A stretch of DNA of 64,000 bases, taken from Candidatus Manganitrophaceae bacterium. Its GTDB lineage: Bacteria; Nitrospirota; Nitrospiria; SBBL01; Manganitrophaceae. This document shows, piece by piece, positions 1 to 64,000 of the stretch. A program made the position numbers and the translations under genes. Position 1 is the stretch's first letter; each line of letters opens with the position of its first letter. The stretch is from NCBI GenBank assembly GCA_016200325.1, contig JACQEZ010000016.1, forward strand, positions 62,001 through 126,000, written 5' to 3'. The notes beneath the pieces were generated by a model. The model made no database searches, was not told the DNA's origin, and was given only the letters and a program-made list of their open reading frames with translations.

Positions 1-1
1 C

Positions 2-1156
2 CTCGATCCCGCGCACAAGACAGCCGGCCGCTTTGATTCGTTCTCGAAGCGCTTCGGTCCAAAGCCGTCCGATGCTGCAGAGACGCGTCCTGTTCCAATC
101 GTCGTCCAGATCGGAACCGACGTCAAAAATGGACTCGGCCTCCTTCAGGCGATGTCCCGTGTGAACGGCAATTTGCTCCGCGCGCTGGAGGATCCGAATT
201 CAACCGAAGCGGATCGCTCGGTGGATCTTCTCCTCTCGGGCGGCAATGACGGACGGCGACCCTCGCCACAGGAGTACGAGGGGGTCGACAAGCCGAACCC
301 CCCTTTCAAAACCGGGCTGAAAGCTTTTGAAGAGATCGAAGAAATTTCCCTCGTGGCGGCGCCCGGCGCCACCGATGGATATGAAAAGGGGTATGGGGAG
401 AGCGCCGCCGCGACCATGGCGTCGCTGATCGGGCACGCGGAGCGGATGCGGTACCGATTTGCAATTCTCGACTCCGGCAACGGGCAAACGATTTCCGAAG
501 TCCGTGCCATGCGGGGGCGGATCAACTCCACCCATGCCGCCTTCTACTATCCCTGGATCACCGTTCGCGATCCGATCTCGCAACAAGAGAGCCAACTGCC
601 GCCGAGCGGCTTCGTCGCGGGGATTTATACCCGAAGCGACCTGAGCCGCGGCGTCGCGCACCCCCCCGCCGACGAAGCGGTCCGCCTGGCGGTGGGACTG
701 GAGACGATGGTCGACCCACGTCAACAAGAGATGCTGAATCCGGAAGGGATCAACTGCTTCCGCCTCTTTGAGGGACGGGGGATCCGCCTCTGGGGCGCCC
801 GGACGGCCGGCGCCGATCCGGAGTGGAAGTATGTGAACCTCCGCCGCTATCTCACCTATCTGGAACAGTCGATCGACAAAGGAACGCAATGGACCGTCTT
901 CGAGCCGAATGGAGAGCCGCTCTGGGCCACGGTGCGGCGGACGATCGAAGATTTCTTGCTGAATGAGTGGCGGTCGGGTGCGCTTCTCGGCGACAAACCG
1001 GAGACAGCCTACTTCGTCCGGTGCGACCGAACGACGATGACCCAAGACGATCTCGACCACGGCCGCCTCCTCATCTTAATCGGCGTGGCGCCGCTGAAAC
1101 CGGCGGAGTTCGTGATCTTCCGGATCGGTCAGTGGACGGCAGCCAGGAAAGACTGA
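2..1156 (+). CDS. Contractile tail sheath protein, 5'-truncated by window edge
   Basis: The frame is open from base 2 and gives 384 residues, so the true start lies upstream; the ATG at 152 is internal. The protein resembles the C-terminal two thirds of contractile tail sheath proteins (phage FI type, also used by R-pyocins and extracellular contractile injection systems). Visible family signs are an LLSGGNDG loop, an EEISLVAAPG segment, a Rossmann-like core (FAILDSGNG), the AAFYYPWITVRDP strand followed by a PPSGFVAGIYTRSD stretch, and a C-terminal NLRRYLTYLEQSI / FEPNGEPLW block where sheath subunits hook to each other. No other tail gene lies to its right in the window, so it would be the last sheath gene of a cluster extending left. 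Whether this is a prophage or a domesticated injection machine cannot be told from here. Confidence 0.85.
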   Translation, partial: LDPAHKTAGRFDSFSKRFGPKPSDAAETRPVPIVVQIGTDVKNGLGLLQAMSRVNGNLLRALEDPNSTEADRSVDLLLSGGNDGRRPSPQEYEGVDKPNPPFKTGLKAFEEIEEISLVAAPGATDGYEKGYGESAAATMASLIGHAERMRYRFAILDSGNGQTISEVRAMRGRINSTHAAFYYPWITVRDPISQQESQLPPSGFVAGIYTRSDLSRGVAHPPADEAVRLAVGLETMVDPRQQEMLNPEGINCFRLFEGRGIRLWGARTAGADPEWKYVNLRRYLTYLEQSIDKGTQWTVFEPNGEPLWATVRRTIEDFLLNEWRSGALLGDKPETAYFVRCDRTTMTQDDLDHGRLLILIGVAPLKPAEFVIFRIGQWTAARKD

Positions 1157-1199
1157 AGAAATTGGAATCCCGGCAGGCCGGAGAGACCCTTCATTCACG

Positions 1200-1228
1200 T
1201 TGATTCTCTTCAAACCGTTCGCTATACT
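1200..1228 (+). promoter_or_regulatory. Sigma70-like promoter for the peroxiredoxin gene
   Basis: TTGATT at 1200-1205 and TATACT at 1223-1228 are separated by 17 bases. Transcription would begin near 1235, which excludes the upstream in-frame ATG at 1231 and supports the ATG at 1261. Confidence 0.7.
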
Positions 1229-1260
1229 GAGTGGATCGACAACGGATGGAGGAACCTTCT

Positions 1261-1809
1261 ATGAAGCAGCTTCTCGGCCTCTTTTTTCTCTTGGTTCTCG
1301 GAGCCGGCATCGACCTCACTCAAACCGTTCCGGTCCGGGCAGAAGGGTTCTCCGTCAAAGAAGGAGCGCCGGCGCCCGACTTCACCCTCCCCGATCAGGA
1401 CGGAAAGCCGGTCACTCTCTCGTCGTTCCGGGGCCAATGGGTCGTCCTTTATTTTTATCCGAAAGACGACACCCCCGGCTGCACCAAAGAGGCCTGCTCT
1501 TTCCGGGATAACATCGTCGCCATCCAACACCTCAATGCGACGATCCTCGGGGTCAGCGTCGATTCGGTGGCGTCTCATAAGAAATTTTCCGACAAACACC
1601 ATCTGAATTTTCAGATCCTCGCCGACGACCAATTTAAGGTGACCCAGCAGTACGGCACCCTCACCCGATTTATGGGGAGCGACATCGCCCGCCGAAGCAG
1701 CGTAATCATCGATCCGAAAGGAATCATCCGAAAACTCTTCCCCGCCGTTGAGCCGACCGATCATGCCCGGGAGATCCATCAAACGCTCAAGACACTCCAA
1801 GGGAGTTAA
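1261..1809 (+). CDS. Exported thiol peroxidase of the PrxQ/BCP family
   Basis: Protein of 182 aa. It should reduce hydroperoxides in the cell envelope with electrons from a thioredoxin-like partner. Residues 1-28 form a Sec signal peptide (basic start, long hydrophobic run, VRA before EGF). The peroxiredoxin core follows: PDFTLPDQDGKPV, then the active site TPGCTKEAC with peroxidatic Cys74 and a second Cys79 five residues later, the spacing typical of atypical two-Cys PrxQ/BCP enzymes. Start chosen at 1261 because GGAGGA (1248-1253) sits 7 bases upstream and the promoter start point lies after the other candidate. Most BCP proteins are cytoplasmic, so the signal peptide is the notable point. 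Stands alone behind its own promoter. Confidence 0.92.
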   Translation: MKQLLGLFFLLVLGAGIDLTQTVPVRAEGFSVKEGAPAPDFTLPDQDGKPVTLSSFRGQWVVLYFYPKDDTPGCTKEACSFRDNIVAIQHLNATILGVSVDSVASHKKFSDKHHLNFQILADDQFKVTQQYGTLTRFMGSDIARRSSVIIDPKGIIRKLFPAVEPTDHAREIHQTLKTLQGS

Positions 1810-2097
1810 ACGGTCGCGCTCCCGCCTTATATCAGCGCGGGAGGCGTCACGGCCCACCGCGAGAACGGCGTCTTCTTAATCACCTTGCCGAAGGAGGCTG
1901 AGGCGAAGCCACGTCAAATCAGAATCGAGGGCTGATCGGTCAATGGACCCTCGTGCGGAGGGGTGTCTGCTCCCCTCCGCGGAGGGGGCTTCCATTTCAT
2001 CAGGAAGGTCTCTTATGAATAAGGAGGTTCTGAAAAGCGGCGACAGGGCGCACGCAGAGCAGCATTCCTTACTTACCCACGAGGTCATCTTACCGGC

Positions 2098-2469
2098 CTA
2101 GGCCGCCGCCCGCTTGTGGCCCTCCGCCATCTTACGGCACGATGCGGCACAGCGCCGGCAGATATCGGCACAGGCAGCCATTTGATCATCATCGCTGAAC
2201 TGCGCACATTCCGCCGCACACGCCTCACACACCTCGGCGCATGCTCCGCAGATTCTCGGATGGAGATCGGAATGCCGGATCAGAAAACCGGCCGAGGTCT
2301 GGCAGATCTCCGCGCAGTCGAGCAGCCGCCGGATCGGCCCCGGCGCCGCAAACAGGCCTCCCTGCTCCAGGCAATAATTGATCATCTCCAGACAAATGCG
2401 ATAACAATCGAGGCAATTGAGAATGCATTGCTCCATTTCTTCGCTCATCTGCTCCATTTTCTGTGCCAT
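2098..2469 (-). CDS. Four-helix-bundle copper-binding cysteine-rich protein (Csp/DUF326 type)
   Basis: Protein of 123 aa with 16 cysteines spaced along predicted amphipathic helices (CILNCLDC, CGACAEVCEACAAEC, CADICRRCAASC). This is the pattern of copper storage proteins, where Cys side chains line the inside of a four-helix bundle and hold many Cu(I) ions. There is no signal peptide, so it resembles the cytosolic Csp3 group. The start at 2469 is preceded by AAGGAG at good spacing; an upstream in-frame start would add 17 residues. A TATAAT box on the minus strand at 2524-2519 is a plausible -10. The metal specificity is inferred from the family. Confidence 0.85.
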   Translation of the reverse strand: MAQKMEQMSEEMEQCILNCLDCYRICLEMINYCLEQGGLFAAPGPIRRLLDCAEICQTSAGFLIRHSDLHPRICGACAEVCEACAAECAQFSDDDQMAACADICRRCAASCRKMAEGHKRAAA

Positions 2470-2847
2470 CTGAGATCTCCTTTTTTCGAATGGATTTCGG
2501 TCCGCTCGCTTCCTCACCATTATAAATATTTTTCCGGTTGCATGAAGGTAACATTCCCTACTTACTCGGATGAGTTATTGCCCGCTCCTCTTTTGATAAG
2601 GTTGAGTGAATAGGAACGGTCCTCTATCCGACCGTTAGAAATGTCACAGAAGATAGAACCGTTTTAACGGATGAGAACGATCTGGAAAACAGACGGCAAG
2701 AAGCGCCTCACCTTCTGGAGATCAAAACCAGGCGAAGGGATGCGTTCCGGAAAGAGAAGGAGGAAGGCGAGAAAGTGCGCCGACGGCGGGTCGCTTCCGT
2801 CGGGTGAGCGCTTTCATCAGAAAAAGGGATTTGGATTTTAGGGTCGC
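2470..2847. other. Intergenic region, no supported gene
   Basis: Lies between the start of the Cys-rich protein and the 3' end of the SET gene. Apart from the possible -10 box near 2519-2524 nothing definite is seen. A 56-codon Arg/Lys-rich frame on the plus strand (2671-2841) lacks a ribosome site. Confidence 0.4.
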
Positions 2848-3360
2848 TTAAGACTCGGTCTCTTCGGTGAGGGGGGCCAAGATGGTTTTACGGCAGGTGG
2901 CCGCGCCGCAATGGCAGGCATAACGCCGCTCATCTTCCGCATCTTCTTCTCCGTCGCGCTCATAGGCGTAGTCGAAGAAAAGCTCTTCGCCGGCGGCGAT
3001 GTCGCGAATCGCGTCGATAAAGATCCGACCGTCCTCATTCACCGACTCGCAGTTTGGGTCGCAGGCGTGATTGAAGTAGCGGGCATCGTTCCCTTCATGG
3101 GTGGCGTCGATGACGGTCTGGTCGTCGACGCTGAAGAGAAAGGTGTGGTGGCGCTCCATCTCGTAATCGTTATAGCGGGCGTCGGCCGCTTCATGGGTGA
3201 TCCGCTCCCCGGTATATTCGATGAGGCGCGTCCCCTTTGGAATCGGCCGGACGGCAAACGCCCCCGATCCATGGATCGGAGAGGTGCGGACCTCGAACCA
3301 AGGCCGGGTCCGTTGTCGGGGGCTTCTCTTTGTTAGGATCTCATTCGGTTCGACCAGCAT
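2848..3360 (-). CDS. SET-domain protein lysine methyltransferase
   Basis: Protein of 170 aa, essentially one SET domain plus post-SET tail. Visible signatures: HGSGAFAVRPIPKG near residues 30-43, the S-adenosylmethionine/knot motif NHACDPNC at 97-104, ELFFDYAYE near 126-134, and a post-SET CHCGAATCR at 149-157. Cys104, Cys149, Cys151 and Cys156 match the four ligands of the post-SET zinc site. Members transfer methyl groups from SAM to lysine side chains of proteins; the bacterial substrate is unknown. No signal peptide. No clear ribosome site precedes 3360, so the first few residues are less certain. It stands alone. Confidence 0.88.
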   Translation of the reverse strand: MLVEPNEILTKRSPRQRTRPWFEVRTSPIHGSGAFAVRPIPKGTRLIEYTGERITHEAADARYNDYEMERHHTFLFSVDDQTVIDATHEGNDARYFNHACDPNCESVNEDGRIFIDAIRDIAAGEELFFDYAYERDGEEDAEDERRYACHCGAATCRKTILAPLTEETES

Positions 3361-3695
3361 GTAGACAGGCGGCTTTCTATCGGCGGGAGGAGACGTCCCT
3401 TAAAAGTTGACGCTGCGTGTGCCCAAGAGGTTCGCATGCGCGATGTCCCATCGGTAACAGCTGCGAAGTCTAACAAAGAGTTTCTTTTTTGTAAAGAGGA
3501 ATGGATCGAAAGGGAGGCACTTATTACGAATGGGGAGTGATTCGGACGGGGACCCTCGACCCGCACGTGCGTTGACGCTGCGCAGGCACCCATTAAAAAC
3601 GTAATACCGGAAGGCGGTGACAAAGTTTAGACTGAGAAGAAAAAGGAATGAGAGAGGCCGGCCTGGCGCTTCTCAGCGGCAACGGTCTCGGCCGC
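3361..3695. other. Intergenic region with a 12-bp direct repeat
   Basis: GTTGACGCTGCG occurs at 3406-3417 and again at 3571-3582. The overlapping 96-codon minus frame has no family features and is not called. Nothing else is recognisable. Confidence 0.4.
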
Positions 3696-4280
3696 TCACG
3701 GTTTTTTGGTTGATTTCTCTAACGCGCTCAACCTGACCCCGGCGACTAAAACACCGATCGGCACACCTTCAGAAAAGACCGGCGTGGAGATCTGAATTGA
3801 ATAAGTTTGGCTCGATTCATCGTATTCCGGTTTTCCTTGCCAAGCCGACCCTTTTCTAAAAGGGACTTCAAACTTCGGCATCCCCTTGTGGAGGTAATAG
3901 GTTGTCTTCTCCACAAAGGCCACCTTCTCCCCATTCGATCCGCTCAAAAAGGCCTCGGTGAAGATCGAATCTTTCGCTTCGATTTTGCTCTTCAGAAACC
4001 GTGCAGCCGGGTTCTCCTGAAACGTTTTGATGAGCGGATCGGAAGGGGGGGTGTTTTTCCATTTGGCATTATCGAGGCCGGAGATCGGTCCTTTCTTATT
4101 CTGCTGTTGGACCTCCTTGATGATGACCGGATTGGACGCCCAGAACGCAATCGTCGTCTTCTCCTTCTCCAACTCCGCTTGAACGGCCGGATTCATCTCG
4201 GTGTTCTGCGCACCGGCGAAAGAAGCGATCCACAACAGACCGATCATCACGGTGAGGCTGGTATAGATCCTAAATCTCAT
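3696..4280 (-). CDS. Exported single-Cache (PDC-like) sensor protein
   Basis: Protein of 194 aa. Residues 1-24 form a signal peptide ending at FAGA before QN. The rest resembles the extracellular PDC/Cache fold used as ligand pocket in chemoreceptors and kinases: an early helix with VQAELEKEK, a central strand FTEAFLSGSNGEKVAF, a YYLHKG turn, a PEYDESSQTYSIQISTPVF strand pair, and VPIGVLVAGVRLSAL at the end, the usual closing Cache strand. No transmembrane helix or output domain follows, so it is a free periplasmic module that would need a partner. Start chosen at 4280 because AAGGA lies just upstream; five residues earlier is less likely. It has its own promoter. Confidence 0.8.
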   Translation of the reverse strand: MRFRIYTSLTVMIGLLWIASFAGAQNTEMNPAVQAELEKEKTTIAFWASNPVIIKEVQQQNKKGPISGLDNAKWKNTPPSDPLIKTFQENPAARFLKSKIEAKDSIFTEAFLSGSNGEKVAFVEKTTYYLHKGMPKFEVPFRKGSAWQGKPEYDESSQTYSIQISTPVFSEGVPIGVLVAGVRLSALEKSTKKP

Positions 4281-4389
4281 GGGTCCTTCTCTCATTAAGG
4301 ATCATCCGACAAAGACGGGAAACAAATCGGCTTTGAACCGATCTCTTCTCGATTCATGATCCTCAAAAAGGATCTGTCGCGTCCTAGTA

Positions 4390-4417
4390 AATATAGCAAG
4401 GATTGATGATTCGTCAA
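4390..4417 (-). promoter_or_regulatory. Sigma70-like promoter for the PDC-sensor gene
   Basis: On the minus strand TTGACG (4417-4412) and TATATT (4395-4390) have a 16-base spacer. A small inverted repeat GATCC/GGATC (about 4361-4377) lies in the leader. Confidence 0.6.
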
Positions 4418-4565
4418 ATGAGAGAAGAAAAAAGCGGGGGACCGGTCCGTTCAGCCCGGCAAGGTCGGTTGCACGCAGCGGAGGAAAGCGGTTGGGCACC
4501 CGGCCGGGTGATCCGAATCGGAATCCTCCCGAGGGGTGTCGCGCTTCCCACCGCTCCCGAGAAAC

Positions 4566-5021
4566 TCAGGCCGCGCGACGTTGACCGCCGGTGTGGGTGC
4601 CAACCCACTTCACCAGGGTCGCTGCGTTCATCGCGCCCGGTTGGCGCGCGACCTCCCGGCCGCCCTGAAAAAGGGCGACGGTCGGGATGCTGAGAATGTT
4701 GAAGCGCGCCGCGAGGCGTTGTTCTTTTTCCGTATTCACCTTGACGAGGCGCGCATTCGGCTCGAGCATCGCCGCCGCCTTTTCGAATTCGGGCGCCATC
4801 ATGAGGCAAGGCCTGCACCAAGGAGCCCAGAAGTCGACCACCACCGGGAGATCGTTCTGGGCGATCTGCCGATCGAAGCCCGCTTCGTCGAGCTCAACCG
4901 GATGGCCACTAAAGAGCGGCTGATGACATTGTCCGCAGCGCGGCCCCTGGCTGAGCCGCTCGGATGGAACCCGGTTGATGGCGGTGCAGTGCGGGCAGAC
5001 GACACGAACAGAATCACTCAT
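4566..5021 (-). CDS. trxC: Thioredoxin 2 with N-terminal zinc ribbon
   Basis: Protein of 151 aa. The N-terminus holds a zinc ribbon with Cys9-x2-Cys12 and Cys29-x2-Cys32, diagnostic of TrxC, and a thioredoxin domain follows. The redox site is WCRPC (Cys69, Cys72) rather than the usual WCGPC; an Arg in the first inner position should shift the redox potential. The cis-proline motif SIPT is present. GAGGAG precedes the ATG at 5021. TrxC reduces disulfides in cytosolic proteins and is linked to oxidative and zinc stress. It is monocistronic here. Confidence 0.93.
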   Translation of the reverse strand: MSDSVRVVCPHCTAINRVPSERLSQGPRCGQCHQPLFSGHPVELDEAGFDRQIAQNDLPVVVDFWAPWCRPCLMMAPEFEKAAAMLEPNARLVKVNTEKEQRLAARFNILSIPTVALFQGGREVARQPGAMNAATLVKWVGTHTGGQRRAA

Positions 5022-5249
5022 GGAGAACTCCTCACCAATGGATGCCTTTTTAATTCCAAGTTAAATTCAAATCGGACCCCTTGTCAATCAGGTCGTTGAG
5101 TCACCCTTATTCTTAGGAATCAAAGCGATCAAAACGGAGCCGCTCCCCGATCAACAGAAGCAAATCGGAAAACGCGCCCCGTGGGTCACGGATAGAACAG
5201 GCGATAACAGACGCTGCAGGGACTCGGCCCGGAGGACCTCACGAGCGGC

Positions 5250-5921
5250 TTAACCAAACCGGCTTAACGGACAGGCCTCGTGGCGGTGGGGCCGTGCGGG
5301 GCAATAGTCTCTTCCATAATTGATGACGCGGACGTTGAAATGAGGCCACTCTTCCTTCGGCAGAATCGCCATCAGGTCCCGCTCGATCTTGTCGGGATCG
5401 GTCTCGTCGGTCAGTCCCCAGCGCCGCGAGAGTCGCTTCACATGGGTGTCGACCGCGATCCCCTCGCTGATCCCAAAGGCCTGCGATTGAATGACATTGG
5501 CGGTCTTCCGCCCGACGAAGGGAATGCTTCGAAGCGCCTCCATCGTCCGAGGGACCTCCCCGCCGAAGACCTCCTTCACCATTTTCGCCGCCTTCAGGAT
5601 GCTCTTGGCTTTAATCGGGTGGAAGTTGACCGACTTGATCTCCCGGTCGAATTCCTCCGGATCGGCCTTCACATAGTCATCGAGCGTCTTGTATTTCTGA
5701 AAGAGCCGATCGGTCACCTCATTCACCTTTTTATCGGTCGTCTGAGCCGAGAGGGCCACGGCGACATAGAGCTCCCAGGGATTGGCGTGGCGAAGGATCG
5801 TCTTCGCCTGAGGATAGAGCTTCTTTAGAGCGGCGACGATCTCGGCCGCTTTCTTCTCTCGCGCCCGGCGTTTCTCGATCTCCGCGGCGCTCTCCGTTTT
5901 ATTTGCCAGTGGACGCTTCAT
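5250..5921 (-). CDS. nth: Endonuclease III homologue with incomplete iron-sulfur loop
   Basis: Protein of 223 aa, a DNA N-glycosylase/AP lyase for oxidised pyrimidines. The helix-hairpin-helix IPFVGRKTANVI carries catalytic Lys139, and AVDTH carries catalytic Asp158; spacing matches E. coli Nth. The C-terminal cluster loop normally has Cys-x6-Cys-x2-Cys-x5-Cys. Here the four positions are Cys207, His214, Cys217 and Gly223 (the last residue), so two ligands are gone. The N-terminal extension is Lys/Arg-rich. Start at 5921 follows AAAGG and lies 7 bases beyond the stop of the upstream aldo/keto reductase gene, indicating co-transcription. The name is firm from the core; cluster binding is doubtful. 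Confidence 0.9.
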   Translation of the reverse strand: MKRPLANKTESAAEIEKRRAREKKAAEIVAALKKLYPQAKTILRHANPWELYVAVALSAQTTDKKVNEVTDRLFQKYKTLDDYVKADPEEFDREIKSVNFHPIKAKSILKAAKMVKEVFGGEVPRTMEALRSIPFVGRKTANVIQSQAFGISEGIAVDTHVKRLSRRWGLTDETDPDKIERDLMAILPKEEWPHFNVRVINYGRDYCPARPHRHEACPLSRFG

Positions 5922-5928
5922 CGTACCT

Positions 5929-6969
5929 TTAGCCGAGCCACTCTGGATATTGCGCGGTGGCGTCGAAAACCGGGGTGGTCTTGAACTTCTCATATCGTCC
6001 TTCAGCGGCGGCCGCGGCGGTCCGCTGCAGCAGCGCTTTCACCGCGGCCGGCGCCATCGGTTGAAACGTCCGGACCGCCTCCAGCGCCTGATCGAGAATC
6101 TGCATGCCGTCGATCCCAGTGATGACAACCGAGGTCGGGAGGTTCATCGCATAATGGAGGCACTCCATCGGCGTGGCCACTTTGCTCTCCAGAATGATCT
6201 TTCCCCCCATCGACTTCATCCCGAGCACCCCGATCTGATTTTTGATTAAGACCGGAAGCACCCGGTTTTGAAAACTGCGGAAGTGCGCATCCATCACATT
6301 CAAAGGCATCTGGACGGTGTCAAACCGGGTGTTGTGTTTCTCCGCGACCTCGAGCATCCTTAAATGGACGAGCGGGTCTTTGTGTCCGGTGAACCCGATG
6401 TAGCGGAGCTTCCCCGCTTTGCGCGCCTCGAGCAACGCCTCCTGCGCCCCCCCTTCGGCAAAGATCCGGTCGGGATCTTCCAGCCGGATGATTTCATGGT
6501 GCTGCACCAGGTCGATCCGATCGGTCTGGAGCCGCTGGAGCGATTCGTCCAATTGTTTGGCGGCAGCCTCTTTCGTCCGGCCGTCGATCTTCGTCATCAA
6601 GAAGACCCGCTCTCGATAGCCGTCGCGCAGCGCTTTTCCCATCCGGACCTCACTCCCACCGTCATGGTAGTCCCACGAGTTGTCCATAAAGGTGACGCCA
6701 TGGTCGATCGCCTTGCGGATGATCCCGATCCCCTCCTGTTCATCAGGATCGCCGATGTGATATCCGCCGAGCCCGATCACGGAAACCTGCTCGCCGGTCC
6801 GGCCAAGGGTCCGATAAAGCATCTCCCCTTTGCGAACCGACTTCGGGGTTTGAAACACCGGCGTCTGCGCAACCAGGGTCGGCTCCCCGCCCCCTTCATT
6901 CATGGCCAACCCCGCCGCCGCGCCTGCGACCGAGGCGCTCAGCTTCAAAAAATCCCGTCGCGTTTTCAT
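5929..6969 (-). CDS. Tat-exported aldo/keto reductase
   Basis: Protein of 346 aa. A twin-arginine signal (TRRDFLKLSASVAG, Arg4-Arg5) marks export in folded, cofactor-loaded form. The (beta/alpha)8 aldo/keto reductase domain begins near LYRTLGRTGEQVSVIGLGG (51-69). The catalytic tetrad is visible: Asp96 in FMDNSWDY, Tyr101, Lys127 in LMTKIDG, and a His in the DLVQHHEI stretch near 157. NADPH binding is expected from the family; the substrate is not known. It is the first gene of a two-gene unit with nth, whose start lies just beyond its stop, although the two products act in different compartments. Confidence 0.88.
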   Translation of the reverse strand: MKTRRDFLKLSASVAGAAAGLAMNEGGGEPTLVAQTPVFQTPKSVRKGEMLYRTLGRTGEQVSVIGLGGYHIGDPDEQEGIGIIRKAIDHGVTFMDNSWDYHDGGSEVRMGKALRDGYRERVFLMTKIDGRTKEAAAKQLDESLQRLQTDRIDLVQHHEIIRLEDPDRIFAEGGAQEALLEARKAGKLRYIGFTGHKDPLVHLRMLEVAEKHNTRFDTVQMPLNVMDAHFRSFQNRVLPVLIKNQIGVLGMKSMGGKIILESKVATPMECLHYAMNLPTSVVITGIDGMQILDQALEAVRTFQPMAPAAVKALLQRTAAAAAEGRYEKFKTTPVFDATAQYPEWLG

Positions 6970-7256
6970 TCATCGTCTCCGATATCATCTTGGGCCTCAA
7001 AACGAGCATCCTCTTCCCGCCCTCCCCAAATCGATATCGAATATTTTATCTCCTTTCCGGCTTCGCCGACTGTAATAAACCTTACATTTACAGGCCGGGG
7101 TGGCGCGAAGCAAGGGGGTGTTCAGACCGCCTTGCGAGCGATTCGGGAAACCTTCTAAAATGATTGAAGTGTTGGGGATGCTTTTTCTTTTGACCGGTCC
7201 CCTGTCGAGGGTGGTTCGCCGAGCAGAGGACTCGGCGCGGAGGAGATCAGGTCGGC

Positions 7257-7937
7257 ATGGCAGCTCGAATTATTCAACCGGAGATAAAAGAGATCGATGA
7301 TTTAGGTCGAGAGGATCACTACCGAAAATGGTTGGTGAAGACCCCCCGGGGAGCGGTGCCGATGCGTCTTTATGACGCCGCGCATCCGACGGCCGGGGTG
7401 GTCCTCGTCGGCGGCGTCGGGGGAGATTTCGATACGCCGGCCCGAGGCCTTTATCCCCGCTTGGGTGAAGCATTAATAAAAGAGAAGGTGAGTACGCTTC
7501 GGGTCGCCTTTCGTTATCCGACCGAGCTGGAAGAGTCGGTCCACGATCTTCTCGCCGGGATTCGGTTATTGGCGCAGCAAGGCCTCTCCCGGATCGGACT
7601 CGTCGGCCACTCCTTCGGCGGCGCGGTGGTCCTCACGGCGGGGGCGGTCGCGCCGGAGGTGGCGACCGTCATCGCCCTCTCCACGCAAAGTGATGGGACC
7701 GACCGGGTCGGCGACCTCGCCCCCCGTCCGATTCTCTTCATTCATGGCAGCGACGACGAGGTTCTTCCCCCCTTCTGCTCGATCGACACCTGTCGTCGCG
7801 CCGGAGAGACGAAGGCGCTCCAGATTATCAAAGGAGCCCGGCATGGTCTCGACGAAGCGGCGGACAGGGTCTACCTTCTTGTTGTTGATTGGCTGCGCCG
7901 GCATCTTCCTCTCGGTCCCTCGCAGGGCTTACCGTAA
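7257..7937 (+). CDS. Alpha/beta hydrolase, dienelactone-hydrolase-like
   Basis: Protein of 226 aa without signal peptide. The nucleophile elbow GHSFGG places Ser119; the acid is Asp166 or Asp167 in HGSDDEVLP and the base His196 in GARHGLDE, giving a full catalytic triad. The small size and order of motifs fit single-domain dienelactone-hydrolase/esterase-like enzymes. The substrate cannot be predicted. The nearest ribosome-site candidate GGAGGAG is somewhat far from the ATG at 7257, so the start may be a few codons later. It is transcribed away from the Tat reductase gene. Confidence 0.8.
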   Translation: MAARIIQPEIKEIDDLGREDHYRKWLVKTPRGAVPMRLYDAAHPTAGVVLVGGVGGDFDTPARGLYPRLGEALIKEKVSTLRVAFRYPTELEESVHDLLAGIRLLAQQGLSRIGLVGHSFGGAVVLTAGAVAPEVATVIALSTQSDGTDRVGDLAPRPILFIHGSDDEVLPPFCSIDTCRRAGETKALQIIKGARHGLDEAADRVYLLVVDWLRRHLPLGPSQGLP

Positions 7938-8125
7938 AGGATCCGATAACCTTTCATGCCGCTTGCGTCGGATCTGTGTTGCTCCTCACCGCCTTCTCTT
8001 TTGCACGGCAAGCGGAGAGCCTCGATGAAAGAAGAAGTTTATTAAGAGCCGCCGGGCGGTATTCCATTTGAAATTGATCTCGGCAGGTCATCAATTCTAT
8101 TAATATAAACTAAAGGAGGTGTGTC

Positions 8126-8191
8126 ATGGCGGTACAAGGTCCGGAATCGGAAGAGCGGGGCGGGTATGATCGATGTCAACTCCGCCGATAA
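8126..8191 (+). other. Possible leader peptide or frameshifted start of the helix-hairpin-helix gene
   Basis: A strong ribosome site (AAAGGAGG, about 8112-8118) stands 7 bases before the ATG at 8126. That frame encodes only about 21 residues (MAVQGPESEERG and on) and stops where the helix-hairpin-helix frame is already running. One base fewer in the G-rich run around 8156-8164 would join the two frames. Confidence 0.35.
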
Positions 8192-8372
8192 AGAGGCGCT
8201 GATGCAGGTGCCCGGTATCGATGAACGGCGGGCGCAGATGATCATCGATTACCGCAATCAGCATGGACCGTTTATCAATGTGGAAGAGATCCACAATATC
8301 CCCGGCTTTGGACGGGATCTCCTCTCCGCTCAGGCACGGTCGATGCTGACGGCGACGACGAAGGCCGCCTGA
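8166..8372 (+). CDS. Small helix-hairpin-helix protein (ComEA-like)
   Basis: About 68 aa from the ATG at 8166. Two HhH motifs are visible: IDVNSADKEALMQVPGID and then VEEIHNIPGFGRDLL. This is the DNA-binding module of ComEA and of small helix-hairpin-helix proteins. Neither a signal peptide nor a transmembrane helix is present, so it is not a classical ComEA. Start choice is open: GTG at 8121 is in frame but overlaps the ribosome site, ATG at 8126 has ideal spacing but is in another frame, and ATG at 8166 has only a weak site. Confidence 0.7.
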   Translation: MIDVNSADKEALMQVPGIDERRAQMIIDYRNQHGPFINVEEIHNIPGFGRDLLSAQARSMLTATTKAA

Positions 8373-8398
8373 TCTCAAGTGGGCGGAACGGCATGTGA

Positions 8399-8659
8399 AT
8401 GGAATTGTCGGTAGAATCTGAGGTCGATAAGTATGGCGATGAGGTCCCGCGGGCCTTCTTCCTCGGCGCGCAGCGGATCGCGGTGGTGGAGGTGCTCGAC
8501 CGGTGGTTCGGCCGCGATCACCGCTACTTTAAGGTCCGCGCAGAGGATCGGAACATTTACATTCTTCGGAATGATCTCCCTGCGGACCGATGGGAGCTGA
8601 CTTTTTTTAAGGCTGAAGGGGGATCTCTTTCTGATGAGGGTTCAAGCGAAGGACATTAA
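8399..8659 (+). CDS. Small conserved protein, DUF6504-like
   Basis: Protein of 86 aa. It has the shape of a small all-beta domain: RAFFLGAQRIAVVEVLDRWFG, YFKVRAEDRNIYILR and DRWELTFFKAE, which recalls the DUF6504 group of short bacterial proteins with a conserved W and a final WEL. No function is known. The acidic, Ser-rich tail is probably disordered. It follows the helix-hairpin-helix gene by 26 bases and may share its transcript. Confidence 0.65.
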   Translation: MELSVESEVDKYGDEVPRAFFLGAQRIAVVEVLDRWFGRDHRYFKVRAEDRNIYILRNDLPADRWELTFFKAEGGSLSDEGSSEGH

Positions 8660-8870
8660 CCTGAAGCGCTCAAATCCTTTTTTAAATGCCCACTTTTACG
8701 ATACGGGATATCCGACCCGATCCCACCGAACAGACCCGAGGCCCGAATCCCATGACCAGTAGATCATCGATACTTTTCCTTTGATCTTGTTTGAAGAGAC
8801 AAAACCCCAGAACCGAGAGTCAAGACTATTAAGGAAAGAAAATAGGAAAGAAAATAGAAAGAAAATAGAA

Positions 8871-8894
8871 AAAAAATAGGGACAGACACTATTT
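8871..8894. repeat. Left 24-bp inverted repeat of the RAYT element
   Basis: Perfect reverse complement of 9600-9623. Its core is GGGACAGACACTATTT (8879-8894). The transposase stop codon (8889-8891) falls inside it. Outward of it, 8831-8870 carries AT-rich repeats of the form GAAAATAG. Confidence 0.85.
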
Positions 8895-9563
8895 TAGTGT
8901 TTTCTTGGGCCTTCCCCTCGGTAAAACGGTTATCGCTCGGCCGAGTTTCTGGCTTAACCTCCGAATAAATCCTTCTTCTCCGAGCGGTCGCCCTACCATC
9001 GTTTTCCTTCGAATCGCTTCCACATCCGCCGCGTTCTCCTCCGAGCCGATATATTTCCTCCATGACTTCGCGGAAATGCCGAGTGAATCTTTAAGATCGA
9101 CGACATACTCTTGACCCTCTGTTCCGCCGATGTGAGCCGCCGCGCTGGACCACTTCCACCCCCAAGGCTTTTTGACGATCTTGGCACGCACCGGATTCCT
9201 CTCAACATATCTCATCGCCGCCATCAAATACGGCTCATCGAGCAGACAGGAGTAAAACCGCCCCTGCCATAAGTGCCCAGAAGCGCTCCCCTCCTTATTG
9301 AAATATTGGGAATATCGCATATGCGCCACGCTGAATACCTTCGCTAATGAGTCCTCTTTTTGCGGCTGGACGATAAAATGAACGTGATTATCCATCAAAC
9401 AATAGGCCCATATCGATAGACGATACTTACGGCTGTATTCGCCAATCCACGATAAGTATTTTAAACGATCTTCGTCATTCCGAAAAATCTTCTGGCGATA
9501 ATTCCCTCTTTGGGTAACGTGGTAAGCGTGGCCGGGCACAACGATTCGGGCAATTCTTGGCAT
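8889..9563 (-). mobile_element. REP-associated tyrosine transposase (RAYT, Y1 HUH family)
   Basis: Protein of 224 aa. It is a single-strand DNA transposase-like enzyme: the HUH metal motif is MDNHVHFIV (His60, His62) and the nucleophile is probably Tyr84 or Tyr87 in HMRYSQYFNK. Other family marks are YHVTQRGN near 14-21, GHLWQGRFYS and YVERNPVRA. Such proteins mobilise or maintain repetitive extragenic palindromes. The gene sits exactly between 24-bp inverted repeats, with its stop codon inside the left copy, and all catalytic motifs are intact. No ribosome site is obvious, which fits low expression. The flanks carry further short repeats related to the inverted repeat core. Confidence 0.92.
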
Positions 9564-9599
9564 GCAAGATCATTACAACATCCAAAATGATTTGTCAAT

Positions 9600-9623
9600 A
9601 AATAGTGTCTGTCCCTATTTTTT
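9600..9623. repeat. Right 24-bp inverted repeat of the RAYT element
   Basis: Reverse complement of 8871-8894, core AAATAGTGTCTGTCCC (9600-9615). Together with the left copy it delimits a unit of about 750 bp. Confidence 0.85.
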
Positions 9624-9785
9624 ATATTTATTTTTTATATTTTTGCTATTTTCTTTGTCCCTATTTTCTTGTCCTGTCCCTATTTTCTTGTCCCTATTTT
9701 CTTTCGGCTTTCCCCCGCGCACCTCGGCCCACCGGCGGATCTCCTCGGGATCGATCGTCACCTTCGCTTCCCCTTTTTCTGCCAT
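9615..9785 (-). pseudogene. Small gene truncated by the RAYT repeats
   Basis: A frame of 56 codons begins at an ATG (9785) with a very good ribosome site (GGAGGGAG). The first 28 residues look like a real protein start: MAEKGEAKVT, then PEEIRRWAEVRGGKPK, a pattern I recall from small conserved bacterial proteins that continue with a VKGT-like segment. After KPK the reading runs straight into the repeat cluster and becomes low-complexity Lys/Asn until a TAG at 9615-9617 inside the right inverted repeat. The natural C-terminus is therefore missing. It appears to be a target gene whose 3' part was replaced by the element. Confidence 0.7.
9616..9705. repeat. Cluster of partial RAYT repeat copies
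   Basis: TGTCCCTATTTTCTT occurs in several overlapping or tandem copies between about 9656 and 9705, each a part of the inverted repeat core plus its AT tail. A matching series of reversed GAAAATAG units lies left of the element at 8831-8870. These look like degenerate REP units accumulated around the transposase. Confidence 0.7.
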
Positions 9786-10106
9786 GGCTCCCTCCTGGAA
9801 TAAATTTGTTTAAAAGGTCGGTTCCCTCTCAATCTTATCGCCTCCGGACTGCAATAAGCGGATGGGAGGGAACCGCTCCTCAGTTTGGAGTAGGCCAGTC
9901 GGAGATGAAGGGACTGAAGAAGGAAAAACGGAAAGTGGACAGAGAAAAAAGGCTCTGTTGATGAGAGCAGGGGAAGCGTTTTACGTTGAGACGGGGGGGT
10001 TCTGAAAACGGACTGTTTCGGCGCAGGCGGGTCCCCTGCCGCCGGTGAAGGGCATTGACCGGCGACAGGGATGGATGATGGACGAATGGTTTTTTCTAAA
10101 AAATGA
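9786..10106. other. Intergenic region with an inverted repeat
   Basis: CGGTTCCCTC (9819-9828) and GAGGGAACCG (9866-9875) form a 10-bp stem with a 37-base loop, upstream of the truncated small gene. No gene is supported. Confidence 0.4.
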
Positions 10107-10724
10107 TTATCTGTGTGCCGCGAAGTAGGGATTCTTCCCGCCGGCATGATCGGTGACATCCAACACGTCGACGATCTCAGGGACCGCTTTCTTGATGGCG
10201 ACGATCACCCCCTGCTTCAACGTCACCTCGGCGCTTCCGCAGCCGTGGCAGCCGCCGCCGAGACGGAGGTAGGCGACATGGTCGCGCACCCCGACCAGGG
10301 TGATCACGCCGCCGTGGCTGGCGACCGATGGATTGATCTCCGTGTCGAGGAGGTGTTTGATCGCTTTCGCCTCCGGGTTGTCTAAATCGGCGGGGACCTC
10401 CGTAGGAGCGGGCGCCGGCATCACCCCCTTCGGATTGTCGACCTTAAAACCGGTCTGATCGAGCGTGGTAATATAGTCGATTTTGACCTCGTCCAGAAAG
10501 GAAGCGTCGCGCGGCTCCATGAAGAGCTTCAGCCCCTCGGCCTCCGTGACGACGTCCCCTTCCTTTTCCTTCCCCGCCTCAACAAAGGCAAGGCTATATT
10601 CGACCTTCGTCGGTCCCCCCTTCGTCGTCAGGCGAAGCCCCTCGACGGTGGTTTTCTTCTGTTCCTGGTGATCCTTGATCAGCGCATCGATCTTCTTTCT
10701 AGCCACTTCAGTCACTTGAATCAT
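10107..10724 (-). CDS. NfuA-like iron-sulfur carrier protein
   Basis: Protein of 205 aa. The C-terminal NifU domain has GGGCHGCGSAEVTLKQG with the cluster-binding CxxC at Cys159 and Cys162. The N-terminal 90 residues have the A-type (HesB/IscA) fold pattern (VTEVARKKIDALI, GLRLTTKGG) but lack the A-type cysteines, as in NfuA. This arrangement carries a [4Fe-4S] cluster to client enzymes. Start taken at 10724 because GAGGAGG precedes it; the in-frame extension to 10838 has no ribosome site. A proline-rich linker (MPAPAPTEVP) joins the domains. It stands alone. Confidence 0.88.
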   Translation of the reverse strand: MIQVTEVARKKIDALIKDHQEQKKTTVEGLRLTTKGGPTKVEYSLAFVEAGKEKEGDVVTEAEGLKLFMEPRDASFLDEVKIDYITTLDQTGFKVDNPKGVMPAPAPTEVPADLDNPEAKAIKHLLDTEINPSVASHGGVITLVGVRDHVAYLRLGGGCHGCGSAEVTLKQGVIVAIKKAVPEIVDVLDVTDHAGGKNPYFAAHR

Positions 10725-10915
10725 TGGATGGTCCTCCTCTATCGCCGGATCATACCATACCTGTGTGGCGATATTCCTTAAAAATTTGCGCGGGTTGGAA
10801 GCGGGAAACGGATGGTTTGGGGGTATTCTCTTTTGCACGGCTCTACTCAGGCATTTCCAAACAGATTCAACCCTCAGAAGGATTTCCCTTTTACCTTTTG
10901 ACTCTATTCAAAGTC

Positions 10916-11896
10916 TTATTTCACCACCAAAACAATTTTGCCGATCTGCTCCCCCGACTCCATCAGCGCATGCGCCTCCCCCGCCTTCTCCAAAGGAAAG
11001 GTCCTATAAATAACCGGCTTCATCTTCCCCCGATCAAGCAGCGGCCAAACCTCCCTCTCCAACGCCGCGGCGAGGGCCGACTTTTCTTCCACCGAGCGGG
11101 GCCTTAAGGTCGACCCGGTGACGACCAGCCGCTTAAGCATTATCTTTCGAAGGTCGAGCGTCACCGCCGCCCCTTGGAGGGTGGCGATTTGAACCAGTCG
11201 GCCCTTCATCGCAAGCGCCTCCAGATTGCGGAGGAAATACGGCCCCCCGACGATATCGAGGATGACATCGACCCCTCTCTCTTCGGTGAGCTGCTTTACC
11301 ACCGAGACGAAATCTTCTTCTTTGTAGAGAATCACCCGTTCCGCGCCGAGCCGCTCGCAGACCGCGACAGATTCTCGTTTTCCAACCGTGGTGAAAACCC
11401 GGGCGCCGAAGAGATGCGCCATCTGAATTGCGGTGGTCCCGATTCCGCCCGAGCCGCCCTGAATGAGAATGGCCTCCCCTTTTTGAAGCCGGCCGCTGTC
11501 GAAGAGATTGGTCCAGACGGTGAATACCGCCTCCGGCAGGACAGCGGCCTGGATGAAATCAAAACCCGACGGAATCGGAAGGCACTGCCCTTCGGGTGCG
11601 GCGACAGATTCGGCATAGCCCCCGCCCGACAGAAGGGCGCAGACCCGATCCCCTTCCTTCCAACGGGTGACCTTCGCGCCGCGGGCGACAACGACTCCGG
11701 AAACCTCCAGGCCGAGAAGGTCGGAGGCCCCCGGCGGCGGGGGATAGGCCCCTTGGCGCTGAAGGCAATCGGGACGATTGATACCGGCGGCGTGCACTTC
11801 GATCAGCACCTCTTTCTCTCCCGGCGCCGGGCGGGGCCGCTCCCCGACCCGGAGCACCTCGGGGCCGCCGAATCGTTCGAGCTCAATGACTTTCAT
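10916..11896 (-). CDS. NAD(P)H-quinone oxidoreductase, medium-chain dehydrogenase family
   Basis: Protein of 326 aa. It is a zinc-independent MDR enzyme of the quinone oxidoreductase/PIG3 type. Features: GroES-like N-terminal domain with HAAGINRPDCLQRQG, then the Rossmann domain with the nucleotide loop LIQGGSGGIGTTAIQMA, LFGARVFTTVGK, DVILDIVGG, and a PRSVEEK segment common in PIG3 proteins. It should reduce quinones with NADPH. The ATG at 11896 lies 10 bases after AAGGAGGGGG; a TTG two codons upstream is possible. No partner gene is adjacent. Confidence 0.9.
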   Translation of the reverse strand: MKVIELERFGGPEVLRVGERPRPAPGEKEVLIEVHAAGINRPDCLQRQGAYPPPPGASDLLGLEVSGVVVARGAKVTRWKEGDRVCALLSGGGYAESVAAPEGQCLPIPSGFDFIQAAVLPEAVFTVWTNLFDSGRLQKGEAILIQGGSGGIGTTAIQMAHLFGARVFTTVGKRESVAVCERLGAERVILYKEEDFVSVVKQLTEERGVDVILDIVGGPYFLRNLEALAMKGRLVQIATLQGAAVTLDLRKIMLKRLVVTGSTLRPRSVEEKSALAAALEREVWPLLDRGKMKPVIYRTFPLEKAGEAHALMESGEQIGKIVLVVK

Positions 11897-12169
11897 ATTC
11901 AATCGACCCCCTCCTTATTTTTTATATCGATAATAAAAAACCGCTCCTCAGCGCATCCCCGGCTGGGCTCCTCTGTTATTCTACGGAAAAAGGAGCTCCA
12001 TTGAAAGAACACGGCTGGGGTTGACGTTCAACCGGTCCGGCTCGCCTTGTAAGCCGCTTCACCGAACGTCCCGCCGCATCGGTGTTACTTTAAGAAGAAG
12101 AACCGACCCGCCGGTCCCCGCCGGGGCGCGGCGGAAAGGGTTCCGATTTAAAGTGGGGAGGAATGTGAG

Positions 12170-12667
12170 ATGCGTGGAATGGCCCGTTCGTTGGGATTGA
12201 TGCTTTTTCTCGCAACCGCGCTGGTCGACTGCGCCCATCAGGGCGATTTGCACGGACAGCTCACCTCTCCCGCTCAGGCGAACACGGCGGTCATCATGCA
12301 TTTCAAGTCGGACCGCAGCGGTCACGGCGGAATGCTCTGGACCACCCTTCCCAACGGGGAGTCGTTCTCCGGAACCTATGTCCAGATTACCTCGACGACG
12401 GAGGAGAGGGCCGTCTCCCCCTACTGGGCCGGCTGGCCTCCCTACTGGACCGACTGGGGTCCGTACGGAGGCCCCTGGATCAACGCACCCGACTTCACCG
12501 CCTTTCGGACCAACTACTCCAACAGGGTGGTCGCCACCCTCTTCGGCAATCCAGGGGATACGATGCGCTGTCGCTTTGACCTGAAGAACCCTCCCAAAGG
12601 GCTAAGCGGCGGGGGGACTGGAGAATGCCAGACGTCGAAGGGGGAGAAAATCGACGTCCAATTCTAA
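12170..12667 (+). CDS. Exported hypothetical protein
   Basis: Protein of 165 aa of unknown function. The N-terminus is a signal peptide (basic MRGMARS, hydrophobic LGLMLFLATALV) followed by DCAHQGDLHG. The Cys could be a lipid anchor, but LVDC departs from the usual lipobox because Asp sits just before Cys. The middle contains a Trp/Pro/Tyr-rich stretch (YWAGWPPYWTDWGPYGGPW). The end has two Cys (MRCRFDL, GECQTS), perhaps a disulfide, in a pattern seen in secreted beta proteins. GGAGG precedes the ATG. I do not recognise the family with certainty. Confidence 0.75.
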   Translation: MRGMARSLGLMLFLATALVDCAHQGDLHGQLTSPAQANTAVIMHFKSDRSGHGGMLWTTLPNGESFSGTYVQITSTTEERAVSPYWAGWPPYWTDWGPYGGPWINAPDFTAFRTNYSNRVVATLFGNPGDTMRCRFDLKNPPKGLSGGGTGECQTSKGEKIDVQF

Positions 12668-13032
12668 TGCCCGACTGAAACATCCCGGGAAATGCTTCAG
12701 CAAATTGATTGCGATGCAACCGGCTTTTAGAGTCGGCAACCTCTTGCATTTTTTTGAAACGATTTGCATCCCTCCGCCCACGCTCGCAGCGCGTGCATGC
12801 TGGAGAAAGCAATAATGAACCGGTATTTTATAATACGCATTTCTGGAATGCTCTTTGCATTTCTTAGCACCAACCTGCAACACCCGATCTCTTCGAATCA
12901 GAAATAACGGTAAAAAAAACGACCTACTGAAAATTCGGATGACGGCGGCCCCGCTCTCATATCGCCAGAGATCGTGTCGATGGTTTTTTTTGGCGGGGCG
13001 ATATGGAATGGAGTCCATATTAGGATAACCGC
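12668..13032. other. Intergenic region before the GAF kinase
   Basis: AT-richer than its surroundings, with several TTGCAT/TGCAT words and a TATAAT at 12829-12834 that could serve as -10 for the kinase, although no good -35 stands at the right distance. Confidence 0.35.
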
Positions 13033-14254
13033 ATGAGCGAATTGCCGAAGGTCCCGCCGACTTCCCCCCGCGGCGCGGGCGAGAGAAGCGATGGGACTGG
13101 GGAAAAAGCCGACGGGGTCGATGTGAAAGACCGGTTGATCCGGGTGGTTCAAACCCTCTCGCTGGCGCGGGATCTGGAGAAGGTCATGGAGATCGTCCGT
13201 CATGCCGGGCGGGAGTTGACCGGCGCCGACGGGGTGAGCTTCATCCTGCGCGACGGCGATCTCTGCTATTATGCCGACGAAGCGGCGATCGGCCCTCTCT
13301 GGAAGGGAAAGCGTTTTCCGATGGCGAGCTGTATCTCCGGCTGGGCGATGCTCCACCGGCAGCCGGCGGTGATTGAAGATATCTATGCCGATCCGGACCG
13401 CCGCGCCAATCGGCGCGATCGGCAATTACTGGGCGGCGCGGCACCGGGCAACCCCCGAGGAGGTGGCGCTGCTTCAGGTGTTGGCCGACAGCGCTTCCAT
13501 CGCGATGGAGAACATTCGCCGCTATGAAGTGCTGGAGCAGAAGACGGCGGCTGCCGAGGAGGCAAACGAGATGAAATCGCAATTCCTCTCCACCGTCTCC
13601 CATGAGCTGAGAACGCCGCTGAACGCCATCATCGGTTACACCGATCTGTTGATCGACGGCATTTATGGACGGATGACGGAAGAGGCGCAAATGCCGCTGA
13701 AAGGGGTGCAACGAAACGCTGCGGACCTCCTTCGGCTGATCGACAACATTCTCAACCTGGCCCGCCTCGAATCGGGAAACCGAGAGGTGCAGACCGAGAC
13801 GGTGGACCTCGTCCCGCTCCTTCGCGAATTGATCACCGACTTGCGGCCATTGATCGAGCAGAAAGCCATTTTCCTTCGGCTGAATGTATCGTCCGCCCTT
13901 CTTACTCTTGAGTCGGATGAGGGAAAGATCCGTCAGATTTTTATCAATCTGCTCGCAAATGCCATCAAGTTTACGAAAAACGGCGAGATCAGCGTCACCG
14001 CCCGGGCGGTGCCTGAAAAAGGAGGGGCTGAAATCTCAATTCGGGATACCGGCATCGGCATCTCGGAGGCGGCGCTCCGGAAGATCTTCGAGCCGTTTTA
14101 TCAGACCAATGGAAGCAACACGCGCGAATTCGGCGGGGTCGGCTTGGGCCTGACGATCGTCAAACAGCTCCTCACCCTGCTGCGGGGAAGCATCCGGGCG
14201 GAAAGCGAGGTGGGGAAAGGATCGACCCTAACGGTGTTTCTCCCTTGTCGTTAA
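13033..14254 (+). pseudogene. GAF-domain sensor histidine kinase, frameshifted by an internal deletion
   Basis: Two overlapping frames make one kinase. The first (from ATG 13033) encodes a GAF domain: LARDLEKVMEIVRHAGREL, GVSFILRDGDLCYYADE, MASCISGWAMLHRQPAVIEDIYADPD. At about 13395 it goes out of frame. The second frame resumes with IRTAAPIGAIGNYWAARH, the last GAF strand, and continues through HisKA (FLSTVSHELRTPLNAIIGYTDLL), the N box (LLANAIKFTKNG), and G boxes (DTGIGIS, GVGLGLTIVKQ). The normal middle of the GAF fold (roughly 17-20 residues) is absent. A start at 13373 could still give a 293-aa kinase core without a sensor. Two response-regulator genes lie just downstream on the other strand. 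Confidence 0.85.
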
Positions 14255-14281
14255 CGGATGTTCATGCCGTCCGAGGGGGAA

Positions 14282-14674
14282 CTACGCGTTGGAGACGCGG
14301 GGCCGCTCTTTGTGAAGACAGCCCTGTACTTTGACGAGCAGATCGGTCGGATGAAACTTCGCCGGGATCAACTCGCCCGGCCCCTGCTTCAGGCTCTTTT
14401 CTTGGGAGGGGATCTCGGCCCGATCGGTGAGGATCAAAATGGGGGTCGACTGAAACTTTGGAAGGCTTTTGAGGGTGTCGCAGACGTCGAGGCTGTCGTT
14501 CTCAGGTAACTTCAAATCGAGCAGGACCAAATCGGGCCGATCTTTTTTCGCCTTCTCCACCGCCTGCCGCCCATCGGCCGCAAGAATCACTTCATACCCG
14601 GCGGCTGTCAAAAGCGCCGTCAGACGCGAACGCGTCTCCTGATGATCATCCGCAATTAAAATTCGATCCGACAT
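14282..14674 (-). CDS. Single-domain response regulator
   Basis: Protein of 130 aa consisting of one receiver domain. The acidic pair is in LIADDHQ, the phosphoacceptor Asp in LVLLDLKLPEND (about residue 52), the Thr in ILILTDR, and the Lys is displaced into IPAKFHP, so the fifth strand is unusual (QGPGELIPAKF instead of GADDYLVKP). There is no output domain; it should pass phosphoryl groups or bind a partner as CheY and Spo0F do. GGAG precedes the ATG. Its position, convergent with the GAF kinase gene and next to another receiver, suggests one signalling locus. Confidence 0.9.
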   Translation of the reverse strand: MSDRILIADDHQETRSRLTALLTAAGYEVILAADGRQAVEKAKKDRPDLVLLDLKLPENDSLDVCDTLKSLPKFQSTPILILTDRAEIPSQEKSLKQGPGELIPAKFHPTDLLVKVQGCLHKERPRVSNA

Positions 14675-14760
14675 CTGGACTCCTTCACGTTCATTTCATC
14701 AGACGATTTTCATCGAATGGGTTTCAGAAGACCGGGCGATTGAATTCCGGCTGGGTTGAA

Positions 14761-15147
14761 TCAGTTCCTCTCTTCAGAACCGGGGGGGAAGTATTTTCGA
14801 ATGGTGCCGACGATCTCCCTCGGATTAAACGGTTTGATCAAGACCGCGTCTGCCCCGGCGGAGCGGCTCTCTTCTTTGAGAGAGGCATCGGTTTTCGCGG
14901 TGATGATGACGACCGGAACCGAGCGAAGGTGGGGAATGCTTTTGACGGCGCGACAGACTTCCAGGCCGCTCAGCTCCGGCATCATGACGTCGATCAAAGC
15001 CAGATCGGGGTGGACCCGCTCGAATTCGTTGAGCGCCTCTCTCCCATCACACGCAAGGAAGACATCGTAGCCGGAGCGGGTTAAGAGGGCCCTGAGGATC
15101 TGCCGGGTATCTATATTGTCATCCGCGACAAGAATGCGACGTCCCAT
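14761..15147 (-). CDS. Single-domain response regulator
   Basis: Protein of 128 aa, one canonical receiver domain: LVADDNIDTRQ, phosphoacceptor Asp in LALIDVMMPELSG (about residue 53), Thr in VVIITAKTD, Lys in AVLIKPFNP. All five conserved positions are present, unlike the degenerate neighbour downstream. GGAGG-like ribosome site (AAGGAAGGAG) precedes the ATG. It is transcribed 86 bases ahead of the other receiver gene and probably on the same transcript. Confidence 0.92.
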   Translation of the reverse strand: MGRRILVADDNIDTRQILRALLTRSGYDVFLACDGREALNEFERVHPDLALIDVMMPELSGLEVCRAVKSIPHLRSVPVVIITAKTDASLKEESRSAGADAVLIKPFNPREIVGTIRKYFPPGSEERN

Positions 15148-15855
15148 CCATGGTCTCCTTCCATCCTTTTTGAACGGGAGATTTTCTCCCCCATAAGTAG
15201 CAACTCCGGTACGAGAGCGGAGCTCATTTTAGGTGATGACCATGGGAATAGATAGAACGGGAAAACCCATAAAGGAAGTAATCTATCAATTTAAAACCAC
15301 GTCGGGCCATGGAGGCCCGAAAACATCTAACCCACTATTTTATAGGATAGCACCTGCGCTTGAGGAGAATCAAGATGGTCGGGAGAAGGGTCTTTCTTAG
15401 GACGCCGGAGAAGGTCGGGTGGGGCATGCGCCACCGCTGGCAGCGCACGGCCTCATTTTCCGACCACCAGAAGGGTTAAGGTATCTTTGAGGATCGCGCT
15501 TTCTTCCTTCCGGCATCGGTGCCGGATCTGGAGGGACAGGAAGAGCGGGCGCGTCTTGAGGCCGAAATTAAATCGTTCGGCTCGCCGGAGATTTACGTGA
15601 AGTACGTGCAGGCATAGGCGGCGTTAAATTGGACCGGCCCAGTCCCCCAGGTCGTCGCCGACGGCAATGCCGGGGGAGCAGACCTGATCATTCGATTCCC
15701 CCTTTGGAAGAGGGTGCCGCCGCCTCGAAAAATGCGCCGGTCAAATGGAGATGGATGCAGCTGCATCCGCCCGCACAGCCTCTTCTATTTCTGGGTCCGA
15801 GGTCGACCGCGCCGACGGTCGCTTTGACGCCAGAGGCGCGGGACGATCGGGACTT
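15148..15855. other. Long intergenic region with a decayed coding stretch
   Basis: A stop-to-stop frame at 15480-15617 (+) reads like the end of a protein (GIFEDRAFFLPASVPDLEGQ, then EIKSFGSPEIYVKYVQA) but has no start codon and a TAA immediately before it. A small hairpin CGGGCC/GGCCCG lies at 15303-15319. Longer frames on either strand at 15629-16012 look like noise. The stretch is probably a gene remnant. Confidence 0.4.
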
Positions 15856-16140
15856 TCAGTTTGAACGATCCGATTTGATCCCATACGTCCGTGCGACTTC
15901 ATGGGTTGCTGAATACTCTCGCAAAAGCGTATTTCTCTCATCGGTCAGTTCACGAAGCAAGGGGTCTTCCGGGTCGGCGCTTTCCAACTCTTGGGTAAAT
16001 GCTTTCTTATAAGAGTTCACCTGACCTTCGGCAAAAATCAAATCGTTCCGAAGTAAGATTGCGTTAAAAACCAGAAACAGGATGACGATCGCTTGGACCA
16101 TCACCAGTCCGACTAAAACCTGATGTTTTAAAAAGCTCAT
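15856..16140 (-). CDS. Small membrane protein of unknown function
   Basis: Protein of 94 aa. One transmembrane helix spans about residues 8-30 (VLVGLVMVQAIVILFLVFNAI); the rest is a charged helix with heptad-like spacing (SYKKAFTQELESADPEDP, LLRELTDERNTLLREY), so a small coiled coil on one side of the membrane is likely. Start chosen at 16140 with GAGGAAG upstream; that puts it 7 bases after the stop of the preceding gene, so the two form an operon. I do not recognise a family. Confidence 0.65.
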   Translation of the reverse strand: MSFLKHQVLVGLVMVQAIVILFLVFNAILLRNDLIFAEGQVNSYKKAFTQELESADPEDPLLRELTDERNTLLREYSATHEVARTYGIKSDRSN

Positions 16141-16147
16141 CTCTTCC

Positions 16148-16480
16148 TCATTGTAATTCAAATTCCGGTTTGTTGAGCGTTCCTCTCAAATGCATCTCGG
16201 CTAACATTTTGATGAAGGTCCCGATCTGGGCTTTCGTCTCCTCTTTCAATTCCGGATCGATCTCACCATATAAAACCATCCATTCCAGGCCGTGTAGATA
16301 AATCAGGGCCTGCCGGTAATAGCGGTCGACCGAGGCGAGTCTTCCCCCCGCAGTCTGGCTCGCGGCCGCATCAACGATCTGATGAACGCGCTGGCTAAAA
16401 TAACTCAGCAGCGCCACATCCGTATTCAGGGGGCGCGCTACTTCATTTCCAATCGGCCCGATCAGAATTTGCGTCGGCAC
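16148..16480 (-). CDS. Hypothetical cytoplasmic protein
   Basis: Protein of 110 aa, mostly helical, without signal peptide or membrane segment. Recognisable stretches are LLSYFSQRVHQIVDAAASQ and YRQALIYLHGLEWMVLYGEI. No family is recognised. It precedes the small membrane protein gene and overlaps its longest possible start, which suggests a functional pair. Confidence 0.6.
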   Translation of the reverse strand: MPTQILIGPIGNEVARPLNTDVALLSYFSQRVHQIVDAAASQTAGGRLASVDRYYRQALIYLHGLEWMVLYGEIDPELKEETKAQIGTFIKMLAEMHLRGTLNKPEFELQ

Positions 16481-16602
16481 AAGGGACTCCTATCAACAAG
16501 AACAAAGGGTTGACCGCTGACGAACCATTCCTGATTTAATGAAGGAATAATCCGGCTGGGGATGAGCCCATATCTTACAATTCCTCTTTTCGGATGTTCA
16601 AC

Positions 16603-16635
16603 AAAAAAAGGGACCTCTCAGCGAGAGGTCCCTTT
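16603..16635 (-). terminator. Rho-independent terminator
   Basis: AAAGGGACCTCTC (16607-16619) pairs with GAGAGGTCCCTTT (16623-16635) around a 3-base loop; reading the minus strand, seven T follow (16609-16603). It serves the gene ending at 16721. Confidence 0.9.
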
Positions 16636-16720
16636 AAGCCGACCGGGGTCCATCTTTCATGAAAAAGTCAAAAGAAAGCGCCGCAGAATCGGAGGATCAA
16701 GAAGCGGCTGGTCGCTCTTT

Positions 16721-17098
16721 TTATTTCGCTGAATCTTTATTTCGGTTTTGGCAAAATGCCTCCATTACATTGCGGAAGGTCAATGCGGCGGGCGCGCGCA
16801 AGGTCTCCGCTCCGGCATTGAGCCTCTTCTCAAACAGGGTTTTCACTTCGGCGATTTCCAGATTCTCCAAACAGGTCGCCAGCCAGGGTGTCTGCGCTTT
16901 GTTCGCGGCCTTGAACGCCTCGATCGAAATTCCATCGATGACCCCGATTAAATAGGCAATCCGGTCACTCTCCGTGTCTTTCAGATATTGCCCGCCGGTA
17001 ATGATGCCCAATGCCACCCCTTCGGCGCCGGCAGGACGGAGGAAGAGGAGATTGAAGAGGAGAAAGACCCCCCCAAACCAAATTATCATTCTCTTCAT
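16721..17098 (-). CDS. Small exported protein, possibly Rap1a/Tai-like
   Basis: Protein of 125 aa. Signal peptide of about 25 residues ends at PAGA before EGV. The mature part begins with a helix (GGQYLKDTESDRIAYLIGVIDGI), and two cysteines (in LATCLENL and MEAFCQNR) could form a disulfide. The helix with RxAYLxGVxDG plus late Cys pair recalls Rap1a/Tai immunity-like proteins, but the match is weak and no effector gene is near. A strong terminator follows, so it is monocistronic. Confidence 0.65.
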   Translation of the reverse strand: MKRMIIWFGGVFLLFNLLFLRPAGAEGVALGIITGGQYLKDTESDRIAYLIGVIDGISIEAFKAANKAQTPWLATCLENLEIAEVKTLFEKRLNAGAETLRAPAALTFRNVMEAFCQNRNKDSAK

Positions 17099-17451
17099 GA
17101 AAGGTCCCCTTTATAAGATGATCGTCCGATGATGACAATTCACACTGTTTCTGATTTGCCGCCCGGATCATATCCCCAGGACAATCAGGAATCAATACAA
17201 AGATGGCCACGGTCTGCTGCATGACCGCATTAAACCGGCACCCGCTTTGTAGAGGGAGATGCGTCAATCTGGCGTTGAAGTCCTCACCCCTTTCATATTG
17301 TTTTTGCACTTGCAATTTAAATTCATTACATATTAATCTCACGGTCTGATTAATAATTTACCCCCGGTTCTTTTCCCAAGTGTGAGAAGCTGTTTCGTTT
17401 TCAATGTGTAAAGATACATTCATCCAACGACCAATTCTCAAGGGAGATCTG
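17099..17451. other. Divergent intergenic region
   Basis: Separates two divergent exported-protein genes. ATTAAT at 17332-17337 and 17349-17354 form a spaced dyad that could bind a regulator. The minus frame crossing the region has no family features. Confidence 0.4.
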
Positions 17452-18156
17452 ATGGGGTGGATCGAAAAAGGCGCGGTCCTATTTATCGGCTTCATTTTGT
17501 TGATTGCATCTTTTAAGAAGGTCGATGCAGAGGAGATCCTTTTTCAACAGTTGCCCGATCAGAGAGGCGGCGCCACCTCCGGATTTACACTGCCCGGTTC
17601 CGTGTCGCCGCTCATTGTGGTGGCCGACAATTTTGGGTCCAAGCAATCGGCGCAGATTGGACGGGTGACCTGGTGGGGGGGATATTTCAATCCCTCGGGT
17701 CCCGATAATTTCACCCTCCGGTTTTATAGCGACACCGCCGGGAAACCGGGTTCTCTCCTACAGAGCTATTCGATCGGCGGCAGCGCCATCAAGATTTCCA
17801 CCGGAGAAGAGATCTTCGGACTGAACCCGGAGTTCAGATATTCGACGACCCTTTCGACGCCGCTCACGATCCAAAAGAATGATCTCTATTGGATCAGTAT
17901 CTTTAACGACCGGGGTCCAAAGGCCTGGCTCTGGGAATCCTCTGCCACGACGGATGGGATTCAGCGCAGCTTTATCGATCCGGTCGAGGGTCCCTGGCAG
18001 GCCGCCGTGGACAATGAAGGCCGGCCGGTGATCGACATGGCTTTTCAATTAGACGCACCCTCTCCCGTTCCGTTATCCCCGACCTTTCTCTTTATGGCCT
18101 CCGCGCTGATTCTGTTGGTATTCCTCGCGCGCTTTCAGAAGATGGGATTGAGATAA
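17452..18156 (+). CDS. Exported protein with PEP-CTERM-like sorting tail
   Basis: Protein of 234 aa. Residues 1-30 form a signal peptide. The body is beta-rich (VTWWGGYFNPSGPDNFTLRF, GKPGSLLQSYS, NDLYWISIFNDRG), a pattern common among secreted PEP-CTERM proteins. The tail has a Pro-rich motif (SPVPLSPT), one transmembrane helix (LFMASALILLVFLARF) and a short basic end, which is the layout of exosortase substrates, though the motif is VPLSPT rather than VPEP. Exosortase would cleave there and anchor the protein at the surface. Start at 17452 has AGGGAG upstream. No exosortase gene is in the window. Confidence 0.7.
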   Translation: MGWIEKGAVLFIGFILLIASFKKVDAEEILFQQLPDQRGGATSGFTLPGSVSPLIVVADNFGSKQSAQIGRVTWWGGYFNPSGPDNFTLRFYSDTAGKPGSLLQSYSIGGSAIKISTGEEIFGLNPEFRYSTTLSTPLTIQKNDLYWISIFNDRGPKAWLWESSATTDGIQRSFIDPVEGPWQAAVDNEGRPVIDMAFQLDAPSPVPLSPTFLFMASALILLVFLARFQKMGLR

Positions 18157-18158
18157 CC

Positions 18159-18644
18159 TCACTTCTTATCCCGGCGATTCTTCAAATCATTTTCATCAAT
18201 ATGGAAATGATGCAGCATCCGATGCGCGAGGGGCGCGGAGACGATTCCCATCACGCCGATAAAGATCAGTCCGCTGAACAGCGCATAGGCCGCTGCAAAA
18301 AGCTTGGCGTTCTTGGACAGCAGCGGGTCGACCGGTCCCATCCCGCCGAGAATCATGGAGGCATTCAACAGAGCGTCAATCCAAGGAAGATCCGCGATCC
18401 AGTGGTAGCCGGCGATCCCGATACAGAGCGCGACAGAGGCCAACGCCGCTGCAATCAAGAGACTCACCGCGACTCTTCTTAGAAAGACCGGCAAGGGGGC
18501 GAGCTTTTGATGTCTTCGCTCAAGACCGTAAGGATCGATCGACACCGCTTCTTCGCTCCTGATTCTCGCTATCGCGTTTTTCGAATGCGCCGATGACGCT
18601 GATTCGAAGAGGATGCAGCGGGCTTTTCTCGGGGACCGCTTCAA
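18159..18644 (-). CDS. Small multi-pass membrane protein, ion-channel-like
   Basis: Protein of up to 161 aa. Three hydrophobic segments: RVAVSLLIAAALASVALCIG, WIDALLNASMILGGMGPVD (partly re-entrant) and FAAAYALFSGLIFIGVMGIV, then a basic His-rich tail (LAHRMLHHFHIDEND). The order TM, short loop with GGMGP, TM resembles two-TM pore proteins and a family of short uncharacterised proteins related to them. The first 45 residues are hydrophilic and may not be translated; the start is uncertain. Its stop lies 3 bases from that of the opposing gene. Confidence 0.6.
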   Translation of the reverse strand: MKRSPRKARCILFESASSAHSKNAIARIRSEEAVSIDPYGLERRHQKLAPLPVFLRRVAVSLLIAAALASVALCIGIAGYHWIADLPWIDALLNASMILGGMGPVDPLLSKNAKLFAAAYALFSGLIFIGVMGIVSAPLAHRMLHHFHIDENDLKNRRDKK

Positions 18645-18683
18645 TAAATAACCCGGCTTTGATCTTAAAAATTCAGCCGCCGG

Positions 18684-19331
18684 CTACAGCTCTTTCCACG
18701 TCTCTCCATCCCAGATTTCTATTTTCGTCACAGGATGCACCTCCCAGAGCGATCCCCTGGTTTTGCCGACATCGCCCGGATGTTCGGAATCATACAGCGC
18801 CCAGCCCGAGACCCGGATCCGGGTCCCCTCTTTCGCCCATTGCTTCAGCGTGTGAAGACGCCAGCTTTTGTGTTGATGCTGCCCGGCCGGGGTGGCATCG
18901 ACGCGCACCCCTTCCGGTCGCATCGCCTCGGCTTCTTTGAGGGTCATCGGATGTTTGGCTCCGATCCAGAGGAGAAAATCCCGCCGCGTTTTAGAATAGC
19001 AATTCACCCCCTCCGGACCGGCCTGCTTTGCATGCAGCAGATACCCTTCGAGCGTAATTCCGCGGGCCTCATTTCGATCGACATAGAGCCGGTGTGCGAG
19101 AGAGAAATCGCTCCGATCCTTCGCGGCATGAAGGTTCGGGGTCAATGTCTCTAAAAACTGCGCCACCGTCATCATCTCATAGGTGGCGGGCGCATCGATC
19201 CGGTTCTTCAACCGATTCAGCGCCGGATCTCCCCCCTCCCCCTTCGGCGGACAGGGCGGGATCGCCGAGGCGGGGAGATCGGGAGAGAGAACGAAGAAAA
19301 TCGAAAGCAAGACCCACGTGAGTCGTTTCAT
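18684..19331 (-). CDS. Exported hypothetical protein
   Basis: Protein of 215 aa with a signal peptide (to about residue 23, PASA before IPP). The mature protein contains LHAAKDRSDFSLAHRLYVDRNEAR, YLLHAKQAGPEGVNCYSKTRRDF, VDATPAGQHQHKSW and ends with SLWEVHPVTKIEIWDG. The WEVHPVTKIE ending recurs in a family of small secreted bacterial proteins without known function. It is 39 bases upstream of the small membrane protein gene, so the two may share a transcript. Confidence 0.65.
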   Translation of the reverse strand: MKRLTWVLLSIFFVLSPDLPASAIPPCPPKGEGGDPALNRLKNRIDAPATYEMMTVAQFLETLTPNLHAAKDRSDFSLAHRLYVDRNEARGITLEGYLLHAKQAGPEGVNCYSKTRRDFLLWIGAKHPMTLKEAEAMRPEGVRVDATPAGQHQHKSWRLHTLKQWAKEGTRIRVSGWALYDSEHPGDVGKTRGSLWEVHPVTKIEIWDGETWKEL

Positions 19332-19766
19332 CGGAGCAACCCAGGTTTAGTAGGTGAGTCGATTATAACATTCTCACCCCCTGCAAGGGCGAGAGAGAAA
19401 AGAGGGTACGTTGGATAACGCTCCGACAGACGAGCATGTCACTAAAGGGAGCGATGCAAATAGGGATGGCGGGGCATCGTACTCTTGGAGCTGCCCGACT
19501 CGATTCTTACCAATGGAGGTCGCATTGTCGGGTCTATTCCAAACGCCAATTGCTTCATAAATATGAGTTCGCCATGCATAGGTTATATGAAGGCATCTTT
19601 CTTGCTTTAATCTAGGATATTTTCTTAATTGTGCTGAGAATCCCTTTCAGGGACAAGCCTCCATGAAAGCCCCCAACCCCCAGAAGTATTTGGTTTTCAT
19701 TCCTTCTCTTCATTACTCTAACCTTTGGTCGACTGTTTTATCTCCCTTCACCGTATTGACCTTCGC

Positions 19767-19784
19767 TTGCAACTTAATTGCAAT
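19767..19784. repeat. 18-bp repeat with TTGCAA dyad, copy 1
   Basis: Identical to 20023-20040, 256 bases away. Two palindromic TTGCAA half-sites suggest a protein-binding site. Confidence 0.6.
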
Positions 19785-20022
19785 CCTCATGAGATGCGTT
19801 CGCGTTGAAGCTATTCCAAACCGTCGTCTTCTCCCTATTTATCCCTTTCGCGGTTTACTCCATACTGGAAATAAGCCTTTCTATCTCTATGCATTAACGC
19901 CGCCGCTATTGGAGCACATTTTAAACATCTCCCCTAGTGCCGATCCGAATAAATCGCTCGCGGAATCAAGCTACGAAACCTATAGAGGAACGGGTTTTAA
20001 GTTAGACGCGCTTTGAACCTTT

Positions 20023-20040
20023 TTGCAACTTAATTGCAAT
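20023..20040. promoter_or_regulatory. 18-bp repeat with TTGCAA dyad, copy 2, next to the SBBP gene start
   Basis: Lies directly before the GGGGG-containing ribosome site of the 1081-aa gene. A protein bound here would block or control its expression; the pair with 19767-19784 would allow looping. Confidence 0.5.
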
Positions 20041-20058
20041 ATACCAGGGGGATGATCG

Positions 20059-23000
20059 ATGAAGCTTTCCATTCGTCTGCAGATTCTTTTGATGTTGATG
20101 GTTGCCACACCGGTCTATGCCGCAATCCAATTCGATTCAACCTCTTCTCAACCTCCCTCCGATGTTCGACAACAGCTCCTCTCCTCATATGGCAAGCTAC
20201 CCCTGAGTTTTGAGGCGAATACCGGACAGAGCGATCCGGCGGTTCAGTTTTTATCCAGAGGCGCAGGATATATCCTCTACCTCACTCACACCGACGCTAT
20301 CCTGACACTGACGAAAGCCTCGGAAGCTCCCAAGGACCCCAGAGAGAAGGTAACCAATAAAACAGAGACGGCCACCTTGAAGATGCGGCTGATCGGGGCG
20401 GCTCCTCACCCGAAGATCACGGGAGAAGAAAGACTGCCCGGGAAGGTAAACTACCTGATTGGGCAAGACCCCGCTCGATGGACAAAGGGGGTCACCACCT
20501 ATGAGAAGGTCCATTATGAGAATGTCTATCCCGGCATTGATCTGGTTTACTACGGCAATCAACGTCAGTTGGAATATGATTTCGTCGTCGCGCCGGGAGC
20601 CGACCCGAAGAAGATCGGACTGCGCTTTGAAGGCTCAGACAAGTTACAGATCAATTCTGAAGGAGATCTCATTCTAAAAGTCGGCAGCGAGGAGGTCCGC
20701 CTCCACCGGCCGCTGGTCTATCAAGAGAAAAGTGGCGTGCGGGAGGTCATCCCGGCTCGCTATGTGCAGAAAGGGAAAAACCGGATCGGCTTTCAGGTGG
20801 CCGCTTATGATCAATCAAAAGCACTGATCATCGATCCAATTCTCAGCTATTCGACCTTCTTAGGCGGAAGCGGCAGAAACCAAGGTAATGGCATTGCGGT
20901 GGATGCTTCAGGATATGTTTATCTCACAGGCACAAGCGAATCCAATGACTTTCGGACCACACCCGGTGCCTATGATCGAACATTCAATGGCGGCTGCTGC
21001 GATGCCTTTGTGTCAAAGCTGGATCCCACCGGCTCGACTGTCCTCTATTCGACCTACCTGGGAGGAAATGAAAGCGATGGAGCAACTGGCATTGCCGTAG
21101 ATGCTGCGGGAAACGCCTATGTGACCGGTTGGACCCGGTCAGCCAACTTTCCAACGACCCCGGGGGCGTTTTCGAATTCTACAGTTGTGGGCTCGATAAA
21201 GCCTTTTGTCACCAAGTTAAATGCCGCTGGATCAGATCTTCTCTATTCCACCTTTTTAGCTAGAAATAGCACTAACGGCTCCGCCCATGGCATCGCCATC
21301 GACGCCTCCGGAAATGCCTATATTGTTGGAGAAACCCCCTCGTTCGACTTTCCGACGACTCCAGGCGCATTTAATACCACTGCAAAAGGTGATTTTGTAA
21401 CAAAGCTGAATTCGACCGGTTCCGCCCTGCTCTATTCCACTTTCCTTGGCGTCTACTGCAACATCTCTGGGATTGCAGTCGATGGGGGAGGGAATGCCTA
21501 TTTGACCGGATATACTGGCCACGCTGACTTTCCGACGACCCCCGGGGCCTATCAGACGAGTTATCAGGGGGGCTTCTACGATGTATTCGTGACAAAGCTA
21601 AATGCCAGTGGCTCAAGCCTCCTTTATTCCACCTTTCTTGGCGGGAGTGGTAATGATTTTGGCACCGCCATCGCAGTAGACGCCTCAGGGCAGGTTTATA
21701 TCACGGGTCAGACCAGCTCAGTCGGATTTCCAACGACGCCAGGCGCTTATCAGACCACCTTCCAGGGTGGATCAACCAACAATGACGCCGCCCCCGATGG
21801 GTTTGTAGCGAAGATCAATGTAAATGGTTCCAGCCTCGTCTACTCCACCTTTCTAGGTGGAAAAGACCCAGAGGTGGCGACTGCCATTGCCGTCAATTCT
21901 TCCGGAGAGGCGTATGTAACAGGCTATACAGGCTCGGCTGACTTTCCGACAACACCCGGGGCACTCGACACAACGATTAATGGCGTATATGATATTTTTC
22001 TAACAAAGCTCAATGCCGCCGGCTCCGCATTGCTCTACGCCACCTTCCTCGGGGGAAGCGGTTCGGAAGATGCTTCTTTTGCCATTGCGATCAATGCCTC
22101 CGAACAAATCTACCTGAGCGGCATTACCGGTTCGACCGACTTCCCAACCACGCCCGGTGCCTTTGATACGGTCAACGGCCATAATGATGGTTTCTTCTCA
22201 GTATTGAATCTCGGCCTGACCGACGTCTTTAACCGACCGAATGGCACCCAGCTCGGTGTTAACTGGAATGAATATCAGCCGGATTTCGAAATCTTCAATC
22301 AGCAACTGCGCAATGTCACCGCCGGAAATGAGTCGGCCACCTACAAGCGGGCCTTTGGGCCCGACCAGAGCGTCTCCGTTGACTGTAAGGTGATGGCTCC
22401 CGGAAACAGCTGCGGCGTGATGGCGCGATTGACCGACGGAAACAATTTCTACCGCGCCCGAATCGATGTCGGTCAAGGAAATGTGGCCCTCTATAAAACC
22501 GTCAATGGCGTCACCAACTCTCTCGGCGCTGCGACGCGCCCGCTTCAGATCGATACCTATTATCATCTGCGCTTGGTGGTAGAAGGCGCCGTATTGTCGG
22601 TCTTCTTAAATCATGAAAGTAATCCCTTAATTTCCGTGACGGACGGCTCATTGCGGACAGGAGATCTGACAGGCATTCGGTCTTTTAGCACTTCACCCGG
22701 CGCGGTCTGGTTTGATAATTTCGATGTCGTCACCCCCTATTCTGATCCTTTCTCTCGCGCCAACTCGAGCAACCTGGGGCTCGATTGGAATGAATATCTG
22801 TCGGGTTTAGAGATCTTCTCCAATCAGCTTCGAAATACCAATGCTGGAAATAAGGCGGCGGTCTTTAACCAAATCCTCGGGCCGGATCAAGATATCACGG
22901 TGCAGTGTAAAGTGACAGCCCCTGATACCGCCTGCGGCCTCATGGCCCGCTGGTCAGATGCCGGCAACTTCTACCGGCTGCGCCTCGATGCCGGTCTGCA

Positions 23001-23304
23001 AAATATCGCCCTCTTCAAAACGGTCAATGGGGTCACCACACGCATCGGGGTGGCCAGCCAGCCGTTACAGCTCAATACCTATTATCGGCTTCGCCTGGTG
23101 GTCCAAGGCACCGGCTTGGCGGTTTTCTTCCAGGATGAGAGTGCCCCCCTGTTCACAGCGGTGGACGCTTCTCTACCAAAGGGAGATTTCTCAGGCATCC
23201 GCGCCTCTGCGTCCGGACCTGCCACCACCTGGTTCGACAACTTTACCGCCCGCAGGGTCGAGGCACCGTTTACCCCGGTCTCTACCTCTGTGCCAGGCAG
23301 GTGA
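20059..23304 (+). CDS. Large secreted SBBP-repeat protein with two C-terminal LamG-like domains
   Basis: Protein of 1081 aa. Signal peptide to about residue 22. Residues about 35-260 form the conserved N-terminal region found with SBBP repeats (LSFEANTGQSDPAVQFLSRG, GIDLVYYGNQRQLEYDF, LIIDPILSYSTFLGG). From about residue 262 to 715 there are seven SBBP repeats of 55-65 residues, each with YSTFLGG, GIAVDASG, YxTG and FPTTPGA motifs; these are expected to build a beta-propeller. From about 721 two related domains of about 170 residues follow (DVFNRPNGTQLGVNWNEY and DPFSRANSSNLGLDWNEY), jelly-roll/LamG-like with FYRxRxDxG and WFDNF motifs. No membrane anchor at the end. A surface or extracellular binding role is likely; the ligand is unknown. 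Confidence 0.9.
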   Translation: MKLSIRLQILLMLMVATPVYAAIQFDSTSSQPPSDVRQQLLSSYGKLPLSFEANTGQSDPAVQFLSRGAGYILYLTHTDAILTLTKASEAPKDPREKVTNKTETATLKMRLIGAAPHPKITGEERLPGKVNYLIGQDPARWTKGVTTYEKVHYENVYPGIDLVYYGNQRQLEYDFVVAPGADPKKIGLRFEGSDKLQINSEGDLILKVGSEEVRLHRPLVYQEKSGVREVIPARYVQKGKNRIGFQVAAYDQSKALIIDPILSYSTFLGGSGRNQGNGIAVDASGYVYLTGTSESNDFRTTPGAYDRTFNGGCCDAFVSKLDPTGSTVLYSTYLGGNESDGATGIAVDAAGNAYVTGWTRSANFPTTPGAFSNSTVVGSIKPFVTKLNAAGSDLLYSTFLARNSTNGSAHGIAIDASGNAYIVGETPSFDFPTTPGAFNTTAKGDFVTKLNSTGSALLYSTFLGVYCNISGIAVDGGGNAYLTGYTGHADFPTTPGAYQTSYQGGFYDVFVTKLNASGSSLLYSTFLGGSGNDFGTAIAVDASGQVYITGQTSSVGFPTTPGAYQTTFQGGSTNNDAAPDGFVAKINVNGSSLVYSTFLGGKDPEVATAIAVNSSGEAYVTGYTGSADFPTTPGALDTTINGVYDIFLTKLNAAGSALLYATFLGGSGSEDASFAIAINASEQIYLSGITGSTDFPTTPGAFDTVNGHNDGFFSVLNLGLTDVFNRPNGTQLGVNWNEYQPDFEIFNQQLRNVTAGNESATYKRAFGPDQSVSVDCKVMAPGNSCGVMARLTDGNNFYRARIDVGQGNVALYKTVNGVTNSLGAATRPLQIDTYYHLRLVVEGAVLSVFLNHESNPLISVTDGSLRTGDLTGIRSFSTSPGAVWFDNFDVVTPYSDPFSRANSSNLGLDWNEYLSGLEIFSNQLRNTNAGNKAAVFNQILGPDQDITVQCKVTAPDTACGLMARWSDAGNFYRLRLDAGLQNIALFKTVNGVTTRIGVASQPLQLNTYYRLRLVVQGTGLAVFFQDESAPLFTAVDASLPKGDFSGIRASASGPATTWFDNFTARRVEAPFTPVSTSVPGR

Positions 23305-23356
23305 TGAGAGGGGTGGTACGGATGATGTAAACGATCCTTTTTTCTCGATCTTCAAT

Positions 23357-23394
23357 AAAGGCACCGGTGTTCCTGTTTCAGGACCGGTGCCTTT
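23357..23394 (+). terminator. Hairpin terminator after the SBBP gene
   Basis: AAAGGCACCGGT (23357-23368) pairs with ACCGGTGCCTTT (23383-23394), a perfect 12-bp stem with a 14-base loop, then ATTTTG. Confidence 0.85.
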
Positions 23395-23782
23395 ATTTTG
23401 TGTGAAGGAAAGATTGGCAGAATGATGATCGGAATCGGAAGACCAATACCTTTAGACGATGGAGAAGGAGGTGACTGCTTCACACTGCAGCGGTCAAGAC
23501 GGCCGGCACATCGCTGAAATCGGGGAAACATCGCATGGATATATATTAAACGAGCATACCGTTGAGGGAGGCACTCTATCTTGAGTTCATCGATGAAAGG
23601 ATGGGCAAGAGAACGCGGAGTCGGAATCTATTCCTGGATACCTAACCGCTGGGGCCTTCGGCTTACTTCCCAAAGCCGTCTGCCTTGTTTGAGCTAACTT
23701 GTGATGATGGGATTGTCTCGTTTTTAGGGTTCATTCCACGAGGATTCTCAAGGTGAGGCGACTTTCTAAATCTTTGAAAAAC
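23395..23782. other. Intergenic region between the SBBP terminator and tRNA-Gly
   Basis: Short frames of about 40 codons exist on the plus strand (for example from 23459) but have no supporting features. Nothing else is recognised. Confidence 0.35.
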
Positions 23783-23857
23783 TGGAGCGGGAAACGGGAT
23801 TTGAACCCGCGACCCTCGCCTTGGCAAGGCGATGCTCTACCGCTGAGCTATTCCCGC
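23783..23857 (-). tRNA. tRNA-Gly (anticodon GCC)
   Basis: Read on the minus strand it starts GCGGGAATAGCTCAG and has the GGTTCAAATCC T arm. The acceptor stem GCGGGAA pairs with TTCCCGC, the anticodon loop is CTTGCCAAG, so the anticodon is GCC (plus-strand GGC at 23823-23825), and CCA is encoded (23785-23783). Length is 75 nt. Confidence 0.97.
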
Positions 23858-23881
23858 ATACGGAAGGTCGAAACGTTGGAA

Positions 23882-23911
23882 ATCTTATCGCAGACCGGGG
23901 GGTTCTGTCAA
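23882..23911 (-). promoter_or_regulatory. Sigma70-like promoter for tRNA-Gly
   Basis: Minus strand TTGACA (23911-23906), 18-base spacer, TAAGAT (23887-23882), about 25 bases before the tRNA. Confidence 0.75.
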
Positions 23912-24008
23912 CTGTGAGCGAACAAATATTGGAGGTGGATTCAATGCAGGAGCAAAATAGAACCATGCCTCCCTTCACATCGCAAACGCCCCTACTAATC
24001 TTACGAAA

Positions 24009-24045
24009 GGGAGTGGGTCTCCCATTGACAGGAAAACCCACTCCC
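24009..24045 (-). terminator. Hairpin after the first FG-GAP lipoprotein gene
   Basis: GGGAGTGGGT (24009-24018) pairs with ACCCACTCCC (24036-24045); on the minus strand TTTCGT follows, a weak T tract. It lies 11 bases beyond the stop codon. Confidence 0.6.
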
Positions 24046-24055
24046 CTCTCCCTGA

Positions 24056-25756
24056 TCAGTGGGTCGCATCTCCATTGCGCAGATAATTACCGCGGCCGGT
24101 CGGCCAGAGGATCTGATTGGTCTTGGAGCCGGGGATGCTGTAGATCTGAATTCCCCCCCCGGTGACCGCATTGTCTTTCAAATTGACGATCACCTCCAAC
24201 TCGCCGTTGCGGTAGACATCGGCGATGGTCGGCGCCGACATCGACCCCCGTCCGGGAAGCGGCGTCTGCGCCACCTTCTGCCCCAGCCGGTTTAAAACCA
24301 CCAACGCCCCTTTTCCGGCGGTCGTTTCATATGTCGAGAAGATAATTTCGGGAAGGCCGTCTTTGTTCAGGTCGGCCACCACCGGCTCCGAAGCAAACCG
24401 GGCGCCGTTGTTGGCAAAGGAGAACTTCCAGAAGAGCTTTCCATTCGGATGGACGGCGTACATATTTCCATCGTACGACGGAAAAATAATCTCCTTCTTT
24501 CCATCCCCATCGAGATCGACCACCGCCGGGGAGGGGGTCACGTCAAGAATATTGGCGCCGGGGTCGTCATAGACGAGCGGCATCCCCGTGGTGAACGGAT
24601 ATTGAAAACCGGCGGCACGGCTGGCGTCCGAATGATAAACAAAGAGCGCGTTGCCCCGATTGGTGGTGTTGCCGGCCTGCTCATGATCTCCCACTAAAAT
24701 CAGCTCTCTCTTTCCATCGCCATCGAGGTCGGCGACCACCGGGGGAGAGTCGGTAAACTCGCTCCGATCGGCGCCATCGGGACCCCATCCCTGAATCGCC
24801 AAGTTCGGGTCATGAAAGTTGGGAACGCCTGAAAAATAGCGGCGTTTGAAGTAGGCCGCGGTAGAAAAGGGAACGCCGTTCATCTTGAAGACGCCGTTAT
24901 AGGCGGTATCATAGCTGATGATCATGTCGTTTTTGCCGTCGCCGTCGAAGTCGGCGATCCCGACATTCTGATTGTACGCCCCCGCTTCCCAACAGGTCAC
25001 CTTGGGATTACAGCCGGTGGTTGCGGAGAGCTGCGGCCAGCCGGACATGATTGCGCCGGCGGAGTTGATTAAAAATGCGATCGGCTTCACGAGCGTGCGC
25101 GCGGCGAGGAGCCCCATCTTCCCGTCGGCGCTGATCACGCCGGCGGCCAGCGCCCGGATCTCGGTGTTTCCGCCAAGCACTTTGGGAAAGCCCGGCTTGA
25201 CGGCGCCGTTCCACTGCCAGACGGAGACCCGCTCTTGATGGCTGCCGACGGCGACCTCCAGCCGTCCATCGGCATCGAGGTCGGCGACGACCGGCGGACC
25301 CCAGATCCGTCCGGTGGTGGCGGCCAGCCCCTTCCAATAGAGGGTCCCATCCGAATGCCATACATACAAGGTGCGTCCGCGGGCGGCGATAATCTCCGGG
25401 TAGCCGTCTTTGTCGAGATCGGCGATCGCGGGGGAGCTCATCCACCCTTCATCATATCCGCTTCCCACCAATGTCTTCACGAGCTTGGGAGCTTGGACCG
25501 CCAGAATGGGAGAGACCGCTTGAGCGACCACGGAAGCAGGTGTGGCGCCCTGGGCGGCCGGTTCGGTAGAGAGGGGATCTTGACCATTGATGGGAGGGGT
25601 TTGATTGCCGGTCTGCGCTGCAGGAACGATGCCGTCGCCGGAAGCAACCTGTTGCACGGGGGAAGGAGAGGAACCATCGGCACAACCCCAAAGGGAAAAA
25701 CTGAGTGAAAACAGCAGACCGATAAATGCTCTTCGAACCGGATTGATTGCAAACAT
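24056..25756 (-). CDS. FG-GAP/VCBS repeat lipoprotein
   Basis: Protein of 566 aa. A lipoprotein signal (FSLWGCADGSS, lipid Cys about residue 25) is followed by a Pro/Ala/Gln-rich linker to about residue 90. Seven repeats then each carry a calcium-binding DxDxDG-type loop (DLDKDG, DLDADG, DFDGDG, DLDGDG, DLDGDG, DLNKDG and a degenerate DVYRNG), matching a seven-bladed integrin-like propeller. It is closely similar along its length to the second lipoprotein at 26217-27902 (shared RIWGPPVV, QGWGPDGADRSEFTDSPPVVADL, PLPGRG and ILWPTGRGNYLRNGDAT motifs). Start at 25756 has GGAGG 7 bases upstream. It should sit on the outer membrane; the role is not known. Confidence 0.9.
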   Translation of the reverse strand: MFAINPVRRAFIGLLFSLSFSLWGCADGSSPSPVQQVASGDGIVPAAQTGNQTPPINGQDPLSTEPAAQGATPASVVAQAVSPILAVQAPKLVKTLVGSGYDEGWMSSPAIADLDKDGYPEIIAARGRTLYVWHSDGTLYWKGLAATTGRIWGPPVVADLDADGRLEVAVGSHQERVSVWQWNGAVKPGFPKVLGGNTEIRALAAGVISADGKMGLLAARTLVKPIAFLINSAGAIMSGWPQLSATTGCNPKVTCWEAGAYNQNVGIADFDGDGKNDMIISYDTAYNGVFKMNGVPFSTAAYFKRRYFSGVPNFHDPNLAIQGWGPDGADRSEFTDSPPVVADLDGDGKRELILVGDHEQAGNTTNRGNALFVYHSDASRAAGFQYPFTTGMPLVYDDPGANILDVTPSPAVVDLDGDGKKEIIFPSYDGNMYAVHPNGKLFWKFSFANNGARFASEPVVADLNKDGLPEIIFSTYETTAGKGALVVLNRLGQKVAQTPLPGRGSMSAPTIADVYRNGELEVIVNLKDNAVTGGGIQIYSIPGSKTNQILWPTGRGNYLRNGDATH

Positions 25757-26216
25757 CAATAAACCTCCAAGGTTGGGTGTGTGGACACAAAGCCCTCATT
25801 TTAATGGCGTCTTCACCCGAAGGATAGTCCCCCGGGAGATGCACGCCTTGACTTCAGCTTTAGGGTATGATTGGAAAAACGCCTCAGCAGGAGGTGGAAC
25901 GATCTGCCGGGCAAGGTATTACCGCCTACTGTATATTATTGGTTTTCTGTCAAGTAGGCGTCTGTCCGGTCTGCCGGCGAAGCCGCGCGAAGCGCTGGAG
26001 GCGCGTACGCATGGAAAAACCCTTTCGCTTGGTGACGATCGCTCCACCCTTTGGATGGGAAGCATCGTCAAAGCGGGCATCCAGGAAAACTACAGGAAGG
26101 TCACTGGATTCCGCCTACACCGGAATGGCGATGAAAAAAAAATTGAACTTAAATTGAAAACAGTCCGCTGAAGAGACTATTTTGCCTATCTCCGCACCAA
26201 AAGTAAAGAGAAACCT
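25757..26216. other. Intergenic region between the paralogous lipoprotein genes
   Basis: Contains a palindrome ATTCCG (26108-26113) / CGGAAT (26121-26126) inside a longer stretch resembling degenerate extragenic repeats of the form GGATTCC-CGCCTAC-CGGAATG. A 188-codon plus frame crossing it is not credible. Confidence 0.45.
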
Positions 26217-27902
26217 TTAACGGGTCGCGTCGCCGTTCCGGAGAAAGTTGCCCCGGGCGGTCGGCCATGGGAGGAGATTCGTCTTCGATCCGGGAACAGT
26301 GTAGATCTGGAGCCCGCCGTCGGATGTCGTATCCTTCAGGTTGATGAGAATCTCCAGCTCCCCATCGCCGTCGAGGTCGGCGACGGTCGGCGCCGCCATC
26401 GCCCCCCGGCCGGGCAGCGGGACTTTGGCCAGCTCCGCCCCCGAATGACTGAGCACCACCAGCGCCCCCTTTCCCGGCGTCGTTTCATACGTCGCAAAGA
26501 GGATCTCCGGAATCCCATCATGGTTCAGGTCGGCGATCACCGGCTCGGTGGCAAAGCGCGTTCCGGCATCGGCGAACGAATATTGCCAGAAGAGGGTTCC
26601 GTCGGGATGCACTGCATAGAGGACGCCGTCGTATGCCGGAAAGACGATCTCCTTTTTTCCGTCGCCGTCGAGATCGGCGACGGCCGGCGCCGGCTCGACA
26701 TCGACGATGTTCGTCCCGGCCGGATCGTCGGTGATCAACGGAGAATGATAGCGGCGGGTCTCAAACGGCCGCTCGAATCCGGGAAAGCGGGTCGCATCTT
26801 TCTTGAAGACAAAGAGCGAATTCCCCAAAATGGTCGTAATCCCGGCCCGTTCATGATCTCCGACCAGAATCAGCGCGCGGGTGCCGTCGCCGTTGAGGTC
26901 GGCGACCACCGGCGGGGAGTCGGTGAACTCGCTGCGATCTGCCCCATCGGGCCCCCACCCCTGCGCCGCCAACGCCGGATCATGAAAGCCCGGCACCCCC
27001 GGGAAGAAGGGCCGCGCGGAAAAAGAGGTTCCGAGCGGGCCCCCGTCGGCATGGTAGGCGCCGATATAGGCATTGTCGTAACTGATCAGGAGGTCATTTT
27101 TCCCATCGCCGTCGAGGTCGGCGATCCCGACATTCTGATTGTAGGTCCCCGCCTCAAAGCAGTCGGCATTCAAGGCCGGAAGAAGAAGACATCCTCCGAG
27201 GGCCGACAGCTGCGGCCAGCCTGGAAACAACACCCCTTTGGCATCAAAGAGAAAGGCGACCGGCACTTTGGTCTGCCGGGTCCGCGCCGCCAGCAGCCCC
27301 ATCTTCCCGTTTTCAAGAAGCCCGGCCGCCAGCGCCCGGATCTCCCGGTTCCCCGATTCCGAATCGCTCCCGAGCACCTTCGGCCAGCCGGCCTTCAACG
27401 TTCCGTCCCCGTTCCAGACGGTGAGGGTCTCCTGATGGCTGCCGACGGCAATTTCCGGCCGGCCGTCGCCGTCGAGATCGACGACCACCGGCGGGCCCCA
27501 GATCCGGCCGCTGACGTGCGTCGGCGAGGGTTGTGCCGCGAGACCGTGAGTGGCTTTCCAGAAAAGGGTGCCGTCGGCATGCCAGACAAAGAGAAGGCCG
27601 TCGCGCGCCGCGATGATCTCCATTTTCCCATCGCCGTCGAGGTCGGCGACGGCCGGAGAGGAGAGCCATCCTTCCTCTCCCCCCGCCAACGTCTGCCGAA
27701 GCTGCGGCGCGCGGACCGGCTCCGCGCCGGGCGGCAAATCGGTCTGCGAAGAGGAAGGAGGCGACGCGGGGGTCAGGGTCACCTCGGATAAAGGAGCGGG
27801 AGGAGAAGAAGCCCCTCCGGCGCACTGGGCCAACAGGGGAAGAAAGAGAAACAGAAGAAACGGGAGAAGAGAGAAACGGCGAGAATGGGATAATACCGGC
27901 AC
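26217..27902 (-). CDS. FG-GAP/VCBS repeat lipoprotein, paralogue of the preceding one
   Basis: Protein of 561 aa. Lipoprotein signal with LLAQCAGG, then a Pro/Ser linker and seven FG-GAP repeats with calcium loops (DLDGDG, DLDGDG, DLDGDG, DLNGDG, DLDGDG, DLNHDG, DLDGDG); the seventh, degenerate in the other copy, is intact here. The end WPTARGNFLRNGDAT is almost the same as in the neighbour. Tandem duplication is the simplest explanation. The start is a GTG at 27902 without a clear ribosome site. Its promoter region contains a palindrome and lies 43 bases downstream of a Crp/Fnr-type regulator gene, which may control it. Confidence 0.9.
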   Translation of the reverse strand: MPVLSHSRRFSLLPFLLFLFLPLLAQCAGGASSPPAPLSEVTLTPASPPSSSQTDLPPGAEPVRAPQLRQTLAGGEEGWLSSPAVADLDGDGKMEIIAARDGLLFVWHADGTLFWKATHGLAAQPSPTHVSGRIWGPPVVVDLDGDGRPEIAVGSHQETLTVWNGDGTLKAGWPKVLGSDSESGNREIRALAAGLLENGKMGLLAARTRQTKVPVAFLFDAKGVLFPGWPQLSALGGCLLLPALNADCFEAGTYNQNVGIADLDGDGKNDLLISYDNAYIGAYHADGGPLGTSFSARPFFPGVPGFHDPALAAQGWGPDGADRSEFTDSPPVVADLNGDGTRALILVGDHERAGITTILGNSLFVFKKDATRFPGFERPFETRRYHSPLITDDPAGTNIVDVEPAPAVADLDGDGKKEIVFPAYDGVLYAVHPDGTLFWQYSFADAGTRFATEPVIADLNHDGIPEILFATYETTPGKGALVVLSHSGAELAKVPLPGRGAMAAPTVADLDGDGELEILINLKDTTSDGGLQIYTVPGSKTNLLPWPTARGNFLRNGDATR

Positions 27903-27907
27903 GACAT

Positions 27908-27939
27908 CCTAGATAACATAAAGTTATATACCATCTAGG
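27908..27939. promoter_or_regulatory. Inverted repeat between the Crp/Fnr gene and the FG-GAP gene
   Basis: CCTAGAT and ATCTAGG form a dyad separated by 18 AT-rich bases (about 27909-27940). Position before the lipoprotein GTG start suits an operator, but a weak terminator of the regulator gene is also possible. Confidence 0.4.
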
Positions 27940-27945
27940 AGTATA

Positions 27946-28632
27946 TCACAAAGCCTCGCGAGTGAGATCGGCCTGCTTCAAAATAATAATCTGCTTTCCT
28001 TCTGTCCGGATCACGCCGGCCCGCTCGAATTCCTTCAATATGCGGATAAACGTCTCGCGGGTCACGCCGGCCATCGCCGCCAGCTGCTGCCGGGTCAGCT
28101 TCATATGAAGCTGCACCCCCTCCGCCCGCCGCCACTCCCCTTCCGGAATCAAATCGAGGAGGACGCGGCTGACCTTCCCGTAGGCATCGGAGAAGATCGC
28201 CGCGCCGATCCGCTCGTTCGCCTTTCGAAGCCGCCGGCTCATCGTGGCGAGCATCTTCAACGACCAGTGCGGATTCCCCTGAATGAACCGGAGAAACGCT
28301 TCCCGCTCGAGCATGTAGACATGGCTCTTCTCCAGCGCGGTGACGGTCGCCGACCGGGGATAGCCGTCGAGCAGCGCCATCTCCCCGAAGATCTCGCCGG
28401 CTTGAAGCAGACGGAGGATCACCTCTTTCCCCTGCCGGTCGGTCAGCGTCACCTTGACCCGCCCCGACCCCAAGATGAAAAGGGTGCTTCCCGGATCGTT
28501 CGCCCGGAAGAGGACCTCATTTTTTCGGTAAGTCCCCTCGTTTAACAGAGGGACCAACCGCTCCAACTGCTCCAACGAAAGATCCTCGAAAAAGGAGACC
28601 TGAAGAAGGAGAAGGTATTTCCCGTCCAACAT
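27946..28632 (-). CDS. Crp/Fnr family transcription regulator
   Basis: Protein of 228 aa. The N-terminal cyclic-nucleotide-binding fold has FILGSGRVKVTLTDRQGKE and GEMALLDGYPRSATV (83-97), with the Arg/Ser-Ala ending of cAMP-type pockets, so a nucleotide ligand is possible. There is no Cys cluster, so it is not an oxygen-sensing FNR. The C-terminal winged helix has LTRQQLAAMAGVTRETFIR, the recognition helix. Start at 28632 because GAGCGAG lies upstream; the in-frame extension to 28773 looks untranslated. It lies just upstream of the FG-GAP lipoprotein gene on the same strand. Confidence 0.92.
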   Translation of the reverse strand: MLDGKYLLLLQVSFFEDLSLEQLERLVPLLNEGTYRKNEVLFRANDPGSTLFILGSGRVKVTLTDRQGKEVILRLLQAGEIFGEMALLDGYPRSATVTALEKSHVYMLEREAFLRFIQGNPHWSLKMLATMSRRLRKANERIGAAIFSDAYGKVSRVLLDLIPEGEWRRAEGVQLHMKLTRQQLAAMAGVTRETFIRILKEFERAGVIRTEGKQIIILKQADLTREAL

Positions 28633-28677
28633 AGAAGCTCGCTCAAGATAAATAGGGAAGGACAAATGCCAAGCGTC

Positions 28678-28707
28678 AGTATATCCCGCCGTTGAAAGAG
28701 GAGGCAA
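28678..28707 (-). promoter_or_regulatory. Possible promoter of the Crp/Fnr gene
   Basis: Minus strand TTGCCT (28707-28702), 18-base spacer, TATACT (28683-28678), 46 bases before the start codon. Confidence 0.45.
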
Positions 28708-28945
28708 GAAGATTTTAAAGTGAGAATGAGAAATAACGATCCGATCCGGGAACGACGTGCAAAAGCACCGCACATTCCGTGACTTTTTACCTTTTCAGTA
28801 TTCCCCGTCTCTTTTTTATCCTCAGACGCAGTATCAACCCGATCCGGTCGGCTCCAGACGCTCGCCCCTTGCCGGGCCCGCGGCGCGTGAACCCCCGACG
28901 CCGCGGGAACGACGATTGAGCGATCGAGAAACCGACCGCGCCGCC

Positions 28946-28975
28946 TTGACTTCGAAGCGACCTCGGCGCTATAGT
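28946..28975 (+). promoter_or_regulatory. Sigma70-like promoter for hisS
   Basis: TTGACT (28946-28951), 18-base spacer, TATAGT (28970-28975). Transcription should begin near 28982, after the in-frame GTG at 28974, which supports the ATG at 29001. Confidence 0.7.
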
Positions 28976-29000
28976 GTTCCCATCATTTTTGGAATTCGAT

Positions 29001-30272
29001 ATGGCCAAATATACGTTACTCAAAGGCTTCAAAGACCTCCTCCCGGAAGAGGCCGAGCGTTGGAAGTGGACCGAATCGATCGCGCATGAAACCTTCTCCG
29101 CCTTCGGCTTCTCGCTGATCCGCACCCCGATCCTCGAAGCGACCGAGCTCTTCACCCGGAGCATCGGCGAAGCGACCGACATCGTCGAAAAAGAGATGTA
29201 TACCTTTCAGGATTGGGACGAAAAAAAGGTGAGCCTTCGGCCGGAAGGGACCGCCCCGACGGTGCGGGCCTATCTGGAACACAACCTCGCGGTCCACTAT
29301 GGCAGCCCGATCAAGCTCTACTATCTCGGCCCGATGTTCCGGCACGAGCGGCCCCAGGCGGGACGGCTCCGACAATTTCATCAGACCGGGGCGGAGGTGA
29401 TCGGCGACCTCGATCCGCGCCAGGATGTCGAGCTCCTCTCACTGTTGACCCACTTCTTCGAGCGGCTTCAGATCGGCGACCTCACGCTTGAGATCAACTC
29501 GCTCGGCTGTCCGGCCTGCCGGCCGGCCTACCGCGCGGCGCTTCAGGCTTACTTCGAGCAGTATCTTCCGGAGCTCTGCGAGGACTGCAACCGGCGATTT
29601 AAGACCAACCCGCTCCGGATCTTGGATTGTAAAAAAGACGGCTGTAAGGAGATTACGCGGAACGCCCCCTCCCCGATCGACCACCTCTGCGCCGAATGCC
29701 GAGACCACTTTAAAGCGGTTCGTGAAGGGTTAGAGCAGCTCCAGATCCCGTATCAGCTTCAGCCGCATCTCGTCCGGGGACTCGACTATTACACGAAGAC
29801 CGCCTTCGAGCTGACGACGAACAAACTGGGGGCGCAGAACGCGGTCGCCGCCGGCGGCCGCTATGACGGCCTCGTCGAAGCGCTCGGCGGTCCCCCGACC
29901 CCGGCGATCGGATTCGCCCTCGGGATGGAGCGGGTGATCCAGCTGATCGATCCGGCGCGAATCCCGGCGGTGCGCCTGCAGCTCTTTATCGCGCCGCTCG
30001 GAAAGCAGGCGGGGCAATTTCTCTTTCCTCTCCTCCTGGCGCTCCGTAAAAAAAAGATCCGGAGCGAAATGGGGAGCGACACCCTCGGCTTGAAGAACCA
30101 GATGAAGCGGGCCGACCGGGCCGGCGCGGCATACGTCCTGATCGTCGGAGAAGATGAAATGGCCCGCGGCAAGGCGATCCTCCGAGACATGTCGACCAAG
30201 GTGCAAGAGGAGATCCCGCTATCGACACTCACCGAAACGATCGTGACAAAGCTTTCCGCCCCCTCTTCCTAA
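29001..30272 (+). CDS. hisS: Histidyl-tRNA synthetase
   Basis: Protein of 423 aa, a class II aminoacyl-tRNA synthetase. Motif 2 is FRHERPQAGRLRQFHQ, motif 3 is GFALGMERV, and the HisA loop is LVRGLDYYTKTAFE. An insertion with several Cys (LGCPACRPAY, CEDCNRR, LDCKKDGCKE, CAEC) is the zinc-binding type seen in many bacterial HisRS. The C-terminal anticodon-binding domain begins near LQLFIAPLG. No ribosome site is seen and the leader is short (about 19 nt). The 3' end overlaps the frame of a lipoprotein gene. Confidence 0.97.
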   Translation: MAKYTLLKGFKDLLPEEAERWKWTESIAHETFSAFGFSLIRTPILEATELFTRSIGEATDIVEKEMYTFQDWDEKKVSLRPEGTAPTVRAYLEHNLAVHYGSPIKLYYLGPMFRHERPQAGRLRQFHQTGAEVIGDLDPRQDVELLSLLTHFFERLQIGDLTLEINSLGCPACRPAYRAALQAYFEQYLPELCEDCNRRFKTNPLRILDCKKDGCKEITRNAPSPIDHLCAECRDHFKAVREGLEQLQIPYQLQPHLVRGLDYYTKTAFELTTNKLGAQNAVAAGGRYDGLVEALGGPPTPAIGFALGMERVIQLIDPARIPAVRLQLFIAPLGKQAGQFLFPLLLALRKKKIRSEMGSDTLGLKNQMKRADRAGAAYVLIVGEDEMARGKAILRDMSTKVQEEIPLSTLTETIVTKLSAPSS

Positions 30273-31219
30273 GCCTCCTTTTCTTCTCCCTCCTCTCCTG
30301 CGGGGGCGGGGGAGGAAGCCCCTCGACCGATCCTCCGAAAACCTATTTTGTCGTCCCCTCTTCGGCCGGCGGCAACGACTCCAATGCCGGCACCGCCGAC
30401 GCGCCGTTCGCCACGATCACACACGCCCTCTCGGTCTCCCAGGCAAGAGATGTCATCCAGGTGGCAGCCGGCACCTACACTCCCGGAAGCGCTACCCACC
30501 TTCCGACCGACCCCGGAGAGACCTTTCCGATTCTTATCAAAGAAGGGGTCTCGGTCGTCGGCGAGCCGTTTCAGACGAATGCCAACGCCCCAGGGACGGT
30601 GATCTTGGGAAGCGGGGTTTACACGAGCCCAACCGCCGGCCCACTTCAGGCGGCGGTCATTCTCGCCGAGGGAGGATCGATCGCCCGGTTGACCATCCGG
30701 AGCCAGGGAGGGGTCGGCCTGATCGCCGAGGGGGTCACCGGATCGATCAGCAATTCTCTTTTCAGCACCAACAAGATCGGCCTCTTCCTCATCGCAAGCC
30801 ATCTGTCCATTTCAAACAGTGCGATCACCGGAAATGAAACCGGCATTCAGTCGACGGCGGGCGATACCAGCGAAATCGACCAGAACGTTCTCTCAAACAA
30901 CACCGCCGGCGCCGCCCTCGGCGTCCGGATCTCCGACGCCGGCCCCGCACTGCGGCAGAACCAAATCACCGGAAACCCCGGCGGCGGCGTGACGGTGGAA
31001 GGCGGCGCTCATCCCGACCTGGGGGGCGGGGGACGGAGCGACGGAAAAAATATCCTGAGCTGCAACGGGGGCGACCTGATCAATCAGACCGACGGGGCGA
31101 TCTTCGCCCGAAACAACCTCTGGGACCACGCTCCACCGACACCGACCGATGCCGTCACCCCCCATGGCGGGACCATCGACACGCTCGGGGCAACCCTCTC
31201 CTCCCCCCGTTGCGGTTAG
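30242..31219 (+). CDS. Beta-helix (DUF1565-like) lipoprotein with no ordinary start codon
   Basis: This frame is clearly coding but contains no ATG, GTG or TTG before 30461. From about 30242 it reads RDKAFRPLFLSLLFFSLLSC, an excellent lipoprotein signal, then GGGGGSPSTDPP and KTYFVVPSSAGGNDSNAGTA, DAPFATITHALSVSQARDVI and QVAAGTYTPGSA, the hallmark of DUF1565 domains. A right-handed parallel beta-helix with repeated NSxITGNxTGI turns follows to a final GATLSSPRCG. The first 31 bases overlap the end of hisS in another frame. Translation may depend on a -1 shift in or near the C5 run at 30259-30263, on a non-standard start, or there may be a sequence error. An outer-membrane lipoprotein is the likely product. 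Confidence 0.75.
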   Translation, partial: RDKAFRPLFLSLLFFSLLSCGGGGGSPSTDPPKTYFVVPSSAGGNDSNAGTADAPFATITHALSVSQARDVIQVAAGTYTPGSATHLPTDPGETFPILIKEGVSVVGEPFQTNANAPGTVILGSGVYTSPTAGPLQAAVILAEGGSIARLTIRSQGGVGLIAEGVTGSISNSLFSTNKIGLFLIASHLSISNSAITGNETGIQSTAGDTSEIDQNVLSNNTAGAALGVRISDAGPALRQNQITGNPGGGVTVEGGAHPDLGGGGRSDGKNILSCNGGDLINQTDGAIFARNNLWDHAPPTPTDAVTPHGGTIDTLGATLSSPRCG

Positions 31220-31384
31220 AAAAAAGGACACCCGAAAACAACCTGATTCGGAGCGTGGCGCGAGAGAAAAGGCCGGTTCCGGTTCGGCTCTCCCGCAGGG
31301 GACGGAGAGGCGCCCGATCCTGCATCCGGGAGAACACGTTTTGGAGCGAGGTGAGAGGGTTCGACGGTATAAGTCCTATCGGTA

Positions 31385-31921
31385 TTAATAGAAGAGATAA
31401 AAGCCGTCGAGGAAAAAGAACAGACCGAAGATCGAGAGGGAAAGGCCGACATACCAAAGCGGTTTTTTCTTGGTGATGACCGATATAGAAGAGAGCATGA
31501 TCGCAATCTGAAGAAAGATCAGCGCGAAGCCAAAGTTTCCCCCGCGGCTCTGCGAAACGAGCTTCTCTTTCTCCAGCTCTTCCGCCTTCTTTTTGATCTC
31601 ATCTTTCTCGACGCTGTATTTTTTAATCTTCTCTTCGTATTGACCGAGGATTTTTTGATATTGCTCGGAGGCGTCTTGCGGCATATTGGCCCGAAACATC
31701 GCCGCCTCGAGCGTCAGATGGACCTTCTCCAGCTCGAAGCTGTGCTCTTTGATGCTCTTCGCCTGAAAGAAGGCCCATTGGTCGGTCTCTTGTCCTTGGA
31801 GGAGGATTGCGCGGGAGGAAAACTTTCCCAAGTAGAGGGTCGTGATGGCGGCCATGACCGCCAGCGCCGTGGTCGTGAGCGCCACCCAGGTCGTCCACGG
31901 ATCTTGTTTCGTATCAGCCAT
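31385..31921 (-). CDS. DUF4337-like membrane protein
   Basis: Protein of 178 aa. One transmembrane helix near residues 14-33 (VALTTTALAVMAAITTLYLG), a long charged coiled coil (FELEKVHLTLEAAMFRANMP, KIKKYSVEKDEIKKKAEELE), then two helices near the end (FALIFLQIAIMLSSISVI, LWYVGLSLSIFGLFFFLDG). The early motif SSRAILLQGQETDQWAFFQA and the overall arrangement match DUF4337 proteins, whose function is not known. Start at 31921 is the first Met before the helix. It lies at the downstream end of the housekeeping run but is separated by 82 bases. Confidence 0.8.
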   Translation of the reverse strand: MADTKQDPWTTWVALTTTALAVMAAITTLYLGKFSSRAILLQGQETDQWAFFQAKSIKEHSFELEKVHLTLEAAMFRANMPQDASEQYQKILGQYEEKIKKYSVEKDEIKKKAEELEKEKLVSQSRGGNFGFALIFLQIAIMLSSISVITKKKPLWYVGLSLSIFGLFFFLDGFYLFY

Positions 31922-32003
31922 ACTTGAACAGATGAACCGGAGTCGGATTGGAATCAAAAACGAATAGATTAAAAACGGACCGCTTCAAAAAGTACGGAGC
32001 AGA

Positions 32004-32285
32004 TCAGCCCCGGTCGACCAATTCCTTCAGCTCTTTTCCGGCCTTGAAAAAAGGAACCCGCTTCGCCGGGACCGTCACCAGACTGCCGGTCTTCGGGTTG
32101 CGCCCCTCGCGCATTCGCCGATGTCGGATGCGGAAGCTGCCGAAGCCTCGGATCTCGATCTTGTCCCCCTTCGCCAGCGCTTCCTTGATGCTGTCGAAAA
32201 AGGTGTTCACCAAGATCTCCGTCTGGCGTTTCGTCAAAACGGTGTACTGCGCTGCGACCTTTTCAATCAGTTCTGCTTTGGTCAT
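32004..32285 (-). CDS. HU/IHF-family DNA-binding protein
   Basis: Protein of 93 aa, a histone-like protein that bends DNA as a dimer. MTKAELIEKVA opens the helical dimer part; GDKIEIRGFGSFRIRHRRMR and GRNPKTGSLVTVPAKRVPFF form the DNA-binding arm and Pro-tipped hairpin, closest to IHF subunit beta. GGGGAGCG precedes the ATG. It follows sppA by 65 bases on the same strand, the order rpsA then ihfB in many bacteria, which supports an IHF-beta-like identity. Confidence 0.92.
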   Translation of the reverse strand: MTKAELIEKVAAQYTVLTKRQTEILVNTFFDSIKEALAKGDKIEIRGFGSFRIRHRRMREGRNPKTGSLVTVPAKRVPFFKAGKELKELVDRG

Positions 32286-32350
32286 ACGCTCCCCTGTTGG
32301 GTCCGCCTATGGCCCGAAAAAAAACGCTGCGGTCCGCTCCCGGTTCCTCA

Positions 32351-33247
32351 TCAAAAGGAGAGGAGATAGTTCAGACGAACCGACGTCGACGGAAAGTGCG
32401 GGCCCTCCCACTTTCCCAAAAATTGATTCCGGAGGAAGTCAAACAAAGGTGATCGCTTCTGCGCCTCCACCGTCTGAGGCTCCCCCTGGATGCCGGCCAA
32501 CTGCCCCGTCCGCTTAATCGCATCCTGAAGGGTCCCCAACTCGTCCACCAGACCGATCTCCTTCGCCTGCCGGCCGCTGAAGATCCGGCCGTCGGCGAAG
32601 GCGCGGACCGTCTCGACTTTGAGCGATCGCCCCTCCGCCACCGCCTCGATAAATTGGGCGTGGACGTCATCCATCACATGCTGCAGCAGCGCGTGCTCTT
32701 TGTCGGTCATCTTCCGAAAGGGGGAGCCGACATCCTTGTTCTCGCCGCTCTTGATGACCACCCCCTCGACCCCGATTTTTTGAAGCAGCCCCTCGACATT
32801 GACCAGCTCCATGATGACCCCGATGCTGCCGGTCAGCGTCCCCGGATTGGCGATGATCCGATCCGAGGCCGCGGCGATATAGTAGCCGCCCGACGCAGCG
32901 ACCGTCCCCATTGAGGTGACGACCTTCTTCTTTCCCGCTTCGCGGATCTTCTTCACCTCGTCATAGATCTCTTGAGAGGGGACCACCGCGCCGCCGGGGC
33001 TGTCGATCCGAAGGAGAATTGCTTTGATCCCCTCATCGTCGCGGTAGCGGTGCAGCTCCTCCACCACCTCTTTCGAATCGGCGATGACCCCTTCGATTCG
33101 GATGAGCGCAATCCGCTCCCCCGAGCGCCATCCTCCCCGTTCTCCGCCTCGAATCGCCCGGGCCATCCAGAAGGTAAAAACAAAAAAGAGGAGCGCAAAG
33201 AGAAGGAAGTAGAGCCCTCCGACGAGAAACGGTTTCCGATCTGCCAT
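32351..33247 (-). CDS. sppA: Signal peptide peptidase SppA, short form
   Basis: Protein of 298 aa, a membrane-anchored serine protease that degrades cleaved signal peptides. One transmembrane helix spans about residues 8-28. The nucleophile is Ser119 in GTVAASGGYY and the general base Lys171 in SGENKDVGSPFR, the 52-residue spacing known for the short SppA type. LLRIDSPGGAV (78-88) shapes the oxyanion region. Start at 33247 is the Met before the membrane helix. It lies between rpsA and the HU/IHF gene on the same strand. Confidence 0.93.
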   Translation of the reverse strand: MADRKPFLVGGLYFLLFALLFFVFTFWMARAIRGGERGGWRSGERIALIRIEGVIADSKEVVEELHRYRDDEGIKAILLRIDSPGGAVVPSQEIYDEVKKIREAGKKKVVTSMGTVAASGGYYIAAASDRIIANPGTLTGSIGVIMELVNVEGLLQKIGVEGVVIKSGENKDVGSPFRKMTDKEHALLQHVMDDVHAQFIEAVAEGRSLKVETVRAFADGRIFSGRQAKEIGLVDELGTLQDAIKRTGQLAGIQGEPQTVEAQKRSPLFDFLRNQFLGKWEGPHFPSTSVRLNYLLSF

Positions 33248-33360
33248 CCCAATCTCGCAATCTCGATCCGATCGGGGAAGGGCCGGCATAATCCTCCGGA
33301 CCGTCTCCCCTTACAAATCGCTTTCAGTCGTAATGTCCGAAGGACCTTCTTCTCAGACCC

Positions 33361-33402
33361 GATTCCTTTCGGCCGCCCCGACGGGACCGGCCGAAAGGAA
33401 TC
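33361..33402 (-). terminator. Strong hairpin after rpsA
   Basis: GATTCCTTTCGGCC (33361-33374) pairs with GGCCGAAAGGAATC (33389-33402), a perfect 14-bp stem with a 14-base loop, 7 bases after the rpsA stop. No T run follows, so it may be an RNA-stabilising or rho-dependent end rather than a complete terminator. Confidence 0.65.
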
Positions 33403-33409
33403 ACGGAGC

Positions 33410-35161
33410 TTAAGACTCTTTTCCCTCTTCGCCCTTTTTGGTCCGACGGGTGATTTTGCTCGCCACCGCGCCGAGCGACTGATCGAGCTTTCCTTGGCTG
33501 CTGTGGTATTGATCGAGCGCCTCTTTGTCCGTCTCGCGCCGATGCTCCCTCACCGAGAGAGCAATCTTCCGCTCGGCGGAGTCGATCCGAATGATCTTCG
33601 CATCGACCTCGTTGCCGATATGATAGACATCTTCAACCCGGGCCGGCGCTTCGACCCCCGACTCGCTGATATGAATCAGCCCCTCGACATTCTCTTCCAG
33701 CTCGACGAAGACGCCGAAATCGGTGATCTTGGTGACCTTTCCACGGACCCCGGTGCCGACCCGATACTTCTGCGGAATCTCGGTCTCCCACGGATCGGAG
33801 CTGAGCTGCTTGAAGCCAAGCGAGATCCGCTCTTTCTCACGGTCGACTTTCAAAACCACCGCCTCGATCTGCTGCCCCTTCTTGAAGACTTCGGAGGGAT
33901 GCTTCACGTGGCGGGTCCAGGAGATGTCCGAAATGTGGATCAAACCATCGATCCCCTCTTCCAGACCGACGAAGATGCCGAAGTCGGTGATGCTCCGAAC
34001 CTTCCCGGTAATCCGGGTGCCGGAGGTATAGCGCTGCTCGGCGCGGTCCCACGGGTTCGGCTCGACCTGCTTCATGCCGAGCGAGATCTTTCTCCCCTTG
34101 CGGTCGACGTTGAGGATGACCGCATTGACCCGGTCTCCGACCGAGACGATCTTCGACGGATGTTTCGCCTCATGCGCCCACGACATCTCGGAGATGTGGA
34201 CCAAGCCTTCGACCCCCGGCTCCAATTCGACAAAGGCGCCGTAATCGGTGAGGCTGACGACCTTGCCGTTGACCCGGGTGCCGACCGAATATTTCTCGTC
34301 GACATGGGTCCAGGGATCGGGCATCTTCTGCTTGTAGCCGAGCGAGACCCGGCCGGTCTCCTTGTCGTACTTGAGGACGACGACCGAGACCTTGTCTCCA
34401 ACCATGAAAAGCTCGGAGGGATGGCCGACGCGGCCCCATGACATGTCGGTAATGTGGAGCAGACCGTCGATGCCGCCCAGGTCGATGAAGGCGCCATATT
34501 CGGTGATATTCTTCACCTGTCCTTCGACCACCTGTCCCTCTTGCAGTCCAGCGAGCGTCGTCTGCCGCTTCTTGTCGCGCGACTCCTCGAGCAAGACCCG
34601 CCGGGAGACGACGATATTCCCCCGCCGATGATTCATCTTGATGATCTTCATCGGGAAGGTTTTCCCGATCAGCTGGTCGAGGTCTCGGACGGGACGGAGG
34701 TCGATCTGAGAGCCGGGCAAAAAGGCTTTGACCCCGATGTCGACGATCATTCCCCCTTTGATTCGGGAGATGACCTTTCCCTCGATGACCGCATCCTTCT
34801 GGTGGACATCTTCAATCTCCTTCCAGATCTTCATCCGGTCGGCTTTTTCCTTCGAGAGGATGATATTCCCCTCGGCATCTTCCCGTTCCTCCAGATAGAT
34901 GAGGATCGTCTGGCCCGCCTGGAGCTTGGAGAGCTCCTCCGGCGAGAATTCCTGCTTGTTGACCATCCCTTCGGATTTGTATCCGATGTCGACCATGATG
35001 CCGTCTTCTTGAATCGAGAGGATTGTTCCTTCGACCACGCTCCCCTCTTGAAGATTTTTGAACGTCTCGGCATAGAGCGCTTCCAGCTCCGTCCGCTCCT
35101 GGCTTTTCTGGCTGTCCATCATTTCATCGTTTTCAAATGCTGTTCTTCTCAACTTTGACAT
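33410..35161 (-). CDS. rpsA: 30S ribosomal protein S1
   Basis: Protein of 583 aa with six S1 (OB-fold) repeats. The first two, about 30-190, are the ribosome-binding divergent copies (VVEGTILSIQEDGIMVDIGYK, VIEGKVISRIKGGMIVDIGV). Four typical RNA-binding repeats follow, each with a FVELEPGVEGLVHISEMSW-like strand. The end is basic and Lys/Glu-rich. S1 brings mRNA to the ribosome. The start is less sure: ATG at 35161 has GGAG 13 bases away, while MMDSQ codons downstream and ATG at 35185 are alternatives. It follows ispH by 62 bases, a common order. Confidence 0.95.
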   Translation of the reverse strand: MSKLRRTAFENDEMMDSQKSQERTELEALYAETFKNLQEGSVVEGTILSIQEDGIMVDIGYKSEGMVNKQEFSPEELSKLQAGQTILIYLEEREDAEGNIILSKEKADRMKIWKEIEDVHQKDAVIEGKVISRIKGGMIVDIGVKAFLPGSQIDLRPVRDLDQLIGKTFPMKIIKMNHRRGNIVVSRRVLLEESRDKKRQTTLAGLQEGQVVEGQVKNITEYGAFIDLGGIDGLLHITDMSWGRVGHPSELFMVGDKVSVVVLKYDKETGRVSLGYKQKMPDPWTHVDEKYSVGTRVNGKVVSLTDYGAFVELEPGVEGLVHISEMSWAHEAKHPSKIVSVGDRVNAVILNVDRKGRKISLGMKQVEPNPWDRAEQRYTSGTRITGKVRSITDFGIFVGLEEGIDGLIHISDISWTRHVKHPSEVFKKGQQIEAVVLKVDREKERISLGFKQLSSDPWETEIPQKYRVGTGVRGKVTKITDFGVFVELEENVEGLIHISESGVEAPARVEDVYHIGNEVDAKIIRIDSAERKIALSVREHRRETDKEALDQYHSSQGKLDQSLGAVASKITRRTKKGEEGKES

Positions 35162-35223
35162 AAAAGATCTTTTATCTCCTCTCATTGGATCGATTTGAAG
35201 GCGCAAGGCACCTTTTGATTCTC

Positions 35224-36069
35224 TTAAAGCTTTTTTAAATAGTCGATAACCCCTTGAATAATCCAATCGGGCGTGGAAGCCCCCGCCGTCACCCCGGTCC
35301 GCGCAACCCCGGTAAACCAACCCGGCTCCAGTTCCTGAGCCGTCTCAACATGGTAAACCCGAACCCCCTTCTCCCGGCAGATGTCGGCGAGATGGGTCGT
35401 ATTGGCGGAGTTCTTTCCTCCGACCACCACCATGACGTCCACCTTCTCGGCAAGGACCTGTGCTTCGGTCTGGCGATCCTCGGTGGCGTAACAGATGGTG
35501 TTGAAGATTTTTACCTCCTCGCAGATTTGGAGGGATTTTACTACAATCTCAGAAAATTTTCCATAAGTTTGCGTCGTTTGAGAAATGATGCCAAGCCGCT
35601 TCTTGGTAAACCGGTTGAGCATCTGCTTAATCTCTTCAAAATCCTCGGTCACCAAGATCTCTCCGCCGGCATGCCCGAGGACGCTTTGGGTTTCGGGATG
35701 GTTCCGATCGCCGACCATCACCACCTGGTATCCCTCTTCCACCAGCTGGTTGGCGTAGCGTTGGGCATTGGTGACAAAGGGACAGGTCGCATCGATGACC
35801 TCCAGCCCACGCGCCTCCGCCTCTTTGACGACCTGGGGGGAGGACACGCCGTGGGAACGAAGGATGACGACTCCATTCTCGACCTGATCGAGCCGCTCGA
35901 CCTTCTCCACCCCTTTCTCCGCCAGCCGCTCCACCACCTGAGGGTTGTGGATCAACGGACCGAGGCTATGAACCTCTCCCTGGTATTTCTCGGCGGCGTC
36001 GAACGCCATCTTGACCGCCCGCTTCACCCCAAAACAGAAACCTGCATTCTCAGCGATATAAATTTCCAT
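35224..36069 (-). CDS. ispH: 4-hydroxy-3-methylbut-2-enyl diphosphate reductase
   Basis: Protein of 281 aa. It makes IPP and DMAPP in the last step of the MEP isoprenoid pathway, using a [4Fe-4S] cluster. The three ligands are Cys12 (AGFCFGV), Cys96 (DATCPFV) and Cys193 (NTICYAT). Substrate-binding motifs LGPLIHNPQVV and RSHGVS are present, and GASTPDWII marks the end. The gene lies 9 bases after plsC and 62 bases before rpsA, in a single-strand housekeeping run. Confidence 0.97.
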   Translation of the reverse strand: MEIYIAENAGFCFGVKRAVKMAFDAAEKYQGEVHSLGPLIHNPQVVERLAEKGVEKVERLDQVENGVVILRSHGVSSPQVVKEAEARGLEVIDATCPFVTNAQRYANQLVEEGYQVVMVGDRNHPETQSVLGHAGGEILVTEDFEEIKQMLNRFTKKRLGIISQTTQTYGKFSEIVVKSLQICEEVKIFNTICYATEDRQTEAQVLAEKVDVMVVVGGKNSANTTHLADICREKGVRVYHVETAQELEPGWFTGVARTGVTAGASTPDWIIQGVIDYLKKL

Positions 36070-36078
36070 CCACTCTCC

Positions 36079-36771
36079 TCAACAATTCCTCTCCGACAAC
36101 TCTTTCTCCAGGGCGGCGATTTGGGTCATGATTTCCTGTGAAATTGTAGCATAAAGCTTTTTTGGATTCATACCTTCTTTTTCGGCCGCCTGAAACAACT
36201 CGATCTCGGCCTTAAAATCGATCGGCTTTCCGAAAACGACCGTCACCGGCTTAAATGGGCGAACCGGGTCGGTCCCCCGGATGAACGCCGGGACCACCTT
36301 CGCCCCCGACTGGGCGACGATCATTCCGATTCCCGGCTTCGGCGGCTGGAGCCGTCCATCCTTGCTTCGGGTTCCCTCCGGGTACATCGCAAGAAGATGT
36401 CCCGCCCTCAGCCGGCCGACCGCTTCGGCCAGCGCCTGCCGGTCGATGGTCCCACGCCGGACCGGAAACCCGCCGAACATCCTAAAGAGCGCGCCGACGA
36501 GCCGGTTTTGAAAGAGCTCGGCCTTGGCAATGTTGTCGGCCCGGCGGAAGAGGGCGCAGCCGAGGAGCGGGATGTCAAAGTAGCTGTTGTGATTGGCCGC
36601 CACAATGACCCCCCCTTCGCGCGGGATCTCCGAAACACCGATGACCTGCAGCCTGAAAAAGAGCCTCGCCAGCATCCAGACCACGATATGGGCGATTCGA
36701 TAGAAGACCCCCGCCCAAAAACCGGGTTCTCTCTCCAGATCCGCTGATACCATCGCACGCGTCGATTCCAT
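36079..36771 (-). CDS. plsC: 1-acylglycerol-3-phosphate acyltransferase family protein
   Basis: Protein of 230 aa. It acylates lysophosphatidic acid in phospholipid synthesis. A hydrophobic helix (YRIAHIVVWMLARLFFRLQV) anchors it; catalytic NHNSYFD (His61, Asp66) and substrate-binding YPEGTRS motifs are present, with FPVRRGTIDR between. Two nearby start codons are possible (36771 and 36753), neither with a strong ribosome site. The frame runs upstream into cmk but that part is noise. It lies between cmk (47-base gap) and ispH, an arrangement seen in many bacteria. Confidence 0.92.
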   Translation of the reverse strand: MESTRAMVSADLEREPGFWAGVFYRIAHIVVWMLARLFFRLQVIGVSEIPREGGVIVAANHNSYFDIPLLGCALFRRADNIAKAELFQNRLVGALFRMFGGFPVRRGTIDRQALAEAVGRLRAGHLLAMYPEGTRSKDGRLQPPKPGIGMIVAQSGAKVVPAFIRGTDPVRPFKPVTVVFGKPIDFKAEIELFQAAEKEGMNPKKLYATISQEIMTQIAALEKELSERNC

Positions 36772-36818
36772 TTGCCCATCGCTGGCCCGATCGTCATCCC
36801 ACCGATCGGATCCGCTGC

Positions 36819-37532
36819 TTAATTCGACCGCTCTCGCCGCTCGGCCCCCTGCGCGCGATCGGTCTGGAGCCGCATCTCGATTGCACGGAGCATTTCGCCG
36901 ATCACCGCATCGAGGTCCAACGGGGTGGAGTCGATCACGATGGCATCTTCGCTTTTTCGGAGCGGAGCGATGTTCCGTCGGCTGTCTTTCAAATCGCGCT
37001 CTTCGATCTCCCGAGTCGTTTTCTCCAGATCGGACGGAATCCCTTTTTGCTCCAGCTCCTTGTGCCGCCGCAGCCCGCGGATCGGCGTCGTGGCGTCGAG
37101 ATAGAATTTGACGTCGGCGTTCGGGAAGACGACCGTGCCGATATCGCGCCCCTCCATCACCACCCCGCCGCCGGCGCCGATCGACCGCTGAATCGACAGG
37201 AGCTTCTTTCGTACCCCGGTGTAGGTTGAAATAATCGAAGAGATCCGGGTCACCTCCGGCTGCCGCAGGTGCGGGGTCGCTTCGACCTCGTCGACCCAAA
37301 CCTTCGTCTGCTCTCCCTCTTGCCGAAGCACGATCGTGACCGGCTGGCAAGTCGCCTCGACGTCGCGCTCGATTTCAGGATTGACCTTTTGCTGGAGCAC
37401 CTTCCACGAAAGCGCCCGGTAGAGCGCCCCCGAGTCGAGATAAAGATAGCCGAGGCGCCGGGCCAATCCCTTCGCCGCGGTGCTCTTTCCGGCCGCCGCC
37501 GGACCGTCGATCGCGATGATCAGTCTTTTCAT
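36819..37532 (-). CDS. cmk: Cytidylate kinase
   Basis: Protein of 237 aa. It phosphorylates CMP and dCMP. The P-loop is GPAAAGKST (10-18); LYLDSGALYRALSW binds the nucleobase side; GRDIGTVVFPNADVKFYLDA and RDLKDSRRNIAPLRKSEDA are the NMP-binding and lid regions typical of Cmk. The tail after residue 225 is Arg-rich. It starts 25 bases after aroA, as in many bacteria where aroA, cmk and rpsA form one transcript. Confidence 0.96.
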   Translation of the reverse strand: MKRLIIAIDGPAAAGKSTAAKGLARRLGYLYLDSGALYRALSWKVLQQKVNPEIERDVEATCQPVTIVLRQEGEQTKVWVDEVEATPHLRQPEVTRISSIISTYTGVRKKLLSIQRSIGAGGGVVMEGRDIGTVVFPNADVKFYLDATTPIRGLRRHKELEQKGIPSDLEKTTREIEERDLKDSRRNIAPLRKSEDAIVIDSTPLDLDAVIGEMLRAIEMRLQTDRAQGAERRERSN

Positions 37533-37557
37533 CCCCTCTCTCTCATCCTACGTTTCA

Positions 37558-38850
37558 CTACGCGGTCAGCTTCGATAACAATCCGAGGAACCCCGGGAAA
37601 GAGGTGTTGATGCAGGCGACATCGTCGATCTCATTTCCCCCCTCCGCCATCAGGCCTGCGACCGTCATCGCCATCGCGATCCGATGGTCGCCGTGCGTCT
37701 CGCAGAAGGTCCCCTTCCACTGTCGGCTCCCCTCAATCCGCATCCCGTCGGGAAACTCCTCCACCGTGATCCCCATCCCCCGAAGCCCTTTGGCCATCGC
37801 GGCAATCCGGTCGCTCTCTTTCACCCGCAGCTCCTCCGCATCCCGCACCACGGTCTCCCCCTCCGCCGCCGCGGCGGCGATGCAGAGGATCGGAAATTCA
37901 TCAATCGTCCGGGGGATCAGCTCCCCTCGGATGACCGTTCCGCGCAACGCACCGGCCCGGACGGTGAGGTCGGCGACCGGCTCATCCCCCATCGGCGGGC
38001 GCGGGGTGATCGTGATCTCGGCCCCCATCGCCTTCAACACATCAAGAATGCCGGTGCGTGTCGGATTGACACCGACCTTTTGAATCGTGATCTCGGAGCC
38101 GTCGACGATCGCTCCCGCGACCAGGAAAAACGCCGCCGAGGAGAGATCGCCCGGCACCTCGATCCGCTTGCCGGAATAAGGGGCGCCGCCGACAATCGAC
38201 AACCGCCCCTCCCGCTCCTCGAACCGGGCGCCGAGAGAGCGGAGCATCCGCTCGGTGTGGTCGCGCGACCGGCTCGGCTCCGAAACGGTCGTCACCCCCG
38301 CGGCCGTGAGCCCGGCCAGGAGAATCGCCGATTTCACCTGGGCGCTTGCGATCGAGAGGCGGGTCTCGATGCCGGTCAGCTTCTTTCCCGAGATCGCCAG
38401 CGGGGCGAGGGTTCCCCCAGAGCGCCCGAAAATCTCCGCGCCCATCGTCCGAAGGGGATCGATCACCCGCCGCATCGGCCGCTTTCGAAGCGAGGCGTCT
38501 CCGGTGAGGACCGAGAAGAACGGCCGGCCGGCCAGGAGGCCGGTCAGCAGCCGAAGGGTCGTGCCGGAGTTTCCGCAGTCGATCACACCGGTCGGCTCGG
38601 TCAATCCCCAGAGCCCTTTCCCCTCGACCTGAAGCGAGGGAACGCCGTCGACCGTCTCGACGGTGATCGAAACACCCATCCCCTGAAAGGCGGCGATCGT
38701 CCGCTCGCAATCCTCGGAGGGCAGATAGCCGACCACCTTGCTCGGCCCCTCCGCCAGCGCGGCGAAGATCACCCCTCGGTGGGTAATCGATTTATCCCCG
38801 GGTACCGCAATCGTCCCGCGGAGGGGCGCTTTTTTCAACACCGTTCTCAT
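37558..38850 (-). CDS. aroA: 3-phosphoshikimate 1-carboxyvinyltransferase (EPSP synthase)
   Basis: Protein of 430 aa. It joins phosphoenolpyruvate and shikimate-3-phosphate on the way to chorismate. VPGDKSITHRGVIFAALAEG, DCGNSGTTLRLLTGLLAG, ASAQVKSAILLAGL, the late RVKESDRIAAMAKGLR, and CETHGDHRIAMAM are all present, so the active site appears complete. It is 117 bases downstream of tyrA, in the aromatic amino acid operon. Confidence 0.97.
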   Translation of the reverse strand: MRTVLKKAPLRGTIAVPGDKSITHRGVIFAALAEGPSKVVGYLPSEDCERTIAAFQGMGVSITVETVDGVPSLQVEGKGLWGLTEPTGVIDCGNSGTTLRLLTGLLAGRPFFSVLTGDASLRKRPMRRVIDPLRTMGAEIFGRSGGTLAPLAISGKKLTGIETRLSIASAQVKSAILLAGLTAAGVTTVSEPSRSRDHTERMLRSLGARFEEREGRLSIVGGAPYSGKRIEVPGDLSSAAFFLVAGAIVDGSEITIQKVGVNPTRTGILDVLKAMGAEITITPRPPMGDEPVADLTVRAGALRGTVIRGELIPRTIDEFPILCIAAAAAEGETVVRDAEELRVKESDRIAAMAKGLRGMGITVEEFPDGMRIEGSRQWKGTFCETHGDHRIAMAMTVAGLMAEGGNEIDDVACINTSFPGFLGLLSKLTA

Positions 38851-38967
38851 TTTCCGATCCGATCCGATACGTCGCGGCGACCCGGCGGGTCGCCTTTTCT
38901 TGATTATTTCATCCTGGCCGGTGAGGAGGGCCGATCTGGGCGAGGCCCGCCTCGTCCCTGAGGGGGT

Positions 38968-39834
38968 CTATTGTATCGCTTTCTGTCGAATGGCCTTCGC
39001 CCGCTCAAAGATTTCGATCAGCCCCGGACCATCTTCTTCCAGAATCCGCTTTTTGATCTTCTCGATCGTCTCTTGATAGAGATCGACCATCTCCACCACC
39101 GCATCGCGGTTGAGGAGGAAGATGTCGCGCCACATCTCGGCGGAGCTTCCGGCGATCCGAGTGAAATCGCGCAATCCCCCGGCGGAGTACTCGACCGGGT
39201 TGCGCTTCGCGATCTTCGGATGAGCCAACGTCTCCATCAATGCGTAAGCGACGAGGTGCGGCAGATGGCTGACCGCCGCCAAGATCTGATCATGCTCCAT
39301 CGGTCCCAGCTCGGAGACCCGCGCCCCGGCCTTCTCCCAGAGAGAGGCGACCTTCTTGAGCGCCTTCCGATCGGTGGCGGGGGTCGGTGTCAAGATGCAT
39401 CGGCTCCCCTGGAAGAGGTCGGCCGTCGCCGCCTCCACCCCTGACTTCTCCCGCCCGGCGATCGGATGTCCCCCGACAAAGAAGGCATGCTTGGGAAGAA
39501 GCGCCTCCATCCGGCCGACCCAGGCCCCCTTCACGCTTCCGACATCAGTGACGATCGCCCCCGGCTTGAGATGCGGTGCGATGGCCTTGCAGATCCGCTC
39601 AAAGGTGCCGACCGGCGTTGCGAGGACGATGAGGTCGGCCTCTTCGACCGCCTTCGGAAGGGTGAGGACATAGCGGTCGATCACCCCCATCGCCGCCGCT
39701 TTTTGAAGCCCCCCGCGCTTTCTTCCATAGCCGACGACGGTCTCGACCAGCTGTTTTCGCTTTGAGATCAGGGCCAGCGACCCCCCGATGAGGCCGACGC
39801 CGATGATCGTCATCTGTTTAAATAACACCGACAT
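38968..39834 (-). CDS. tyrA: Prephenate dehydrogenase
   Basis: Protein of 288 aa. It oxidises prephenate (or arogenate) to the tyrosine precursor. The NAD-binding loop is GVGLIGGSLA (13-22). The catalytic His lies in FVGGHPIAGREKSG, and the conserved AAVSHLPHLVAYAL and SAGGLRDFTRIAGS motifs follow. There is no chorismate mutase or ACT domain attached, so it is the stand-alone form. It lies 20 bases after aroF. Confidence 0.95.
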   Translation of the reverse strand: MSVLFKQMTIIGVGLIGGSLALISKRKQLVETVVGYGRKRGGLQKAAAMGVIDRYVLTLPKAVEEADLIVLATPVGTFERICKAIAPHLKPGAIVTDVGSVKGAWVGRMEALLPKHAFFVGGHPIAGREKSGVEAATADLFQGSRCILTPTPATDRKALKKVASLWEKAGARVSELGPMEHDQILAAVSHLPHLVAYALMETLAHPKIAKRNPVEYSAGGLRDFTRIAGSSAEMWRDIFLLNRDAVVEMVDLYQETIEKIKKRILEEDGPGLIEIFERAKAIRQKAIQ

Positions 39835-39854
39835 ACCCGAAGAGCCTCACTCGT

Positions 39855-40868
39855 CTATAATTCTCGATCGACCGCCGCCGCGATCTTCCGCAGCTGAGCC
39901 ATCAATATTTTAAATTCTTTCGGCAACATCGCCTGCTCGCCGTCGCAGTAGGCCTCCTCGGGATTGGAGTGGACCTCGATGATCAGGCCGTCGGCCCCCG
40001 CCGCCACCGCCGCCTTCGACATCGGCGGAACGAGGCTGGTCTTCCCGACCGCGTGGCTTGGATCGATGATGATCGGAAGATGCGACAGCTCCCGGATGAC
40101 CGGCACCGCGGACAGATCGAGCGTGTTCCGCGTCGCCGTCTCAAAGGTCCGAATCCCCCGCTCGCAGAGGATCACGTTCGGATTCCCGGCGGCCATGATA
40201 TATTCCGCCGAGAGGAGAAACTCTTTGATCGTCGCGGAGAGCCCCCGCTTGAGCATGACCGGCTTATTGTAGGAGCCGACCTCCGCCAACAGCCGAAAGT
40301 TCTGCATGTTCCGCGCGCCGATCTGGAGGATGTCGGCATGCTTGAGCATCATCGGCATGTCGCGCGGGTCCATGATCTCGGTGATGATGAGCAGGCCGGT
40401 CTTCTTCTTCGCCTCGGTCAGATATTCAAGCCCCTCCTCCCCCAATCCCTGAAAGGCATAGGGAGAGGTCCGCGGCTTAAAAGCCCCGCCGCGTAAAATC
40501 ACCGCCCCCGCCTCCTTCACCTCCTGGGCGATCGAGGAGAGGAGATCCTGTTTTTCAACCGAGCAGGGGCCGGCCATCATCACCAGCTTCTTTCCGCCGA
40601 TTTTAATCCCTTGGACATCGATGACCGTATTTTCCTTTTTAAACTCGCGGCTGACCAGTTTGTAAGGGGCGAGGATCGGCAACACCCTCTCGACGCCGGG
40701 AAAGGCGAGCAGCGGTTGGCTCTGAAGCTTTCGCTCGTCGCCGATGACGCCGATGATCGTCCGCTCTTCTCCCTTATTGAGGTGCGATTTCAACCCTGCC
40801 TCTTTGATCTTGGCGACGATATGGTCGATCTCCCGCTCGGTGGCAGCCGGTTTTAACACGATAATCAT
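39855..40868 (-). CDS. aroF: 3-deoxy-7-phosphoheptulonate synthase, type I-beta
   Basis: Protein of 337 aa. It starts aromatic synthesis by joining PEP and erythrose 4-phosphate. Residues 1-70 form the ferredoxin-like regulatory domain ([20 protein letters not shown]) that mediates feedback control in this type. The TIM-barrel core has [40 protein letters not shown] and IDPSHAVG. It overlaps the hisC stop by 4 bases (translational coupling). Confidence 0.96.
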
Positions 40869-41959
40869 TTTTGCTCCTTTAACACTTCTCTCAGCGATTT
40901 AATGAATCGCCGATTTTCCCCCGGCAGACCGATCGTGATCCGAAGATGGCTTCCGGCCAGATGGCGGATGATCACCCCCTTGTGCAGCAGGGCGGTATAG
41001 ACCCGCTTTCCGATCGAAGGGTCATCTCCGCCGAGGTCGAAATAGATGAAGTTCGTCTCGGAGGGAAGAGAAGAAATCCCCATCGCCCCGAACGCTTGCA
41101 AGAGATACTCTTTTCCCTCCCGATTGATCCGGAGCGATTTGGAGAGGTGCGCCTCATCGGTGAGGGCCGCCAGCGCCCCCTGTTGCGCCGGCAGATTCGT
41201 ATTAAACGGCTGGCGGACCCGGTTCATGTAATCGATCACCTCTGAGGGGCCGACGCCGTAGCCGATCCGAAGCCCTGCCAGGCCATAGACCTTCGAAAAG
41301 GTCCGGAGGAAAAGGGCCGACGCCCCCGCCCGCAGCAGATCGATCGTCTGGGGGAACTCGGGATCGGTCGCATACTCGGCATACGCCTCGTCGAAGACGA
41401 CCAAGATTCGCTTCGGCACCCGCAATAAAAATCGGGCGACCTCTCTTTTGCGGACGATCGTCCCGGTCGGATTGTTCGGGTTGCAGATAAAAATCAGCTT
41501 GGTCTTCGGCGTGATCGCCCGCGCCATCTCCGGAAGGTCATGCCGTCCTTCTTTCAGCGGAACCTGGACCGGCTTGCCATGCCCCGAGGTCACCACCAGT
41601 CGGTAGAGGGAGAAGCTCGGATCGGCCATGATCGCCTCATCCCCCGGCAGAATAAAGGTCCGGATGAGCAGCTCGATAATTTCGTTCGATCCGTTTCCGA
41701 TGATCACCTGACCCGGATCGACCTTCCACTTCCGGGCCAGCGCCTCCCGCAGATAATGGCCGGCGCCGTCGGGGTAGCGCTGGACGCTCTCCAGCCCCTT
41801 CTTGATCGCCGACACCGCTTTGGATGACGGCCCAAGCGGGTTCTCATTGGAGGCGAGCTTAATCGATCCGCTGATCCCGAGCTCCCGCTCCAACTCCTCC
41901 ATCGGCTTGCCGGGAGGATACGGGGTGATCCCCGCGATATCGGGACTGACTTTGATCAT
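40865..41959 (-). CDS. hisC: Histidinol-phosphate/aromatic aminotransferase
   Basis: Protein of 364 aa, a fold type I PLP enzyme. [11 protein letters not shown] (35-45) binds substrate, CNPNNPTGT and [10 protein letters not shown] are cofactor-binding, and the PLP lysine is Lys223 in [17 protein letters not shown]. In HisC proteins this scaffold makes histidinol phosphate, but here the gene lies between pheA and aroF, so an aromatic aminotransferase role (phenylpyruvate or prephenate) is at least as likely. Stop overlaps the aroF start. Confidence 0.94.
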
Positions 41960-41983
41960 GAATGCCCTTTGCTTGGCTCTGAT

Positions 41984-43072
41984 TTAGCGCTTGGCCTCTT
42001 CCGCCACCGGATAAGAGCCGAGAACTTTGAGAAAGACCGCCTCGCCTTTCAGCCGATCGACTGCGGTCCGGATCTTTTCATCTTCGATGTGGCCGGCCAT
42101 GTCGATGTAAAAAATATATTCCCACGCCTTCTTCTTCGACGGCCGCGACTCGATCTTGGTGAGATTGATCTGCTGGTCGGCAAAGGGGCGGAGCATGTCA
42201 TAGAGGGCGCCGACCCGGTCTTTGGTGGAAAACATGATCGAGGTCTTATCCCGACCGCTCGGCGGCGCCGGCTTCTGCGAGACGACCAGAAAGCGGGTGA
42301 AGTTGTTGATGTTGTCTTCGATCCGCCGCTTGATAATCGTCAACCCATAGAGCTGGGCCGCCAGCTCGGAGGCGATCGCCCCCGCCGTCGGATCTTCCTG
42401 CGCCAGCTCGGCGGCCCGCGCGGTGCTGGAGACCTCCGTCACCTGAATCCGGGGAAGATGGGTCTCCAAAAAATGCTTGCACTGCGCGATCGCGTGCGAA
42501 TGGGAATAAATTCGGCGGAGCTCTTCCGTCTTGCCGGTCTTCGACATCAGATGATGCGACACCTCCTGCAAGATCTCGCCGAAGATCTTCAGCGGTGAGT
42601 CGACGAAGAGATCAAGCGTATGATTGACCACCCCTTCGGTTGAGTTCTCAATCGGCACCACCCCGAAATCGGCTCGTCCCCGCTCGACTTCATCGAAGAC
42701 CTCCTTGATGCTGTTGACCGGAAGGTCGGCCGCCGAGAAGCCGAACCGATGCATCGTGGCGAGGTGGGTGAAGGTCGCCCGCGGTCCCAAGTAAGCGACC
42801 TTCATCGGCCCTTCGAGGGAGAGCGACGCCGAGATAATCTCGCGAAAGACACTTTTCAACGCTTCGTTCGGAAACGGTCCGGGGTTGAGCTGAGTCAGCC
42901 GATCATAGATCGCTTGCTCGCGGGAAGGGGCGTAAAAATCGGCCTGCTGATTTTTTTTAATCTTTCCGACTTCCTGAACGATGCGGGCCCGATCGTTTAA
43001 GAGCGCAAGAATCCGCTCATCGATTTCGTCGATCTTTCGACGAAGCGGGGCCAGGGGATCTGTCTGGGACAA
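41984..43072 (-). CDS. pheA: Bifunctional chorismate mutase / prephenate dehydratase
   Basis: Protein of 362 aa. Residues 1-85 are an AroQ-type chorismate mutase helix set (LRRKIDEIDERILALLNDRA, FYAPSREQAIYDRL). Residues about 92-270 form the prephenate dehydratase (LGPRATFTHLA, VVPIENSTEG, DNINNFTRFLVV). An ACT domain (from about 280, TSIMFSTKDRVGALYDMLRP, KIESRPSKKKAWEYIFYID) senses phenylalanine. It opens the aromatic operon and has its own strong promoter. Confidence 0.97.
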   Translation of the reverse strand: MSQTDPLAPLRRKIDEIDERILALLNDRARIVQEVGKIKKNQQADFYAPSREQAIYDRLTQLNPGPFPNEALKSVFREIISASLSLEGPMKVAYLGPRATFTHLATMHRFGFSAADLPVNSIKEVFDEVERGRADFGVVPIENSTEGVVNHTLDLFVDSPLKIFGEILQEVSHHLMSKTGKTEELRRIYSHSHAIAQCKHFLETHLPRIQVTEVSSTARAAELAQEDPTAGAIASELAAQLYGLTIIKRRIEDNINNFTRFLVVSQKPAPPSGRDKTSIMFSTKDRVGALYDMLRPFADQQINLTKIESRPSKKKAWEYIFYIDMAGHIEDEKIRTAVDRLKGEAVFLKVLGSYPVAEEAKR

Positions 43073-43102
43073 ACGCGGCGTCCTCCATTGAGAAATTTTA
43101 GG

Positions 43103-43131
43103 AGTATAGCCTATTTAAGTCGTTTTTTCAA
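43103..43131 (-). promoter_or_regulatory. Sigma70-like promoter of the pheA operon
   Basis: Minus strand TTGAAA (43131-43126), 17-base spacer, TATACT (43108-43103), start point near 43096. It probably drives pheA-hisC-aroF-tyrA-aroA and perhaps the following genes. Confidence 0.75.
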
Positions 43132-43175
43132 GCGCTTTGTGGGATTTAGAACCGGAGTAAAAACGGTCGGACACA

Positions 43176-45971
43176 TTACGCACCGGGAGAATTCCCGCCG
43201 CGGTGAAGGTTCTCTGAAACCAATCCTCTCTGGAATTCGTCCAACCAGCGGAAGAGGTCGGCGGCCGGGATCGGTCTGCTGAAGTAGTAGCCTTGCGCCG
43301 CATCGCAGCCGAAGGAGGCGAGCTGGGCGCGGACCGCTTCGGTCTCAACCCCTTCGGCGATCACCTTCCGGCCCAAATTATGGGACAGATCGATGGTGGA
43401 GCGGACGATCGTCACCGCTTCCGGATCGGCGTCCATATCGCGCACGAACGACCGGTCGATTTTGATGGCCGAGACCGGGAGCCGCTTAAGGTAGCTCAGA
43501 GAGGAGTAACCGACGCCGAAGTCGTCGATGGAGAACCGCACCCCGTGACCGGTCAACCGATTTAGAATCTCCATCGCCCGGGAGGGATCGACCATCAAGA
43601 TGCTCTCGGTGATCTCCAACTCCAGATCATGGGGAGGTACCCCGTGGATCTCTAAAGCGCGGATGACCTGATCGGAGAGCTCGGGATCTTGCAGGTTGCG
43701 GGCCGAGAGATTCACCGCCACGCAGATCTCGCGCCCCCCCTCTCGCCAGCGTCTGCATTGGGCCAACGCGGTGTTAAGGACCCAGAGGGTCAGCGGCTTG
43801 ATCAGTCCGGTCTGCTCCGCAAGCGGAATGAACTGGTCGGGCGGGATCATCCCCAGCTCCGGATGTTGCCATCGGACGAGCGCCTCCACCCCAATCATGA
43901 GGTTGCTTTTCAGATCGATCTTCGGCTGATAGAGAAGAAAGAGTTGATCCTCTTGAATCGCCTGGCGCAACCCAGCCGAGACCGCCAGGCGACGCGCGCT
44001 GTGCGGATCGCGCTCGGAGAGATACATCGCATACCCGCTCCCCGATTGCTTGGCGGCATACATCGCCACATCGGCCCGCTGCAGCAACAGATCGGCATCG
44101 GCGCCATGTTCCGGGAAAAGGGCGATCCCGATGCTCGCCCCGATATGGACCGTCTGGCCTTCGAGCAAGAAGGGGGTCTCGAGCGCCTTCAGCACCTTCT
44201 GCACCACCACCGTCGCCCCTTCGGCGGTCGCGCCGGGGAGGAGAAGGGCGAACTCATCTCCTCCCAATCGCGCGACGGTGGTCGTCGCCCGAAGGAGGGC
44301 GGTCAGTCGCAGGCCGAGCTGCTTCAGCAAAAGATCGCCGTAGTGATGGCCGAGGGTGTCGTTCACCTCTTTGAAGCGGTCGAGGTCCATCACCAGCAAG
44401 GCGATCGGCTTTTTCTCGCGCTGGCCGGCAAGGAGCGCCTGCTGCAGCCGATCCCGCAGGAGAATGCGGTTGGGAAGATCGGTCAATCCGTCGTGCAACG
44501 CCTGGTGCTCTAAGAGGGCCGCTTCCATTTTACGATCGGTAATATCAAGAAGAATGCCCTGGATGCCGTAGGGCCGGCCGGTTTCATCCTGCACGACGAC
44601 CGCCTCCGCATGGACCCAGAGCAGCGCGCCGGCGGCGGTCTGCATCCGATAGTCGGAGACGAACGGCTCGCCGGCCGTCATAAAGCGCTGTAGCTCGGCG
44701 AGCACCCGTTCGCGATCGGCCGGATCGATCTGCTTGATCCAATACCGCGGCTCCGACATCCAAACGGCCGCCGGAATGCCGAACATCCGCTCGATCTGGG
44801 GGCTGATGTAGAGGACCTGGTCATCCAATGTGGAGACAAACGTTCCGGCCGGAATATGCTCTACCAGAGCGCGATAGCGGGCCTCCGCCTCACGCAGTTG
44901 GGTCACCCTCCCCTGAAGGGTCTCGGCCATCTTATCGAACGCCCGCGCCAACTGGCCGATTTCGCCCGACTCCTCCGATTGGCCGGTCCGGGCGGTGAGG
45001 TCCCCGCCGGCCAGCCGAACGGTCGTTTGAACGAGCGCATCAAACCGGCGCAGAATGAGTCGGTCACCGCCGGCCCAGGTCACCATCACCACCAACAAGC
45101 CGACTGTGCCCATCCAGAGGAGATTGTGGGCAAGGAGCCGGTCGGCGTCTGCAAAGGCCTTCTCCTTCGGAATGGCGACGCTGAGATAGAATTCTCCGCC
45201 GACGCCGCTTAAGCGGGTCATCCCGAAGAGAGAAGGAATGCCCCCCGCTCCTGGCGCTTCCCCCTCTCCTCCCTGCGACAGGATCTCCTGAATCCGCTCC
45301 GATTCCGGCGCCCGCCGGCCGATCCATCTTTCAAAATCGGGATAGCGGACCAAAACAATCCCATTGCGGTCGAGCATCGTCAGCGTTGCCGTCGAAGGCA
45401 ACCCGCTTTCCTTCACCTTCTCATTCAGTTTTAGAAGATCGAGGCCTGCGACAACCACCCCTTCCACCTCTCCGGCGTCGTTGAAGAAAGGATAGCCGAG
45501 ATTAATCGACGGCTTTCCGGTGACCCGTCCGACCTGATAGTCGCTGACGGCCAGCGTGTGGGTAAGAAGGACCCGTCGGATATAATCGCGATCGGCCACG
45601 TTGAGCCGACCTTGAATCGGAACGGAGCTGCAGCGGAGGTCTCCCTTCACATCGGCCACGCCGAAGGTGGTGTAATAAGGATAGGACTTCACCAGATCGG
45701 AGAAGAGGCGGCTGCACGCGGCCGCGTCGCTCCGTCGAACTTCCGGGATTCTGGAAAAGGCGACCAGCAGTTGCAGCGCCCCTTGGAACCACTGCTCTTG
45801 ATTGCTCGCGGCGAGCCGCGCCATCCGCAGCGCATCTTCCTGCACCTTGGCCACGGCCGCCTGTCGCTGCGCCGAGGCGGTATAAAAGGCCAAGCTCAAC
45901 GTCGGGATTCCGGCGAGAAGCGCCAGGAGAAGCAGGCGGGTCCGAAGGGTCGAGAGGGAAAATCGGCTCAC
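43176..45971 (-). CDS. Membrane c-di-GMP protein with Cache, HAMP, PAS, GGDEF and EAL domains
   Basis: Protein of 931 aa. Signal-anchor helix near residues 11-33, extracellular double-Cache region to about 285, second transmembrane helix about 288-308, HAMP (about 310-365), PAS (about 370-485), GGDEF near residue 570 (LGGDEFALLLPG, intact, with DRFKEVNDTLGH before it) and EAL near 694 (GVEALVRWQHPE, with NLSARNLQ, ITESILM, DDFGVGYSSL and KIDRSFVRD). Both enzyme motifs look complete, so it could make and break c-di-GMP. GTG start at 45971, 9 bases after the stop of the hybrid kinase gene, so the two form an operon. Confidence 0.94.
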   Translation of the reverse strand: MSRFSLSTLRTRLLLLALLAGIPTLSLAFYTASAQRQAAVAKVQEDALRMARLAASNQEQWFQGALQLLVAFSRIPEVRRSDAAACSRLFSDLVKSYPYYTTFGVADVKGDLRCSSVPIQGRLNVADRDYIRRVLLTHTLAVSDYQVGRVTGKPSINLGYPFFNDAGEVEGVVVAGLDLLKLNEKVKESGLPSTATLTMLDRNGIVLVRYPDFERWIGRRAPESERIQEILSQGGEGEAPGAGGIPSLFGMTRLSGVGGEFYLSVAIPKEKAFADADRLLAHNLLWMGTVGLLVVMVTWAGGDRLILRRFDALVQTTVRLAGGDLTARTGQSEESGEIGQLARAFDKMAETLQGRVTQLREAEARYRALVEHIPAGTFVSTLDDQVLYISPQIERMFGIPAAVWMSEPRYWIKQIDPADRERVLAELQRFMTAGEPFVSDYRMQTAAGALLWVHAEAVVVQDETGRPYGIQGILLDITDRKMEAALLEHQALHDGLTDLPNRILLRDRLQQALLAGQREKKPIALLVMDLDRFKEVNDTLGHHYGDLLLKQLGLRLTALLRATTTVARLGGDEFALLLPGATAEGATVVVQKVLKALETPFLLEGQTVHIGASIGIALFPEHGADADLLLQRADVAMYAAKQSGSGYAMYLSERDPHSARRLAVSAGLRQAIQEDQLFLLYQPKIDLKSNLMIGVEALVRWQHPELGMIPPDQFIPLAEQTGLIKPLTLWVLNTALAQCRRWREGGREICVAVNLSARNLQDPELSDQVIRALEIHGVPPHDLELEITESILMVDPSRAMEILNRLTGHGVRFSIDDFGVGYSSLSYLKRLPVSAIKIDRSFVRDMDADPEAVTIVRSTIDLSHNLGRKVIAEGVETEAVRAQLASFGCDAAQGYYFSRPIPAADLFRWLDEFQRGLVSENLHRGGNSPGA

Positions 45972-45980
45972 GCAATCACC

Positions 45981-47921
45981 TCACCGGTCAAGCAGGCTCC
46001 TGACTGCCCGCGCCAATGCGTCGGGACGATACGGTTTGAGGATAAATGCAATCGTCTTTTCAGCCGGTATTTCCTTGTCGCGCCCGGCGGGGGAATGTCC
46101 GCTCGACACAAGGATCTTCATCGTCGGGGCAAGGGCCCGAAGCTCCCGGAATACCTCTTCCCCCGAGCGTCCCGGCATCGTCAGATCAAGAATGATCAGG
46201 TCGATCCGTTCGGACTCGACTCTAAAACGCTCGATCGCTTCAATGCCGTCCTTGGCAAAAAGGAGGCGATAACCGTATTGGCTAAGCACCGTATTCGCCA
46301 ACCGACGGATCTCCGCTTCGTCATCGATAAAGAGAATGGTTTCATTCCCGCCGGGAGCCGACGTTTCGTCTCCTTTGCCCCCCTCCGGCACCGCCACCCC
46401 CTCTATCGCCGGAAGATAGATGTGGAAAAAAGTCCCCTCGTTCTTCACGGAACGGACCTCGATCCACCCTTGATGCTGCTGAATAATTCCATAGACGGCG
46501 GCGAGACCGAGCCCGGTTCCCCGGCCGGTCGCCTTGGTGGTGAAAAACGGCTCGAAGATCCGATGCCGAATCGCCTCATCCATTCCACACCCGTTATCGA
46601 AGACCAACAGATGGAGATACCGTTCCGATTTCGCCTCGGGATGGCTCTGGAGAAAGGCGGGATCGGGAGAGATATTCTCGACCTGGATCTCGATCCGAGG
46701 CGACCAATCCATCTCTTTTTCCCCGACGACCGGCTTCTCCAATCGCTCCATGAGGGCATCGCGAGCATTTACGCAGAGGTTCATGAAGACCTGGTTCATC
46801 TGACCCGCATCGGCAAGCACCGGCCAGATCCCCTCGGAGGATCGGAGGGCGAAAGCAATGCGCCGGTCGAACGTCTGGCCGAGCAGGCAGACGACCTCCT
46901 CCGCCACCGCGCGAAGATCGAGCGGCTTTAAATCGACCCGCGACCGCCGACTGAAGGTGAGGAGCTGTTGGGTCAGGGCCGCCGCCCGGTGCGCCGCCTG
47001 CTCGACGCGGGCGAGGGTTGCCTGCAGACGCGATCCCGGATCGGCATCCTCCAGGATCAGCTCGACATTTCCGATGATGGCGGTGAGGATGTTGTTAAAC
47101 TCATGAGCGACGCCGCCGGCCAATTGACCGATCCCTTCAAGCTTCTGCGCATGGCGCAGCTCCACCTCCAGCCGCTTCTGCTCGGTGACATCGGCAAAAA
47201 TGCCCATGATGCCGCTGACCCCTCCATCGGCGCCGCGCAGCAGCGCGGTCGAAACCCGGACATCGATCAAACCCCCATCTTTACGGAGCCGCCGCTTGGG
47301 GGTGTCGACAAACGCTGGCCCCCCCTCTAAGAGCCGGGCGACATAACCGCGAAACTCCGCCGCCTCCTCCGGGGGGACGACCGGATTGGGCCGGCCGAGG
47401 ATCTCCTCCGCGCGCCAGCCGAAGAGCCGCTCGGCCGCCGGGTTCCACATCTTTACATTGAGATCGAGGTCGAGGGTGACGATTCCGAGGGGGGAGGCTT
47501 TGATGAGGGGACGGAGCGTCTGATCGGTCTCCTGCAGCGCTTCTTCCGTCTTTTTCTGCGTTCCGATATCTTCAATTTGAACGAGGAGCGAGGTCGGCGT
47601 TCCCCGATCATCCCGAAGCAGAGAAACTTTCAGGCGGGCCCAAAACAGGTCGCCCCCTTTTCGAAGATAGCGCTTTTCAATCTGGAGCGAGGGGACCGAT
47701 TCAACCAGGAGGGAGCGGATCTCTTCGATATTTCGGTTGACATCTTCTTCCGCCGTGATGCTCTGAAAGTCACGCGACAGCAACTCTTCTCGCGAATATC
47801 CGGTCATCCGGCAAAAGGCGGGATTCACCGCGATATACCGGCCGATCGGATCGACGGCGAGGATCGCCATGCCGACCGTAACCTGCTCAAACACCAAACG
47901 GAAAAGGGTTTCTTCTTTCAC
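45981..47921 (-). CDS. Cytoplasmic PAS hybrid histidine kinase
   Basis: Protein of 646 aa, no transmembrane helix. Two PAS domains (about 5-120 and 128-250) with [11 protein letters not shown] and PAC-type [12 protein letters not shown]; HisKA-like segment with the phospho-His in [15 protein letters not shown]; ATPase with [17 protein letters not shown] and [13 protein letters not shown]; then a C-terminal receiver domain with acceptor Asp in [10 protein letters not shown] and Lys in FILKPYRPD. The kinase could phosphorylate its own receiver. GTG start at 47921 with AAGGAGGG nine bases upstream. Co-transcribed with the GGDEF-EAL gene. Confidence 0.93.
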
Positions 47922-48033
47922 TCTACGGAACCCTCCTTGGAACGCCAGTAGTCGACGCCCCCTGGAAAATATACCATAAGCGTCAAAGAGAGGAAGCGAC
48001 AGGACCTTCCGAGAATCGTCTAGCGAAAAGAAA

Positions 48034-48525
48034 TTAGGGAGAGCCGCACTCTCCCTCTTCGCCGATCATTTTCTCGATGGCGTGAGGAAGGGCCGGGAGG
48101 AGAATTTCAAAGTTTTCCCGGACGGCTCGGGGGCTGCCGGGAAGATTAATGATGAGGGTCTTCTTTCGAATGCCGGCGATGCCGCGCGAGAGAATTGCTT
48201 TGGGGTTCTTTCGGTATCCCTCCATCCGCATGACCTCCCCCATGCCGGGGACGAGCCGATCGATGACCGCCAGCGTCGCCTCCGGAGTGACGTCGCGGGG
48301 GGAGACGCCGGTCCCGCCGGTGGTGAGCACCAGATCGACCTTCCATCGCTCGCAGAAGGAGATCAGCTGATCCCGGATCTCCTCTGTCTCGTCCGGAACC
48401 ACCTGGTAGACCGTCACCTTGCCCGGAAGCTGATCGACCAATTGGTGAAGGAGCAAGCCGCTGGCATCGTCCCGCTTGCCGGCCGCGCCCTTGTCGCTGA
48501 TCGTTAAAATACCGACGGAGAACAT
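48034..48525 (-). CDS. Molybdenum cofactor protein of the MoaB/MogA family
   Basis: Protein of 163 aa. It adenylates molybdopterin or acts in its maturation. VGILTISDKGAAGKRDDASG opens the fold; VLTTGGTGVSPRDVTPEA holds the molybdopterin-binding TGGTG loop and the following Asp; INLPGSPRAVREN closes it. No other molybdenum gene is adjacent, so MoaB and MogA cannot be told apart. GAGG precedes the ATG. It lies 99 bases after ruvB. Confidence 0.93.
   Translation of the reverse strand: MFSVGILTISDKGAAGKRDDASGLLLHQLVDQLPGKVTVYQVVPDETEEIRDQLISFCERWKVDLVLTTGGTGVSPRDVTPEATLAVIDRLVPGMGEVMRMEGYRKNPKAILSRGIAGIRKKTLIINLPGSPRAVRENFEILLPALPHAIEKMIGEEGECGSP
48037..48055 (-). terminator. Possible terminator overlapping the end of the MoaB/MogA gene
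   Basis: GGGAGAG (48037-48043) pairs with CTCTCCC (48049-48055), including the last codons; on the minus strand TAATTTCTTTTC follows. Confidence 0.5.
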
Positions 48526-48624
48526 CAGAACCTCATGTGGGTGGAGTGGAGACGGAAGGGAGGCCGGTCGGCCTCTTCCCGTCTGTTTATATCATAGATA
48601 GAAAACCGAGACGACCGTCTCCCG

Positions 48625-49644
48625 TTACCAAAGGCGCGGCTGGGGCGCCTCGGAGCGTTTTAATCCGAAGTGTTGATAGGCCGCGTCGGTCGCCATCCGT
48701 CCGCGCGCCGTCCGGTCGAGATAGCCCCCCTGGATCAAAAACGGCTCGACGACATCTTCCAACGTCTCCCGCTCTTCGCCCAACGCGGTCGCCAAGGTGT
48801 CGACCCCGACCGGCCCGCCGCCGAATTTCTCGATGATCAGGAGAAGGTACTTTCGGTCCATGGCGTCAAATCCGGCGGCGTCGATTTCCATCTGCGAGAG
48901 CGCCTGCTTGGCCACATCCAAGAGAATTCGTCCATCGGCCCGCACCTCGGCGAAATCTCGAACCCGCCGCAAAATTCGGTTGGCGATTCGGGGGGTGCCG
49001 CGGGTCCGGGTGGCGATCTCATAAGCCGCGGCCGGCTCGATGGCGATGTTCAGGAGCCGGGCGGAGCGGATGACGATCTGCTCCAACTCTTCCGGACGGT
49101 AGAATTCAAGGCGGCTGATCACCCCGAACCGCTCGCGCAGCGGCGAGGTGAGCAGTCCGGCGCGCGTCGTCGCCCCGATCAGCGTAAACCGCGGCAGATT
49201 CAATTTTAAGGTTCGGGCCGACGGCCCCTGACCGATAATCAGATCGAGCTGAAAATCTTCCATCGCGGGATAGAGCACCTCCTCGACCGCCGGATGGAGC
49301 CGGTGAATTTCGTCGATAAAGAAAACATCCCCTTCCGAAAGGTTGCTCAAGATCGCCGCCAGGTCGCCCGGGTGCTCCACCGCGGGACCGGAGGTCGCTT
49401 TGAGGCTCACTCCAAGCTCGCGCGCGATGATATTGGCGAGGGTCGTCTTGCCCAATCCGGGAGGACCGTAGAAGATCACGTGGTCGAGCGCTTCTCCCCG
49501 CTTCTTTGCCGCCTCGATGTAGATCCGGAGATTCTCCTTGATCCGCGTCTGGCCGACATATTCATCGAGCGAGGTCGGTCGGAGGCTCGCCTCCATCCGG
49601 CGCTCTTCTTCATTCATTTGGGTCGATAAAATTCGTTCAATCAT
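48625..49644 (-). CDS. ruvB: Holliday junction DNA helicase RuvB
   Basis: Protein of 339 aa, the AAA+ motor of branch migration. Walker A is [10 protein letters not shown] (59-68), Walker B is FFIDEIHRL, sensor 1 [10 protein letters not shown], and the winged-helix end contains [10 protein letters not shown] and [14 protein letters not shown]. Start at 49644 lies 5 bases after ruvA's stop, with AAAGGA upstream; longer in-frame starts run into ruvA. Confidence 0.98.
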
Positions 49645-49649
49645 ATCCG

Positions 49650-50258
49650 CTATCCTTTGGCGAGCGTCTTGAGCGCCCGCTTGATCCACTCCTCGACCGA
49701 ATCGGGAAGGGAGACGCCCTCTTCCGAAAGGCGATCGACCGCCCGCTTCGCCTCATGCCGAGCATATCCCAAATTGACCAGCGCCGAGAGGGCGTCGTCT
49801 TTGACCTTGTCTTTCTCCGATGCGGCCGGCGCGTGGATCTGGAGGCCCGAGAGGCTCAACGCATTCACCTTCTCCTTCAACTCCAACACCAGCCGTCCGG
49901 CCGTCTTCGGGCCGACGCCGGGAATCGCCCGGAGCCGATCGACACTCCCCTCGCGCAACGCCTGAACAAGCTCGGTCAGCTCCATCCCGGAGAGGATATT
50001 CAGCGCAAGCTTCGGCCCGACCCCGCTGATCCCGAGGAGGAGCAAGAAGAGCTCTTTCTCCATCAAGGTCAGAAAGCCGTAGAGCTGCAGTGCATCCTCT
50101 CGGACATGCGTGTGGACATGAAGCGAGGCGGTCTCCTTGACCTCCGGCAGGCGATAAAAGGTGCTGAGCGGAACAAAAAGCTGATAGCCGATCCCATGCA
50201 CCTCGACGATCAAAGAGGCGGGTGTTTTATCGATGATCGTTCCGGTGATCGATGCAAT
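49650..50258 (-). CDS. ruvA: Holliday junction branch migration protein RuvA
   Basis: Protein of 202 aa, the four-way junction binder that loads RuvB. OB domain [20 protein letters not shown], then two helix-hairpin-helix motifs ([14 protein letters not shown] and [17 protein letters not shown]), then the flexible RuvB-binding C-terminal domain ([19 protein letters not shown]). Start at 50258 matches the family N-terminus and has GAGAGAG upstream. Confidence 0.98.
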
Positions 50259-50307
50259 CATTCTCTCTCGACCTTCATATACCGGCATATACCGGCGGAT
50301 GCCGATT

Positions 50308-50865
50308 TTACCTGACGGGAGGCCGGGCGCTCTCTCTGTTTACTCCCCGCTCCGCCGCGGCGATCTTCTCGTGGAATTGGGCGGAGTGGATATGGCAGAT
50401 GGCGACGGCGGCCGCATCGGCCTCATGCTCGGAGGTGAGTACCTCCGGAAGCTGAAGGAGGCGGCGGACCATCTGCTGCACCTGCTCTTTGGTTGCTCCA
50501 CCGTAACCGACGACCCCCATTTTGACCGCGGTCGGGGCATATTCAAAAACGGGGAGCTGATGGAACTCCGCCGCGAGCAGGGCGACGCCGCGGGCTTGGC
50601 CGAGCTTGAGCGCTGACTTGAAATTCTTGGCAAGAAAAGTATCTTCGATCGCGAGGGCTGCTGGAAGCGCTTCTTGAATCACCTGGAGGAGACCGTCGTG
50701 GATCTGCTTGAGTCGCTTGGGAAAGGGGTGTCGTGGGTTCGTCCGGACCTCGCCGGATCCCTTTAAGATCAGCCGACCGGCGGGCGCTTCTTCCAGGATC
50801 GCATATCCTGTCACACCCATTCCCGGATCGATCCCTAAAATCGGCCTCAAAATCGGCCCCGACAT
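50308..50865 (-). CDS. ruvC: Holliday junction resolvase RuvC
   Basis: Protein of 185 aa. It cuts Holliday junctions symmetrically. Catalytic acids are Asp13 in LGIDPGMG, the Glu in AIEDTFLAKN, and the pair near the end in EHEADAAAVA. The start carries seven residues more than the minimal family start. Order yebC, ruvC, ruvA, ruvB is conserved in many bacteria. Confidence 0.97.
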   Translation of the reverse strand: MSGPILRPILGIDPGMGVTGYAILEEAPAGRLILKGSGEVRTNPRHPFPKRLKQIHDGLLQVIQEALPAALAIEDTFLAKNFKSALKLGQARGVALLAAEFHQLPVFEYAPTAVKMGVVGYGGATKEQVQQMVRRLLQLPEVLTSEHEADAAAVAICHIHSAQFHEKIAAAERGVNRESARPPVR

Positions 50866-50925
50866 TGGTCAAAATGAATATTGATAAGCGATCACGCTCC
50901 CTCTCGGCTCCGGCGGACGGGGTGC

Positions 50926-51678
50926 CTACCCCGCCACCTTCGCCATCACTTCGTCCGGGATATCGAAATTGGCATAGACATTCTGTACGTCATCATGGTC
51001 TTCGAGCGCTTCCATCAACCGGAGCATCTGCTCCGCCTCTTTTCCCTCAAGCCGGACATAGGTTTGCGGAAGAAGGGTCACCTCCGAAAAAGAGGGGGTT
51101 AGAGCGGCATCGGTCATCGCTTTTTTTACTTTTTCAAAATCGGCCGGGGCGGTAATGACCTCAAAGGTGGTCGGATCATCGGAGCGAATATCCTCCGCTC
51201 CCGCATCAAGCGCTGCCGACATCAACTTTTCCTCGTCGGCCTTCGCCTTTTCGATGGAAAGATAGCCTTTCTTCTGAAACATCCAGGAGACCGAGCCCGA
51301 CTCTCCCATATTCCCGCCGCTCTTCGAGAGGAGGTGCCGGATCTCCGAGACCGTGCGGTTCTTGTTGTCCGACAGGAGCTGGATGATGATTGCCACCCCG
51401 CCCGGCCCATACCCTTCGTAGGTCATCTCCTCGTAGGAGACCCCGGGGAGCTCGCCGGTCCCCTTCTGAACCGCCTTCTTGATGTTGTCGGCCGGCATGT
51501 TGTTCTCTTTCGCTTTGAGGATCGCCGTTCGAAGACGCGGGTTCCCTTCGGGATCCCCTCCACCGATCTTTGCCGCCACGGTGATCTCTCGAATGATCTT
51601 CGTAAAGATCTTTCCCCGCTTCGAGTCGGCCGCCGCTTTTTTATGCTTTGTCGTCGCCCATTTTGAATGTCCCGACAT
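50926..51678 (-). CDS. yebC: YebC/PmpR family regulator (TACO1-like)
   Basis: Protein of 250 aa. [20 protein letters not shown] and [20 protein letters not shown] are the family N-terminus; [40 protein letters not shown] and [20 protein letters not shown] are all conserved. Members bind DNA near ruv or quorum genes and, in a more recent view, help translation of proline-rich stretches. It leads the ruv operon. Confidence 0.97.
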
Positions 51679-51842
51679 ACGCTCTCCACTTCGAGAAATA
51701 AGAAATTCCCCATATTTTTAGCACAATTTGGAAGAAAGTGTCAATGAGGAGTTCGAGAGAAAAGCGCAGCCTCAATCAAAGCCTGGCAAAGCCGGGCAAA
51801 GCCGGACAAAGCCGACCGGGACCCAAAAAGATCCCTTCGGAA

Positions 51843-54290
51843 TCAGAGGGAGGCTTCAGAGATCTCGACGACAAAGCGGGTTCCCTTTCCCAAGATGCTG
51901 TCTGCGGTGACCCTCCCTCCCATACATGAGACCAACTTCTTAACAATCGCCAGCCCCAGACCGCTCCCACCGGCATATCCCTGCGGCCGCTCTTTGATTA
52001 GCCCCGACTGCTCAAACTCATCGAAGATCCGCTCCAGATCGTCCGGATCGATGCCGATGCCGGTATCGGAGACCGCCAGATGAAACCCTCTCGTTTTCGG
52101 TAGTGCGCTGAGCTCCACCTGGATCACCCCCTCTTCCGTGAATTTCACCGCATTGCTCAACAGGTTCGACAAGATCGACCGAAGATGGGCCGGATCGATC
52201 AGAAGAAGCCGCGGGAAAGCCGGCGCGACCCGGATCTGAAAGGAGAGATCTTTCTCTTCGATAAAAGGCCGGAAGTTGAAGGAGACCCGCTCCACCAGAT
52301 CGACCACATCGGTTTCAATGACGCTGCATTTGAGCTTCCCCGACTCAATCTTCGCGAGGTCTAAAATATTATTGATCAGCTGGACCAACTCGGCCGCATT
52401 CACCAAGATACGGGTCAATCCAAGCGACTGGGTCGAGGTCACCTCCCCATAATTTCCATTGAGGATGAGATGGGTGAACCCGATAATCGAGTTTAGAGGG
52501 GTTTTGAGCTCATGGGAGATATAAGAAAAAAATCGATTCCTCGCCTGACTGATCTCTTCGACCTGGCTGTTCTTCTGGTGGAGCGCTTCATTCATCTGCC
52601 GGATCGCCTTCTCCCGCTCTTTCCGCTCGGTGATCTCTTCGATCAGCGCCAAGACCCCTCTGACTTTCCCGTGGGCATCGCGCAGCAACCCGGTTGAAAT
52701 GCTCACCTCGATCTGCACGCTCTCTTTTGTTTCAAGGAGCGTCTCAAATCCGGAGAAGGCCTCGCCCCGCAAAACACGCTTGGCAAGCGCCTTGAACTCC
52801 TCCCGCTTTTCTTCGGGAATAAAAGGAAGCGGCCGGCCGATCACCTCCGCCTCAGTCCAACCGAAGATCCGCTCCGCCGCCGGGTTCCACCCCATCACCT
52901 TTCCATGAAGGTCGACGATGGCGATCGCCAGGGGCGAAGCCTGAATCACGGCGCTGAGGGTTTCATAGGTCTCGCGCAGTTCCGTCTCCATCCGTTTCCG
53001 CTCCGTAATATCTTCGACCATCGCGATGGCGAATTGCGGCGCGCCCTGAATGTCCCGGACCAGAGAAACCGTTTTGCAGACCCAGACGGTCGCGCCGTCT
53101 TTTCGGATGTAGCGTTTTTCAATCTGGTAGGCCTCCCGACTCCCCTCGATCAACTCATGAAAGAGGGTTCTATCCGGCGCGATGTCGTCCGGGTGGGTTA
53201 AGAGGGTGAAATCTTTGTTCACCAATTCTTCCGCGCTATAGCCGAGCAGTCCATAAAAGACCCGGTTTCCTTCCATCAGCTTTCTCTCAATGCTGATGCA
53301 GACCACCCCAATCGGCGCCCGGTCGAAGATTGCCCGAAACCGCTGCTGGCTCTGCTGGAGCGCCGCCTCTGCCTTCTTTCGCCGGCTGATGTCCATCATT
53401 GCGCCGACCATCCGGACCGGCTCATTGCCGCCGTTGAAGATCAGAGAGGCACGGCCGAAAACATGGATATACCCTTCGTTGCGGCGGAGACGGTACTCAT
53501 CGCTCCAAAGCGGCTCTCTTCGTTCGATTGCTCTTCGAATGCCGGAGGTCACCCGGAGCCGATCGTCGGGGTGGATTCGATCGTACCATCTGTTTTCATC
53601 CGATCCGATCGGTTCCGAAGTATCCGGTGCATCTCCGAAGAGGCCCTTGGCCCCTTCATTCCACCAGATCTGATCGGTCTTGAGATTCAGATCCCAAATC
53701 GCATCGTTCGTTGCGCGGGTCACGAGGTCGAACCGCTGCTGCGTCTTATGAAGCTGTCTGTATAGTTTTTTGCGCTTCAGCAGACTTCGCTTCAATTCGC
53801 CGATCTCCCGTCGCAGCTCCAAATGAGAGAGGACCTGACAGGCCAGGCGTTGCAAGGCATGGCGTTGATCGGTGTAGAGTTTTCGTGCGGTATGATCTGC
53901 AACGCAGAGGGTCCCAAGGGCATATCCCCGTCCGGTCACCAGCGGGACCCCTGCATAAAATCGGATATAGGGGGACGACGTTACCAGCGGATTCCCGGCG
54001 AACCGCGCATCGGCCGACGCATCTTCAACGACGAAAGGGTCGGAACCTAAAATCGCATGCGCGCAAAACGATTGCTCCCGCGGCAGCGCCGAGCCGGTCA
54101 AGCCGACGCTCGCTTTCATCCATTGGCGACTTGAATCGAGAAAGGTGATCAGGGCGATCGGGGTCTTGCAGATTTGCGAAGCGAGCAAGGTGACGTCGTC
54201 AAAGAGGGCTTCGGGCGGGGTGTCAAGGATCCGATACCGGCGAAGAGTTTCCAACCGATCGGCCTCATTACCAGGGAGGGGCGTTTTCAT
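51843..54290 (-). CDS. GAF-PAS-PAS-PAS sensor histidine kinase
   Basis: Protein of 815 aa, no transmembrane helix. N-terminal GAF (about 20-165, RYRILDTPPEALFDDVTLLA, FYAGVPLVTGRGYALGTLCV), a short coiled coil (RREIGELKRSLLKRKKLYRQ), three PAS/PAC domains (about 195-570), HisKA with phospho-His near residue 593 (FFSYISHELKTPLNSIIGFT), and an ATPase with NLLSNAVKFTEEG, DTGIGID and GGSGLGLAIVKKL. No receiver domain and no regulator gene beside it. Start at 54290 because GGAG lies upstream. The GAF type is that of soluble redox or phytochrome-like sensors, but no cofactor Cys is evident. Confidence 0.93.
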   Translation of the reverse strand: MKTPLPGNEADRLETLRRYRILDTPPEALFDDVTLLASQICKTPIALITFLDSSRQWMKASVGLTGSALPREQSFCAHAILGSDPFVVEDASADARFAGNPLVTSSPYIRFYAGVPLVTGRGYALGTLCVADHTARKLYTDQRHALQRLACQVLSHLELRREIGELKRSLLKRKKLYRQLHKTQQRFDLVTRATNDAIWDLNLKTDQIWWNEGAKGLFGDAPDTSEPIGSDENRWYDRIHPDDRLRVTSGIRRAIERREPLWSDEYRLRRNEGYIHVFGRASLIFNGGNEPVRMVGAMMDISRRKKAEAALQQSQQRFRAIFDRAPIGVVCISIERKLMEGNRVFYGLLGYSAEELVNKDFTLLTHPDDIAPDRTLFHELIEGSREAYQIEKRYIRKDGATVWVCKTVSLVRDIQGAPQFAIAMVEDITERKRMETELRETYETLSAVIQASPLAIAIVDLHGKVMGWNPAAERIFGWTEAEVIGRPLPFIPEEKREEFKALAKRVLRGEAFSGFETLLETKESVQIEVSISTGLLRDAHGKVRGVLALIEEITERKEREKAIRQMNEALHQKNSQVEEISQARNRFFSYISHELKTPLNSIIGFTHLILNGNYGEVTSTQSLGLTRILVNAAELVQLINNILDLAKIESGKLKCSVIETDVVDLVERVSFNFRPFIEEKDLSFQIRVAPAFPRLLLIDPAHLRSILSNLLSNAVKFTEEGVIQVELSALPKTRGFHLAVSDTGIGIDPDDLERIFDEFEQSGLIKERPQGYAGGSGLGLAIVKKLVSCMGGRVTADSILGKGTRFVVEISEASL

Positions 54291-54424
54291 CTGTCGCTCC
54301 AATCGAAGCGACCCCTTGAGATGACGCACTTAAGTGGGGACGTTCCTCATCCTATACCATTAAAGCTTGAGAAGAAACAATTCTAGTCGTCTTCTCCTTT
54401 CCTAAAATCGCCTCCTTTAAAATC

Positions 54425-54441
54425 GTGGGGTGAAACCCCAC
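54425..54441 (-). terminator. Small hairpin between uvrC and the kinase gene
   Basis: GTGGGGT and ACCCCAC around a 3-base loop; on the minus strand GATTTT follows. It may end uvrC transcripts. Confidence 0.5.
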
Positions 54442-54577
54442 AAGGCCATACAGACCAGACGATTCCTGAATACTCTAGGGATGAAAACAAAGAAGCCGAC
54501 TGCGGATCTAAGCCCCGCCTAACGCACCCGATAAATCAAGACAATATTTATGATAAAAGGAAGAATATCGTTCGGCT

Positions 54578-56395
54578 TCAAGAAAAATGGGCCGGATGGA
54601 GCGTATCAAAAAGCTGTTGCGCCGCTTTCTTGTTCATCGAAGGGGCGGTGGCCAACTCCTCCACCGTCGCCGCTCGAATTTTGGAGACACTTCCGAAATG
54701 CCTCAGCAGCGCCAGCCGTCGGGTCTTTCCGATCCCCTCGATCTCCTGCAGCGGAGAGGCCAGCATCCGCTTGTCGCGGATTTTTCGATGGTATGAAACT
54801 GCAAAGCGGTGGGCCTCGTCGCGGACCTGTTGCAGCAGGTGGGTCGCCGGGGAGCCGACCGGCAGTTCAATCGGATCGGACAAATCCGGAAGATAGACCC
54901 GCTCAAATCGGTCTTCCCGCTCTTTCGCAAGGCCGATCAGATCGACCCCGCCCAGATCCGCCTTTTCAAGCACCTCCCGCACCGCGGAGAGCTGCCCCTT
55001 GCCGCCGTCGATTAAGAAGAGATCAGGCGGCGCTTCCCCCTTCTCCTTCAACGCGGCGACCCGCCTTGTGAGAACCTCCGCCATCATTCCGAAATCGTTC
55101 GCCCCCTCAATCGTCTTGATACGAAAATGCCGATAATCCGACTTCTTCGCCTTGGCCTCCTCAAAGACCACCATGGAGCCGACGGCGTCCGTTCCCATGA
55201 TGTTCGAAATATCGTATCCCTCGATCCGTCGGGGCAGCTTGGAGAGCTGAAGGAGCTCCTGAAGCTGCCGCAGCGTCTCCTCCCCCCCTTCTCGCCGATG
55301 GACATGATCGCTCAACGAGGCGCGCGCATTCTCGACGGCAAAATCGAGGAGATGGGCCCCCTTGCCCCGCGACGGCGAGAGGAGGTGGACCGGGCCGCCG
55401 CGCCGCTCCGAGAGCCACTCTTCCAGCACCGCCGCTTCGGTGAGCGGGATCGGGACGAGGATCTCCCGCGGGATCAATCCTTCTTTATTATAGAACTGCT
55501 GAATAAAGGCGGTGATTAGCTCTTCATCGAGCGTCTCGCCGACATTCTCGAAGAAAAAATCCTTCCGGCCGACCATCATCCCGCCGCGAATAAAGAGGAT
55601 CTGAAGGTCGGCCGCCTCCCCCTCCCGCGCCAGCGCGATGACATCGTGGTCCTCCACCTGGGTGAGGGTCACCCGTTGCCGCTCGAGCGCCCGCTCTATT
55701 TTTGCGATCTGATCACGCAGCCGCGCCGCCGCCTCGAAATTCAGCTCCCCCGCCTTTCGCTCCATCAGTCCCCGCATCGCTTTGAGGAGGATCTTGTCTT
55801 TTCCCTCCAAGAAAAGCCGGACCTGTTGGATCATCTGACGGTACTCTTCTTTCGACTGATTTCCGGTACAGGGGGCGAGACAGCGCTTGATTTCGAATTC
55901 GATGCAGGCGCGGTCGGCCTTTCCATCAATGTCGATCGTGCAGTTCGGCAAGGGAAAGATCTTCCTCAAGAGCCGGAGCATTTCATAGAGTCCGCCGGTC
56001 GGAACATAGGGGCCGAAGTAGAGGGCGCCATCTTTTTTGACGCGGCGGACGATCTCCAGCCGGGGATAATCCTCCCGGGGGTCGAGGCGCAGCAGCGGAT
56101 AATTTTTATCGTCCCGAAGAACGACGTTGTATTTCGGCCGGTGCTTCTTGATGAGATTGCTCTCAAGGATCAGCGCCTCCAGGTTGGTCGCGGCGACAAT
56201 ATATTCCAGATCAGCCACCTGGGAGACCATCGATCGGGTCTTCGGGCTCAGCTCGGCACTCTGCCGAAAGTAGCTCCGGACCCGGTCGGAGAGATCTTTT
56301 GCTTTTCCAATATAAAGCACTTCACCCCGTTTCCCCTTCATGAGGTAAACCCCGGGATTGTGGGGAAGCGCTTCTATCTTATGTTTTAATTCCAT
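54578..56395 (-). CDS. uvrC: UvrABC excinuclease subunit C
   Basis: Protein of 605 aa, which makes both cuts in nucleotide excision repair. The GIY-YIG nuclease is at the start (NPGVYLMKGKRGEVLYIGKA); Cys-containing middle part includes CIEFEIKRCLAPCTGNQSKE; the UVR motif is near 200-235; the RNase H-like domain has GYDISNIMGTDAVGSMVVFE and DLFLIDGGKGQLSA; HhH motifs end the protein (IEGIGKTRRLALLRHFGSV). AAAAGGG precedes the ATG. Confidence 0.97.
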   Translation of the reverse strand: MELKHKIEALPHNPGVYLMKGKRGEVLYIGKAKDLSDRVRSYFRQSAELSPKTRSMVSQVADLEYIVAATNLEALILESNLIKKHRPKYNVVLRDDKNYPLLRLDPREDYPRLEIVRRVKKDGALYFGPYVPTGGLYEMLRLLRKIFPLPNCTIDIDGKADRACIEFEIKRCLAPCTGNQSKEEYRQMIQQVRLFLEGKDKILLKAMRGLMERKAGELNFEAAARLRDQIAKIERALERQRVTLTQVEDHDVIALAREGEAADLQILFIRGGMMVGRKDFFFENVGETLDEELITAFIQQFYNKEGLIPREILVPIPLTEAAVLEEWLSERRGGPVHLLSPSRGKGAHLLDFAVENARASLSDHVHRREGGEETLRQLQELLQLSKLPRRIEGYDISNIMGTDAVGSMVVFEEAKAKKSDYRHFRIKTIEGANDFGMMAEVLTRRVAALKEKGEAPPDLFLIDGGKGQLSAVREVLEKADLGGVDLIGLAKEREDRFERVYLPDLSDPIELPVGSPATHLLQQVRDEAHRFAVSYHRKIRDKRMLASPLQEIEGIGKTRRLALLRHFGSVSKIRAATVEELATAPSMNKKAAQQLFDTLHPAHFS

Positions 56396-56527
56396 CCCTT
56401 TTCTGTTCCTTAAAACGGACTGATTTGCTGATTATCCCGCTGAATCGGCGGACAATCGCTTTATTTTAACAAACTTCTTTACCCAGAGATAGCGCCGCCG
56501 CCCCCGGCGATCGCTTGGCTAATAAAA

Positions 56528-56557
56528 AAGCCCCCCGGCGGTCAGACCGGGGGGCTT
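56528..56557 (-). terminator. Rho-independent terminator of the porin gene
   Basis: AAGCCCCCCGG (56528-56538) pairs with CCGGGGGGCTT (56547-56557); on the minus strand a T-rich run (TTTTTTATT) follows. Confidence 0.92.
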
Positions 56558-56576
56558 CGGTGATTCGAGCCAAAAC

Positions 56577-57971
56577 TTAGAACATGTAGTTGAGAGAGAC
56601 GATTCCTTTAACAATGTTGTCGGCCGGCCCTTCCCCTGCTGCGGTCGCGCCGGCGGTCTTCCAGAAGTCGCCAGCGAAGAGATAACCGAGGTTCACGCCG
56701 ACAGAAACGTTCTCATCCAATTTCTGTCTGTGATTGAGATCAATTTCAATCCCAAGGTCTTTCTTAGCGCTGACCCCTGCAACTGCGGCTGGACGTTCTC
56801 CGGTCTGGGCCCAGATCGCGGCCACCTCGGTATGAGAACCCTTGCCCAACATACCGAGCTCAAACCCGGCACCGACCCGAATCGCTCGAATTCCCAATCC
56901 GCCGACGCAGCTGGCGCCTCCGGAACCGATCCGGGCGCCGCCGATGCTGGCGCATTGTCCCTCGCGGTCGCTGTTGACATTGTCGTTCACTAAGATATTG
57001 GCGAGGACAAAGTCTCCGGAGATCCCGTTAATGTTGGTTTTATTATCTGTCGCGCTTTTATCACCGGTGGTGTAGAGGCCGGTAATATCGACATCAAACA
57101 TCGCCACCTTCAATCCGGCATCGAGAAGGACGTTCCACCCTTTCAAGTCGGTCGAACCTGGCGTGGTCCCGCTGAGGTTGTCCTGGCTGCCGGTGAGGTA
57201 ATCAAACTCGCCGCTCAGAGAAACAATACCGAGTCTGGCATCGGCGGTCACGCCGGCGGTCCAGAGATCGGTTTTATCCGGGGTCGTCGATGCTGCGATA
57301 AAAGAAGGCCCCCGATCATTCAGATAGGTCACAAAGAGACCGAGATTGTGCATCTCTTCATGGGCGAACCCAAACTTTGCGATATAGAGATCGGTATCCC
57401 CACCCGTTCCGACACCGGTGGTGGAAGGACCGACGGCATTGCTCTCACGGAGCTTGGCATCGGCCAACATTATATTGACCGGGCCCGCGCCAAATTTGGC
57501 GAGGATTCCATCGGCGGTATCATCTAAAATTAGGCTGTGCCCCAGCTTGATCTGACCTCGGCCGAAGGCAAGTTTCACCATATTGAGATCGAGCTTGAGA
57601 TAGGCCTCGCGGACGCCGACGATGTTGTAGCTTCCGCCCAAGTTCGCCGACCCGAACCGGTAGTTTCCGGTCGTACAACCGGTCACGTTACAGCCGAGTC
57701 CGGCGTTGGTTCCGGGATCAATGAAAGAGCTGGTGAAATCGAGTGTCACGATACCGGAGACGATCCCTGCCGTCGCGGTGGTTTTCAAACGAAAGCGCCC
57801 GTCTGCGAAGGCCTGCTCATCAGGGGTATCTTTGTTCGCATCCGTTAGGTTATCCGCATAGATGCCGCGAACGCGGAAATCTCCCTCAAACTTAATGTCT
57901 GCCGCGGCATAAAGCGACGCGGTTTGTAATAAACCCAGGCTTGCTAAGGCCACAACCCATAACTTCTTCAT
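56577..57971 (-). CDS. Outer-membrane beta-barrel porin-like protein
   Basis: Protein of 464 aa. Signal peptide to about residue 22 (SLYA before AADIK). The mature protein is made of alternating amphipathic strands (DIKFEGDFRVRGIY, GRFRLKTTATAGIVSGIVTL, VNIMLADAKLRE) and ends with an aromatic VSLNYMF, the outer-membrane insertion signal. Two Cys pairs lie in loop regions (GLGCNVTGCT and GQCASIGG to GASCVGG) and may form disulfides. It resembles alginate-export/porin barrels; the transported molecule is not known. Start at 57971 has AAGGAGG upstream. It has its own promoter and terminator. Confidence 0.88.
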   Translation of the reverse strand: MKKLWVVALASLGLLQTASLYAAADIKFEGDFRVRGIYADNLTDANKDTPDEQAFADGRFRLKTTATAGIVSGIVTLDFTSSFIDPGTNAGLGCNVTGCTTGNYRFGSANLGGSYNIVGVREAYLKLDLNMVKLAFGRGQIKLGHSLILDDTADGILAKFGAGPVNIMLADAKLRESNAVGPSTTGVGTGGDTDLYIAKFGFAHEEMHNLGLFVTYLNDRGPSFIAASTTPDKTDLWTAGVTADARLGIVSLSGEFDYLTGSQDNLSGTTPGSTDLKGWNVLLDAGLKVAMFDVDITGLYTTGDKSATDNKTNINGISGDFVLANILVNDNVNSDREGQCASIGGARIGSGGASCVGGLGIRAIRVGAGFELGMLGKGSHTEVAAIWAQTGERPAAVAGVSAKKDLGIEIDLNHRQKLDENVSVGVNLGYLFAGDFWKTAGATAAGEGPADNIVKGIVSLNYMF

Positions 57972-58176
57972 CCTAACCTCCTTTTCCGAATTGAACAAAG
58001 TACCGCAAAACGCATTGCTGCGAACAAATAGAGCTAGAACAGGAACGGAATAAAAAGGAACTGAAAATTGAGTGTTGCCTTAAGCGTGTCACCCCCTTTC
58101 TTGCAGAATGATAACTATAATGACTATCTTTAAACGCGCTATCCCGTACCGATTTTTTTTCAAAAAAAACGAGCCG

Positions 58177-58206
58177 AGTATAGCATCGGTTTTATTTATG
58201 TGTCAA
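58177..58206 (-). promoter_or_regulatory. Sigma70-like promoter of the porin gene
   Basis: Minus strand TTGACA (58206-58201), 18-base spacer, TATACT (58182-58177). It lies just after the atpC stop and leaves a leader of about 200 nt before the porin start, long enough for post-transcriptional control. Confidence 0.8.
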
Positions 58207-58211
58207 GGAAT

Positions 58212-58496
58212 TTAAGACAATTTTGTCGGAATGTCAGCCTGTACCGACTCGGTCAGGAGGGTAACCTCATTTTTGAGAACGTCCAGGAATCCCGGTCCGA
58301 TCAGAAATGATTGCATCTTCCCGTCGGGCGAGGTAATTGCAAGCCGGCCCGACTGAAGGGTGGTGATAAGGGGGGCATGGTCGACCAAAATGCCGAGGCT
58401 GCCGGCCCCTCCCGGAGCGACCAGAGAGCGGACCGCCCCCTCGAAGAAGACCCGTTCCGGGGTAATGACGGTAAGATGAAAGCTTTTATCGGCCAT
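58212..58496 (-). CDS. atpC: ATP synthase F1 epsilon subunit, short form
   Basis: Protein of 94 aa. It is the N-terminal beta-sandwich of epsilon (FHLTVITPERVFFEG, GSLGILVDHAPLITTLQSGR, and the FLIGPGFLDVLKNEVTLLTE strand). Usual epsilon subunits are about 130-140 aa with a C-terminal pair of helices that can inhibit ATP hydrolysis; that part is missing here, and the stop (58212-58214) comes right after ADIPTKLS. The last gene of the ATP synthase cluster. Confidence 0.92.
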   Translation of the reverse strand: MADKSFHLTVITPERVFFEGAVRSLVAPGGAGSLGILVDHAPLITTLQSGRLAITSPDGKMQSFLIGPGFLDVLKNEVTLLTESVQADIPTKLS

Positions 58497-58574
58497 ATTT
58501 TCTCAGCGGGTTAAACGGGATACACGGGCGAGAGGCTCCGTTTAAAATAACCGGTCGGAGATCTCGCTCCCCTG

Positions 58575-60849
<2,275 letters not shown>

Positions 60850-60850
60850 T

Positions 60851-62371
60851 TTATCGTGCCTCCTCCGACCGCCAGTCCTTTTTGAAGGCGGTGATCGCCT
60901 CGTCCATCTTCCGGGTCAGATCGTCCGTCAGCGCTTTGGTCTTCTCGATCTCGAGGCCGACTTCCGGATAACGCTCATCCATCATCTTCAAATAGGCCTT
61001 TTCAAACTTTCGGATGCTCGGCACCTCGATGTCGTCGAGATGGCCGGTCGTCCCGGCGTACAGGGCCATCACCTGATGGGAGATTGAATAGGGCTGATAC
61101 TGCTCCTGCTTGAGCAGCTCGACCATCCGCTCGCCGCGACGCAGCTGCGCCAGGGTCGCCTTGTCGAGATCGGAGCCGAACTGCGCAAAGGCGGCGAGCT
61201 CGCGGTATTGGGCCAAGTCCAACCGAAGCCGTCCCGCCACCTTTTTCATCGCCTTGGTCTGAGCGTTGCCGCCGACGCGGGAGACCGACAACCCGACGTT
61301 GACCGCCGGTCGAATCCCGGCATAGAAAAGATCGGTCTCCAGATAGATCTGTCCGTCGGTGATTGAGATGACGTTCGTCGGGATATAGGCCGAGACGTCG
61401 CCCGCCTGCGTTTCGATGATCGGCAGCGCGGTCAAGGAGCCGGCGCCCAAACTGTCGTTCAGTTTGGCGGCCCGTTCCAACAGACGGGAGTGGAGATAGA
61501 AGACATCGCCCGGATAGGCCTCGCGTCCCGGAGGACGACGAAGCAGGAGCGAGAGCTGACGGTAGGCGGCGGCATGCTTCGAGAGATCGTCATAAATGAC
61601 GAGCGCGGCCCGATTGGTGTACATGAATTCTTCGCCGATGGTGCAGCCGGCATACGGGGCGATGTATTGCATTGAAGCCGCTTCGTTGGCCGTCGCCGAG
61701 ACGACCGTCGTATACTCCATCGCGCCATACTTCTCGAGCGTCTTCACCACCGCCGCGACGTTCGACGACTTCTGGCCGACCGCCACATAGATGCAGTGAA
61801 CCCCGCTCCCTTTTTGATTGATAATGGCGTCGAGGGCGATCGCCGTCTTTCCGGTCTGTCGGTCGCCGATGATCAGCTCCCGCTGGCCGCGGCCGATCGG
61901 AATCATTCCATCAATCGCCTTCAGGCCGGTCTGGACCGGCTCCTTCACCGGTTGGCGCTCGACGACGTTCGGCGCCCGCCCTTCCAGCGGACGGGTGCGA
62001 TCGGTGACGATCGGTCCCTTTCCGTCGATCGGACGGCCGAGGGCATCGACGACCCGTCCGGCCATGGCATCCCCAACCGGAATTTGGGCGATCTTGCCGG
62101 TTCGCTTAACGATATCCCCTTCTTTGATGTGATTGGTGGCGCCGAAGAGGATCGCGCCGACATTGTCCTCTTCGAGATTGAGGATCATCCCCATCACGTT
62201 TCCCGGAAAGGAAACCAGCTCGCCCGCCATCACGTCGTCGAGACCGTAGACACGTGCGATGCCGTCGCCGACCTGCAACACCGTTCCGACACTTTCGAGG
62301 TGGAGCTCCGTCTGGTACTGCTCGAGCTCCGTCTTAATGATGGAGGTCACCTCTTCTGGCTTGAGTGCCAT
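60851..62371 (-). CDS. atpA: ATP synthase F1 alpha subunit
   Basis: Protein of 506 aa, the noncatalytic nucleotide-binding subunit. P-loop [13 protein letters not shown] near residue 169, VYVAVGQK-type strand ([13 protein letters not shown]), [20 protein letters not shown] and the Arg-finger [15 protein letters not shown]. Start at 62371 because AAGGAGAG precedes it; the longer frame to 62488 covers the promoter. Confidence 0.98.
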
Positions 62372-62458
62372 GCCTCTCTCCTTCAACAATAACGATTCAT
62401 CGACAAAATTGAACGGCCTTGAGACGGACCTTCTCACGTCAAGGCAAAAAGACTGCTC

Positions 62459-62488
62459 ACTATAAACTGTTTCTCGCGCAATTGTCAA
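62459..62488 (-). promoter_or_regulatory. Internal sigma70-like promoter before atpA
   Basis: Minus strand TTGACA (62488-62483), 18-base spacer, TATAGT (62464-62459). It would allow atpA-G-D-C to be transcribed apart from atpH and the receiver gene. Confidence 0.75.
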
Positions 62489-62555
62489 GATTTTGAGGAG
62501 AAATCACGTTGGATTTCAGATGCTGGGAGCGCCGCCGCATTCCAATCTGGGAGGA

Positions 62556-63254
62556 TTAGGTGCCGGTGGGACGCCGCTTCGCCGGACGGATATCGATCAT
62601 CTTTTCGCCCCGAATATACTCCCGGGTCTTATCTTGGACCTGATCGAGCTGCTTGACGATGTCGCTGATTCGAAGGCCCATTTCATAGACGATCTTAAGT
62701 TTGCTTCGGAGCTCTTCCGTCAGATCTTTTCGCTGCAGCAGAAGCTGCGCCTGCCCGCAGATGACGGCGAGCGGATTGTTGATCTCGTGCCGGACAGTCA
62801 GGCTGATCTGTCCGATCGCCTCCAGCCGCTCCAGCAGAACCTTTTCCTGATAGGCTCCTTCGGTCGCAAGGAACCGGCGGACCCGAGAGACGACCTCGCG
62901 CGGCTCGACCGGCTTTACCAAATAATCGTTCGCCCCCCCTTCGATCCCCTGGATCTTGGCATCGATGTCGGAGCGGGCGGTCAACATCAGGACGATCAGC
63001 TCTTTTGTTTTCGGATCTTTTCGAATCTCATTGCACACTTCATAGCCGCTCATCTTCGGCATCATGAGGTCGAGGATCATTAAATCGGGCGCCTCTCTCT
63101 GGACGAGATCGAGCGCCTCTCTGCCGTCATAGGCGGAGACGACATTAAAACCGGCGCCTTCCAATGCATCGCGGATGATCCGGACGGTGTCGCGGTTATC
63201 GTCTACGACGAGGACTTTCCGATTGCTTTTCATAACCGAATCCATCTCTGACAC
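62556..63254 (-). CDS. Receiver protein with a C-terminal DHp-like helix pair, inside the atp cluster
   Basis: Protein of 232 aa. Residues about 12-130 are a receiver domain (LVVDDNRDT, acceptor Asp in LMILDLMMPKMSG, Thr in MLTARSD, Lys in YLVKPVEP). Residues about 145-210 read GQISLTVRHEINNPLAVICG and KLKIVYEMGLRISDIVKQL, which is a dimerisation/phospho-His helix pair like that of PAS kinases, but no ATPase domain follows. It could be a phosphotransfer or signal-integration protein. The start could be ATG at 63254 (preceded by GTG/ATG options) or either of two Met codons downstream. It lies between atpH and atpA on the same strand, with 202- and 184-base gaps. Confidence 0.9.
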   Translation of the reverse strand: MSEMDSVMKSNRKVLVVDDNRDTVRIIRDALEGAGFNVVSAYDGREALDLVQREAPDLMILDLMMPKMSGYEVCNEIRKDPKTKELIVLMLTARSDIDAKIQGIEGGANDYLVKPVEPREVVSRVRRFLATEGAYQEKVLLERLEAIGQISLTVRHEINNPLAVICGQAQLLLQRKDLTEELRSKLKIVYEMGLRISDIVKQLDQVQDKTREYIRGEKMIDIRPAKRRPTGT

Positions 63255-63456
63255 TTTTTTCGAATACCTCTGGACGAAAATCCCGCCGATGGGTGAAGTC
63301 TCTATTCTTGTTAGAATACACTCTTCATCGCTTCCATTTCAATCCCTATCGAATCGAAAAGAATACATTATTTTGATCCATTTTCTGTCGTTGCTTTTTC
63401 TGTCGTTTCTATCGATGAGAAAGAAAGGGGACACCGCCTGGAAGAGACGTCCGACG

Positions 63457-63990
63457 CTAAATCAGCGAGACCGCTTTTAATTTCTCTTCGAGGTCTTCCA
63501 GCTGCTTCTGGACGCTGGCGTCAATCAAGAGGGTTCCGGTGGAGAAGATAAATCCGCCGAGGATATCCGGATCTTCAATCGGGGTCAGCTCCAACGTATG
63601 GCGGACTTGCGATTCGAGCTTCGACTTTACTTGGGAGAGGATCTCCGGCTCCAACGGGTAGGCGGTGGTCAGCGTTCCCTTTAGAATCCCCCGCTTGCGG
63701 TCGTGTAACTTGGGGTAGAGCGCAAAGATGTCGCGGAGATAGCCGATACGGCCTTTGCGGAGGAGAAGGTGGACGAATCGGATCAATATCGGCTGCGCCT
63801 CCCCCTCGAAAATCCGCCCGATCAGCGCCTCTTTTTTCTCTTCGGAAATGCGCGGGTTTTCTAGAAAGCGGGGGAGGTCGGGAAGACGGGCAGATGCCTG
63901 AAGGAAGCGTTCAATCTGCGCCAGCACCGTCTCTGCCAGGGCATGGCCCTCCGCCACCTCCAAGAGGGCCTCGCCATACCGCTCAGACAC
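63457..63990 (-). CDS. atpH: ATP synthase F1 delta subunit
   Basis: Protein of 177 aa, which ties F1 to the peripheral stalk. SERYGEALLEVAEGHAL matches the family start; helices with RFLENPRISEEKKEALIGRI and the C-terminal TLELTPIEDPDILGGFIFST motif are typical. GTG start at 63990 with GAGG upstream. The remaining Fo genes would be to the right, outside the window. Confidence 0.95.
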   Translation of the reverse strand: MSERYGEALLEVAEGHALAETVLAQIERFLQASARLPDLPRFLENPRISEEKKEALIGRIFEGEAQPILIRFVHLLLRKGRIGYLRDIFALYPKLHDRKRGILKGTLTTAYPLEPEILSQVKSKLESQVRHTLELTPIEDPDILGGFIFSTGTLLIDASVQKQLEDLEEKLKAVSLI

Positions 63991-64000
63991 GACCTCACTT

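Follow-up and report, generated by a model that had tools for sequence, protein, structure and literature searches.

A putative AUC start codon inside hisS for a lipoprotein gene conserved in the Candidatus Manganitrophus lineage

Outside infC, few non-canonical start codons have been characterised in bacteria (PMC5472188). The infC gene starts with AUU in E. coli and with ATC in Streptomyces, where non-canonical starts are repressed by IF3, and the GTC start of Streptomyces sigR is IF3-repressed as well (PMC5472188). The locus described here resembles infC in that a conserved AUN codon follows a strong Shine-Dalgarno sequence and there is no canonical start, the codon being ATC in both genes within the genus; it differs in that infC is self-regulating, whereas here the product would be a surface-type lipoprotein and the putative start lies within another gene. 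With sigR it shares a function outside the translation machinery, a non-canonical start conserved in the genus and the fact of being missed by ordinary start prediction, but the sigR codon is GTC, has been demonstrated experimentally and is not nested in an upstream gene, while the start of the lipoprotein gene is deduced from sequence. Another described system, IS1/IS3-type programmed -1 frameshifting (PMC4066793), is similar in that two frames overlap in -1 register and the upstream one contains a Z_ZZN tetramer.

The locus lies in a stretch of 64,000 nucleotides from a Candidatus Manganitrophaceae bacterium, which is referred to here as the window. Its features are the following:

29001..30272, forward strand: hisS, histidyl-tRNA synthetase, 423 aa, stop TAA at 30270-30272; the lipoprotein start region is inside its 3' end.
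30207..30212, forward strand: Shine-Dalgarno-like GAGGAG (within AAGAGGAG, from 30205), read in hisS as the codons GAG GAG, Glu403-Glu404.
30221..30223, forward strand: ATC, putative start of the lipoprotein gene; its A closes the hisS codon for Leu407 (CTA) and its TC opens the one for Ser408 (TCG).
30221..30272, forward strand: overlap of hisS and the lipoprotein gene, -1 register, 52 nt here and 40 nt in five relatives.
30221..30298, forward strand: predicted signal peptide MDTHRNDRDKAFRPLFLSLLFFSLLS, followed by Cys at 30299-30301.
30221..31219, forward strand: lipoprotein gene, 332 aa from ATC, secreted product of DUF1565 / beta-helix type, stop TAG at 31217-31219.
30248..30251, forward strand: A_AAG tetramer, hisS frame; among candidate sites for a -1 slip it alone is conserved, and the Lys codon of the lipoprotein n-region falls in it as well.

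The identity of hisS is clear from profile searches with its product (Pfam tRNA-synt_His, E 1.5e-48; HGTP_anticodon, E 1.8e-11), and its orthologues in five genomes of the same genus are 81-82% identical. The lipoprotein frame is open from 30158 to its TAG, the preceding in-frame stop being at 30155-30157. A preliminary description of this DNA had reported that no ATG, GTG or TTG precedes position 30461 in this frame, and reading the frame in the window confirms it: the earliest such codon is GTG 30461, within the mature domain. The complete lipoprotein signal and DUF1565 domain that it had proposed are likewise found, in the form of a lipobox Cys and a match to PF07602 (E 1.1e-29, 104 bits vs. 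a Pfam gathering cut-off of 20.3). The feature that it had placed at 30242-30460 is thus real, while the start at 30242 does not hold, the likely start, 30221, being upstream. A promoter-like site was located upstream of hisS (28946-28975), and a search for a terminator-like site between hisS and the lipoprotein gene gave none, a pattern compatible with co-transcription of both genes.

The PF07602 domain, covering residues 41-298 of the searched stretch, is shared with other DUF1565 lipoproteins and surface proteins, and right-handed beta-helix profiles also match the product (Beta_helix, E 2.6e-11). With 101 bits vs. a cut-off of 380 bits for the NCBIfam equivalog LIC10774, the protein falls outside the LIC10774 subfamily. 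A structure model of low confidence (mean pLDDT 58) consists of successive short strands, which are compatible with a beta-helix but no proof of it. Orthologues in the five relatives are 59-64% identical, and pairwise dN/dS of the mature protein over about 300 codons is 0.21-0.28, which indicates purifying selection and a real gene. Translated from ATC, all six genomes give a predicted basic n-region, with conserved R and K, a hydrophobic core and a lipobox, whose pattern fits five genomes directly and the sixth only if Pro is permitted at -2. A bacterial lipoprotein signal would hold only if translation starts at or near this ATC.

The genomes compared were that of the window and five others of one genus of manganese-oxidising bacteria, the Candidatus Manganitrophus lineage of the Nitrospirota, an example of the relatives being Ca. 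Manganitrophus sp. GAC4 (CP114561.1; G004). In all six, hisS is followed by the lipoprotein gene in the same -1 overlapping register, which bears out the earlier observation that the signal sequence overlaps hisS in the -1 frame; its presence in all five same-genus genomes excludes chance. When the hisS 3' end and lipoprotein start region were compared, a check proposed in the preliminary description, the stretch from the upstream in-frame stop to the lipobox Cys proved free of ATG, GTG and TTG in each of the six. A scan of GTDB contigs with a single lipoprotein sequence as query gave no match, and one with the alignment as query recovered three records, all of the same genus. These genomes are relatives of one another, so that six exceeds the number of independent observations, and the conserved ATC could represent one inherited event rather than six.

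Near-cognate codons (ATC, ATT, ATA, CTG, ACG, AAG and AGG) were listed from the upstream stop to the lipobox Cys. In the frame of the window, ATC 30221-30223 is the sole one, and while the relatives carry several or few of them, only this ATC is common to the six. GAGGAG precedes it with a spacing of 8 nt, and GAG GAG is identical in all six genomes, though their hisS genes elsewhere mix GAA and GAG. What is looked for in an AUN start, that is, no usable canonical start together with a conserved AUN codon and a Shine-Dalgarno sequence at ordinary spacing, is therefore found in every genome compared. Counting against a start at this position, GAGGAG doubles as the codons of a conserved Glu-Glu of HisRS. 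A further point against it is that, according to folding predictions, the AUC is partly paired in the window (unpaired probability 0.17).

A trace of the proposed embedded start can be seen in the codon usage of hisS. The Leu407 codon, which supplies the A of ATC, is CTA in the window and TTA in the five relatives, so that its first base varies between C and T and the A is kept in all six. Outside this site, A-ending codons account for just 5 of the 302 Leu codons in the six hisS genes, and among 42 invariant Leu columns Leu407 is the only one that ends in A in every genome. Outgroup hisS genes of the same order and class, in which no such lipoprotein overlaps, have Leu at the equivalent position in eight cases, encoded by CTT, CTC or CTG in seven and by TTA in one (A-ending Leu in genus vs. 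outgroups, Fisher p 0.005 with relatedness ignored). Reduced synonymous divergence of hisS over the whole overlap was also tested and not seen (0.305 vs. 0.306), which confines the constraint to specific bases.

Taken as a whole, these data make it very likely that the lipoprotein gene is translated independently from AUC 30221-30223, in the -1 frame of hisS. Ribosomes would bind GAGGAG on the hisS transcript, and the initiator tRNA would presumably read AUC as Met within the last 17 codons of hisS. The product would begin with MDTHRNDRDKAFRPLFLSLLFFSLLS-C and would then be exported and lipidated at Cys27. Since IF3 destabilises initiation wherever the codon is not AUG, GUG or UUG, expression would be expected to be low and, as with infC, to increase under IF3 shortage.

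The preliminary description had listed -1 frameshifting, a rare start codon and a missing base without ranking them. The rare start codon is the option that stands, as an ATC which that description had not named; the missing base falls, and frameshifting becomes much less likely, although it is the alternative that survives best. Programmed -1 frameshifting towards the 3' end of hisS, on its A_AAR Lys codon (30248-30251), would yield a HisRS-lipoprotein fusion, and we consider it improbable. A Z_ZZN-type tetramer is indeed present in the hisS frame of all six genomes, as A_AAG in the window and A_AAA in the five relatives, and such tetramers serve IS elements, with A_AAG among the most shift-prone; in E. 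coli, however, Z_ZZN without a stimulator gives 0.147% vs. a background of 0.112% (PMC4066793). Compared with IS1/IS3-type signals, the locus has no heptamer and no conserved downstream structure, and its signal requires an N-terminal position: no conserved X_XXZ_ZZN was seen in the six genomes, nor a conserved hairpin at a downstream distance of 5-8 nt, where stretches of 40 and 60 nt are essentially unfolded in the relatives, while in the window only, a stem with a 34-nt loop is predicted downstream of A_AAG. The Shine-Dalgarno sequence is about 36 nt upstream of the tetramer, and in known stimulated shift signals it is much closer to the slip motif. Some bacterial frameshift signals have no known stimulator, so that the missing stimulator lowers the probability of frameshifting and does no more. 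Two further points weigh against a fusion: in it, the lipoprotein signal would follow 417 residues of a cytosolic enzyme and the conserved lipobox would serve no purpose, and frameshifting gives no reason to expect that the Leu codon should be kept A-ending. Conservation of the tetramer itself is explained by the AAA Lys codon of the lipoprotein n-region. A separate possibility, that translation begins in the hisS frame at GTG 30242 and then slips, was considered and rejected, since this GTG is missing in the relatives.

Use of a different non-canonical start codon, or reinitiation after termination close to the hisS stop, appears very unlikely. An ATT immediately precedes ATC in four relatives, and three have CTG or ATT/ATC codons near the hisS stop, but the window offers no near-cognate codon other than ATC, no alternative is common to the six genomes, and a start at the hisS stop would lose the basic n-region.

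An assembly error, with a missing or miscalled base and an ordinary start in the true sequence, is less probable still. Indels are common in MAGs, and G004 carries a one-base deletion within the lipoprotein gene; nevertheless, the six genomes, each assembled separately, share both the frame relation and the lack of a canonical start, so that neither a local assembly error nor decay explains the arrangement, and a base inserted ahead of the hisS stop would put hisS and the lipoprotein into one fused frame. The latter applies to the run of C at 30259-30263, which does consist of five C, as described earlier, and where a sixth C would join the two frames; a role of this run in the conserved arrangement is not borne out, as it sits in a four-codon extension of hisS that is absent from the relatives and found in this genome only. 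Decay of the gene, with loss of its start codon, would account for the absence of a canonical start, but given the dN/dS values, the full-length frames in five of six genomes and the retention of the signal peptide, this reading has practically no probability left.

The lipoprotein frame of G004, the one that is not intact, lacks a base in a short homopolymer near codon 40 of a single-contig assembly, and this deletion is likely a sequencing error.

Initiation at AUC would not be new to this lineage. The apparent start of infC is an ATC preceded by a Shine-Dalgarno sequence in each of the six genomes of the genus, and in five of them no ATG, GTG or TTG is found between the preceding stop and this ATC; in the sixth (G001) the open frame is longer, with no canonical start in the codons displayed. 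ATC is also present at the infC start site in 18 of 20 other members of the class, these 20 being the ones with a readable infC 5' end (four more were unreadable). The infC genes of G016 and G042 apparently have ATG at this site. The presence of ATC in infC means that ribosomes of the lineage probably initiate at AUC already. On these grounds the lipoprotein gene is likely a second AUC-initiated, IF3-sensitive gene, and probably a new addition to the few bacterial genes with AUN initiation.

A survey covered 461 kb of the source genome, with 376 genes called by a simple codon-usage score, and in it the lipoprotein gene was the only strong gene without a canonical start but with a near-cognate codon behind a Shine-Dalgarno sequence. 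Another frame deserves mention in its own right. On the minus strand of G000:C17 (17671-19035, reverse-complement coordinates), a frame that overlaps the end of an upstream frame (MDPISIIVTALATG...) has a strong coding signal from about 60 codons before its first canonical start. A near-cognate codon with a Shine-Dalgarno sequence was sought in this frame and none was found, and the case may be explained by frameshifting, by an error in the sequence or by an unusual start of another kind.

Regarding the wider meaning of the AUC start, we regard it as somewhat more probable than the contrary that a second gene starting with AUC throughout the genus ties a surface lipoprotein to the level of IF3, with codon choice in hisS constrained by the embedded start. 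Gene finders limited to ATG, GTG and TTG would miss such a start and drop the signal peptide, and the lipoprotein would then seem cytosolic. A case conserved in a genus, together with a codon trace in the overlapped gene, offers a comparative route to further AUC-started genes, and the start of the lipoprotein gene provides a simple test of IF3 control beyond genes of the translation machinery.

Two additional observations concern other loci. In G032 and G028, which belong to another family of the class, a short lipoprotein-like frame (…LLLALTSLTACGSPIE…) of unrelated appearance directly follows hisS. A DUF1565-like region 36% identical to the lipoprotein is encoded at G000:C14:157825-158703, inside a much larger protein with an open frame of 1490 aa that has counterparts in other genomes of the genus.
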